A stretch of DNA of 48,946 nt from Gammaproteobacteria bacterium (GCA_030739975.1 JASLYC010000010.1:1-48946); one strand, 5' to 3'; shown: positions 1 through 48,946, counted from the stretch's first letter. Program-made: numbers and translations. The notes: generated by a model from the letters alone, not told the origin.

Positions 1-284
1 ACTAATAAAGCTCCAGCTAATCCAGGTCCTGCAGTATAAGCAATACCGTTAATATCGCTCAGATGTAATTTTGCATCTAGCAAGGATGATTTGATTAATG
101 GTATGACTCTCCTTATGTGGTCTCTAGAAGCGAGCTCTGGAACAACGCCGCCATATTCGGCGTGAATATCTGTCTGCGAATATAGTTGGTGGGCAATTAA
201 ACCCCTATCTGAACAAAACAGGCCTATTCCAGTTTCATCACATGAGCTCTCTATACCAAGGGTAATTAACTTTCTAGGTGTCAC
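1..284 (-). CDS. tsaD: tRNA threonylcarbamoyladenosine transferase subunit TsaD, 5' part only
   Basis: Not in the ORF track because it runs off the left edge. Reading the minus strand from a GTG at 284 gives [20 protein letters not shown], followed by the family segments [16 protein letters not shown] and [13 protein letters not shown]. These match the N-terminal third of TsaD (Kae1/YgjD), the ATP-dependent enzyme that, with TsaB and TsaE, transfers threonylcarbamoyl to A37 of ANN-decoding tRNAs. The HAEYGG histidine is the first metal-ligand region of the family. The GTG start shares the sequence GTGA with the stop of lptB, so the two genes appear translationally coupled. About 94 codons are visible; the rest lies outside the window. 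Confidence 0.93.
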
Positions 285-1009
285 TTTTTTGATTCGCCAA
301 GATATACCTTTTTAACATTTTCGTGCGCCAAGATTTGCTCTTTGTTTCCTTTGGCTATAATTTTGCCTGCATGAAGAACATATGAATGGTCACAAGTATC
401 AAGCATTTCTCTATAATTATGGTCTGTAATTAGTACACCTATACCTTTATCTTTTAGTTGATAGATAATTTTTTGAATGTCCACTACAGAGATTGGATCA
501 ACACCTGCAAATGGCTCATCAAGCAAAATAAATTTTGGACTAAGGGCTAGAGATCTGGCAATCTCAGCACGCCTTCTTTCGCCGCCTGACAGGCTCAAGC
601 CTTTAATGTGGCGGATATGCTCGATATTAAATTCAAACAATAATTCTTCTAACTTATGCATCATTTGTTTCTTATTAAGGCTTTTGTTTAGCTCAAGTAC
701 AGCCAAAATATTTTTTTCAACAGTTAGTTTTCTAAAAATAGAGGGCTCCTGAGGAAGATAACCTAGACCCAAAGAGGCGCGCTGATGCATAGGCAGCTTA
801 GTGGCCCTTTGTTTGCCAATCAAGACTTCCCCTTTGTCGGCTTTTATTAATCCACAAGCGATATAAAAGCAAGTAGTTTTGCCGGCACCATTAGGTCCTA
901 GCAAGCCAACAATTTCTCCACTTTTGACAGTGAAAGAGACGTCACTCACTACCTCAAGGCGGGAATATTTTTTACTAATATTTTGAACAGATAGTATATT
1001 GTTATCCAT
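281..1009 (-). CDS. lptB: LPS export ABC transporter ATPase LptB
   Basis: This is the cytoplasmic ATPase of the LptB2FGC complex, which extracts lipopolysaccharide from the inner membrane and pushes it along the Lpt bridge. The 242-residue length is normal. Visible motifs are Walker [10 protein letters not shown] (residues 38-46), signature LSGGERRR (140-147), Walker B ILLDEP (161-166) and the H-loop DHNYRE (196-201). SGGERRR and the FAGVDP segment are typical of LptB rather than of Liv-type ATPases. The usual neighbours lptA, lptC and rpoN are absent. Here it sits between birA, 14 bp upstream, and tsaD, which overlaps its stop. It is transcribed with birA and dgkA. Confidence 0.95.
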
Positions 1010-1023
1010 AAATTAATCTTACC

Positions 1024-1809
1024 TTAAATTAGCTTAATTTGCTCGGAACTAAAGGCTTCAATTAACACACCTTTGGTTTCGATAATGAGCGCACCTTGGT
1101 GGTTTATACCTTTAGCAGTGCCAATCATTTTGCTGCCATTGTAGTTTAGTTCAAGTTTCTTATTTAACAAATAATCAAACTCAGCCCATTTAGACTTAAA
1201 AGCACCCAACCCATCTTGCTCGAACTGGTTAGAGTATTTTATAACTTTGTTTATTATATTGACAGTTAAAGTTTCAATTTTTGGAGTAAATTCAAGAATT
1301 CTTGAAAGGTCAGTCCAAGGGGTTTCGCATGAAAAGCTATCATCTAGATTGTTATTAAGGCCGATACCAATAATAACTGACTGGGATTTATTTTGTACGC
1401 TATTTTCAATCAAGATTCCGGCAAGCTTTTTATTATCAAAATAAACGTCGTTAGGCCATTTGAGTTTTAATTTATCGACTCCGTAATCGTCAATTAATAC
1501 ATCAATTATTGCAATTCCGACCACCAAACTTAAGCCATTTAGCGATGTATCTATACCATAATTAATGCGCAAAGAGGTTAATACGCTTGAGTCCTTTTTG
1601 CTTAACCATTGGCGGTCATATTGCCCCTTACCGTTAGTTTGTTCTCTGGCAACACAGATTTGTGATTTATCCGAAATTGGTAATGCAGATAAAAAATCAT
1701 TAGTACTTGGTGTTGAATCTAGAATAAAACACTCAGTATTTATAGAAAGATTTTCACTTACAATAGAATAATCGACCACGTTAAAATCACCAATAATAAA
1801 GACAGCCAT
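1024..1809 (-). CDS. birA: Biotin--[acetyl-CoA-carboxylase] ligase BirA, without DNA-binding domain
   Basis: Ligase that makes biotinyl-AMP and transfers biotin to the AccB carrier lysine. Motifs are GKGQYDRQW (residues 60-68), the biotin/ATP loop of the family; KWPND (117-121); and KKLAGIL (127-133). A short C-terminal beta domain follows. The E. coli-type N-terminal winged helix is missing, so this is a monofunctional ligase that should not act as a repressor. The annotated ATG overlaps dgkA by 52 bp, and the first 20 or so residues have no obvious family counterpart. A GTG at 1779 is a reasonable alternative start. Overlap with dgkA and close spacing to lptB suggest one operon. Confidence 0.9.
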   Translation of the reverse strand: MAVFIIGDFNVVDYSIVSENLSINTECFILDSTPSTNDFLSALPISDKSQICVAREQTNGKGQYDRQWLSKKDSSVLTSLRINYGIDTSLNGLSLVVGIAIIDVLIDDYGVDKLKLKWPNDVYFDNKKLAGILIENSVQNKSQSVIIGIGLNNNLDDSFSCETPWTDLSRILEFTPKIETLTVNIINKVIKYSNQFEQDGLGAFKSKWAEFDYLLNKKLELNYNGSKMIGTAKGINHQGALIIETKGVLIEAFSSEQIKLI

Positions 1810-2114
1810 ACTGCAGCAGAACCTAAATCTTTTGCTTTCCCGGAGAGCTCATGATACTCATTACCAACTCTATCCACCAAAGATTCAACCGCGGTATTTA
1901 TTAGTTCTATTATTAGTACAATAAATATTGGCAAAATCAGTAGCACTCTTTCGATTGATACAGTTGTGACCCAAAAAGATAAAGGTACTAATAAAATGGC
2001 TGCCCAAACCTCCTGTTTGAATGCTGTCTCAGATTGATAACAAGACTTTAAACCTTGGATAGAAAACCTAAATGCACTAATAATTCTTCTGATTCCGGTC
2101 GCTTCATTTTTCAT
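1758..2114 (-). CDS. dgkA: Diacylglycerol kinase DgkA
   Basis: Small integral membrane kinase that phosphorylates diacylglycerol to phosphatidic acid, recycling the diacylglycerol left by membrane-derived sugar modification. The 118-residue protein has three predicted membrane helices (about 36-52, 56-78 and 98-117). The family signature ELINTAVESLVDR (from residue 70) is followed by HELSGKAKDLGSAAV, which holds the catalytic Glu and metal-ligand residues. It begins the dgkA-birA-lptB-tsaD run, and its 3' end overlaps the birA reading frame. It is divergent from truA, with 57 bp between the starts. Confidence 0.95.
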   Translation of the reverse strand: MKNEATGIRRIISAFRFSIQGLKSCYQSETAFKQEVWAAILLVPLSFWVTTVSIERVLLILPIFIVLIIELINTAVESLVDRVGNEYHELSGKAKDLGSAAVWLSLLLVILTWSIILL

Positions 2115-2171
2115 GCTCTATGCTTCAAACGTATAAAATAGGGATATTTTTATTTTACACGTAATTATTTT

Positions 2172-2915
2172 ATGAAATTAGCGCTCGGTGTTGAATACTT
2201 AGGGACACAATTTCATGGCTGGCAACTTCAGAAGCCTGGAATCAGAACAGTGCAGCTCGTTGTAGAGGAGGCTCTTTCTAAGGTTGCTGATAAAAAAATA
2301 AGGGTTCACTGCTCAGGCAGAACAGATGCAGGTGTTCATGCACTTGAACAGGTTATTCATTTTGAGACTGATGTGAAACGTGAAAACAAGGCATGGCTTT
2401 ATGGCGGCAATGTCAACCTACCTAGCGACGTTAATTTTAAATGGGTAAGGAGTGTTGAAGATGAATTTCATGCACGCTTTGATGCTTTTGCAAGGCAATA
2501 TTATTATAAGATACATAACACCAATGTTCGCTCATCGTTACTTGCATCAAGATCATTATGGGAGCCTAGAAAGTTAAACATAGAATTAATGAATTTAGCT
2601 GCCAAGCGTCTGATTGGTGAGCATGACTTTTCCTCTTTTAGAGGTAACCTATGTCAAGCAAAATCGCCTATCAAAAATATAGAGCATATTATTTTTACAA
2701 AGAATGGATCTAATATAACTTTAGATATTAAGGCTAACGCTTTTTTACACCATATGGTACGCAACATTGTTGGAACCTTATTAAAGGTAGGTAGAGAAGA
2801 AAGAGATATAGAATGGGTTAGTGAAGTATTAGAATCTAAACAACGCAGTAAAGCTGGACCAACTGCCGAACCTCAAGGGTTATACTTTGTTAAAGCATTC
2901 TATAATAAATTCTAG
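2172..2915 (+). CDS. truA: tRNA pseudouridine(38-40) synthase TruA
   Basis: Converts uridines 38, 39 and 40 of the tRNA anticodon stem-loop to pseudouridine. The catalytic aspartate is D52 in GRTDAGVHA (residues 49-57). Other family segments are LGTQFHGWQ near the N-terminus, FHARFDAFARQYYYKI in the middle, and FLHHMVRNIVGTLL in the C-terminal half. The 247-residue length is normal. The gene is monocistronic in appearance and convergent with the SulP gene, the two stop codons overlapping by 4 bp. Confidence 0.96.
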   Translation: MKLALGVEYLGTQFHGWQLQKPGIRTVQLVVEEALSKVADKKIRVHCSGRTDAGVHALEQVIHFETDVKRENKAWLYGGNVNLPSDVNFKWVRSVEDEFHARFDAFARQYYYKIHNTNVRSSLLASRSLWEPRKLNIELMNLAAKRLIGEHDFSSFRGNLCQAKSPIKNIEHIIFTKNGSNITLDIKANAFLHHMVRNIVGTLLKVGREERDIEWVSEVLESKQRSKAGPTAEPQGLYFVKAFYNKF

Positions 2916-4645
2916 GATATAAGGTGCTTCAAAGGACTCTTAGAGGCAGCTTCTTCATCTCCAAGCTCTTTCCAAGCATGCCGAAGTGCATCAGTGCGGC
3001 GCTCATAAAATCGATTCTCTCCAAACTTAGCAACAAAACCAGAGCGCTTTAATACCCTCTCAATTCCTTCCATGCGTGCAAACAGAATTTCGACACCGTT
3101 AGCTGAACTTCTTTCTACAAGCCCAGACAGGGTCTCTTCACCACTAGCATCAATTTGGTTAATTCCTGCCATATCTACGATAATATATTTTAGGTACTCC
3201 TGTTTTTCAGCAATAAGCCTCAATATTCTATCCTCAAAATATCCAGCGTTAGCGAAATAGAGTGAACCTGAGTACTTAACAATTGACACGACCTCGCAAC
3301 GACCTAGATCGTTATCTAGTGCATTAACAAACATGTTCGATCCGTCATGAGCTGAAAGCTCGACAAATCTCGGCTCCATAGTGCGAAAAAGGAATAATCC
3401 TAAAGACAATATAACCCCAATAACAATTCCATTTTCAAGGTGTGGGGCAAATATAAGTGTCAAGACGAATGCGGTCACGGAGACAATCGCATCATGCTTC
3501 TCAACCTTCCACGCATGCCTTATAGGTTGAAACTTAATTAGATTGTAAACAGCCATAATTATTACTGCCGCTAGGGTTGCCTGTGGCAGATGGAAAAGTA
3601 GTGGGGTTAACCATAACAAGGTAATACCGACAATAATAGCTGTTACTACTGATGAAAATCCAGTAATAGCTCCAGCAGATATATTTACCGCAGAACGTGA
3701 AAAAGACCCAGAAACTGAATATCCTTGACATAAGCAAGAGACAACGTTAGATATACCTTGACCAATCAACTCTTGGTCGGCATCAAGTCTCTGTTTAGTT
3801 TGTGCAGCCATAGCTTTTGCAATTGAAATTGCCTCCATAAACCCGATTAAACCAATAGTTATGGCTGTAACTACCAAAGAAGACATAATTGATATATCGA
3901 TTACAGGTATAACAATTGTGGGGAGACCTTCAGGGATTGAGCCGACAATTGCTCCGCCATAATTTTCATGGAACCCTAATAACCAAGATAGGAAAGTGGT
4001 TATGGCTACCGCAAAAAGAATTCCCGGTAATTTTGGGGTATATTGTTTGACTCCAATAATTATAATAAAAGCCAATATAGACATTGCTAGTGTAATTAAA
4101 TGCGTGTCGTCATACGCATTAACAAGTACACTCCATACCTGTTCATATGTCTGCCCGCCACTAGGCTTTACAACACCAAAAATTTTGTCTAACTGAGAGG
4201 CTCCAATAATAATAGCAGCGGCATTAGTAAAACCAACAACAACTGGATGGGATAAGAAGTTAATAATGAAGCCTAATTTAAAAGCTCCAAGTAAGAACTG
4301 AAAAATTCCCACCATCAAAGCCAATAATGATGCATAAGCAATATAGGTATCTGGGTTAGTAGCATATGACTGAAGTGATGCCGCAGTCAGAAGAGACACA
4401 ATTGCAACCGGACCAGTACCAAGTTGTCTTGAAGAACCCATAAGTGCAGCAATCATGACAGGCAAGAATGAAGCATACAGACCATACTGAGCTGGTAAAC
4501 CAGCCAACTGTGCATAAGCCATAGATTGGGGAACTAAAACCAAAGCAACAGTTAGGCCAGCAATAAAATCGGCTCTAAGAGTTTCAGGATTTTTTAGTTC
4601 ATTTATCCATGCCAAAAATGGCAAAAATTTTGCAAATCTATTCAA
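2912..4645 (-). CDS. SulP family anion permease with C-terminal STAS domain
   Basis: SulP/SLC26-type inner-membrane anion transporter of 577 residues. The N-terminal half has the family signature VPQSMAYAQLAGLPAQYGLY, about 14 membrane spans follow, and the last ~130 residues form a STAS domain containing DMAGINQIDASG. At the ion-coupling position the sequence reads GFMEAISIAKA, with Glu where the neighbouring BicA-like protein has Asp. In plant SULTR-type members this Glu couples transport to protons. Sulfate is the usual annotation, and bicarbonate or another oxyanion is possible. In a sulfur oxidiser it could handle sulfate made by the cell, which is inference. It is divergent from the second SulP gene across a 198-bp intergenic region. 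Confidence 0.92.
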   Translation of the reverse strand: MNRFAKFLPFLAWINELKNPETLRADFIAGLTVALVLVPQSMAYAQLAGLPAQYGLYASFLPVMIAALMGSSRQLGTGPVAIVSLLTAASLQSYATNPDTYIAYASLLALMVGIFQFLLGAFKLGFIINFLSHPVVVGFTNAAAIIIGASQLDKIFGVVKPSGGQTYEQVWSVLVNAYDDTHLITLAMSILAFIIIIGVKQYTPKLPGILFAVAITTFLSWLLGFHENYGGAIVGSIPEGLPTIVIPVIDISIMSSLVVTAITIGLIGFMEAISIAKAMAAQTKQRLDADQELIGQGISNVVSCLCQGYSVSGSFSRSAVNISAGAITGFSSVVTAIIVGITLLWLTPLLFHLPQATLAAVIIMAVYNLIKFQPIRHAWKVEKHDAIVSVTAFVLTLIFAPHLENGIVIGVILSLGLFLFRTMEPRFVELSAHDGSNMFVNALDNDLGRCEVVSIVKYSGSLYFANAGYFEDRILRLIAEKQEYLKYIIVDMAGINQIDASGEETLSGLVERSSANGVEILFARMEGIERVLKRSGFVAKFGENRFYERRTDALRHAWKELGDEEAASKSPLKHLIS

Positions 4646-4843
4646 TTCTCTTCTCGATAAAATTAATATTATCCCTCTGATATATATTGCAACATAGGGG
4701 CATAATAAAGAATATAAGAGTTATATTATATAATAATAATTACATTTTTTGTGTTCGATTTTGTATAATGTATCATTAGTTATTTCTACCTATCTTAGCC
4801 TTAATTTTTCATAAATATTTTTTGTAATTATTGACACTAAATA
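4646..4843. promoter_or_regulatory. Divergent promoter region between two SulP genes
   Basis: The 198 bp between the two divergent SulP starts is very A+T-rich. On the plus strand, TTACAT (4740-4745) and TATAAT (4764-4769) are 18 bp apart and make a plausible sigma-70 promoter for the BicA-like gene, leaving a leader of about 65 nt. The BicA-like start has no clear Shine-Dalgarno sequence. On the minus strand, GAGAAGAGA lies just before the SulP ATG and could serve as its ribosome-binding site. No clear operator palindrome was seen. Confidence 0.5.
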
Positions 4844-6448
4844 ATGAAATTAATTGAAAACTTACACTTTAATAATATTCGCGGAGATATAACTGGAGGA
4901 ATAACTGCAGGTGTTGTAGCTCTTCCTTTTGCTATTGCTATGGGTTTGGCTTCTGGAGCTGGCGCTATTGCTGGACTCTATGGAGCAATCATTACTGGTT
5001 TTTTTGCTGCACTATTTGGTGGCACTGGAGCTCAGGTCTCTGGACCAACAGGCCCAATGACAGTTGTCATGGCAATTATTGTTACAAAGTACATTGCGCT
5101 GTATCCTGAAACTGGCTTGGCTCTTGCATTTACAACTGTCTTTCTTGGTGGACTGTTTCAGATTTTATTCGGTATCCTTAAGCTAGGAAGATTTATTAAC
5201 CTGATACCGCACCCTGTAACTTCTGGGTTTATGACTGGTATTGGAGTAATCATTATTATCTTGCAGATACCTCAAGTGCTAGGCTTTTATAACATTAAAG
5301 GCTCCACAATCGACATTTTTTCTCAGTTAATTAACATGGAAAGCTATTTTGTTAATACTGGTGCATTGTCAATCGCTTTTATTACTCTAGTGATTGTCTA
5401 CCTCCTCCCTAAAAAGATAGGAAAGATTATACCTTCGCCGTTATTTGCTCTTGTCGCTGGCACAATAATTTTGCTACTCTTCCCTCAATATTTTGCCTCA
5501 AATTCTGAGCCCTTAAATGCTATGATATTGGGAGACATTCCTACCGGACTGCCGAGCTTTCATTTTCCAGTTTGGGAGGTAAGCATGGTGGCCGATATGA
5601 TCGCATCAGGCTTAATGTTAGCGGTACTAGGATCAATAGACTCTCTACTTACTTCATTGGTTTCTGACGAAATAACTCGCACCCACCATAAGTCAGACAG
5701 GGAATTAATTGGGCAAGGTATAGGTAACACATTCTCTGGCTTATTCGGAGGTTTGCCTGGTGCTGGTGCAACAATGAGAACTATGACAAATGTCAGAGCT
5801 GGTGGACTAACGCCGATATCTGGAGCTCTACATGCAGTATTATTATTGTTTATTGTTCTTGGCGGTGCACAGTATGCACAGGCTATACCTTTAGCAGTTT
5901 TAGGCGCAATCCTAGTTAAAGTAGGTACAGACATTATTGACTGGAACTACTTAAAAAGTTTATCGTCCGCTCCAAAGGCTGGCGTCCTAATTATGTTAAC
6001 TGTGCTTTTAATTACAGTGTTCTATAACTTAATGGCTGCTGTAGCTGTTGGACTTATAATGGCTAGCTTAATATTTTTACAAAGGATGACAGATATTCAA
6101 TTAGCTAGCATTGTTAGTATTCAAACTATAGAAGATGCTGATCACCTTGACGAAGAACATCAAGAGTTTATACGTGCTGGAAACACATTATTCTATCAAC
6201 TCAATGGACCACTAAGTTTTGGCTCTGCAAAGGGTATAGTTAGAGATTTTTCTTCAAAAGTTAACTATGACAGGGCAATAATTGATTTATCAAATGTGCC
6301 CGTTATCGATTACACAACATCAAGAGGCATTGCAGAGATATGTATTATTTGCAAGGAAAAGACAGCCGAAATTACAATTATTGGTGCCAATGCTAAGGTT
6401 AGGCAATTCTTAGAAAACATTGGTATTGAGAAAAACATAGTAAATTAA
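4844..6448 (+). CDS. BicA-like SulP transporter, probable Na+-dependent bicarbonate uptake
   Basis: SulP family member of 534 residues with a C-terminal STAS domain (about 445-534). From memory it resembles the cyanobacterial bicarbonate transporter BicA much more than its SulP neighbour does: NIRGDITGGITAGVVALPFA, FFAALFGGTGAQVSGPTGPM and GSIDSLLTS all have close BicA equivalents. The residues reported to bind Na+ in BicA (Asp258, Thr262, Thr302) line up with D266, T270 and T310 here at a constant offset. This suggests Na+-driven HCO3- uptake feeding carbon fixation or carboxylases. The substrate assignment is inference, since SulP subfamilies also carry sulfate and dicarboxylates. Confidence 0.88.
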   Translation: MKLIENLHFNNIRGDITGGITAGVVALPFAIAMGLASGAGAIAGLYGAIITGFFAALFGGTGAQVSGPTGPMTVVMAIIVTKYIALYPETGLALAFTTVFLGGLFQILFGILKLGRFINLIPHPVTSGFMTGIGVIIIILQIPQVLGFYNIKGSTIDIFSQLINMESYFVNTGALSIAFITLVIVYLLPKKIGKIIPSPLFALVAGTIILLLFPQYFASNSEPLNAMILGDIPTGLPSFHFPVWEVSMVADMIASGLMLAVLGSIDSLLTSLVSDEITRTHHKSDRELIGQGIGNTFSGLFGGLPGAGATMRTMTNVRAGGLTPISGALHAVLLLFIVLGGAQYAQAIPLAVLGAILVKVGTDIIDWNYLKSLSSAPKAGVLIMLTVLLITVFYNLMAAVAVGLIMASLIFLQRMTDIQLASIVSIQTIEDADHLDEEHQEFIRAGNTLFYQLNGPLSFGSAKGIVRDFSSKVNYDRAIIDLSNVPVIDYTTSRGIAEICIICKEKTAEITIIGANAKVRQFLENIGIEKNIVN

Positions 6449-6475
6449 GGACAGAAAAATAACGATACTACTAAG

Positions 6476-6958
6476 TTAAAAGTCTTCATCCCAATCCACT
6501 ATTATCTTTTGCTTATCTATATCTACTGAAACCAGGTAAGGTTCAATATATGGCACCCAGTGCTCTACCCTTCCATTTACTATAATGACATGGTTTGAGC
6601 CTGTATCAACAAGACTGTCAACCCTGCCCAGATAAACTCCTTCTGTGTTTATCACCTCAAGACCGATTAAATCTTCCCAGTAATGAGTGCCATCTTTTAG
6701 TTCGGGCAATTGTGACTTTTCAATGTATATATCGACACCGATAATTTTCTCGGCCTGTTCTGGATTGTCAACACCCTTGAGCTGAGCAACGATAGTTTTG
6801 CCCTGCTCTCTACCGTTAATTATTTCTATAGTTTTCCATTTACCGGCAATTTGCACGTGCCATGGCTGATAAGAAAGGATGTTTTTTCTTGGTTCTGTAT
6901 GTGAAAATATTTTTACCCAGCCCTTAACACCAAAAAGGCCGTTGATCTTACCGAACAA
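6476..6958 (-). CDS. rimM: Ribosome maturation factor RimM
   Basis: Helps mature the 30S head by binding S19 near 16S helices 31-33. The N-terminal RimM domain starts at FGKINGLFGVKGWVKIFSHT, and the C-terminal PRC-barrel domain holds YYWEDLIGLEV-like and GSNHVIIV segments, ending in VDWDEDF. The only credible start is TTG at 6958, behind AAAGAGAGG. The in-frame upstream codons back into the rpsP stop region contain no ATG or GTG, so the protein begins a few residues shorter than usual. It follows rpsP by 31 bp, but the usual downstream genes trmD and rplS are missing: the next gene is the convergent SulP gene, whose stop lies 27 bp away. Confidence 0.93.
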   Translation of the reverse strand: MFGKINGLFGVKGWVKIFSHTEPRKNILSYQPWHVQIAGKWKTIEIINGREQGKTIVAQLKGVDNPEQAEKIIGVDIYIEKSQLPELKDGTHYWEDLIGLEVINTEGVYLGRVDSLVDTGSNHVIIVNGRVEHWVPYIEPYLVSVDIDKQKIIVDWDEDF

Positions 6959-6989
6959 CAGCCTCTCTTTAGAGTTTTTTATGGCTGAT

Positions 6990-7490
6990 TTATTCAGCAG
7001 CCTTTTCCTCTTTGGTTGATTCTTTCTCGGTTGAATCTTCTGCTGCCGCTTCAGGCTCTTCCGCTGGCTTTGCCTCTGCTTCTTCTGCTGCTTTAGCCTC
7101 TTCTGCTGCTTTAGCTTCTTCTGCTGCTTTAGCTTCTGCTTCGGCTTTAGCCTCTTCGTCAGCTTTAGCTTTAGCCTCTGCTGCTAACTTTGCTTCAATA
7201 GCTTTAGCTTTAGCTTCCTGCGCTGCTATACGTTTATCGCGGATTGAAGGGTCCTTGTACTCTTTTACGAGTTGCTTTACACGGTCTGAGATTTGTGCTC
7301 CCTGTGATACCCAGTAATCCAATCTATCTTCTTCGAGTGAGAGCCTAACTTCTTGTCCACGAGCAACCGGATTAAAATATCCAATACGCTCAATATAGCC
7401 ACTGTCTCTACGCTTCCTAGAGTCTGTCGCTACAATGGAATAAAAAGGTTTTTTCTTGGCTCCACCTCGGGCTAGTCTAACTTTAACCAT
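6990..7490 (-). CDS. rpsP: 30S ribosomal protein S16 with long Ala/Glu/Lys-rich C-terminal tail
   Basis: Residues 1 to about 80 are a complete S16 core ([44 protein letters not shown]). E. coli S16 stops at 82 residues, but this protein continues to 166 with a low-complexity, charged, helix-forming segment made of AEEAKA-type units and ending in an acidic/lysine stretch. The tail is in frame with no sign of frameshift and is encoded by an imperfect 18-bp tandem repeat. S16 tails of variable length occur in other bacteria, and their role is not known to me. First gene of a short rpsP-rimM operon. Confidence 0.95.
7083..7136 (-). repeat. 18-bp tandem repeat inside the rpsP tail
   Basis: Three adjacent near-identical copies of TTCTGCTGCTTTAGCCTC (plus-strand reading; 7083-7100, 7101-7118, 7119-7136) encode EAKAAE-type hexapeptides on the minus strand. 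Related but more diverged units continue on both sides. The unit is a multiple of three, so copy number can change without breaking the frame. Confidence 0.85.
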
Positions 7491-7536
7491 CGGTTTTTTG
7501 CTCCTTTTTTATATTGTTTGCTTTAAAGGCGACGAA

Positions 7537-8952
<1,416 letters not shown>

Positions 8953-9041
8953 TCACTATATGACACATTAACCCGTAAAGCAAAAAATAATTATCAATAA
9001 AATGATAAAATTATACGCTTTATTTATTCTATCAAAACAAA

Positions 9042-11597
9042 ATGAAATCAGCATATCTTAAACATATCGAAGAACGAAAAAATGAAGAACTTCCTCCATT
9101 AGCACTAAATGCTCAGCAAACACAAAAGGTAGTTGAAAACCTTATTAATGGAGTTGAAACTGATTTCTACCTAGACCTACTAACAAACCGTGTGCCTCCA
9201 GGTGTCGATGAGGCAGCATATGTCAAGGCTGGATTCCTTTCAAGTGTTGCAAAAGGCCAACAAGAGTGTGCGGGAATCAGTCAAGAGGATGCAACATTCT
9301 TATTAGGAACTATGATGGGTGGATACAATATTACACCTTTGATTGAATTATTGGATATAGCTGTAACCCAACAGGCTGCATGTGATGCTCTTTCAAACAC
9401 ATTACTTGTTTATGAAGCTTACCAAGAAATATTAGATAAATCGAATAGCAATCCTTTTGCAAAAAAGGTTGTTGACGCTTGGGCAAATGCTGACTGGTTT
9501 ACATCCAAAGATGAACTGCCAAAAGAAATTCAACTTACTGTATTTAGAGTTGAAGGTGAAATTAATACAGATGACCTTTCTCCAGCAACAGAGGCATGGT
9601 CTCGACCAGATATCCCTTTACATGCAAAGTCAATGCTAACTAAAAAGTTAGACAACCCAATATCAACTATTGAAAAACTTAAAGGTAATGGTCTGCCATT
9701 GGCATTTGTTGGAGATGTTGTAGGTACTGGTTCTTCAAGAAAATCAGCTATCAATTCGGTGCTATGGCATATGGGAAATGATATTGACTATGTCCCTAAT
9801 AAGCGCTCGGGTGGGGTCGTTCTTGGTGGAAAAATTGCGCCTATATTTTTTAATACAGCTGAAGACTCTGGAGCGCTACCAATTGAATGTAACGTATCTA
9901 AAATGAAGATGGGTGATGTAATTACTATTCATCCTTATGACGGCAAGGTAACAAATCAAAATGGTTCAATAATATCTATTTTTGAATTAGCCCCCACAAC
10001 TATGCCTGATGAAGTACGAGCTGGAGGCAGGATACCACTAATTATTGGTAGAGGATTAACAGACAAGACACGTCAAGACTTAGACCTTCCTGTAACTGAC
10101 ACTTTTCTTAGACCTCAAGATGCTAGCGCTAGTAATAACGGCTTCACTTTGGCACAAAAAATTGTCGGCAAGGCTTGTGGAGTTGAAGGCATCAGGCCTG
10201 GAACTTACTGTGAACCGAGGATGACTACTGTTGGCTCTCAAGACACAACAGGAGCGATGACTCGTGATGAATTAAAGGAGCTTGCTTGTTTAGGTTTCTC
10301 GGCAGATCTGGTTATGCAAAGTTTCTGTCATACAGCAGCCTACCCTAAACCTGTCGACCTAGAACTTCAACACTCACTTCCAGATTTTATGCAGTCTCGT
10401 GGAGGTGTAGCGTTAAGGCCTGGTGACGGAATTATACATTCATGGCTAAACCGCATGCTACTTCCAGACACAGTTGGAACTGGTGGCGACTCGCATACAC
10501 GTTTCCCGATAGGGATTAGCTTCCCTGCAGGCTCTGGTTTGGTAGCCTTTGGTGCTTCAATTGGGGTAATGCCACTTGATATGCCTGAGTCTGTATTGGT
10601 AAGGTTTACTGGGTCAATGCAAAAAGGTATAACCCTTAGAGATCTTGTGAATGCCATACCATATGTTGCTATTCAAAGGGGCTTGTTGACTGTAGAAAAA
10701 TCAGGCAAAAAGAATATATTTTCAGGCAAAATTCTAGAAATTGAAGGTCTTGGAGATCTTAAAGTAGAGCAAGCCTTTGAGTTGGCTGATGCTTCGGCTG
10801 AAAGGTCAGCAAATGGTTGTACGATAAAACTAAATAAAGAGCCAGTAGAGGAATATTTACAGTCAAATATTACTTTGTTGTCTTCAATGATTAATGCTGG
10901 ATATGAAGATAAAAAAACTATACTAAAACGTATACAAGGTATGCAAAAATGGCTTGATTCTCCTGAGCTTCTCTATGCAGATAGCGACTGTGAATATGCT
11001 GAAGTTATTGAGATCAACCTTGATGAAATAAAAGAGCCGATACTTGCATGCCCTAATGATCCGGACGATGTCAAGTTACTATCAGAAGTTGCTAATACCT
11101 CAATAGATGAAGTGTTTATTGGTTCATGCATGACCAATATTGGACACTTCAGAGCAGCTGCACAATTGCTAAAAGATAAGTCAGAACTCTCTACAGAGCT
11201 TTGGATTGCACCACCAACAAGGATGGACGAAGCACAATTAAAAAAGGAAGGCGTGTATGACACTTTTAGTGCAATCACAGAGCACACTGAACTACCTGGT
11301 TGCTCTCTATGTATGGGTAACCAAGCAAGAGTTAAACCTGAAACAACCGTGGTTTCAACATCGACAAGAAACTTTCCTAACAGGTTAGGAGATAACTCAG
11401 ATGTATACCTATCTTCGGCTGAAATTGCTGCCATTGCTGCAAAACTAGGTCATATACCTACTGTAGATGAATATCAAAAAGAGATGGAGGGTATTGAACC
11501 AATGTCCGGAGACATATACCAGTACCTAAACTTTGATAAATTGGAAGAATACAAAAACGAAACAAAGAATATACCTATAGACAGTATTCTTAGTTAA
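9042..11597 (+). CDS. acnB: Aconitate hydratase B
   Basis: TCA-cycle enzyme interconverting citrate and isocitrate through cis-aconitate with a 4Fe-4S cluster. The 851-residue protein has the AcnB order: HEAT-like N-terminal domain (about 1-160), swivel domain with [18 protein letters not shown], then the cluster domains. The cluster cysteines are visible in [12 protein letters not shown] and [14 protein letters not shown]. The substrate-binding [19 protein letters not shown] is also present. The gene stands alone and ends at a strong bidirectional terminator shared with rpmG. E. coli AcnB is about 865 residues, so this one is complete. Confidence 0.97.
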
Positions 11598-11616
11598 TAA
11601 TAAAAAAATACCCAAT

Positions 11617-11643
11617 AAAAAAGCCGCAATTTGCGGCTTTTTT
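11617..11643. terminator. Bidirectional rho-independent terminator between acnB and rpmG
   Basis: The sequence is a perfect inverted repeat with 13-bp arms, A6-GCCGCAA around a single T and then TTGCGGC-T6. It can end transcription of acnB on the plus strand and of rpmB-rpmG on the minus strand. It lies 20 bp past the acnB stop and 19 bp from the rpmG stop. Confidence 0.93.
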
Positions 11644-11661
11644 ATTTTAATTAATTAAGGA

Positions 11662-11817
11662 TTATTTAATCTTTGATTCCTTATACATTACATGTTTTCT
11701 GACAACCGGGTCAAACTTCTTAACTTCAACCTTTTCAGGGTGTAGTCTCTTGTTTTTAGTTGTAGTGTAGTAGTGCCCAGTCTTGGCTGATGAAACTAAT
11801 TTTATCTTTTCTCTCAT
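11662..11817 (-). CDS. rpmG: 50S ribosomal protein L33
   Basis: Too short for the ORF track. Minus-strand translation from ATG at 11817 gives 51 residues: [40 protein letters not shown] and a basic end. This is a typical L33 of the zinc-free (C-minus) type, with no cysteines. The gene follows rpmB by 9 bp in the standard rpmB-rpmG order, with GGAGT-like spacing before the ATG, and is closed by the terminator at 11617-11643. Confidence 0.97.
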
Positions 11818-11826
11818 AACTTACTC

Positions 11827-12063
11827 CTAAACCTTTTCACCACGTGAGCGTATCTCTTCAAGAACTACATCAATACCTTTTTTATCAATAACACGAAGAC
11901 CTTTTGCAGATAACTTTAGTTTTACAAAGCGATTTTCTTTCTCTACCCAAAAACGGTGAGTGTGTAGATTTGGATAAAAACGACGGCGCGTTTTATTGTG
12001 TGCATGGGACACATTATTGCCACTAATTGGACGTTTACCTGTTACTTGACATACCTTAGCCAT
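11827..12063 (-). CDS. rpmB: 50S ribosomal protein L28
   Basis: A 78-residue L28 beginning [20 protein letters not shown]. The ORF track starts 15 bp earlier, but MAKVC is the conserved family start. Other family features are the basic [18 protein letters not shown] segment and the [13 protein letters not shown] end. L28 is part of the large subunit near the E site. It is co-transcribed with rpmG just downstream. Confidence 0.97.
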
Positions 12064-12175
12064 GTCGACACCTATCAAAAAACTTAAAGGGGCTAATTAT
12101 ACTCAATAATTAAGCTTTTTTATACTAAATTTAGTATTTACTATTGATGCAACTAACTGTATTATATCCAACCTT

Positions 12176-12265
12176 GGAGGGATGGCAGAGCGGCTGAATG
12201 CACCGGTCTTGAAAACCGGCAAGGGTTAATACCCTTCTAGGGTTCAAATCCCTATCCCTCCACCA
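12176..12265 (+). tRNA. tRNA-Ser (anticodon UGA)
   Basis: The cloverleaf is complete. The acceptor is GGAGGGA/TCCCTCC, the D arm is closed by GCA/TGC, and the anticodon stem CCGGT/ACCGG holds loop CTTGAAA, giving anticodon TGA. A long variable arm AAGGGT-TAAT-ACCCTT (class II tRNA) follows, then T arm TAGGG-TTCAAAT-CCCTA and an encoded CCA. The base before CCA is A, where E. coli serine tRNAs have G. It is flanked by rpmB (minus) and the amidohydrolase-family gene, with no other tRNA nearby. Confidence 0.96.
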
Positions 12266-12410
12266 TTAAATCTCGCCAATAAGGCATCCTAATTTACAAT
12301 TCTACTTTTCTTGGTATTGCACATAATTGCATATTTTTTGGTGGCACCTTATTTAACAGCTCCTTATTGCTAGTTGCATTTTTTTCCCCCCACGATTTAT
12401 TTGGTATATC
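12266..12410. other. Intergenic stretch after tRNA-Ser
   Basis: 145 bp with no ORF of note. It holds small hairpins (GCC-AATAA-GGC and GGTG-G-CACC) and a run of C residues shortly before the next start. I see no convincing terminator for the tRNA and no clear promoter. Confidence 0.4.
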
Positions 12411-13262
12411 ATGAAAGTAATTGGGAATAAAGGCCAATATATATTGAAAAACAATAATTCTAAAATCATAGAGTCTCTTTTATCTCCAGATGAGATTTCG
12501 CCATATATAACGCTTAATCCAAATTCAAATGTACCAGTTGTACTTGTCTGTGATCATGCTGGTAACAGATTTCCACGCTCACTTGGCACAATGGGTCTTG
12601 ATTACTTAGATAGGATTAGCCATATTGCAATTGATATTGGCGCTGGTAATACTACTGAGAGTCTTGCAAAAAAGCTAAATGCCACTGCAGTCCTGTGCCA
12701 ATATTCGCGCTTAATTGTAGATTGTAATCGTAAACTAACAGATAATACCGCCTTCATTGAAAATAGTGATGGAATAGATATACCTGGTAACCAGAACCTT
12801 AAAAACAATACAAAGAAGGTTCGAGCATCTGAAATCTATTGGCCATACCACGATGCTATAGATACTCAGATTTCTCGCCTAAAGGATCAAGGTATTAGCC
12901 CAATAATTATCTCTATTCATAGCTTTACTCCTACACTTGAAGGTCATGAAAGAGAATGGGAAATTGGTGTCCTATGGGATAAAGACCATATTACTGCAAA
13001 TTTTTTTCTAGCAAACCTTAAAGATGCAGGTTTTTTGGTTGGTGATAACAAGCCGTATTCAGGAAAACACCCTGAAGACTTCACAATTGATTATCATGCC
13101 GAAGCAGTCGGCTTGCCCCATGTAGGCCTTGAAATTAGACAAGATATTATCAATCATGATGAAGGCGTTGAACATATATCAAACATCTTACAAGAAATAG
13201 TTAAGTCATTAACAGCAACTACTAAACCAAGCAATATTCAAACAAATAAATCTTTAAGATGA
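12411..13262 (+). CDS. N-formylglutamate amidohydrolase-family protein
   Basis: The 283-residue protein matches the FGase fold family (zinc-dependent amidohydrolases, including HutG-type N-formylglutamate deformylase). Visible family segments are VCDHAGNRFP (from about residue 46), AIDIGAGN, YSRLIVDCNR, IISIHSFTP and GLEIRQD. The histidines and acidic residues in the first, fourth and fifth are the likely metal ligands. No hut genes are nearby, so histidine degradation is not supported. Its last four bases (ATGA) overlap the start of a YbdK-type ligase, implying one bicistronic unit and a linked amide-bond reaction. The true substrate is unknown. Confidence 0.8.
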   Translation: MKVIGNKGQYILKNNNSKIIESLLSPDEISPYITLNPNSNVPVVLVCDHAGNRFPRSLGTMGLDYLDRISHIAIDIGAGNTTESLAKKLNATAVLCQYSRLIVDCNRKLTDNTAFIENSDGIDIPGNQNLKNNTKKVRASEIYWPYHDAIDTQISRLKDQGISPIIISIHSFTPTLEGHEREWEIGVLWDKDHITANFFLANLKDAGFLVGDNKPYSGKHPEDFTIDYHAEAVGLPHVGLEIRQDIINHDEGVEHISNILQEIVKSLTATTKPSNIQTNKSLR

Positions 13263-14395
13263 CGCTTGATACTCCACAATTTACACTTGGCATCGAAGAA
13301 GAATATCTTTTGGTTGATAAAGAAACCCGAAGTCTAGTTATAAATCCACCAAAATCTTTATTGAAAGATTGTAAGAAATTACTGGGCAATCAGGTTACCA
13401 ATGAATTACTACTATCACAAATTGAAGTTGGCACAAAAGTATGCCATAACATACAAGAGGCTCATGATGATCTTGTCAAATTGCGCAAAAACATTGTAGA
13501 AGTAACAGCTCGGCATGGTCTAGCTCCAATTGCCTGTTCAACTCATCCATTTAGTCGTTGGTCTGAGCAAGAACAAACACCAAAAGACCGTTATGAGTTA
13601 CTGACCAGAGAGATGCAGGCAGTAGCTAGAAGAATGCTTATCTGTGGAATGCATGTACATGTCGGCATTGATGACAATGATCTACGTATTGATTTAATGA
13701 GTCAACTTAGCTATTTTTTACCTCACCTACTCTCATTATCTTGCTCATCTCCATTTTGGAATGGTGAAGATACTGGACTTAAAAGTTACCGCCTAACTAT
13801 ATTTGATAACCTTCCAAGAACAGGTATTCCTTCAGACTTTCATAGTTATTCTGAATATGAGGAGCACATTGAAATCTTAACTAATGCTGGTGTCATGGAA
13901 GACTCAACTAAAATTTGGTGGGATATAAGACCAAGCGCAAAATACCCTACTCTTGAGACACGCATTATGGATGTATGTACAAGAACAGATGATGCAATTT
14001 CATTAACAGCTTTGGTTGTTTCTACGTTACGTGCACTTTACCGCCTAAGAATGAAAAATCAGCGCTGGAGAGAATATAGTTCTATGCTTATTAGGGAGAA
14101 TCGTTGGCGTGCAATGCGTTACAGTTATGATGAGGGGCTTATTGATTTCGGTAAAGGTAGTATTGTTCCATTCGAGGAATTATTAGATGAATTTATAGAA
14201 ATTTCACTAGAAGATGCAAAAATACTTGGATGTGAAAAAGAAGTTATGGCTGCAAAAAATATATTGAACCGAGGAACAAGCGCTCATCGACAGCTTGATA
14301 CATACAAGTTATCCATTAATGCAGGTAAAAATAAAGAAGAAGCGCTAAAAGATGTGGTAGATATGCTGATTAAAGAAACTGCCGCAGATTTATAA
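13259..14395 (+). CDS. YbdK-type carboxylate-amine ligase (glutamate-cysteine ligase family 2)
   Basis: 378 residues in the GCS2 family. Motifs include LGIEEEYLLVD (residues 10-20, ATP/Mg region), MHVHVGI, LSCSSPFWNGEDTGLKSYR, the PRTGIP segment typical of YbdK proteins, and TRIMDVCTR. E. coli YbdK has weak glutamate-cysteine ligase activity in vitro, but the physiological reaction of the family is not settled. The start overlaps the amidohydrolase-family gene by 4 bp, so an enzyme that forms a carboxylate-amine bond and one that hydrolyses such a bond are made from one message. Glutathione synthesis is possible but should not be assumed. Confidence 0.85.
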   Translation: MTLDTPQFTLGIEEEYLLVDKETRSLVINPPKSLLKDCKKLLGNQVTNELLLSQIEVGTKVCHNIQEAHDDLVKLRKNIVEVTARHGLAPIACSTHPFSRWSEQEQTPKDRYELLTREMQAVARRMLICGMHVHVGIDDNDLRIDLMSQLSYFLPHLLSLSCSSPFWNGEDTGLKSYRLTIFDNLPRTGIPSDFHSYSEYEEHIEILTNAGVMEDSTKIWWDIRPSAKYPTLETRIMDVCTRTDDAISLTALVVSTLRALYRLRMKNQRWREYSSMLIRENRWRAMRYSYDEGLIDFGKGSIVPFEELLDEFIEISLEDAKILGCEKEVMAAKNILNRGTSAHRQLDTYKLSINAGKNKEEALKDVVDMLIKETAADL

Positions 14396-14539
14396 AGTAT
14401 CTAGTAATTTTATTACAAATAATTTGCTTGCCTCATAATAATCAATAAAGCTACTTAATCACCGTTATGATTACTTAATAACTAAAATTGGTGATGCAAT
14501 ACGTGACCCCTTGGCCAACAAAATAACTAACAGAAATAT

Positions 14540-14983
14540 TTATTTTTCTGGGATTGGAAGATAAGGCAACATTTCAACAACATGAGAGTAGCCATCTGCG
14601 CCAAGTCCAGCCACCACAGCATCTGCAGCAGGCGCCACAAATGTATTGTGCCTAAAAGACTCCCTTAAATGAGGATTCGAAATATGAAGCTCAATTTTGT
14701 ACCCAGAGAAAGACTTTAATGCATCATGGATTGCAATAGATGTATGAGTATAAGCAGCTGCATTTATGACGATTGCATCAATTTTATTTTTTATTGCATC
14801 CTGAATCCATCCAACCATCTCACCTTCATAGTTTGACTGCATAAACTTAACATCGATACCTTTTTTGTTCCCAATTTCAATACATTTTGTTGCAATATCA
14901 TCGAGCGTTTCATAGCCATAAATTTCAGGCTCACGGGTTCCAAGTAAATTTATGTTTGGACCATTAATTACGTATACTTTCAT
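14540..14983 (-). CDS. aroQ: 3-dehydroquinate dehydratase type II
   Basis: Third enzyme of the shikimate pathway, dehydrating 3-dehydroquinate to 3-dehydroshikimate. The ORF track starts 48 bp too early: the family start is MKVYVINGPNINLLG at 14983, giving 147 residues. The catalytic residues are in place: R17 and Y22 in GTREPEIYG, the His in ELHISNPHLRESFR, and N and H in VINAAAYTHTSIAI. The upstream aroQ-like gene ends 4 bp before this start, so the two are translated together. Confidence 0.95.
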   Translation of the reverse strand: MKVYVINGPNINLLGTREPEIYGYETLDDIATKCIEIGNKKGIDVKFMQSNYEGEMVGWIQDAIKNKIDAIVINAAAYTHTSIAIHDALKSFSGYKIELHISNPHLRESFRHNTFVAPAADAVVAGLGADGYSHVVEMLPYLPIPEK

Positions 14984-14987
14984 AATA

Positions 14988-15455
14988 TTATGCAACTTTG
15001 TTAAGTTTTTTTGAAATAGCATTAATAGCAATTACATAACTATAAACACCAAGACCACTCACAAAGCCCATTTGGCCTTCTGGCACCTGCAAAGGTTTTG
15101 TTATGTCCGCGCCCTGCTTGAAAATATTTGCAATGTGCACCTCTATTACTGGCTTCTTCTGAAGGGTCAATGTTTTAATGGCAAGACAGTGTTTTGCAAA
15201 TTCTGCAGTTAATGCGTGAGAATATCCTACAGGATTAATAATGACCGCATTAAAATCTTCGGAGTCTTTAAGTAAAAAACCGAGCAGCTCATCCTCATCA
15301 TCAGTTTGACGAAAATCTAACTCAATATTTAGGCCTTTACAAACATTTTTACATTTCTCTTTTATTGCGCTAAGAGTAATCTCTCCATAGAATTCATCAT
15401 AAATGCTCAAGTCTGCCAAACCTGGGCCATTCAAAATTAATAATTTGTTTTTCAT
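14988..15455 (-). CDS. Degenerate AroQ-like paralogue
   Basis: 155 residues with the same fold pattern as AroQ: LLILNGPGLADL at the start, AVIINPVGYSHAL in the middle, VIEVHIANI later, and GLGVYSYVIAI near the end. Substrate-pocket residues have changed. GPN became GPG, the lid LGTREPEIYG became LSIYDEFYG so the catalytic Arg is gone, QSNxEGE became RQTDDEDE, and the Arg of the HLRExFR segment is lost. The lid Tyr and the EVH His remain. It is first in a two-gene unit with aroQ. It may be a regulatory or assembly partner of AroQ, or an enzyme with a different substrate. I do not know a name for it. Confidence 0.8.
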   Translation of the reverse strand: MKNKLLILNGPGLADLSIYDEFYGEITLSAIKEKCKNVCKGLNIELDFRQTDDEDELLGFLLKDSEDFNAVIINPVGYSHALTAEFAKHCLAIKTLTLQKKPVIEVHIANIFKQGADITKPLQVPEGQMGFVSGLGVYSYVIAINAISKKLNKVA

Positions 15456-15554
15456 TATTGTGTTTATTATATTTTTTTAATACACATGAATTAAGTAAGT
15501 TTCTGCGCTAGATTATTACATAAAAACAAGGAATTGTTAATTATTATTAACTAG

Positions 15555-16286
15555 CTAGTCGACATAAGGTCCGTACTGGATGATAGGCTCAAGGTGTGGC
15601 TTACCAGAGGCATACATCAGCCTGCACTCTGAATGAGCATTTAGTGTGATGGATTTATTGTTAGTATCGAACAGGACTGATTGTGCTTTAGTTAAGTTAT
15701 TGCCTTGTATTTCAACAGACCCACTTATTAAGTAGATTAGACCACTCTTTCCTTCAATATCTTGAATTTTATAAGTTCTTTGATCTTCAATAGCAATGTA
15801 TTCATATTTAATGTTGTTTTGCATTTTTACAGGAGATTTGTCGCCCACAATAATAGTCCTTGATACACCATCAATAGATATTATTGGTAGCTCTACAGCA
15901 TCCACGAGTTGGTAGGTTGGTTCAATAGTTTTCAGTTTTTTTTCTAAACTTATCCAAAACTGTATACCATTATTAGGCCCATCCCCCTCAGGCATCTCTG
16001 AATGGCTTATGCCTCTTCCTGCGCAAAATATTTGTGCCCCACCAGGGCTCACAACTGAATCATTTCCAAGGTTATCTTTGTGCCTCATAGAACCACTAAA
16101 AAGAAACGTTATAGCTTCAAAACCTCTATGTGGGTGAGTATCAAAGCCTTGGCCCTGCTCTACAGAGAAGTGGTCAAACAATACAAACGGGTCATGATTC
16201 ATCCTCCTGCTACTTACAGGGAACAGTCTGTTTACTTTAACACCCTGACCTTCCATAGTACTTGTTGAGTCTAGTACTTCAATCAT
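15555..16286 (-). CDS. Pirin family bicupin protein
   Basis: 243 residues. The N-terminal cupin carries the iron-ligand pattern: [10 protein letters not shown] at about residues 52-61, [16 protein letters not shown] at about 97-112, and a C-terminal cupin is present. [17 protein letters not shown] is typical of the YhhW/pirin group. Some members act as quercetinase-like dioxygenases and others as redox-sensing partners, so the reaction here is not determined. The start codon lies inside the last 8 bp of pyrE, which suggests co-transcription with it. Confidence 0.9.
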
Positions 16287-16929
16287 TACTAGATATTCCG
16301 TATCTAGAACGATAATCTTCTATTCTAGTGATTAGTTTTTTATCGTTGTTAGATTTTAGATAATCGACAATATGCGACAGACTTATAATGCTTATAACTT
16401 TAATTCCAAAATTTTGCTCCACCTCCTGGATGGCGGATAGTTCGCCATTACCCTTCTCTTGGCGATCCAGCGCAACAATAACTGCCTTGGTATTAGCGCC
16501 ATTACTGGTTATTATGTCTTGGGCCTCTCTTATTGCGGTACCGGCCGTTATTACGTCATCTATTATTAGAATATCTCCAACCAGCTGGTGTCCTACTATG
16601 TTGCCGCCCTCGCCATGATCTTTTGCCTCTTTTCTATTGAAGCTATAGGGGACAGATTTATTGAACCTATCGTTAAGCGCGATCGTCGTAGCAGCAGCCA
16701 AAGGAATGCCTTTATATGCAGGCCCAAATAGTACATCAAACTCTATACCACTAGCATCAATTGCTTGTGCATAAAATTGCCCAAGCTTGGACAAATGCTG
16801 GCCCTGATTAAATAAACCTGCATTGAAAAAGTAAGGGCTAACACGGCCTGACTTTAATGTAAATTCACCAAACTTCAGAGCGCCTGTTTCTAAAGTAAAG
16901 TTTACAAAATCCTTTTGGTACTGTTCCAT
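16279..16929 (-). CDS. pyrE: Orotate phosphoribosyltransferase PyrE
   Basis: Joins orotate to PRPP to form orotidine 5'-phosphate in pyrimidine synthesis. The PRPP motif [16 protein letters not shown] lies at residues 120-135. [16 protein letters not shown] (about 25-40) and [11 protein letters not shown] (about 68-78) are orotate-binding segments of the family. 216 residues is normal (E. coli 213). Divergent from xthA, with 82 bp between the starts, and overlapping the downstream pirin gene. Confidence 0.97.
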
Positions 16930-17011
16930 ATTAATTTCTTTGTATTAGGGCCAATGCTTAATTGTGTTAAATCAGAAAATTAAAGCACAGGTCTCGATTA
17001 AAATAATTGCA

Positions 17012-17776
17012 ATGAGAATTATAACAATTAATGTTAACGGAATACGTGCAGCTGAAAGAAAAGGTTTCTTTCATTGGATGCAACAACAAAAAGCTGACGT
17101 GGTTTGTTTACAAGAAATAAAAGCCCAAGAAGACCAGTTAGACGAAAGGTTCTACCCCCAAGGTATGCATACATATTACAATCCTGCCCAGCGCAAAGGT
17201 TATAGCGGCACTGGAATATATTGCAAAGTTTCGCCCGATAGGGTCGTTCATAGCTCCTGGGAGGATTTTAATTTCGAGGGACGCTTTATTCAGGCTGACT
17301 TTGGTGACCTAAGTGTTATTTCTATATATATACCTTCTGGCTCATCTAAACAAGAAAGACAGGACTTTAAAATGGAGTTTATTAATGAACGCTTTCTGCC
17401 TTACCTAGAAAAACTTCAAAATGATGGTAGAAAATACATTATCTGTGGCGACATAAATATAGTACATAAGAGGATTGACATTAAAAACTTTAACAGCAAT
17501 AAAAATCGCTCAGGATGCCTGCCAGAGGAAAGGGATTGGATGGACAATCTGTTTGATAAAGTTGGATTTATTGATGCATTCAGAGAAATCAATACCGAGC
17601 CTGAACAATACACTTGGTGGTCTAATAGGGGTCAGGCATGGTCAAATAATACAGGATGGAGAATCGACTATCAGATACTGAGCGGAAACCTAAAATCTTC
17701 TCCTATAAGGGTCGAAATTTATAAGAAAGAGAGGTTTTCTGACCATTCGCCACTTATAATTGACTACAATCTATGA
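17012..17776 (+). CDS. xthA: Exodeoxyribonuclease III
   Basis: Mg-dependent AP endonuclease and 3'-5' exonuclease of base excision repair. The track ORF starts 48 bp early. The family start is MRIITINVNGIRAAERKGFF at 17012, giving 254 residues. Catalytic segments are VVCLQEIKA with the metal Glu, ICGDINIVHK with the Asp/Asn pair, and FSDHSPLIIDY with the active-site His at the end. It overlaps trmB by 4 bp (ATGA), so these two share a message. Confidence 0.95.
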   Translation: MRIITINVNGIRAAERKGFFHWMQQQKADVVCLQEIKAQEDQLDERFYPQGMHTYYNPAQRKGYSGTGIYCKVSPDRVVHSSWEDFNFEGRFIQADFGDLSVISIYIPSGSSKQERQDFKMEFINERFLPYLEKLQNDGRKYIICGDINIVHKRIDIKNFNSNKNRSGCLPEERDWMDNLFDKVGFIDAFREINTEPEQYTWWSNRGQAWSNNTGWRIDYQILSGNLKSSPIRVEIYKKERFSDHSPLIIDYNL

Positions 17777-18471
17777 TTAGAGAACCTAAAAGACCAATTA
17801 AAACAATCCAAAGCTTTGTTCGACGTTCCAGTAAGCTGACACCAGGGCAAAGAAACGGAATCGATAAATTATGGTCACAGTATGGCATAGATATATCAAA
17901 AAATTCTATAATAGACCTAGATAAAAAATTTTCCAATAATCACCCCAAAGTACTAGAAATAGGCTTCGGCAATGGCGACAGTCTATTATCTATGGCCATA
18001 AAAACTCCTAATAAAAATTTTTTAGGGGTAGAAGTTTACGAGGCTGGCATAGGTAGACTGATTAATGAAGCACACAAATTAAGCATTAACAACCTTAGAG
18101 TTGTAAAGTTTGATGCTGTTGAATTGCTAAATAATCACATAGATGATGACAGCTTTGAAACTTTTCAGCTATTTTTCCCTGACCCATGGCATAAGAAAAA
18201 GCACCACAAAAGAAGAATTGTCGATTCTGACTTTTTAAATTTAATATCAAAAAAAGTAATAAAAAATGGCACAATCCATATGGCAACGGACTGGGAACAC
18301 TATGCTCAACAAATGATGGATTCAATGGAAAACCATAAAAACTTTAAAAACCTCTATGGAGCCCATATATATTCACCGAGGCCTGAAATTCGTCCAATAA
18401 CTAAATTTGAGAGAAGGGGCCAAAATCTTGGGCATAAGGTTTGGGATTTAATGTTTATTAATAATAAATAG
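17773..18471 (+). CDS. trmB: tRNA (guanine-N7-)-methyltransferase TrmB
   Basis: Methylates N7 of G46 in tRNA variable loops using SAM. The SAM pocket is VLEIGFGNGDSLLSMA (about residues 55-70). The catalytic loop is FFPDPWHKKKHHKRR, where PDPW and the basic run are the TrmB signature, and the C-terminal TKFERRGQNLGHKVWDL region is also conserved. 232 residues, normal. It follows xthA with a 4-bp overlap and precedes fxsA by 8 bp. Confidence 0.97.
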   Translation: MIREPKRPIKTIQSFVRRSSKLTPGQRNGIDKLWSQYGIDISKNSIIDLDKKFSNNHPKVLEIGFGNGDSLLSMAIKTPNKNFLGVEVYEAGIGRLINEAHKLSINNLRVVKFDAVELLNNHIDDDSFETFQLFFPDPWHKKKHHKRRIVDSDFLNLISKKVIKNGTIHMATDWEHYAQQMMDSMENHKNFKNLYGAHIYSPRPEIRPITKFERRGQNLGHKVWDLMFINNK

Positions 18472-18479
18472 GATAAAAA

Positions 18480-18935
18480 ATGATATTTTCTTTATTTGTT
18501 GTAATGACTCTGGTTGAGATATATGTATTAGTGACTGTGGGAGAAGCTATAGGTGGATTTTCTACAGTCCTACTGGTTGTTGTGACAGCGCTAATTGGTT
18601 CAACACTTTTGAAACAGCAGGGCTGGTCTGTTATGGCTAAAGCTCAGCAATCTATAGATAACGATCAAACACCGGCATTTGAAATGCTAGAGGGTGTTGT
18701 AATACTAGTTTCTGGTGTGTTATTGTTGACTCCAGGTTTTATAACTGATGCTGTAGGTTTGTTGGGTCTAATGCCGTGGTCAAGGGGGTACTTTATTGAC
18801 CAATTTTTGTCAAAGAATGCACAAAAAATATTTACCCAAAAAAATACCGTCTTTATTCACAGAAATAGACAGCAAAATAGTCACCAGAAAGAAACCAAAA
18901 AGGACACCATTGAAGGTGAATTTTGGGAGGATTAG
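18480..18935 (+). CDS. fxsA: FxsA family membrane protein
   Basis: Small inner-membrane protein of 151 residues. It has hydrophobic segments at about 1-22, 26-46 and 75-98, and the family pattern TLVEIYVLVTVGEAIGG and GVLLLTPGFITDAVGLL. E. coli FxsA eases exclusion of phage T7 by the F plasmid, but its cellular role is unclear. The tail is polar and ends KEGEFWED-like. The downstream folC reading frame begins inside its last codons. Confidence 0.9.
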   Translation: MIFSLFVVMTLVEIYVLVTVGEAIGGFSTVLLVVVTALIGSTLLKQQGWSVMAKAQQSIDNDQTPAFEMLEGVVILVSGVLLLTPGFITDAVGLLGLMPWSRGYFIDQFLSKNAQKIFTQKNTVFIHRNRQQNSHQKETKKDTIEGEFWED

Positions 18936-20131
18936 CTAAATTTAATGACGACTCTCTTGCTGATTGGCTTAGCTGGCAAGAGTCACTACATTCACAAGTC
19001 ATTGATCTTGAACTTAGTCGAGTTGACAATGTTTATCGTTCGCTGTTCCCTGATGGTGTTCCGTTTAAGGTTATAACTGTTGCTGGCACTAATGGCAAAG
19101 GCTCAACTATAGCTTTTATTGATAATATATATCAGCAGTCTGATTATGTCGTAGGAAAATTCACCTCACCACACATTACTAAATACAATGAACGCTTTGC
19201 AATTGATGGAATAAATGTCAGTGACCAAGATATATGTAAAGCCTTTTCTCATATCGAATCTCATAGAGGTTCAATATCTTTAACCTACTTTGAGTTTTCT
19301 ACCCTAGCTGCATTAGTTATTTTTACTAATCATAATGTTGAAATAGCTTTATTAGAGGTTGGCTTAGGTGGTAGGCTTGACTCTGTAAATATAGTTAACC
19401 CTGATGTTAGTGTGATTACTAACATTTCAATAGATCATGTTGACTATCTAGGTGACACTAGGGAGCTTATAGGGTTTGAGAAGGCTGGAATTATGAGGCC
19501 AAACGTGACTTGTATCTGCGGTGATAGTAATCCTCCAGAGTCAATAGCAAAACACGCAAAAAGCATTGGTTCTCAAGTTATTTATGTAGATTCTCCTTAT
19601 GTAGGAGAAATTAATATGCCTGGAGAACACCAAAGAATTAATGCCGCGGTAGCAATTAAAGCTATAGAACAACTTCAAAATAACAAACCAGTAACTAAGA
19701 TACAGGTTTCTGAAGGGGTAAGAAATGCCTCACTAAATGGGAGATATCAACAGATAACGATAAATAATAAGAGTCTTATACTTGATGTAGCACATAACGA
19801 AGCCGCTATAGCTGTTCTAGCAGAAGAGCTAAGGAAAGAAAATACCCCAACAATTGCAATATTTTCTGCCCTAAAAGACAAAAATATTAGTGCCATGGTT
19901 AATCAAATTAGCAAGATTATTGGTAAATGGATACTAGTACCTCTTGACACCGATAGAGCAATACCTATAACAGAATTGGAAAACACTTTCAGTCCATCTG
20001 ATAATGTAACTGTATCTAATAATATGGAATTAGCCATTAACCAGGCAATTAACTCAAATAGTTATAAGAGAATTGTAATTTTTGGATCATTTCATACTGT
20101 AACTGATGCGGCAAAGGTTCTTAATATATAG
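18923..20131 (+). CDS. folC: Bifunctional folylpolyglutamate synthase / dihydrofolate synthase
   Basis: Adds glutamate to dihydropteroate and then extends polyglutamate tails on folates. The ATP loop TVAGTNGKGST lies at about residues 52-62. EVGLGGRLDSVN and SIDHVDYLGDTRELIGFEKAGIM are Mur-ligase-family segments, and the C-terminal domain contains ILDVAHNEAA. Length 402. The start is uncertain: the TTG at 18923 overlaps fxsA by 13 bp and sits on top of the GGGAGG that would otherwise be its Shine-Dalgarno, and no in-frame ATG or GTG lies nearby. The accD gene that usually precedes folC is not here. Confidence 0.93.
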   Translation: MGGLAKFNDDSLADWLSWQESLHSQVIDLELSRVDNVYRSLFPDGVPFKVITVAGTNGKGSTIAFIDNIYQQSDYVVGKFTSPHITKYNERFAIDGINVSDQDICKAFSHIESHRGSISLTYFEFSTLAALVIFTNHNVEIALLEVGLGGRLDSVNIVNPDVSVITNISIDHVDYLGDTRELIGFEKAGIMRPNVTCICGDSNPPESIAKHAKSIGSQVIYVDSPYVGEINMPGEHQRINAAVAIKAIEQLQNNKPVTKIQVSEGVRNASLNGRYQQITINNKSLILDVAHNEAAIAVLAEELRKENTPTIAIFSALKDKNISAMVNQISKIIGKWILVPLDTDRAIPITELENTFSPSDNVTVSNNMELAINQAINSNSYKRIVIFGSFHTVTDAAKVLNI

Positions 20132-20229
20132 AACACCAGTATTCATTAGAGCATCCATTCAGCTAGAACAATACTATCGATAAAATCTTGTAAAATTGCT
20201 ATTAATTACTAAATTTATGTGAAACGTAT

Positions 20230-21078
20230 ATGGGTGATTTTTTTGCTGGGATTGGAAGAGTATTTGGCATATTAAACTGGTCCGACTGGCTAACAATTGC
20301 AATACTTATAGGGTTCATGTTGTTGGGATATAAGCGTGGCCTAGCAAGAGAATTAATCAACTTCGCTTTTTTCATTGCTACTATCTTTATTTCGTGGCTA
20401 CTCTACCAGGGCCTAGCCAACAGTACATTGATAACTTGGCTAGTTCTTTCACAGAAGTCGTACTTAACAATTTCATTTAGCATTATATTTATTGGTCTAT
20501 TGATTCTAAAAATGGGAATATATAAAATAATTGAAAAATCAACATCCATTACCAACCCTTGCTCTTTAAATATAATCTTTACCCGTGCCATGTTCTTTGC
20601 GTTGGCTTTGTTTTTTAGTTGGCAATATATAGGTGTAGTCTCCCAGGTTGATTCTGTAAAATATATCATTCCTAATGATTCGTTAAGGATGAACTTATCA
20701 TTTGTTGTTATTTTTAGCTTAATTACTGGTACCTTTTTCTTGCTCGCAAAAGTTTTTAATATATCGGTCGATGACAGTAAACCGTGCTTACTGGCGCCGT
20801 TTTTCGAAAAAATATTGGGACTATTACATGGATCTGACAATATTCTTAATGCGCGCAATATAAACAGCATTCAGAACAAAGTCTTGGGTAGCCTTACTGG
20901 GCTTATTAAGGGGGCAATATTTGTACTGGTTCTGGTATTAATTTTGCAAAACGTGAGCTGGGTATCTCAGCAATATTTTTGGATTGAGACTGATGGAGCT
21001 TTAAGATTTTTCCAAGATATTGCTACATCAATTAAGCCAACACTGTCTCAGTACTTTTTGTTTATAGAAATAGAATAA
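20230..21078 (+). CDS. cvpA: CvpA family membrane protein, unusually long
   Basis: The N-terminus has the CvpA signature NWSDWLTIAILIGFMLLGYK followed by RGLARELINF, and the C-terminus has LGSLTGLIKGAIFVLVLVLI. CvpA is needed for colicin V production in E. coli and affects envelope function; its biochemical role is open. At 282 residues it is far longer than E. coli CvpA (about 160). The extra middle part adds about three hydrophobic spans and may be a second copy of the C-terminal half, which is inference. Its place between folC and purF supports the name. The SPOR gene dedD that often lies between folC and cvpA is missing. Confidence 0.85.
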   Translation: MGDFFAGIGRVFGILNWSDWLTIAILIGFMLLGYKRGLARELINFAFFIATIFISWLLYQGLANSTLITWLVLSQKSYLTISFSIIFIGLLILKMGIYKIIEKSTSITNPCSLNIIFTRAMFFALALFFSWQYIGVVSQVDSVKYIIPNDSLRMNLSFVVIFSLITGTFFLLAKVFNISVDDSKPCLLAPFFEKILGLLHGSDNILNARNINSIQNKVLGSLTGLIKGAIFVLVLVLILQNVSWVSQQYFWIETDGALRFFQDIATSIKPTLSQYFLFIEIE

Positions 21079-21089
21079 GGAATTAATTT

Positions 21090-22607
21090 ATGTGTGGAAT
21101 TGTTGGGATATTATCTACTACCAATAAGAATACTGCGGTATATATTTACGACGCTTTAACGATACTTCAGCATCGTGGACAAGACGCTGCAGGAATTGTT
21201 ACTTCACATAAGGGCCGTTTCTATATGCGTAAATCTAATGGCTTAGTAAGAAACGCATTCAGAACTAGACATATGGCTAGTCTGATTGGAGATATGGGTA
21301 TAGGTCATGTCCGTTACCCAACCGCTGGGAGCTCTTCTGGAGCAGAGGCACAACCATTCTATGTGAACTCGCCATACGGTATAGCTTTTGCACATAATGG
21401 CAACTTAACAAATACTAAACAACTTGAAAAAGAATTATTTGAACAAGATCTTCGCCATATAAACACCAATTCAGACTCTGAAATATTGCTAAATGTATTT
21501 GCAAGTGAGTTGGCAAAAATACAAAAACAGCGGATCGACCATGAAGATATATTTAGTGCTGTCAACAAGGTACACAAACGCGTTCGCGGAGCATACGCCA
21601 ATATCGGCATGATCCCTGGTTATGGCATATTCGGTTTCCGTGATCCGCACGGAATTAGGCCTCTAATTCTTGGCAAAAGAACTACCAAAGATGGAACTAA
21701 ATATATGCTTGCATCCGAGAGTGTGGCTCTCACAGCTCTTGGCTATCAAGTTATTAGGGATGTTAGGCCAGGAGAAACTGTTGTAATTGATAGAAAGGGT
21801 AATTTACACTCAGGGCATTGCTCTGACAACAAAGAACACACTCCATGTATCTTTGAGTTTGTCTATTTTGCTAGGCCAGATTCAATAATTGACAGTATCT
21901 CTGTATATAAATCTAGATTAAGAATGGGCGAAAAGCTAGCGCTTAAAATCCAAAATATATTAAATAAAGAAAGAATAGATGTAGTTATCCCTATACCTGA
22001 TACATCAAGAACTAGCGCTCTTCAGGTTGCATCTAAACTTAAAATTAAATATAGCGAGGGTTTTATAAAAAATCGCTATATAGCACGCACATTTATAATG
22101 CCAGGACAGAAACAAAGAAAGAAATCAGTACGACAAAAGCTTAGCGCTATCGAGTTAGAGTTTAAAGGCAAAAATGTATTGCTAGTTGATGACTCTATTG
22201 TTCGAGGTACGACAAGTGAACAGATAGTGCAAATGGCTAGGGGTGCTGGAGCTAACAAAGTATTTTTCGCATCAGCTGCACCCCCTGTAAGGTTTCCAAA
22301 TGTCTACGGTATAGATATGGCCAGCAAAAAAGAGTTTATTGCTAATAACAAAACTACTAGTCAGATTTGCAAATCAATAGGTGCAGATAAGCTTATCTAT
22401 CAAGATTTAGATGACTTAGTCTGGTCAGTGCAGCAAGGTAACTCAGATATAAAGTCTTTTGACTGCTCTTGTTTTGACGGCAAATATATTACCAACGACG
22501 TAGACAAGCAATATCTTGAAGAAATAGAATCATTAAGGTCTGACTCAAACAAGGAAAAAAACAATATCAACGAAAGCTCTGAATTAATTTGTAATGATGT
22601 AGAATAG
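21090..22607 (+). CDS. purF: Amidophosphoribosyltransferase PurF
   Basis: First committed step of purine synthesis: PRPP plus glutamine gives phosphoribosylamine. The N-terminal nucleophile Cys2 is exposed as MCGIVGI. The glutaminase domain has LQHRGQDAAGI and GHVRYPTAGSS. The transferase domain has the PRPP motif VLLVDDSIVRGTTSEQI at about residues 365-381 and GVDMA-like YGIDMASKKEF. 505 residues, the usual size. It follows cvpA by 11 bp with AAGGAAT as the ribosome-binding site, in the classical cvpA-purF order. Confidence 0.97.
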   Translation: MCGIVGILSTTNKNTAVYIYDALTILQHRGQDAAGIVTSHKGRFYMRKSNGLVRNAFRTRHMASLIGDMGIGHVRYPTAGSSSGAEAQPFYVNSPYGIAFAHNGNLTNTKQLEKELFEQDLRHINTNSDSEILLNVFASELAKIQKQRIDHEDIFSAVNKVHKRVRGAYANIGMIPGYGIFGFRDPHGIRPLILGKRTTKDGTKYMLASESVALTALGYQVIRDVRPGETVVIDRKGNLHSGHCSDNKEHTPCIFEFVYFARPDSIIDSISVYKSRLRMGEKLALKIQNILNKERIDVVIPIPDTSRTSALQVASKLKIKYSEGFIKNRYIARTFIMPGQKQRKKSVRQKLSAIELEFKGKNVLLVDDSIVRGTTSEQIVQMARGAGANKVFFASAAPPVRFPNVYGIDMASKKEFIANNKTTSQICKSIGADKLIYQDLDDLVWSVQQGNSDIKSFDCSCFDGKYITNDVDKQYLEEIESLRSDSNKEKNNINESSELICNDVE

Positions 22608-22638
22608 CGTCTATTATTGTTAATGTGATATTCCAAAC

Positions 22639-23802
22639 ATGAAGGATACAAAATTCAATACTAAAGCGATACGCGAGGGATATAGGAGCACCCAAGAGCA
22701 AGAACACTCGGAAGCTATATTCTTAACATCAAGCTTTGCATTTGAGTCTGCTGAACAGGCAGAAAGGCGTTTCTCTAATGAGGAGCCAGGTAACATTTAT
22801 ACAAGATTTACTAACCCTACTGTTGAAGCATTCGAAAAAAAGCTTGCTTCACTAGAGAATGCTGATGCATGTGTTGCTACTTCCAGTGGTATGGCGGCAA
22901 TCTTTGCAACTATTATGTCATTGCTTAAGTCAGGTGACCATATAGTAGCATCTCGCAATATGTTTGGAACCTCCATTGTACTGCTTAACACTATTGTTTC
23001 AAAATTCAATATAGAAATTAGTTTTGTAGATCTTGGCAAGCTTGATGAATGGGAATCATCAATAAAAAACAACACTAAACTTTTTTTACTGGAGACCCCT
23101 TCTAACCCATTAGGGGAGGTGGTTGATTTAGAGTTGTTATGTAATATCGCTAAACCTAATAATATATTAGTTGCGGTTGATAATGCAATACTAACCCCGG
23201 CACTTCAAAATCCAATATCTTTGGGTGCAGATATAGTTATACATTCAGCAACAAAATACATTGATGGACAGGGTAGATGTTTAGCTGGAGCGGTAGTTGG
23301 AAGTAAAGACATTATCGAACAGGTTCATACATTTGTACGTGCTACTGGTCCTAGCTTGAGTGCATTTAATGCATGGCTAGTATATAAAGGTCTAGAGACC
23401 TTAAGTTTGAGAATGAAAGCGCACTGTGATAATGCTATGAAGCTGGCTAACTGGCTTGAACTACAAAAAAATATTGAAAAGGTATATTATTTAGGTCTAG
23501 AGTCGCATCCTAGTCATGAACTTGCTAAAAAACAGCAGTATGGTTTTGGCGCTATTGTGTCTTTCAAAGTTAATGGTGGCAAGAATGAAGCATTTAATAT
23601 TATTAATAAAACAAAAATGCTTTCTATTACTGCAAATTTGGGCGACACAAAATCTACAATAACACATCCAGCATCAACAACTCATGGGCGTTTAAGTGAT
23701 GATGAAAAAATACGCTCTGGGATTGAAGACAACTTAATTAGGATTTCTGTTGGGTTGGAATGTATAGATGACGTTATAGATGATATAAATAGGGGCCTTT
23801 AG
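22639..23802 (+). CDS. metZ: O-succinylhomoserine sulfhydrylase MetZ
   Basis: PLP enzyme that makes homocysteine directly from an activated homoserine and sulfide. The PLP lysine is K206 in HSATKYIDGQGR, and other Cys/Met-metabolism family marks are YTRFTNPTVEAFE and VATSSGMAAI. The purF-metZ neighbourhood, DGQGR and the total of 387 residues favour MetZ over MetB. Using sulfide directly would suit a sulfur-oxidising lifestyle. A second PLP enzyme of the same superfamily, cystathionine beta-lyase-like, lies at 31106-32275. Confidence 0.92.
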   Translation: MKDTKFNTKAIREGYRSTQEQEHSEAIFLTSSFAFESAEQAERRFSNEEPGNIYTRFTNPTVEAFEKKLASLENADACVATSSGMAAIFATIMSLLKSGDHIVASRNMFGTSIVLLNTIVSKFNIEISFVDLGKLDEWESSIKNNTKLFLLETPSNPLGEVVDLELLCNIAKPNNILVAVDNAILTPALQNPISLGADIVIHSATKYIDGQGRCLAGAVVGSKDIIEQVHTFVRATGPSLSAFNAWLVYKGLETLSLRMKAHCDNAMKLANWLELQKNIEKVYYLGLESHPSHELAKKQQYGFGAIVSFKVNGGKNEAFNIINKTKMLSITANLGDTKSTITHPASTTHGRLSDDEKIRSGIEDNLIRISVGLECIDDVIDDINRGL

Positions 23803-23842
23803 GTATAATTTTTTTTATTGACAAATAACTGGAACAAAATCA

Positions 23843-24352
23843 ATGCAGAACTCTTTTTCATATGAAGAACTTATAAGTTGTGGTGACGGCGAGCTGTTCG
23901 GCCCTGGAAATGCACAACTTCCTAAGCCCCCTATGCTAATGTTTGACCGCATAACACATATATCTACCGATGGCGGTGAATACGGAAAGGGTGAAATTAT
24001 CGCTGAACTAGATATTAAGCCGGAGCAATGGTTCTTTGGATGTCACTTTAATAATGACCCTGTTATGCCTGGATGTTTAGGTGTGGACGCGATGTGGCAA
24101 TTAATTGGTTTTTATTTGGGATGGCTTGGCGGTCCAGGGAGAGGCCGAGCTCTTGGTGCGGGCAACATAAAGTTCACCGGACAGGTACTTCCAGATGCAA
24201 AAAAGATTACCTATAGGGTAAACTTGTCACGAGTTATTGCGCGTAAACTATATATGGGTATTGGAGACGCAACCATGGAAGTAGATGGAAAAGTTATATA
24301 TGAAGCTACCAACTTAAAGGTTGGCTTGTTTACTGACACGAGTAGCTTCTAA
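23843..24352 (+). CDS. fabA: 3-hydroxydecanoyl-ACP dehydratase/isomerase FabA
   Basis: Dehydrates 3-hydroxydecanoyl-ACP and isomerises the trans-2 product to cis-3, the entry to anaerobic unsaturated fatty acid synthesis. The active-site pair is H68 in [16 protein letters not shown] and D82 in GVDAMWQ. 169 residues, close to the 172 of E. coli. Its stop shares one base with the fabB ATG (TAATG), which gives tight coupling. Confidence 0.98.
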
Positions 24353-25569
24353 TGAAAAGAGTTGTTGTTACAGGTATGGGAATTGTTTGTAGCTTGGGTA
24401 ACAACAAAGAGGAGGTCTTGGAGTCTCTAAAAACTGCAAAATCAGGCATTAAGTTCGATCAGTCTTATGCCGACATGGGGCTAAGGTCACAAATTTCTGG
24501 AGCTATCTCTGAATTAGACACAAGCGACATTATTGATCGCAAAATGAAGCGCTTTATGGCTGATGCAGCCATCTATAATGCTATAGCGCTTGACGAAGCC
24601 ATTAGACAGTCTGGGCTTGCCCAGGAGCAAGTATCTAACCAGCGCACTGGCCTAATAATGGGCTCTGGAGGTGCAAGTAACCAGAATGTTGTAGAGTCTG
24701 CCGATATTTTAAGAGAGAAAGGTATAAAACGTGTTGGCCCCTACAGAGTACCTCGCACTATGGGCTCAACCACTTCAGCGTGCTTATCTACTTTATATAA
24801 AATTAAAGGAATCAACTATTCAATCAGCTCTGCATGTTCAACAAGTGCGCACTGTATAGGTAATGCCATGGAACAAATTCAAATGGGCAAGCAGGATGTT
24901 GTATTTGCTGGAGGTGGAGAGGAGTTAGACTGGTCATTGACTATGCTTTTTGATGCTATGGGTGCATTATCTTCAAAGTTCAATGATAAGCCTGAAATAG
25001 CTTCTAGAGCATTCGATACTGATAGGGATGGATTTGTTATATCTGGAGGTGGCGGAGCTCTGGTACTTGAGTCACTCGAACATGCACAATCAAGAGGTGC
25101 AAACATAATTGCTGAATTAACTGGGTATGGTGCAACATCGGACGGCTATGATATGGTTGCGCCAAGCGGCGAAGGTGCAAAAAACTGTATGCTTATAGCA
25201 ACATCTACGGTAGATGGCCCTATAGACTATATTAATGCTCATGGCACTTCAACTCCTGTTGGAGATGTCAAGGAACTTGCCGCTATCAAGTCAGTTTTTG
25301 GTGACAATATACCTTACGTAGGGTCAACCAAATCTCTATCTGGTCATGCTCTAGGAGCTGCTGGAGTTAACGAATCAATATATTCTTTATTGATGCTCCA
25401 AAACGACTTTTTAGCTGAATCTGTAAATATAGATAATCTTGACCCAGAGGCTGAAGGCATTCCTATAGTACAAACAACTACCATACAATCACTCAACAGG
25501 GTAATGTCCAATAGCTTTGGTTTTGGTGGAACCAATGCATGCCTAGTGTTTGAGAAATTTATTCAATAA
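24352..25569 (+). CDS. fabB: 3-oxoacyl-ACP synthase I FabB
   Basis: Condensing enzyme that elongates the cis-3-decenoyl-ACP made by FabA. The Cys-His-His triad is C162 in [13 protein letters not shown]297 in [12 protein letters not shown] and H332 in [11 protein letters not shown]. The glycine-rich end [14 protein letters not shown] is also typical. 405 residues. Co-translated with fabA. The 51-bp gap to the convergent secF shows no clear terminator hairpin. Confidence 0.97.
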
Positions 25570-25620
25570 CAACAAATCAAGCCTTACCTTAAAAGATACA
25601 TAGGCTCATTAGTGCGCTAG

Positions 25621-26541
25621 CTAAGGTCGAGAATCGATCTCTTTCTTTTCCTTCTCAGATGGAAGCATGTCCTCTTTAGTTATGCCTAAAGCAAGTATCA
25701 TTGAGCTAGCAACATATATAGAAGAGTAGGTACCAATGATTACCCCTATAAGCAATGCAAGGGCAAAACTATTAATGATTTCACCTCCAAGCAAAAACAA
25801 TGCTACAAGAACAAGTAAAGTTGTAACGGATGTCATAATAGTTCTTGAAAGTGTTTGGTTTAATGCACCATTAACAATTTTCTTTGGGTCATTATGCCTT
25901 GTAGCTAAAAAGTTTTCTCTTATCCTGTCAAAAACAACTATTGTATCGTTTAAGGAATAACCAATAACCGCTAAGATTGCAGCAAGAACTGTCAAATCGA
26001 ATTCGATTTGAAATAAAGAAAACACACCAAGAGTTATAATTACGTCATGGATGAGTGCAGAAATAGAACCCAAGGCGAAACGATATTCGAACCTGAAAGC
26101 AACATAAATAAGTATCCCTATTAGGGCATATAGCATTGCTAAACCGCCATCATTGGTCAACTCTTCGCCTACCTTTGGACCAACAAACTCAACACGCCTA
26201 ATGTCTGCTCCATCACCTAATAATCTGATAATTTTGCTGCTAATCTTTGCCGATGAAGCTCCTTGAGGTTCGAGACGAATTAAAATTTCATTTGTAGATC
26301 CGAAATATTGAACGTTAGCGCTATTGTATTTTTCTTTGGCTAGTGTTTCACGGACATCATCTAAATTAACAGGGCTACTATAACCAACCTCAATCAGAGT
26401 ACCGCCAGTAAAATCAATACCAAACTTTAAACCCTGGGAGGCAAGTGAAAATATCGAGACCGCGACAATTATAGCTGAAAAAATAATCGCATAAGTACGC
26501 TTACCAATGAAATTAATTTCTGGAAGACTTAACAACTTCAT
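25621..26541 (-). CDS. secF: Protein translocase subunit SecF
   Basis: Inner-membrane partner of SecD that uses the proton gradient to help SecYEG release and pull exported proteins. 306 residues with six predicted spans. The family segments are GLKFGIDFTGGTLIEVGY (about 32-49), GPKVGEEL, AAILAVIGYSLNDTIVVFDRIRE and the SRTIMTSVTTLL region. Start overlaps secD by 4 bp. Last gene of the serS-yajC-secD-secF run. Confidence 0.97.
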   Translation of the reverse strand: MKLLSLPEINFIGKRTYAIIFSAIIVAVSIFSLASQGLKFGIDFTGGTLIEVGYSSPVNLDDVRETLAKEKYNSANVQYFGSTNEILIRLEPQGASSAKISSKIIRLLGDGADIRRVEFVGPKVGEELTNDGGLAMLYALIGILIYVAFRFEYRFALGSISALIHDVIITLGVFSLFQIEFDLTVLAAILAVIGYSLNDTIVVFDRIRENFLATRHNDPKKIVNGALNQTLSRTIMTSVTTLLVLVALFLLGGEIINSFALALLIGVIIGTYSSIYVASSMILALGITKEDMLPSEKEKKEIDSRP

Positions 26542-28391
26542 ATTGATAGCTCCTTAACTTTTCTTTCACCATATATTATATTAATAATACCTCTAGATAC
26601 AACAATAGCGGTAAACATAGAAGTAACTATACCTATAGATAATGTTATAGCAAATCCCTTTATAGGTCCGGTACCAAAGCTAAAAAGCACCAATGACGCA
26701 ATCAATGTTGTGATGTTTGCATCAGCTATAGTAAGTAATGCCTTATCGTAACCAGCAGAGATTGCTTTTTGAATGTTGGTGTTTGCTCTTAGCTCTTCCT
26801 TAACCCTTTCAAAGATAAGTACATTAGCATCAACAGCCATACCAACTGTAAGAACTATTCCTGCAATGCCAGGCAGTGTCAGTGTTGCTTGGATGATCGA
26901 TAATACGGCAACAATCATAACTAAATTAAGTGTCAATGCAACATTGGCTACCAAACCAAATAATCTATAACGGATAGCCATAAAAATCAATACTAGCAAG
27001 AATCCAGAAATAACTGACAGTATTCCTTTCTCTATATTGTCTGCACCCAAGCTAGGCCCTATAGTTCTCTCTTCAATAATTTCAATCGGAGCTGACAGTG
27101 ATCCGGCCCTTAATAGTAAAGCTAGATTGCGAGCCTCACGACTACTATCAATTCCAGTAATTTGAAAACGATTTGAGAAGGTTCCCTGTATTGTTGCTGC
27201 ATTTATTATATCTTTTGTGGTTGTTCTCTTTTTAATCGTACTTCCATTTACAGAGATGGTTTCAATTTTATTTTCAATAAATACTACAGCCATACGGTGG
27301 TGCAAATACTTCTTCGTAGTTTCAAGCATAGCCCTACCTCCAGGGCTATCGAGAGTTATATTCACCATAGGAACATTATTCTCTTGGTCAATACCTGATG
27401 CCGCTCCAGTAATATTTTCTCCTGTTGCAATTACTCTAGTTTTTAGTAACAGCGGTCTACCATCTTTGAAATAAAATAATTTAGAGCCGATTGGTGTTTT
27501 GCCTGACTGTATAGCTGTTTGAGTGTCATTCTTCTCATCAACCAATCTAAATTCAAGTGTTGCTACAGCTCCAAGTATTTCTTTAGCTCTAGCTGTATCT
27601 TGAACTCCTGGCAATTGAACAACTATACGGTTTGACCCCTGCTGCTGAATAATTGGCTCCGCCACTCCAAGCTCATTTACTCTATTTCTTAGTGTAGTTA
27701 TATTTTGTTTTAGGGCGCCCTTAGTTACTTCTCTTTGTGCACTTTCGCTTATTGCAAATGTAGATGTCAATTCATCCTCACCATCAATATCAACTATTAC
27801 TAGGTCGCCAACTTCTGATTTAATAAGCGATAGGGCCTTTTCCTTTAGTGAAGAATGTTTAAAGCTTACAACAATTGTTTCGTTATCTTTCTTTATACTT
27901 TTGTATAGTCGATCTGCTCTTAACAATGCACGCAACTCATTATGGTACTTATCTATAGATCTTGATAATACAGCCTGCATATCTACTTCTAGTAGGAAAT
28001 GAACACCACCCCTTAGGTCTAAACCAAGAGACATAGCCTTGCCACCAAAATCTGACAACCATATAGGTACAGAAGGTGCAAGATTAAGTGCTACAACGTA
28101 ATTACGTCCAAGCTCATCCTTTAAAGATTCTTTTGCTGATAACTGTGAACTATTGTTATTAAATCGAACCAAAATACGTCGGTTTGATAATCCTGCAGAC
28201 TTGTAATCAATATCTTGACTCTTAAGTATTCCTTCAATCTTGTTTAAGTCAGTTTGGCTAATTACATTATCGCCAGCACTTGAAACTTGTACAGCAAGGT
28301 CTGATCCAAAAATATTTGGTAAAGCGTATAGAGCTGATATTAAGAGAAAAAAAGCGATTAAGGCATTCTTCCATCCAGGATAATGGTTCAT
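26538..28391 (-). CDS. secD: Protein translocase subunit SecD
   Basis: RND-superfamily membrane protein of 617 residues that works with SecF and YajC. It has an N-terminal span, a large periplasmic P1 region beginning after LGLDLRGGVHFLLEVDM, and five C-terminal spans with GIVLTVGMAVDANVLIFERVKEE, the SecD/SecF signature holding the proton-relay Asp. Distances are 27 bp to yajC and a 4-bp overlap with secF, so the genes form one operon. Confidence 0.97.
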   Translation of the reverse strand: MNHYPGWKNALIAFFLLISALYALPNIFGSDLAVQVSSAGDNVISQTDLNKIEGILKSQDIDYKSAGLSNRRILVRFNNNSSQLSAKESLKDELGRNYVVALNLAPSVPIWLSDFGGKAMSLGLDLRGGVHFLLEVDMQAVLSRSIDKYHNELRALLRADRLYKSIKKDNETIVVSFKHSSLKEKALSLIKSEVGDLVIVDIDGEDELTSTFAISESAQREVTKGALKQNITTLRNRVNELGVAEPIIQQQGSNRIVVQLPGVQDTARAKEILGAVATLEFRLVDEKNDTQTAIQSGKTPIGSKLFYFKDGRPLLLKTRVIATGENITGAASGIDQENNVPMVNITLDSPGGRAMLETTKKYLHHRMAVVFIENKIETISVNGSTIKKRTTTKDIINAATIQGTFSNRFQITGIDSSREARNLALLLRAGSLSAPIEIIEERTIGPSLGADNIEKGILSVISGFLLVLIFMAIRYRLFGLVANVALTLNLVMIVAVLSIIQATLTLPGIAGIVLTVGMAVDANVLIFERVKEELRANTNIQKAISAGYDKALLTIADANITTLIASLVLFSFGTGPIKGFAITLSIGIVTSMFTAIVVSRGIINIIYGERKVKELSI

Positions 28392-28418
28392 CTTTTATGA
28401 ATCTCCGAGCAAAATTAA

Positions 28419-28751
28419 TTAATTAGCACTGCCCTTTGGCATTTTTTGGTTTATACCTTGCTTTTGTACTTTGACAATAACACCTTTAGAGATTTCTAGA
28501 TCAGCAAACGAATCATCGACCGAAATAATTTTACCAACTACGCCACCGTTTGTAACAATCTCGTCACCCTTCTTTAGTTCAGCTAGTAGGGATTTGTGGT
28601 CTTTGGCTCTCTTTTGTTGTGGCCTGATAAGCAAAAAATACATCAACACAAACATAACCAGTAAAAATGGTATTCCACCTAGAGAGCCGGCACCTGCTAG
28701 AGATCCTTCAGCTGCAAATGCTGGGGTAATAAATATATCTAATAAATTCAT
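28419..28751 (-). CDS. yajC: Sec translocase accessory subunit YajC
   Basis: 110 residues with one N-terminal membrane span (about 28-46: IPFLLVMFVLMYFLLIRPQQ) and the conserved RPQQKR, GDEIVTNGGVVGKI and basic end. YajC joins SecDF in the holotranslocon. Twenty bp downstream of serS and 27 bp upstream of secD. tgt and queA, the usual upstream neighbours, are replaced here by serS. Confidence 0.96.
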   Translation of the reverse strand: MNLLDIFITPAFAAEGSLAGAGSLGGIPFLLVMFVLMYFLLIRPQQKRAKDHKSLLAELKKGDEIVTNGGVVGKIISVDDSFADLEISKGVIVKVQKQGINQKMPKGSAN

Positions 28752-28771
28752 CTTAGTAACTCCTTATATAG

Positions 28772-30136
<1,365 letters not shown>

Positions 30137-30143
30137 TTATACT

Positions 30144-30431
30144 ATGTTCGATTCATTTACAGGCATTGATGCTTGCAAACTATTGGCTGATGGAGCACAG
30201 CTAGTTGATGTTAGGTCAAGCCTAGAATTTTCAAAGGGCTCTCTACCTGATGCAATAAACTTACCTTTACAATCTATAATGTCTGCAGATAACTTTCTTG
30301 AGCGCTCTAAACCGGTTATCTTGTATTGCGTTTCTGGAGCAAGATCGGCCACTGCAAAAAACTATCTAGAACAGATAGGCTTTAAGGAGGTCTACGATCT
30401 AGGCTCATTTCAAAACTATTGCTGCCAGTAA
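30144..30431 (+). CDS. Rhodanese-like domain protein, single domain
   Basis: 95 residues from the ATG at 30144, which has AAGGGA upstream; the longer track ORF has no family support at its start. A single rhodanese domain has the catalytic Cys62 in the loop CVSGARS, followed by SATAKNYLEQIGF. DVRSSLEFSKGSLPDAINLP is the typical entry segment. No signal peptide, so cytoplasmic. It probably carries a sulfane sulfur as a persulfide, and the partner is unknown. Divergent from serS. Confidence 0.88.
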   Translation: MFDSFTGIDACKLLADGAQLVDVRSSLEFSKGSLPDAINLPLQSIMSADNFLERSKPVILYCVSGARSATAKNYLEQIGFKEVYDLGSFQNYCCQ

Positions 30432-30466
30432 TACATTTTTTTGGTTTGTAATGTAAACTTACATAT

Positions 30467-31096
30467 ATGAGAGTAAAGAGTAGCTGGCACAAGTCTTCTG
30501 TAAAGACCATTGAGGATATTGGAAGTGCTATGGCTTTTAATTCATGGCGCATAACAAAAAATCAACTTGAGGATTTAATTAACGAGGGTTTTATTGTTGA
30601 AAAGGAACAACTTTTTGATGTTATATCAGAATATTTATGCTTTATTGTCCAGTGCATCGATCGTTTAGTTGCTGAAAAACTTGTAACTAAACAAAGAGAA
30701 AAACTTATAACAAAAATCGCAAAACAGTCAGCATTCTATTACCAAGAAAATAAAGCTGACCGTATTGGTGAGGGAAACCATTGGAAAGATTTTATTGATA
30801 TATATAACTCTCGCTCAAAAGACTATTCGGACTATGGGTTCAATAATGGTGAGCCAGACTATAGCTTTTATAGATATTTCGCAGAAAAAATCCAAAAATC
30901 TATGACCGATACTGATAGCAAATGGATAGTCCAACAAATGATTGAGATTCAGGCTCCTAAGACTTACAAGGAGGTAGAAACAAGTGTAAATAATCTAATT
31001 TCTGTTAGCAAAATTATCAGTAAAGATCAAAAAGATAAACAGAAAATAAGCAAAGTGCCGCGCTCAAAGCGTCCATCAACCAGTAGAGATATTTAA
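30467..31096 (+). CDS. Conserved hypothetical protein, 209 residues
   Basis: I do not recognise a named family. The N-terminal half is helical and contains FNSWRITKNQLEDLINEGF, then a hydrophobic/acidic helix with CFIVQCIDRLVAEKL. The middle has an aromatic stretch, DYSFYRYFAEKIQ. The last ~35 residues are basic and Ser/Pro-rich (KVPRSKRPSTSRDI end), probably disordered. There is no signal peptide, membrane span or cysteine cluster. The general pattern recalls uncharacterised gammaproteobacterial proteins of similar length, but this is from memory only. It follows the rhodanese gene by 35 bp and may share its message. Confidence 0.75.
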   Translation: MRVKSSWHKSSVKTIEDIGSAMAFNSWRITKNQLEDLINEGFIVEKEQLFDVISEYLCFIVQCIDRLVAEKLVTKQREKLITKIAKQSAFYYQENKADRIGEGNHWKDFIDIYNSRSKDYSDYGFNNGEPDYSFYRYFAEKIQKSMTDTDSKWIVQQMIEIQAPKTYKEVETSVNNLISVSKIISKDQKDKQKISKVPRSKRPSTSRDI

Positions 31097-31105
31097 AATA
31101 AAAAG

Positions 31106-32275
31106 CTAGTCATTCAAATAATTAAAACCACACTCTAGATCTTTAATAAGGTCATCTGGGTCTTCTAGGCCTATGTTAAGGCGAACTATATGCCTACCTT
31201 GATATTTAACTTTTCCTTCTCTTTTATATTTACCAACAGTAATTAAACTTTTAAAGCCGCCCCAGCTAAAACCAATACCAAACATGTTTAACGCATTAAC
31301 AAACAATGCCATATCGTCTTCAGAATAAGCCTTTTTAAAGACAAACCCAAAAAGACCTGCGGATCCGCTGTAGTCTCTTTTCCATAAATGGTGCTGTGGG
31401 TGAGAATCTAGTGCAGGATGTAGTACTATGTCGACAACTGTTTTACTTTGCAGCCACCTAGCAACCTTTAACGCTGACTTCTCGTGAGTCCTAAGCCTCA
31501 CATTCAGTGTCCTAAGACCTCTTAACGCCAAGTAACAATCCTGGGGGTTAGTGTACTTCTCCATAGAGTGATAAAAATCGTGGTATTGTTTGGAGTATTT
31601 TTCATTTACGGTTACACATCCCATCAACATATCAGAGTAGCCACAAATATATTTGGTTGCTGAATGAATGGAAATATCTATCCCTAAATCTAGTGGCCGC
31701 AGAAATATAGGTGTGGCCCATGTATTGTCGATAACAGTAGTAATATTTCTTTGTTGGGCAAATTTTGAGATTGCTCTAATGTCCTGCATTTCAAATGTAT
31801 TAGATCCAGGAGACTCTAAAAAAATTAATTTTGTATCGCTACTTACATATTCAGAGATATTTGCGCCAACATTGGAAGGTATGTGTGTAGTTTTAATGTT
31901 GTATCTATCTAAAACACTATCGCAGAATCTCGCTGTAGGGCCGTACACGTTGTCACAAAGAAGAATTTCATCTCCACTCTTAGTAAGAGTCATTAGGGTA
32001 TTTATAATCGCGCTCAAGCCAGATGAAAATGCAAAAGAAGAGTGCCCGTTCTCAAGTTTACATAGCGCAGACTCGAAATCTTTCTGGGTTGATAGTCCGC
32101 CAGTCCCGTAGGTTACTCCTGGGTATTTATCACTTCTTGCAAGAACTAAATCTTCATAACTTTCAAACAAAACAGTGGAACCACTCTGTATGCTTGGGTT
32201 AATAGTTTTTATTTGTTTCCCGCCATGAATTCTAGTGTATTCATCCCAAGAAACTATTTCACTATTTTTTTTCAT
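31106..32275 (-). CDS. metC: Cystathionine beta-lyase-like PLP enzyme
   Basis: Cys/Met-metabolism PLP family, 389 residues. The PLP lysine is K208 in HSATKYICGYSD, whose GYSD form is typical of MetC-type cystathionine beta-lyases (GHSD in E. coli). Other marks are YGTGGLSTQKDFESALC and GLFGFVFKK. It would cleave cystathionine to homocysteine, pyruvate and ammonia, or release sulfide from cysteine. No cystathionine gamma-synthase is present in the window, and metZ supplies homocysteine by another route, so the physiological substrate is open. Convergent with the hypothetical gene, 9 bp between stops. Confidence 0.85.
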   Translation of the reverse strand: MKKNSEIVSWDEYTRIHGGKQIKTINPSIQSGSTVLFESYEDLVLARSDKYPGVTYGTGGLSTQKDFESALCKLENGHSSFAFSSGLSAIINTLMTLTKSGDEILLCDNVYGPTARFCDSVLDRYNIKTTHIPSNVGANISEYVSSDTKLIFLESPGSNTFEMQDIRAISKFAQQRNITTVIDNTWATPIFLRPLDLGIDISIHSATKYICGYSDMLMGCVTVNEKYSKQYHDFYHSMEKYTNPQDCYLALRGLRTLNVRLRTHEKSALKVARWLQSKTVVDIVLHPALDSHPQHHLWKRDYSGSAGLFGFVFKKAYSEDDMALFVNALNMFGIGFSWGGFKSLITVGKYKREGKVKYQGRHIVRLNIGLEDPDDLIKDLECGFNYLND

Positions 32276-32358
32276 TAATTATTGAATGATAGTTAATGAT
32301 GCTTATGATAAACACAAAAAGAATCCATATCCAACAAAATTATTCAACTAAAAGATAA

Positions 32359-32384
32359 CATACCCATTTGTATATAAGGGTATG
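32359..32384 (-). terminator. Possible terminator after the liv operon
   Basis: An inverted repeat CATACCC/GGGTATG (7-bp arms, 12-nt loop) lies 23 bp beyond the livF stop on the minus strand and is followed by TTATCTTTT. The U-tract is broken, so efficiency is uncertain. It also sits upstream of the metC-like gene. Confidence 0.45.
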
Positions 32385-32406
32385 GATACAAGTAATAACT
32401 GGTTAA

Positions 32407-33168
32407 CTAGATAGCTAGGTACTGAGCCCTAAGCTCTTCGTTATCTAAAAGTTCTTGAGCTGTGCCATCAAAAACAATCTCTCCATTATCAAGTATCAAT
32501 GCCCTGTCAGCAAGCCTAAGTGCTGCAACAGCATTCTGCTCAACAATAATAGTTGTTATTCCGAGCTTCTTAATGTCAATAAGAATACTTTCAATTTCCT
32601 GAACAATAACAGGGGCGAGACCTTCGTAGGGCTCATCAAGAAGCAATAACTTAATATCACGGGCTAGCGCTCTTGCTACCGCAAGCATTTGTTGTTCTCC
32701 GCCAGAGAGAGTGGCCCCGTCTTGGTCTCTCCTTTCTCCTAGCCTTGGAAAGTGTTCATATATTCGCTCAGTTGACCAACCAACTGGCTCCTCTATCTGG
32801 GCCAATTTTATGTTCTCTTCAACAGTAAGGCCTCCAATAATACATCTATCTTCTGGCACTAAGGCAACACCCCTTTGGGCGACCTCAAAGTCCTTCATTG
32901 TATGTAATGGTTCATGGTCAAGCCAAACTTCTCCGCCTCTAAGTTCTGGCTCAGTTGCACGGGCAATTGAGCGGAGAGTGCTTGTTTTCCCAGCACCATT
33001 TCTTCCGAGAAGCGCTACTATCTCGCCCTCACGGATATCAAAGTTAACACCCTGAACAATATAACTCTCGCCATAATATGAATGCAAATCCCAACAAGAA
33101 AAAAAAGCCGGGTCTGAGCCTGTAGTTTTGGTTGTTTGGAGTACAGGTGCTACCTCATTAGAAGTCAT
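32407..33168 (-). CDS. livF: Branched-chain amino acid-type ABC transporter ATPase LivF
   Basis: One of the two ATPases of a Liv/Urt/HAAT-type importer, 253 residues. Motifs are Walker A GRNGAGKTST (about residues 55-64), signature LSGGEQQML, Walker B LLLLDEPYEGLAP and the H-loop VEQN. YEGLAP and VEQNA mark LivF rather than LivG. It carries an N-terminal extension of about 20 residues before FSCWDLHSYYG. It overlaps livG by 4 bp. The transported substrate cannot be decided from the ATPase. Confidence 0.93.
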   Translation of the reverse strand: MTSNEVAPVLQTTKTTGSDPAFFSCWDLHSYYGESYIVQGVNFDIREGEIVALLGRNGAGKTSTLRSIARATEPELRGGEVWLDHEPLHTMKDFEVAQRGVALVPEDRCIIGGLTVEENIKLAQIEEPVGWSTERIYEHFPRLGERRDQDGATLSGGEQQMLAVARALARDIKLLLLDEPYEGLAPVIVQEIESILIDIKKLGITTIIVEQNAVAALRLADRALILDNGEIVFDGTAQELLDNEELRAQYLAI

Positions 33169-33929
33169 AATTCGGCACCCCCCAAATATGCCTCTCTAAC
33201 CAATGGATTAGCCTTAATCTCATCTGGTGTACCTGTTGCAATAATTGCACCTCTTGCTAATACAGAAATTTTATCTGCAACACTAAAAACCACATGCATA
33301 TCATGCTCAATAATGATTTTTGTCATTCCACCTTCCTTAATTTGTTTCAGTAGTTCAATAGTCTGGTTTGTATCATGCCTAGCCATTCCAGCTGTAGGCT
33401 CATCCAACAATAATAGCTCTGGTTTCTGCACCAAACACATAGCTAACTCAAGCCTACGCTTATCGCCACGAGATAAGCTTGACGCTATAGTATCTTTTCT
33501 GTCTAGCATTCCTATAGTTTCTAGTGCACCGATTGCTTCATTTTCAATTTCCTCTTCATCAGAAAGACTCTTAAAAATTGACATCTTATATGATCCATCA
33601 CGCTTAGAAAGCGCTGGCAACATAACGTTTTCAAGTAGGCTTAAGTCAGGAAATATTTCTGGAGTTTGAAAAACTCTTGTAAGTCCTATTTGGTTAATTT
33701 GATGGGGCTTTTTGCCAATAATCTTTTCTCCCCCATTAAAGGTAACTTCTCCAGTATCAGGAGCAAGTAGTCCGACACAAACATTAAGTAAAGTCGATTT
33801 TCCAGCGCCGTTAGGTCCAATTATTGCATGCACCTTACCTCTCTCAATCTCTAAATTAATGTCGTTAAGTGCAAGTAAACCTCCAAAAGATTTGTTTACA
33901 TTTTCTATTCTTAATACGGTTTCAGCCAT
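33165..33929 (-). CDS. livG: Branched-chain amino acid-type ABC transporter ATPase LivG
   Basis: Second ATPase of the importer. The start at 33929 ([17 protein letters not shown]) fits the family better than the track start 27 bp earlier and gives 254 residues with an 8-bp overlap with livM. Walker A is [11 protein letters not shown], the signature is [12 protein letters not shown] where many ATPases read LSGGxQ, Walker B is [12 protein letters not shown] and the H-loop is IEHD. TAGM and EHDM are typical of LivG. The SRGDKRR signature form is also found in UrtD-like proteins. Confidence 0.93.
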
Positions 33930-35070
33930 CACTTGACTCCTTTGCAGTAGCTTCACTTTCTTCTATATTTTTCTTATTCATTATGCTATCTTTAATTCTC
34001 TGCAACCCCTCCATAACTCCGCCTGGTAGGAATATAACAATGAGCATAAATAGCAATCCCAAAGTTAAATGCCATCCCTCGCCAACAAATGGCATTGTTA
34101 ACGATGTTAGAAGGCTCTCTCCCCATTGTGGCATAAATGAGAAAAAATTATTTAGTACTGATTCGTTTATTGAAGAAAAAATATTCTCCAAATATTTGAT
34201 TATTCCTACACCAAGTAGAGGCCCATATACTGTGCCAACTCCGCCAAGAATTGTCATTAATATGACCTCTCCAGAGGCTGTCCATTGCATCCTCTCCGCT
34301 CCAGCTAGTGGGTCAGTTACTGCCATTAAGGAGCCTGCCAAACCAGCAAACATGCCAGAAATGACAAATGCAGTAATAAGGTAAGGTCTTGTATCGCTTC
34401 CAATATATTTCATTCTCTTCTGGTTGGACTTTATTCCTTTAAGTTTCATACCAAAAGGTGACCTAAAAATTTTCAAATAAATGAAAAAAGCTAAAATAAG
34501 CATAACCGCACAAAAATAAAATCCTGAATAGCCATTCATTGAAATCCCGAAGAAATCTGTAGAGGGTAGTCCTTCAGGTACTTCTCTAGAGAATGCCACA
34601 TCTATAACTCTTGGGTCATGCATTGTTAATTGCAATCCTGTCTCTCCATTAGTAATTGGCATCAGGACAGAGTATGCAAGGTTATAAAACATCTGGGCAA
34701 ATGCAAGTGTCAGAATAGAGAAATAAATTCCTGACCTTCGTAAACTTACATAGCCTATCCCGGCAGCTATAATTCCAGCCATCAAGATAGAAAAAAACAT
34801 CGCCGGAATGACATTCATAGTTAATAATTTAAAAGACCATACAGCAGTATATGAGCCAACCCCAAGAAAAACTGCATGCCCGAAAGATAGATACCCAGTC
34901 AAACCAAATAAAATATTATAGCCAATAGCAAAGATTCCAAAAATGGCAAATTTTTGTAAAAGGTCAGGATAATTTGCACCAATAGGGTCAAGCCATATTG
35001 GCATAGACAATACTGCTGCAGTAAATATTAACATTGTCGTTGCAATATTTTGTTTTTTAAATATGTTCAT
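33922..35070 (-). CDS. livM: ABC transporter permease LivM
   Basis: Inner-membrane permease, 382 residues and about ten spans. The family segments are [25 protein letters not shown] (about 50-74), [14 protein letters not shown], and [19 protein letters not shown] near the C-terminus, with the EAA-like loop that contacts the ATPases. The C-terminal end is polar ([18 protein letters not shown]-type). It starts 2 bp after livH ends and overlaps livG, so subunits are made from one message. Confidence 0.93.
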
Positions 35071-35072
35071 AA

Positions 35073-36089
35073 TTATTCATCCATGACGCCTTTGCGTCCC
35101 ATTAATCCTCTAGGCCTAGTTAATAGAACAATAACTGCAACTAAGTATATGATTATCTGTTCTATTCCAGGTAATATACTGCTTACTGCTGTCATTGCGG
35201 CCAAAGACTGAAGAACTCCGAGAAGGAATCCAGATGCTACAGCACCTCTAAGTGAGCCCATACCCCCAACAACTACTATCACAAATGAAATTACTAAAAA
35301 GTCCATTCCCATATGATAATCTGGAGGCAAAATAGGTGCATACATCGCTCCCGCAACACCTGCAACGATAGCTGCTAATGCAAAAATTATAGTAAACTTT
35401 CTTTGTATATTGATACCTAAAAATCCTACCATTTGTCTATCCGCCATACCAGCACGGACAACCATTCCAAAGGTTGTTAGGTTTAAAAAAGAAAAAACAG
35501 CCGTAATAATTCCAACAGAAGAGATAAGATAAATTATTCTCCACCAAGGATAAACTAAAGTATCTCCAAGGCCTATCCATAAACCAACTTGTGCCGAACC
35601 AGATACAATGTCTGGGGCTGGTGTTGGGATAGGGTTAGCTCCATAGAAATGACGAATAATTTCTTGCAACACAATTGCCAAACCAAAGGTGACTAAGATC
35701 TGTTCTGCGTGCGACCTTTTATAAAAAAACTGTATTAAGCCACGCTCCATTGCAAGTCCAACCAGTAGCATAATAGGCACCGCAAAGAATAATGATAGTG
35801 GAACGGCGTAGTCTATAATTGCTAGGCCCGTATCTCCCATCCATATCTCTAGATATGGTTGCTCTATATATGCATCAAAATATGTAATATTTGGGTCTAA
35901 GATCTTCTTCGAAATTGTGACCACTTTTTGAAAACTGACCGCACAAAATGCGCCGATCAAAAAAAGTGCTCCGTGAGCAAAATTTACTACACCGAGCGTA
36001 CCAAATACAAGCGTCAAACCTAGCGCAATAAGGGCATATGCAGCACCCTTGTCTAGGCCGTTTAGTAATTGAATTAAAATTGCATCCAT
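35073..36089 (-). CDS. livH: ABC transporter permease LivH
   Basis: Second permease, 338 residues. Typical segments are [40 protein letters not shown] and [20 protein letters not shown]. Compared with short LivH proteins it has an insert of about 40 residues after the second span (around 60-100), seen in some homologues of this importer class. It is preceded by an 81-bp gap containing a strong hairpin, so it is probably expressed at a lower level than the binding protein. Confidence 0.92.
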
Positions 36090-36125
36090 GATAAATATGT
36101 ATTAACGAAATAACAATAACAAAAA

Positions 36126-36155
36126 ATGCTGGTCGCGATTTCTCGGGACCAGCAT
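36126..36155 (-). terminator. Hairpin between binding-protein gene and livH, probable partial terminator
   Basis: ATGCTGGTC (36126-36134) pairs perfectly with GACCAGCAT (36147-36155) around a 12-nt loop. On the transcribed minus strand the stem is followed directly by TTTTTT. It lies 16 bp after the binding-protein stop. Such intercistronic hairpins commonly let the binding protein be made in excess over membrane subunits, by partial termination or 3'-end protection. The effect here is inferred. Confidence 0.8.
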
Positions 36156-36170
36156 AAAGTATATATCAAA

Positions 36171-37511
36171 CTATACTTTGTATGGACCTAGTTCACCACC
36201 AAAGATAGATGCATCGTACTCAACATCGGCACGAGGAACTTCTTTAACAATGTCAAGCAAGTCGTAAGAACTTGTAGGGTTTTGGTTACCACGCACAACA
36301 AGAACATTCTTGAAGCACTGGTGGTCTTCAGCGCGATACTCTGTTGCACCGTTACCCATACCATCAAACTCAAACCCTTCAAGCTGTCTAATAACTTCAG
36401 GCGGATAGAAGGTTCCTGCATTTTCACATGCATTAGCGTAAAGTAAAGTTTGCACGTAACAAGTCTGAGCTGCCATTGAAGGTGGGAATCCGTATTCCTT
36501 ACCAAAAGACCTAACGAAAGCCTTAGAGCCTTCATCCTGTAACTGCCAGTCCCAGTTTGCAGTACCAAGAATACCTTTCAGGTTATCTCCAGCACCTTGA
36601 GCCATCAAACGAGAGTATAGAGGTACGATGATCTCAAAATTCTTTCCTTCAACTTGCTTATCACGTAAACCAAACTGAACTGCCTGAGTTAGTGAGTTAA
36701 TCATATCCTTACCGTAGTGGTTAAGAATAAGCGTATCCGCACCAGAATTCAATACAGGCGTAATGAATTGTGAAAAGTCTCCTGCACCAACCGGGGTTCT
36801 AACTTTTGCAGTTGTTGACCATCCTAAGCCTTCAGTAGTTTCTTGAATAGATTGCTCTTGAGTCCATCCCCATGTATAGTCAGCTGTTAAATGGTAAGCC
36901 TTGCGTTCAGTACCCATCTCATCCTTTAATACTGGACCTAAAGCAGAACCAGACATCTTAGCATTAAAGAAGTGACGGAAACCATAACGACGCTTATCTT
37001 TACCTGTAGTATCGTTAGAGTGTGTTAATCCAGCCATAAATACAACGCCAAGCTCTTGAGCTAAACCTTGAACAGCAATAGCTACACCAGATGAAGAGCC
37101 TCCAGAGAACATAATGACGCCATCTTTCTCAATCATACGTTTTGCCGATGCACGTGCTGCATCAGATTTGGTCTGTGTATCACCAGTTACGTAAGTAACC
37201 TTTTTACCTAGAATACCATTGCCACGAAGATTCATTGGCTTCATAGTATTCATCATGCCGCCATCACCCTCACCATTTAAATGCTTAACAGCCAATTTGA
37301 ACGCTCTTAATTCATCAGCGCCCTCGTCAGCGTATGCGCCTGTCTGTGGGACATTAAATCCTAAAGTAACACTAGATTTGTAGCCAGGATCATTAGTGAA
37401 ATTTGCAGCATATGCGCCCTTAGAGAAAACCATAGGTGCAACGGAAATAGCTGCTCCAGTCTTAATAGCTTGTCTACGGGTTATAATGTTTTTATTTGAT
37501 TTATCCTTCAT
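36171..37511 (-). CDS. Tat-exported substrate-binding protein of the Liv-type ABC importer
   Basis: 446 residues. The N-terminus TRRQAIKTGAAISVAPMVF is a twin-arginine signal (RR at 12-13), with probable cleavage after GAYA near residue 35. The mature part is a type I periplasmic binding fold (Peripla_BP_6/LivK-like) with GFNVPQTGAYADEGADELR and SGGSSSGVAIAVQG. It is longer than LivK (about 370) and nearer the size of UrtA/FmdD-type proteins. The ligand may therefore be an amino acid, urea or a short amide. First gene of the importer operon, with a strong AAAGGAGAG ribosome-binding site. Confidence 0.88.
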   Translation of the reverse strand: MKDKSNKNIITRRQAIKTGAAISVAPMVFSKGAYAANFTNDPGYKSSVTLGFNVPQTGAYADEGADELRAFKLAVKHLNGEGDGGMMNTMKPMNLRGNGILGKKVTYVTGDTQTKSDAARASAKRMIEKDGVIMFSGGSSSGVAIAVQGLAQELGVVFMAGLTHSNDTTGKDKRRYGFRHFFNAKMSGSALGPVLKDEMGTERKAYHLTADYTWGWTQEQSIQETTEGLGWSTTAKVRTPVGAGDFSQFITPVLNSGADTLILNHYGKDMINSLTQAVQFGLRDKQVEGKNFEIIVPLYSRLMAQGAGDNLKGILGTANWDWQLQDEGSKAFVRSFGKEYGFPPSMAAQTCYVQTLLYANACENAGTFYPPEVIRQLEGFEFDGMGNGATEYRAEDHQCFKNVLVVRGNQNPTSSYDLLDIVKEVPRADVEYDASIFGGELGPYKV

Positions 37512-37867
37512 TGTTTTACTCTCCTTTATTAAAAGATTTGTTTACTAACTAAACGAAAAAAAACTCTTACTAGTTAATAGATACAATAACCTTACTAATG
37601 GTGAGTTTTTTAAGTTCGTGACATCAAATAATACAGTAATGAAAAAAAAATAGTTTCATATTATGATTTTGTTTCAAAATATGAATGTACGGTTCAGATT
37701 GAACCTAATTGATTATTCAAAGCAAAACTTCACTATTTGGAATTATGTGTGAAGTAAACTATTGATTTTTAAGAAAAAAAATATACTATAAAGAATGTAA
37801 ATTAATAAAAATAAATACCTAATATTAGTAATAAAAGATAAATACTAATTGTCTTTACATTATAATT
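37512..37867 (-). promoter_or_regulatory. Regulatory leader of the Liv-type importer operon
   Basis: 356 bp without a gene, very A+T-rich. It contains, reading toward the operon: the perfect palindrome GGTTCA-GAT-TGAACC (37691-37705), an inverted repeat TTCATATT/AATATGAA (37655-37662 and 37678-37685), a terminator-like structure ending in T8 (37556-37611), and AAAGGAGAG before the ATG. The palindromes are operator candidates. No single promoter stands out in the A+T-rich background. Confidence 0.5.
37556..37611 (-). terminator. Terminator-like structure in the importer leader
   Basis: On the minus strand AAAAAACTC pairs with GAGTTTTTT across about 36 nt, and the 3' arm runs into eight T residues. 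The loop contains partly self-complementary TTAGTAA and TTAACTAG stretches. This could be an attenuator or leader terminator 45 nt before the binding-protein ATG. The arms are mostly A-T, so stability is modest. Confidence 0.35.
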
Positions 37868-38434
37868 TTATCTCTTGATCTTGCTCAAAACTTCTCTCAA
37901 ACCTTTCTTGTTGGCAAATATTTCTTCCCTACTTAGGCCTTCCATTTCGTGAGGGAAGATTAGCCAGTCATCGGTCTCATGTAGATAATAATCTGGAACA
38001 ATTTTAGTTCTGTTTTTGTTTGGCTTGTACCATGGAACGGCAATACGAATATCATTGGGTGTGTTTTTTCTTGACTTTAACTTTAAGGTATCAATGATGG
38101 CCTGAACGCTCTTTCCAGAATCTAATACATCGTCAACCAATAACAACCTGTCTTCAGCATTAATGTTTCGAATAAGATAACTTAGGCCATGGATACGAAC
38201 TGACTTTTTTTGTTTATTAAGGCCTTGATATGATGAAGTTCTAATGGAGATATGATCGGTATCATTGCCAAGATAAGACAATATCTCTTGAATTGCAATG
38301 CCTACAGGAGTCCCACCTCGCCAAACACCTACAATAAAGTCTGGCCTAAAGCCACTATTATGAATTTGAACTCCAAGCTTAAAAGAATCCGACAAAAGCT
38401 CATTTGCACTTATGTAAATTTTATCTATAGGCAT
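37868..38434 (-). CDS. Hypoxanthine/xanthine-type phosphoribosyltransferase
   Basis: 188 residues, type I phosphoribosyltransferase fold. The PRPP-binding motif is LLLVDDVLDSGKSV (residues 97-110), preceded by FIVGVWRGGTPVG (33-45), the segment found in xanthine/guanine-type enzymes, and followed by a C-terminal hood with DDWLIFPHEMEG. This WRGG form resembles Gpt-like and archaeal Hpt-like salvage enzymes. The base specificity cannot be fixed by eye. It stands alone on the minus strand, upstream of the importer leader. Confidence 0.85.
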   Translation of the reverse strand: MPIDKIYISANELLSDSFKLGVQIHNSGFRPDFIVGVWRGGTPVGIAIQEILSYLGNDTDHISIRTSSYQGLNKQKKSVRIHGLSYLIRNINAEDRLLLVDDVLDSGKSVQAIIDTLKLKSRKNTPNDIRIAVPWYKPNKNRTKIVPDYYLHETDDWLIFPHEMEGLSREEIFANKKGLREVLSKIKR

Positions 38435-38736
38435 AGCAAATTATACGAAAAGAAATAATTCGCTATTATACTAACAATATATGTGAACTTTTCAACATAG
38501 ATATAACACAAATATAATCGATACCATAAAGTGAAATATCATTCTCACGGAATGAACAAAATAACAAATTAAATTGACGTGGCTTATAACAGGGTGTGTC
38601 TTATGTTCTATTGTTTGTAATAATCTTACTTTTAGATGATATTTACAAATAATTCCTAAAAGAACATTCGCATGGCTATATCTTGTCTTGTGATTGGATG
38701 GTTCTTTTATTTAATTAATACTAAAGGAGAATATTT
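38435..38736. other. Intergenic region upstream of the Tat-peptide ORF
   Basis: 302 bp with no gene on either strand. It contains a small palindrome TCATTC-tcacg-GAATGA (38539-38555) and, 18 bp further, TTGACG (38574-38579), which could be a -35 box, although no good -10 lies 16-18 bp after it. The AAAGGAGA before 38737 is a strong ribosome-binding site. The arrangement looks like the intact 5' regulatory region of a gene whose body is gone. Confidence 0.4.
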
Positions 38737-38847
38737 ATGGATCGTAGAAAATTTATTCAAGGTGCGGCAGCTGGTGGTGCAGTAGCAGCATCAACTCTAT
38801 CTGCACCGGCTATTGCTGGTAGCAAAGATATATCTTTAGCTTTTTAA
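38737..38847 (+). pseudogene. Tat signal peptide stump of a deleted solute-binding protein gene (probable)
   Basis: A 36-codon ORF not in the track. It reads MDRRKFIQGAAAGGAVAAST, then LSAPAIAGSKDISLAF and stop. This is a textbook twin-arginine signal peptide (RRKF, hydrophobic core, APAIA cleavage site) of the form seen on TRAP DctP and ABC solute-binding proteins, followed by only nine residues. AAAGGAGA lies 7 bp upstream of the ATG. The rest of the mature protein is absent: 27 bp later the convergent nitroreductase ends. The simplest reading is a deletion remnant. An alternative is a real small Tat-targeted peptide or leader peptide. Confidence 0.7.
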
Positions 38848-38874
38848 ACCCTTAAATAAAGTTTTTTCAAACAC

Positions 38875-39540
38875 TTAACTAAAGTATTTGACAATCTCTT
38901 CTAGAGGCTCTCTTGTTGTTCTGTAGCTGTTGACTTTGTGTGACTTGTCCTCATAACCAAGAGACATTCCGCAAACTAATACCTGTCCATCAGAATAACC
39001 TAGCTCACTTTTTACAATCTCAGGGTATTCTGCCAGTGCAGCCTGAGGGCATGTTGCAAGTCCTTCTGCAACAGCTGCTAGCATTATCGACTGAAGGAAC
39101 ATGCCATAATCTAGATAAGAACCTTTTTCCATAACATTGTCAATAAAAAATAGCAACATTACAGGTGCATCAAAGGCCCGGTAATTAGAGGCCCACTGAT
39201 CTAACTGTCTCTGCTTGTCTTCTCTTTGTATCTCAAGTGTCGAGTACATGAGTAGACCGCAATCTTTCCTTCTTTGTTTGTATTTTTCTTCCCACTCTTT
39301 AGGGTAGTACTGATAGTCCATAGAGCCCTTGTTGCCAGACCTAAAAGTATCCTCCATCTTCTTTTCAATATTTTTTTTACTTTCTCCAGTAATAACAGCT
39401 ACCTGCCATGGCTGGGTATTTACTCCTGATGGTGCAGTTTTAGCCTGTTCTAATATATTGTTAATAATCTCAACTGGAACTTCTTTATCCAAAAAGGCAC
39501 GGGTTGATTTGCGACTTAATAAAGCTTTTTCTACGTTCAT
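38875..39540 (-). CDS. Nitroreductase family FMN-dependent oxidoreductase
   Basis: 221 residues. The FMN-binding N-terminus is SRKSTRAFLDKEVP (residues 9-22) with APSGVNTQPW (35-45), and the C-terminal part has GLATCPQAALAEYP and the family end. Such enzymes use NAD(P)H to reduce nitro or quinone compounds, or act as dehydrogenases on unknown substrates; the name does not give the natural role. Its ATG shares one base with the prpE stop, so it is translated with that gene. Convergent with the signal-peptide stump. Confidence 0.9.
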   Translation of the reverse strand: MNVEKALLSRKSTRAFLDKEVPVEIINNILEQAKTAPSGVNTQPWQVAVITGESKKNIEKKMEDTFRSGNKGSMDYQYYPKEWEEKYKQRRKDCGLLMYSTLEIQREDKQRQLDQWASNYRAFDAPVMLLFFIDNVMEKGSYLDYGMFLQSIMLAAVAEGLATCPQAALAEYPEIVKSELGYSDGQVLVCGMSLGYEDKSHKVNSYRTTREPLEEIVKYFS

Positions 39541-41417
39541 TATCTTTTTCCTATTTGTTCTTTTACTTCATCTAAAATTGCTGGATCATCTATAGTAGAT
39601 GGCACAACATATTCCTCTCCATCGACAATCTGTCTCATGGTTTTTCTTAATATTTTTCCTGATCTAGTTTTTGGCAGCCTTTCTACAATTATTGTTTCCT
39701 TGTAACAAGCTAGAGGGCCAATCTTATCTCTGATTAATTTGACAAGGCTTTTTTGTGTATCGGCATTAGATTCTGTGACTCCTGATTTTAGTATTGCAAA
39801 GCCTAGTGGCACCTGACCCTTAAGATTGTCATTAATACCTACAACTGCACACTCAGCAATAGAATCATGTGATCCAATAATTTCCTCTATCTCTCCTGTT
39901 GATAGTCTATGTCCAGAAACATTGATTACATCATCGGTACGACCCATAACAAACAAATATCCATCATCATCAAAATATCCTCCATCACCGCTAACATAGT
40001 ATCCCGGGAAGGTTTCTAGATACCCCGACTTAAACCTGTCTAGGTCTCCCCATATAGTTGCAAGACAGCTTGGAGGTAGTGGCAACTTAATGCTAATATT
40101 TCCTTGTTCATTTCTTCCTAGCTCTTTACCGTTATCATCAATAATGTGTATATCGAATCCAGGTGCAGGAACTGTTGCTGAACCCGGCTTGATAGGCATT
40201 CTTTCTATGCCTGTCATGTTTGATGCGATAGCCCATCCGGTTTCGGTTTGCCACCAATTATCTATAACAGGAATATTCAAATTGTTCGACAACCATTCAT
40301 ATGTTGGAGGGTCTAGCCTTTCACCAGCTGCAAATAAGTTTTTCAGTGAGCTCACGTCATAATTCTTTATTAGTTCTCCGTTAGGGTCTTCTTTTTTAAT
40401 AGCCCTATATGCAGTTGGTGCTGTAAATATAGATTTAACTTTATACTCAGAAATAACTCTCCAAAAGGCGCCAGCGTCTGGAGTCATTATTGGCTTACCT
40501 TCAAACAATATAGTCGTACAGCCTTGGATAAGTGGTGCGTAAACGATGTAGGAATGACCAACAACCCACCCCACATCAGAAGCTGCCCAATATACATCTC
40601 CTGGGTTTGTATCATAAATTGCGCTCATACTGTACTTCATTGCTACTGCATGACCACCATTCTCTCTAACTATACCTTTTGGTTTGCCAGTTGTACCAGA
40701 TGTGTAAAGTATATAAAGTGGGTCATCTCCTCTTACTTTGACGCAATCAGCTTCGCTTGCAATTTTACAAGCGCTTTCCCAGTCAATATCTCTGCCATCT
40801 ATCATGCTAGATTGAGACTGCTCTCGTTGATAAATAATGCATTTATTGACTTTATGTTTGGCAAGCTCAATAGCACCATCTAGAAGTGGCTTATATTCAA
40901 TAACCCTATTAATTTCAATTCCACAGGAAGCGCTAAGTATGAGTTTTGGCTTTGCATCATCAATTCTTACTGCTAATTCTGGAGAGGCGAAACCGCCAAA
41001 TACCACTGAATGGATTGCACCTAGTCTGGCACACGCTAACATAGCAAAAACAGATTCAGGAATCATTGGCATATAAATTATTACCCTGTCCCCTTTTTCT
41101 ACGCCCTGCGCCTTTATCATGCCGGCACATTTTGCAACCTCTTTCCTTAGCTCGCTGTATGTATAACTCTTTTTAGTATCTGTAACAGGTGAATCGTATA
41201 TGATTGCAGTTTGCTCACCGCGGCCATTGTTTACATGGTAATCAACTGCCATGTGACAGGTATTCATTTTGCCATCTGAAAACCAATGATTGATTCCTTC
41301 TGAGTCCTGAGATAATATTTTTTGTGGAAAATCAAACCATTCAAGATCTTTGGCTTTTTCGCTCCAGAATAATGCTGGATGGTCTATAGACTGCTTATAT
41401 TCGCTAATATATGACAT
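39540..41417 (-). CDS. prpE: Propionyl-CoA synthetase-type acyl-CoA ligase PrpE
   Basis: AMP-forming acyl-CoA synthetase of 625 residues. The P-loop is YTSGTTGKPKGIVRENGG, where the IVRENGGHAVAM form is typical of PrpE and not of acetyl-CoA synthetase Acs. NWWQTETGW and VMGRTDDVINVSGHRLSTGEI are the other core motifs. K588 in RSGKILRKTMR is the conserved catalytic lysine, usually controlled by acetylation. It activates propionate, possibly also acetate or acrylate. No prpBCD methylcitrate genes are in the window. It is followed at once by the nitroreductase gene. Confidence 0.92.
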   Translation of the reverse strand: MSYISEYKQSIDHPALFWSEKAKDLEWFDFPQKILSQDSEGINHWFSDGKMNTCHMAVDYHVNNGRGEQTAIIYDSPVTDTKKSYTYSELRKEVAKCAGMIKAQGVEKGDRVIIYMPMIPESVFAMLACARLGAIHSVVFGGFASPELAVRIDDAKPKLILSASCGIEINRVIEYKPLLDGAIELAKHKVNKCIIYQREQSQSSMIDGRDIDWESACKIASEADCVKVRGDDPLYILYTSGTTGKPKGIVRENGGHAVAMKYSMSAIYDTNPGDVYWAASDVGWVVGHSYIVYAPLIQGCTTILFEGKPIMTPDAGAFWRVISEYKVKSIFTAPTAYRAIKKEDPNGELIKNYDVSSLKNLFAAGERLDPPTYEWLSNNLNIPVIDNWWQTETGWAIASNMTGIERMPIKPGSATVPAPGFDIHIIDDNGKELGRNEQGNISIKLPLPPSCLATIWGDLDRFKSGYLETFPGYYVSGDGGYFDDDGYLFVMGRTDDVINVSGHRLSTGEIEEIIGSHDSIAECAVVGINDNLKGQVPLGFAILKSGVTESNADTQKSLVKLIRDKIGPLACYKETIIVERLPKTRSGKILRKTMRQIVDGEEYVVPSTIDDPAILDEVKEQIGKR

Positions 41418-41533
41418 AACTTATTTAAGAAAAAATTATCGAATTTAAATTCTACCATAAGTTTATTTTAACTCGTCGAATGAGAGCTATTATTTCACTA
41501 TATGAAAATATATAATTAACAAAATAGAAAAAA

Positions 41534-42826
41534 TTAATAGTGGTAGTTTAGCTCTATCCCGACCCTCTCATATCCATCTAAAATGCTAAATTCTCTGTCT
41601 GAACTTGCAATAATTTTGGTCCCATTAATTGACGAAGACCACTGATCACTAATATCCCAATCAATGCCAGTTGATAGTAATTTCATATCACCATTAGAGG
41701 TAGAGGATGCCAAAATATTCCACTTATAGTCACTGTTATCAAAAGTATCATTAACGCTCAAAGAGTAACTTAAGTTGTGCCGCCTTGTGCTAACATTTTG
41801 AGTCAGGGTTGGTGTTAAAAAATCTGAATAATAATCAACTAAATGTTTTGAGTTAATTGTAAATAGCCATTGCCTGTCTTCTTTTTGCCTATCTAGAGCA
41901 ATACCCCAATCAATTCTATCAACACTTACAAGACTGCCTGAACGATTATGCTTTAGATTATTTTTATATGCAATGTCATATTTAATTAAGTAGCCTTCTA
42001 TAGCCTGATTGGCACTATAACCCAGCAACTGATAAGGGTGCGCTTTACTATCGCCATTGGCGATATCTTTTAGTGCGCTGTTTGGCACTAACCTTGCTAA
42101 GTATATTGAGCTATCTCCAACATCATCTTTCAGGTCAAATCTCAGACCAAATTCTGAGTTAGACTTGTCATTCAAGTTAACGTTTGCAATCTTTGTGATG
42201 TTTGGACTTTGATTATAAAACAAACTCAGGTTTGAGTTGTTCCAATAACGAGTGGTGCTTATTAACCACTGCGATTCTGGTATTGGATCAGTCAAGCTAG
42301 CAATTGGATTTATAACATCTAGGGGTCCGCCCTCAATCTCGCCCCACCCGATTGTGTATTTTCCGAGTTTAGTGCTCCATTTTTCTGAGCTGAACTGTGT
42401 AAATGCACGCTCAACTTCAATGTCGCTAATTTCTGTAGCATAACTTGAATCATTTGGCCAATAGCGCTTAGCATTTATTTGTAGTTCGCCATAACCTGAC
42501 CTTGGCAATAAGCCTTTAATATCCAGTGTCAGTTCAGTCCTTTGTTTTGTTGTTTCCCAGTTATCTGCAGGATTAACTGACAATTTATGTGACAACTTAA
42601 CCCCTAGACCAGGATACTTATTATTGTTAGTCTCTTCAGCTTCAAAGACGTCGTCACTGTCACTATAACTATCTAGCTCCTGCTCAACAGAGTCAAAAGA
42701 CAATTCATCTTTAAATAAAGATTCTTCTGCCATGACTGTTGGGACACTAAAAAAGTAATATAAAAAAAATAAACTGGCAACACCACTAGCGCATACTTCA
42801 CATTTTTTATACTTAAGTTGTGACAT
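41534..42826 (-). CDS. Outer-membrane beta-barrel protein of an RND/LolA-like export operon
   Basis: 430 residues with a signal peptide (hydrophobic 14-30, probable cleavage VMA-EE near residue 33), then an acidic Asp/Glu/Ser-rich linker of about 35 residues. About 350 residues of alternating beta-strand pattern follow, ending in an aromatic terminal strand GIELNYHY suitable for BAM recognition. Segments such as GYGELQINAKRYWPN and KLGKYTIGWGEIEGGPLDVINP recall DUF1302 or alginate-export-like barrels found next to MMPL exporters. Last gene of a three-gene unit, 26 bp after the LolA-like gene. Substrate unknown. Confidence 0.82.
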   Translation of the reverse strand: MSQLKYKKCEVCASGVASLFFLYYFFSVPTVMAEESLFKDELSFDSVEQELDSYSDSDDVFEAEETNNNKYPGLGVKLSHKLSVNPADNWETTKQRTELTLDIKGLLPRSGYGELQINAKRYWPNDSSYATEISDIEVERAFTQFSSEKWSTKLGKYTIGWGEIEGGPLDVINPIASLTDPIPESQWLISTTRYWNNSNLSLFYNQSPNITKIANVNLNDKSNSEFGLRFDLKDDVGDSSIYLARLVPNSALKDIANGDSKAHPYQLLGYSANQAIEGYLIKYDIAYKNNLKHNRSGSLVSVDRIDWGIALDRQKEDRQWLFTINSKHLVDYYSDFLTPTLTQNVSTRRHNLSYSLSVNDTFDNSDYKWNILASSTSNGDMKLLSTGIDWDISDQWSSSINGTKIIASSDREFSILDGYERVGIELNYHY

Positions 42827-42852
42827 CGTGTTATTTCTAGTTCATGTAAAGC

Positions 42853-43773
42853 TTATTTGGTTTGCCCTCTAAGGTCGATTAAATATTTCTCACGAAATGC
42901 TTGGTCAGTTAAGGCTCTTTGGGTTAAAAAGGAAGGCTCAATGTTAATATTAAAGTTTATTGCTTCAATTTTCATGTTAGTTAATCTCTGAGTTACCAAG
43001 TTCATGAAAGTTAAACTACGCGACATCCATATATCGTTTATTTTTTCAACTTTACCTGCATCTAGTTGCTTTATTGGTTTTTTGTTTTTGTCAAACATTT
43101 GCATCTTTAGAGTTATAAATCTATCAAGGTCAATCCATGACCTAGTTTTGCCGTAACGACTTTTGTTTAATCTATGTGGCTTCGGTGTTGACTCAATAAT
43201 AGCAACACTACGACCTCTAAACTTGCCTTCACCTAAAATTTTATAACTATAGTCATCTAGTTTCCCGGTTTCCTGATCCTCTATAGTTATTTCAGTACCA
43301 AACAGGCTTGCTGATTCTGTTTCTTCATCATCATTACTGCTCGTACTCATACGTTTAACTTTGCCCAAAGCAGAAAGATAAATCCAAGTTTCATTATCTC
43401 TGTCACTATCATCATAAGTAAAAGAAAGCATGCCGATACCTCTCTCGTTTGCTGGCTCTAAAATAATTGCTATTGACTTAACATCTTTATTATTGAGCCC
43501 AGTATTTACTTGAGCACTTTCAACAACCTTTATTCTAGCTTTTTTTGCACATTTTAATTTACCGCTGCTGATTCCGTATTTACAGGTAGTTAGAATTATT
43601 TTAGTAAATGCTGAGTCGGTAGTTTTGCGACGTGATTCATCGGCAAGTTCAGCTATCTCGCGAGCACTTAAATTTGTTTTTGCATTAACATCTATACTAG
43701 TAATAATTAATACAAACACCAATAAAATTGGTGTCGCTAAACTATATATATATTTGCTTGATAAAGGACCCAT
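42853..43773 (-). CDS. LolA-like periplasmic outer-membrane lipoprotein-sorting family protein
   Basis: 306 residues with a signal peptide (span about 11-27, cleavage VNA-KT near 31). The mature protein reads as the LolA/LppX half-barrel family (the LolA_like group often annotated as outer membrane lipoprotein-sorting protein). Typical segments are RGIGMLSFTYDDSDRDNETW, WIYLSALGKVKRM and SWIDLDRFITLKMQMFDKN. The fold binds acyl chains in a hydrophobic cavity. Here it would carry a lipid or other greasy cargo from the RND pump to the outer-membrane barrel. Its ATG shares a base with the exporter stop, showing coupling. Confidence 0.85.
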   Translation of the reverse strand: MGPLSSKYIYSLATPILLVFVLIITSIDVNAKTNLSAREIAELADESRRKTTDSAFTKIILTTCKYGISSGKLKCAKKARIKVVESAQVNTGLNNKDVKSIAIILEPANERGIGMLSFTYDDSDRDNETWIYLSALGKVKRMSTSSNDDEETESASLFGTEITIEDQETGKLDDYSYKILGEGKFRGRSVAIIESTPKPHRLNKSRYGKTRSWIDLDRFITLKMQMFDKNKKPIKQLDAGKVEKINDIWMSRSLTFMNLVTQRLTNMKIEAINFNINIEPSFLTQRALTDQAFREKYLIDLRGQTK

Positions 43774-46442
43774 TACTTAACCTCACTAAAGTTCAAATTT
43801 TCATCTATATTTTGTTGCCCAAATTTAGGCTTAAATATCATAATCAGCGCTGGAAAGAATAACAAGTCGCACAACAACGCCACAAAAATTGCCAGAGAGC
43901 CGAAGTTTCCAATTTTCGCTAATCCCAAATGGTCGCTAAAGCTTAGCATATAAAACCCACACCCCAAAATAAGCGTAGTAAAGGTGACAGCCTGGCCAAC
44001 CTCTTTTATTGTATTGATTAGAGCTAGTCTCATATTGCTATTTACTGCCAGGGCCATCCTATAGTGAGTTATAAAGTGTATTGTATCGTCAACAGCTATA
44101 CCTATAATTAGCGGTGCAATTAATAATGTATCTGTATCGAGCGGTATACTAAGTAGCCCCATCAGACCGAACGCTAAAGTTGCAGGTATAAGGTTTGGTA
44201 TTATTGACAATAGTCCTGCCTGAACTGAACCCAAGGTCAAAACTAACAGTGAACTTATCACAACAACTGCAACAGCCAAACTCTTGAATTGATTGCGACT
44301 TAGGTTGTCAGCAAGTTTCATCATCAGGGCAAAAGTACCTGTAATTTCCACTTGCATATCTGGATAACGTGTTTTTAGAGCCAAGAAACCATTATCAATA
44401 TCTTTTTTAATTCCCTCGAAGAAGTCTTTATATTCGTTTGAACCGGCATTCTTCAATGTAACACTTATATGTGTCTTAGAGTAATCATCACTAACCAAAG
44501 CTCTACGGTCTTCAGGGTTTGCACTATTAAATAGATATAACAATTGAGACACTGCAATTTGTGAGTCTGGAATGGTGCGGTATTGCTCGCTACCTCTCAT
44601 AATTTTATGCGTATCTTTAACTAAATTTGCTAATGAATTTGTACGAATAATATAATCATATCTCATTTGTATGTTGTCCTGCAATTCACTGATTGCCTGC
44701 AAAACTTTTGGATCCATGACAGCATCTGACTCTCCCATATCAATCATAATAATCATGCCTCCAGTTCCCATCATATGTTCATCTACAATGTCATATGCTG
44801 CCCTTATAGGTACATCTTCAGAGAACAATTCTACAAGGTTGGAGTCTATTTTGACCTGTGTAGCGCCATACAAACATATCCCGAATACTCCTACAAATAA
44901 AGCCACTAGGCTGTATCTTCTCTTAAAAACCAGTGCTGGAATTTTATCTAATAGTGGCTGTAACCATGCCGCACTAAAAAGCCATGTGAGGCCTGATAAA
45001 TTGGATATATATTTTATCGGCTGAAAAATAAAATTAATAATCCGTGAAGCCAATTTTTTGTATTTACTTAAAAGCCCAACATGACTGCTTGGTTCGGCCA
45101 TAGGGTGCCAGTAGTCCAATAGAACCGGTAATAAATATATAGTGTAAATAAATGCTAGGCCTACCCCAGCTGCAGAAGATATGCCAAAAACAATGAACTG
45201 CTCCATCCCAGTAACAGACATAGAAGCCATCCCGGCCATTGTTGTTATTGTTGTTAATAATATAGGTACCCCAGTTTTTCTGTATGCATGACTGAGCGCC
45301 TGATTATGATCTTCCCCATCTCTTCGAAAGAAGATGTAGCTACTCATAACGTGTACGCAATCTGCAACGCCAACTGCTACAATGAGCATGACTGTTAGAG
45401 TTATAAGTGAAGATGACTCTATATCTAACCAGCTAAGAGTTCCAAGAACAAACATAATGCTCATCCCAATTGCTAACTGTGGCAAAACAACCGCACTAGC
45501 GGAACGAAACAGTGTCCAAAGCAGTAAGTTTATTATTACAACCATACCTATAAGTAAATAACCTGCATGTATCATTGTGTCCCACGCAAGCTCAATCATA
45601 GAGGCCCCGCCTATTGGATAAAAGTCAAAATTTTCTAATAGATGTGGTTGGCTATATATTGCAGATATTGCGGGCATAAATGTGAGATAAATAGCTGGAT
45701 CCATCTCCTCAAACTCAATCTTATTTACGGTTGCGAAATCATCAACTGTAGACTCGAAACTGTCATAAGAGCTGTCCCACTCATCATCCAGGAATAGGTT
45801 GCCAGTCTCATCAACTGGGGAAATCTTTGGAATAGTTCCAAAATCAGTAGTAATTGATATGGCTCCAAATCTATAGTCTTTGGAAAACATAAATAGTGGT
45901 AAGTTGGTTTGTGAACTGGCTAGTGACTTTATCGTATTGAGTGTCTCTGTGTCACTTGGTATATCTTTGGGAACTAATAGTGGAGCACTCAATACATCGT
46001 CATTATTCTGCTGTATACGTATATTAGTTAACGATTGAACACGCTTGATGTGCTTTAGTTCATTGTATTCTTCAGGCTTTAGCCCAAACTTATCGACCCA
46101 AACTCTATCATCTATATCGTCAAGATTATTTAGAATATTAGTAATCTCAGCAACCAGCGACAATGAGTTGTGTGAAAACACGTCCCCGTCTTTTGCTTCA
46201 TAAACTATGAACAGGCCATCGTCACTGCCGAACTGTTCACGAAACTCGTCAAGAGACTCTAGAGCCTTATCTCCCTTCTGGAACCATGACTCTATAGAAA
46301 AATTAAAGCTAAATTGACTAGTGCCAATAGCCATAAAAACGGTTGACAGTAGGGCGAATAAAATAACTGTCTTACGGTACGATCGTAACTTATTTGGAAC
46401 TTCACTAAAATATTGATTAAAGCCTAGTAATAAACTTTTCAT
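43773..46442 (-). CDS. RND superfamily (MMPL-type) exporter
   Basis: 889 residues in two pseudo-repeats: span at about 26-44, a periplasmic domain to about 285, five spans (290-440), a cytoplasmic/amphipathic linker, a span at about 510-527, a second periplasmic domain to about 715, and five spans to 870. Proton-relay segments are VGVADCVHVMSSYI (357-370) and GIAVDDTIHFITHYR (781-795). This is the MMPL/HpnN-like architecture, which moves lipids or hopanoids, not the AcrB drug pump, and no membrane-fusion protein or TolC is present. First gene of the trio with the LolA-like and barrel genes. Confidence 0.88.
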   Translation of the reverse strand: MKSLLLGFNQYFSEVPNKLRSYRKTVILFALLSTVFMAIGTSQFSFNFSIESWFQKGDKALESLDEFREQFGSDDGLFIVYEAKDGDVFSHNSLSLVAEITNILNNLDDIDDRVWVDKFGLKPEEYNELKHIKRVQSLTNIRIQQNNDDVLSAPLLVPKDIPSDTETLNTIKSLASSQTNLPLFMFSKDYRFGAISITTDFGTIPKISPVDETGNLFLDDEWDSSYDSFESTVDDFATVNKIEFEEMDPAIYLTFMPAISAIYSQPHLLENFDFYPIGGASMIELAWDTMIHAGYLLIGMVVIINLLLWTLFRSASAVVLPQLAIGMSIMFVLGTLSWLDIESSSLITLTVMLIVAVGVADCVHVMSSYIFFRRDGEDHNQALSHAYRKTGVPILLTTITTMAGMASMSVTGMEQFIVFGISSAAGVGLAFIYTIYLLPVLLDYWHPMAEPSSHVGLLSKYKKLASRIINFIFQPIKYISNLSGLTWLFSAAWLQPLLDKIPALVFKRRYSLVALFVGVFGICLYGATQVKIDSNLVELFSEDVPIRAAYDIVDEHMMGTGGMIIMIDMGESDAVMDPKVLQAISELQDNIQMRYDYIIRTNSLANLVKDTHKIMRGSEQYRTIPDSQIAVSQLLYLFNSANPEDRRALVSDDYSKTHISVTLKNAGSNEYKDFFEGIKKDIDNGFLALKTRYPDMQVEITGTFALMMKLADNLSRNQFKSLAVAVVVISSLLVLTLGSVQAGLLSIIPNLIPATLAFGLMGLLSIPLDTDTLLIAPLIIGIAVDDTIHFITHYRMALAVNSNMRLALINTIKEVGQAVTFTTLILGCGFYMLSFSDHLGLAKIGNFGSLAIFVALLCDLLFFPALIMIFKPKFGQQNIDENLNFSEVK

Positions 46443-46520
46443 AGGTATATAGAGTTAGCAACTTATGAGCAATTATAGTTTATATTGATACTTTGTTATA
46501 ATTAACAAAGTTAGTGATGA

Positions 46521-47516
46521 TTAAAAACCAAACTTAGATTTTAGACTAATATATTCAATATCTTTAATTCTCGGGCCAAACGCACTAACAACAATTGACG
46601 AAGCGTTATTGGCAAATTGTGCTGCCCAACTACACCCACGTCCATTAACAAGAGCATATAAAAAAGCTCCAGCAAACATATCGCCAGCGCCATTAGTATC
46701 AATAGCGTTTGTGTTTACCCCTTTATTGTAGCTTATATCCTGTCCATCATAGGTTAGAGAGCCGCCAGGACCACGAGTGATAACAAATGTTTTGGCATAC
46801 TGCTTAAGAGATTGAGCTGCGGCTTCAATTGTATGTGTATTAGTAAATCTTCTTGCCTCATCAGAGTTACAGAAAAGTAAATCAATCCCATCACCTATAA
46901 CACTTTTTAAATTCTCTGAAAAAAGTTTAACAATCAAAGGGTCTGACAAACTCAGCGAAGTTTTTACATTATTCTGTTTCGCAAAATTCATAGCTTCTAT
47001 TGCAACATCTGTTCTGTTCTGGTCAGAAACCAAATATCCTTCCATATATAACCATTCAGAATTGGCTAATGACTTTTTATCAATCTCTTGGGTAGTTAGA
47101 TTAAGGCTGGCCCCAAGATATGTATTCATTGTTCTTTCAGCGTCAGGAGTAATCATTGCAAGACATTTTCCTGTTATGCCTTTTTCAGATTGAACATTAT
47201 GAAAATCGACGCCGGTCGATTTTAGATCTTTTATAAAAAAATCTCCATCTTTGTCGTCTGCTACCTTAGCAGAGTAAAACGCTTTTAAGCCTAATTTACT
47301 AGTAGCTACTATAGTATTACAGGCAGACCCTCCACAACTTCTACTGACTGGGCTTGTTTGGGAAGTAATGGAATTCATTAATTCATCCTGACGTTCTTCG
47401 TCAACTAGAGTCATTACCCCTTTTTCTACATTATTATCTTTTAGAAATTTATCATTAACTACGACCTCTGTGTCTACTATTGCAGCACCGATTCCATAAA
47501 TGTTGTATTTAGCCAT
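46521..47516 (-). CDS. PfkB family carbohydrate kinase, adenosine kinase-like
   Basis: 331 residues of the ribokinase/PfkB fold. The anion hole and catalytic base are in DTNGAGDMFAGAFLY (catalytic D279), and the first signature GGSACNTIVATSKLG lies at about 62-76. YGIGAAIVDTEVVV at the N-terminus is typical of the bacterial adenosine kinase-like subgroup. Purine salvage is the likely role, but sugar kinases share these motifs, so specificity is uncertain. It lies just downstream of the rrn operon terminator and upstream of the exporter trio, with 78 bp to the latter. Confidence 0.85.
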   Translation of the reverse strand: MAKYNIYGIGAAIVDTEVVVNDKFLKDNNVEKGVMTLVDEERQDELMNSITSQTSPVSRSCGGSACNTIVATSKLGLKAFYSAKVADDKDGDFFIKDLKSTGVDFHNVQSEKGITGKCLAMITPDAERTMNTYLGASLNLTTQEIDKKSLANSEWLYMEGYLVSDQNRTDVAIEAMNFAKQNNVKTSLSLSDPLIVKLFSENLKSVIGDGIDLLFCNSDEARRFTNTHTIEAAAQSLKQYAKTFVITRGPGGSLTYDGQDISYNKGVNTNAIDTNGAGDMFAGAFLYALVNGRGCSWAAQFANNASSIVVSAFGPRIKDIEYISLKSKFGF

Positions 47517-47639
47517 TCTTTACCTATATATTTATAATGCTTTTTATATTTCAATGCGCATTATAATTTAAACGTCGTAGTTCGTTGTTATATTTATTTG
47601 AGTCAGTAATAACTATTATAGAAAAGATTTTAGCTAGAC

Positions 47640-47675
47640 AAAAAAATACCCCGCAACGCTATTGGTTACAGGGTA
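47640..47675 (-). terminator. rrn operon terminator
   Basis: On the minus strand TACCCTGTAAC pairs over 11 positions (two G-U) with GTTGCGGGGTA around a 7-nt loop and is followed by TTTTTTT. It lies 16 bp past the 5S rRNA end, where a rho-independent terminator for the ribosomal operon is expected. Confidence 0.9.
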
Positions 47676-47690
47676 ATTTTGGAATTAAAA

Positions 47691-47808
47691 GCCTAGCAAT
47701 GTCCTACTCTCACATGGGGAGACCCCACACTACCATCGGCGCTAAGTGGTTTCACTTCTGAGTTCGGGATGGGATCAGGTGGGTCACACTTGCTATTGTC
47801 GCTAAGCA
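47691..47808 (-). rRNA. rrf: 5S ribosomal RNA
   Basis: Minus-strand sequence of about 118 nt. Its ends pair (GCTTAGC with GCTAGGC), and the conserved core is CCGAACTCAGAAGTGAAAC, then GCGCCGATGGTAGTGTGGGG and CCCCATGTGAGAGTAGG. It lies 217 bp downstream of 23S with no tRNA between. Confidence 0.97.
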
Positions 47809-48025
47809 TACTGGTTGTCTGACAATGAAATATAATTCAAGCCAAACGAAATTAAAAGTTTTTATACCGCCACCTTTTGGTGGGACATAACAAAAAAATA
47901 CACGAGCAAAGTTTGTAATCACATTTTAAAAGTTAAAAATGAATGTTGAAAAAACATCAAGTTAACTTATTTATTGGCATATTGCCATTTGACACAACAA
48001 CATCTCCAAATAGTTTGGGTGTTAT
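47809..48025 (-). other. 23S-5S internal transcribed spacer
   Basis: 217 bp of A+T-rich spacer without a tRNA or ORF. It holds one clear hairpin, CCACC-TTTT-GGTGG (47870-47883), which may be a processing or antitermination element of the rrn transcript. Confidence 0.7.

Positions 48026-48946
<921 letters not shown>

Follow-up and report, generated by a model that had tools for sequence, protein, structure and literature searches.

The window analysed here, a 48,946-nucleotide stretch of gammaproteobacterial DNA (GCA_030739975.1 JASLYC010000010.1:1-48946), carries three adjacent genes, all intact by ORF calling and all on the minus strand, which encode an RND pump, a LolA-like carrier and a predicted outer-membrane barrel (Table 1). 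At the junction of the first two genes, TAATG, the carrier start lies inside the pump stop with a 1-bp overlap, and a GAGG is found just 5' of this start, while carrier and barrel are spaced by 26 bp. Both the tight spacing and the identity of the three parts had been claimed in a first-pass annotation of this DNA, and the junctions, family matches and predicted features agree with it. A promoter scan around the trio returned matches at a frequency no higher than chance.

Table 1. Coordinates of the trio and of features within its products
Feature	Position in window	Strand	Basis
Inner-membrane RND pump, MMPL/HAE3 type, 889 aa	43773..46442	-	ORF, Pfam, NCBIfam, PDB match
Charged membrane motif GVADCVHV, first RND half, putative proton-relay site	45348..45371	-	Analogy to RND pumps
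Charged membrane motif IAVDDTIHF, second RND half, putative proton-relay site	44073..44099	-	Analogy to RND pumps
Periplasmic LolA-superfamily carrier (PF17131), 306 aa	42853..43773	-	ORF, Pfam, alignment, AlphaFold/Foldseek
Carrier insertion with two Cys (C64, C75), possible disulfide	43549..43584	-	Alignment
Predicted outer-membrane beta-barrel, remote DUF1302 relative, 430 aa	41534..42826	-	Profile searches, hhalign
Acidic N-terminal tail of mature barrel, EESLFKDELSFDSVEQELDSYSDSDDVFEAEETNNN, conserved F/D positions	42620..42727	-	Alignment, charge counts

Upstream, the trio is flanked by a PfkB-family kinase gene, and downstream by genes for an acyl-CoA (propionate/acetate-type) ligase and a nitroreductase-like protein. 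Given these neighbours, the trio lies outside any biosynthetic cluster, as the first-pass annotation had stated; an aryl-polyene-like cluster was ruled out, since the flanking genes are housekeeping or unrelated and vary among genera. Likewise, no membrane-fusion or TolC gene was found next to the trio among the window ORFs, which upholds the earlier exclusion of an AcrAB-type pump. A third MMPL gene of this genome (C37) is also located among housekeeping genes. An rRNA operon lies about 1.2 kb upstream from the pump gene and is cut off by the contig end, with 5S rRNA and the 3' part of the 23S rRNA gene at positions 47691-48946. Elsewhere in the window, by eye, two adjacent ORFs both resemble type II dehydroquinase (14540-15455), and a five-gene Liv/Urt-type ABC importer has a Tat-like signal on its binding protein (32407-37511).

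Features of the three proteins

The pump matches PF03176 MMPL twice (E 5e-34) and shows 12 hydropathy peaks, taken as 12 predicted transmembrane segments; together with charged residues in both halves, these features assign it to the MMPL/HAE3 branch. The charged motifs GVADCVHV and IAVDDTIHF are putative proton-relay sites by analogy to other RND pumps. Its best NCBIfam match, TIGR00921 HAE3 (E 2e-60), scores 204 bits against a cut-off of 351.9, so the pump is HAE3-like and not a curated HAE3 member. The best PDB match is HpnN (6wu0, E 3e-13), likewise an HAE3/MMPL pump, but the window pump scores only 71 bits against the cut-off of 1100 of the NCBIfam HpnN equivalog, has carrier and barrel partners, and comes from a genome (about 87% complete) in which no match to squalene-hopene cyclase (PF13243) was found. 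Because of the low HpnN score and the lack of a cyclase match, hopanoids are an unlikely cargo, and hopanoid export was rejected.

The carrier matches PF17131 LolA_like (E 8e-42; 143 bits against a gathering cut-off of 30), with PF07044 DUF1329 as a weaker second match, and it has a signal peptide and a C-terminal helix extension. An AlphaFold model built from 37 sequences (mean pLDDT 85.7) predicts a LolA-superfamily fold with a LolA-type half-barrel. In a Foldseek search the model was closest to LolA3 of P. gingivalis (9tp6, target-normalised TM 0.92), to the DUF1329 protein 4z48 and to 3bk5, whereas LolA, RseB and the lipid-binding LprG were more distant. Identity to LolA3 and 4z48 is about 25% or less, and the window carrier differs from both by its Cys-pair insertion and C-terminal helix; the literature consulted on these two proteins links neither to a pump. 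The LolA3 crystal structure contains a hydrophobic groove (PMC13103446), and by analogy to it the modelled carrier would have a hydrophobic ligand groove as well. A strand-parity test for a hydrophobic face, a crude within-strand shuffle, was non-significant (p = 0.27). Carriers of the window clade share the insertion, in which C64 and C75 may form a disulfide, with those of Bermanella and Saccharospirillaceae, whereas the carriers of a second trio described below lack it. In a plasmid collection, we found only distant carriers (about 22-28% identity).

Searches of Pfam and NCBIfam gave no match for the barrel, PF06980 included. However, a profile built from DUF1302-type barrels of other loci only retrieved it among 2,846 ORFs (E 6e-10), and hhalign against the DUF1302 barrels of the second trio gave a probability of 96.6%. 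The L128 barrel, a close relative from the window trio's pump clade, scores above the PF06980 cut-off (E 4e-7), and the window barrel and DUF1302-type barrels have the signature G(R/K)...WG(E/K)...D..NP in common. By these comparisons, the barrel is a remote DUF1302 relative. It begins with a signal-like stretch, its strands are amphipathic (p = 0.004 against within-strand shuffles), and its C-terminal residue is Tyr. The AlphaFold model consists of strands only and is of low confidence (pLDDT 52.8); the barrel assignment is therefore based on homology, amphipathic strands and the aromatic C-terminal residue, and the model is too poor for pore size or a lateral gate to be judged. A fold search that placed general porins on top (TM < 0.5) started from this low-confidence model and was discarded.

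Conservation, fusions and the acidic tail

The first-pass annotation had treated neighbourhood comparison as a test that could overturn the grouping of the three genes, and with two exceptions the grouping withstood it. In nearly all of about 25 related loci of the Thioglobus/Pseudothioglobus group the trio stayed together, in unchanged order, while its flanks changed, from SerS and SecDF downstream in one genus to the acyl-CoA ligase and nitroreductase in the window's own genus. It is also kept in Bermanella and Saccharospirillaceae and is present in streamlined genomes of 1.2-1.7 Mb without linked biosynthetic genes. Its distribution in the family is patchy: in one sister genus (g3) the carrier was found in 6/6 genomes, and several close genera lack the trio. 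The exceptions were two loci, L061 and L063, in which pump and carrier are kept and the barrel is lost; neither barrel type was found elsewhere in these two genomes. Although usual, the barrel is thus not an obligatory part, and it can be dispensable or replaced. Genes for a 2OG-Fe dioxygenase, a class-V aminotransferase and an Lrp/AsnC regulator take the barrel's place in L061 (11763-14206). Carrier and barrel of the closest relative of the window (L059/L039) are separated by a pterin-4a-carbinolamine dehydratase gene (L059:6417-6758).

The window's genome contains a second, independent trio of pump, carrier and DUF1302 barrel (contig C63, L046:7278-11837), which recurs in other and sister genera of the family. 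Just upstream of it, in opposite orientation, is a trimethylamine methyltransferase-family (MTTB) gene, and downstream are two genes for U32 peptidases.

Across the class, PF17131 was found above cut-off in 77 of 143 sampled gammaproteobacterial genera. From this list we took 40 carrier loci, mostly from its upper part, so that the sample is biased towards good matches. The order pump-carrier-barrel occurred at 21 of 37 detected carriers (20 with separate genes and one with a pump-carrier fusion followed by the barrel), and all three genes occurred in another order at 4 of the 37. The trio is consequently not the isolated oddity as which it first appeared but a widespread cassette with published relatives. 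Two further loci (L085:5596-12277 and L086:5532-12382) show a different arrangement, with a distant MMPL pump and barrels of 645-660 aa found by the DUF1302 profile just downstream.

Among Oceanospirillales, six Bermanella-family loci encode pump and carrier as a single fusion protein of 1058-1086 aa, as does one other gammaproteobacterium, and the barrel gene comes directly after it. The fusions show an extra hydropathy peak, consistent with a transmembrane segment, between the pump and carrier domains, which would place the carrier domain in the periplasm. No other observation argues as strongly for joint action of pump and carrier as these natural fusions. In a quick tree of 60 pumps, with long branches flagged by the program, three groups were resolved: pumps of the fused type, those of a large, widespread type, and a moderately supported group of 22 (SH-aLRT 84) that brings the window trio together with its relatives from Oceanospirillales and with the DUF1302-type second trio.

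The tree also bears on the acidic linker at the mature N-terminus of the barrel, which had been noted as a further unexplained feature. The linker is real: 30 residues of the tail, which is rich in F and D/E, have a net charge of -12, whereas no segment of that length from about residue 90 onwards goes beyond -5. It is not peculiar to this gene, though. All strongly acidic tails (net acidity of at least 9 in 30 residues) belong to the window's pump group, including Bermanella, and the other two groups contain no such barrel; the pumps of the fused loci form a clade of their own, and no such tail is present on the barrels of these loci. The tail is thus a feature of one pump clade, a pattern for which we found no description in the literature searched. 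We speculated that it acts as a periplasmic tether that catches the loaded carrier at the barrel, parallel to the pump tether of the fused clade, but consider this quite unlikely. The window carrier is basic (pI 9.4), whereas carriers of the sister genus are near neutral although their barrel tails are equally acidic, which weakens simple charge docking. As a general rule, docking of a basic carrier on the acidic tail was rejected, since the net charge of carriers does not vary with the tail.

Published relatives and possible functions

Systems of the kind to which the window trio belongs are widespread and have been proposed before. The AmeABCD cassette of Castellaniella defragrans, deletion of which reduces monoterpene tolerance, likewise combines an HAE3 RND pump, a LolA-superfamily periplasmic protein and a DUF1302 outer-membrane protein (PMC6394551). 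It differs in that AmeB is of the larger DUF1329 type (451 aa versus 306 aa for the window carrier), AmeA has 605 aa (PMC6394551), and the cassette has a fourth, YCF48-like member, AmeC, whereas the window trio consists of three genes and comes with no terpene genes. An AmeC-type YCF48/COG4447 protein (PF14870) was not matched in the window genome, which is about 87% complete, or in three relatives. By its description, the system of a DUF1302 barrel, a DUF1329 carrier and an RND transporter proposed for P. putida is similar. Its genes PP_0765/PP_0766/PP_2018/PP_2019 are required for growth on Tween 20, and AlphaFold co-folding, from which the single transport system was proposed, weakly predicted contacts of the carrier with both pump and barrel; unlike the window trio, they are split over two loci and include an extra periplasmic protein, PP_2018 (PMC10866462). 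In Thalassolituus oleivorans, TOL_3187/TOL_3188, with MMPL and LolA-like domains and an adjoining porin-like gene, are strongly induced on the n-C28 alkane (PMC6304351). Here pump and carrier are one protein rather than separate genes, and we infer from its domain description that TOL_3187 belongs to the fused clade. Marinobacter AupA/AupB were dropped as relatives, as their paper mentions neither LolA nor MMPL/RND. By analogy, the published relatives point to hydrophobic substrates and differ on direction.

Based on these findings, we consider it fairly probable that the trio forms a carrier system across the envelope for a hydrophobic cargo, probably a lipid or a compound resembling one, with both direction and cargo class inferred. 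Driven by protons, the pump would transfer the cargo from the inner membrane to the carrier, which would shield it in the half-barrel groove while crossing the periplasm. The loaded carrier would then dock at the DUF1302-type barrel, presumably in this order and possibly with the acidic tail as docking site, and the barrel would insert the cargo into the outer membrane or release it outside. MMPL pumps are generally exporters, and HpnN moves its substrate outward; for this reason outward traffic is, by analogy, somewhat favoured over uptake. The tolerance evidence for AmeD also indicates outward movement (PMC6394551).

Those same characterised pumps argue against the reverse reading, in which the barrel admits a hydrophobic nutrient such as a long-chain alkane or fatty ester, the carrier brings it inward, and the pump loads the inner membrane or energises release. 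The alkane induction of TOL_3187/TOL_3188 with their porin (PMC6304351) and the Tween 20 requirement in P. putida (PMC10866462) would fit such uptake too, and Bermanella falls within the acid-tailed clade. Nevertheless, a search for AlkB/desaturase-type enzymes detected none in the window genome or in two genomes of the sister genus, and we regard uptake, although the chief rival to export, as unlikely; at about 87% completeness of the window genome, such gene absences are soft. Somewhat better placed, though still improbable, is a role in envelope maintenance, with an ordinary membrane lipid (a phospholipid, or a lipid freed in outer-membrane repair) as cargo moved between the membranes, which is as much a narrower reading of the trans-envelope carrier system as a rival to it. 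The presence of the trio in streamlined genomes without linked biosynthetic genes, the wide spread of PF17131 and the lack of a cyclase match, with hopanoids thereby an unlikely cargo, are consistent with it, but a core route would hardly be absent from several close genera.

Removal of toxic hydrophobic compounds would make the trio a counterpart of AmeABCD, whose three shared protein classes and tolerance phenotype (PMC6394551) suggest this, as does the occurrence of DUF1302/PF07044/COG1033 genes in aromatic-degradation regulons (PMC6449761). We think it quite unlikely, since the AmeC-type protein was not found in the window genome or the three relatives and the loci have no hydrocarbon catabolic neighbourhood. 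Finally, the PF17131 family name, 'outer membrane lipoprotein-sorting protein', would suit a side branch of lipoprotein sorting, with the carrier serving lipoproteins as a genuine LolA and the pump there by coincidence. That is very improbable: LolA3, the closest solved homologue, hardly binds LolB (PMC13103446), and the carrier is naturally fused to MMPL pumps and strongly linked to pump and barrel genes.

Our data imply that pump-carrier-barrel cassettes are very common in gammaproteobacteria, streamlined ocean bacteria included, and they are mostly unstudied. With at least three clades, of which the window trio represents one, and with natural fusions and a clade-specific tail, they provide a test case for MMPL delivery of hydrophobic molecules to the outer membrane without a TolC-type tunnel. 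The acidic-tail tether, if true, would be a handover mechanism in envelope lipid traffic.
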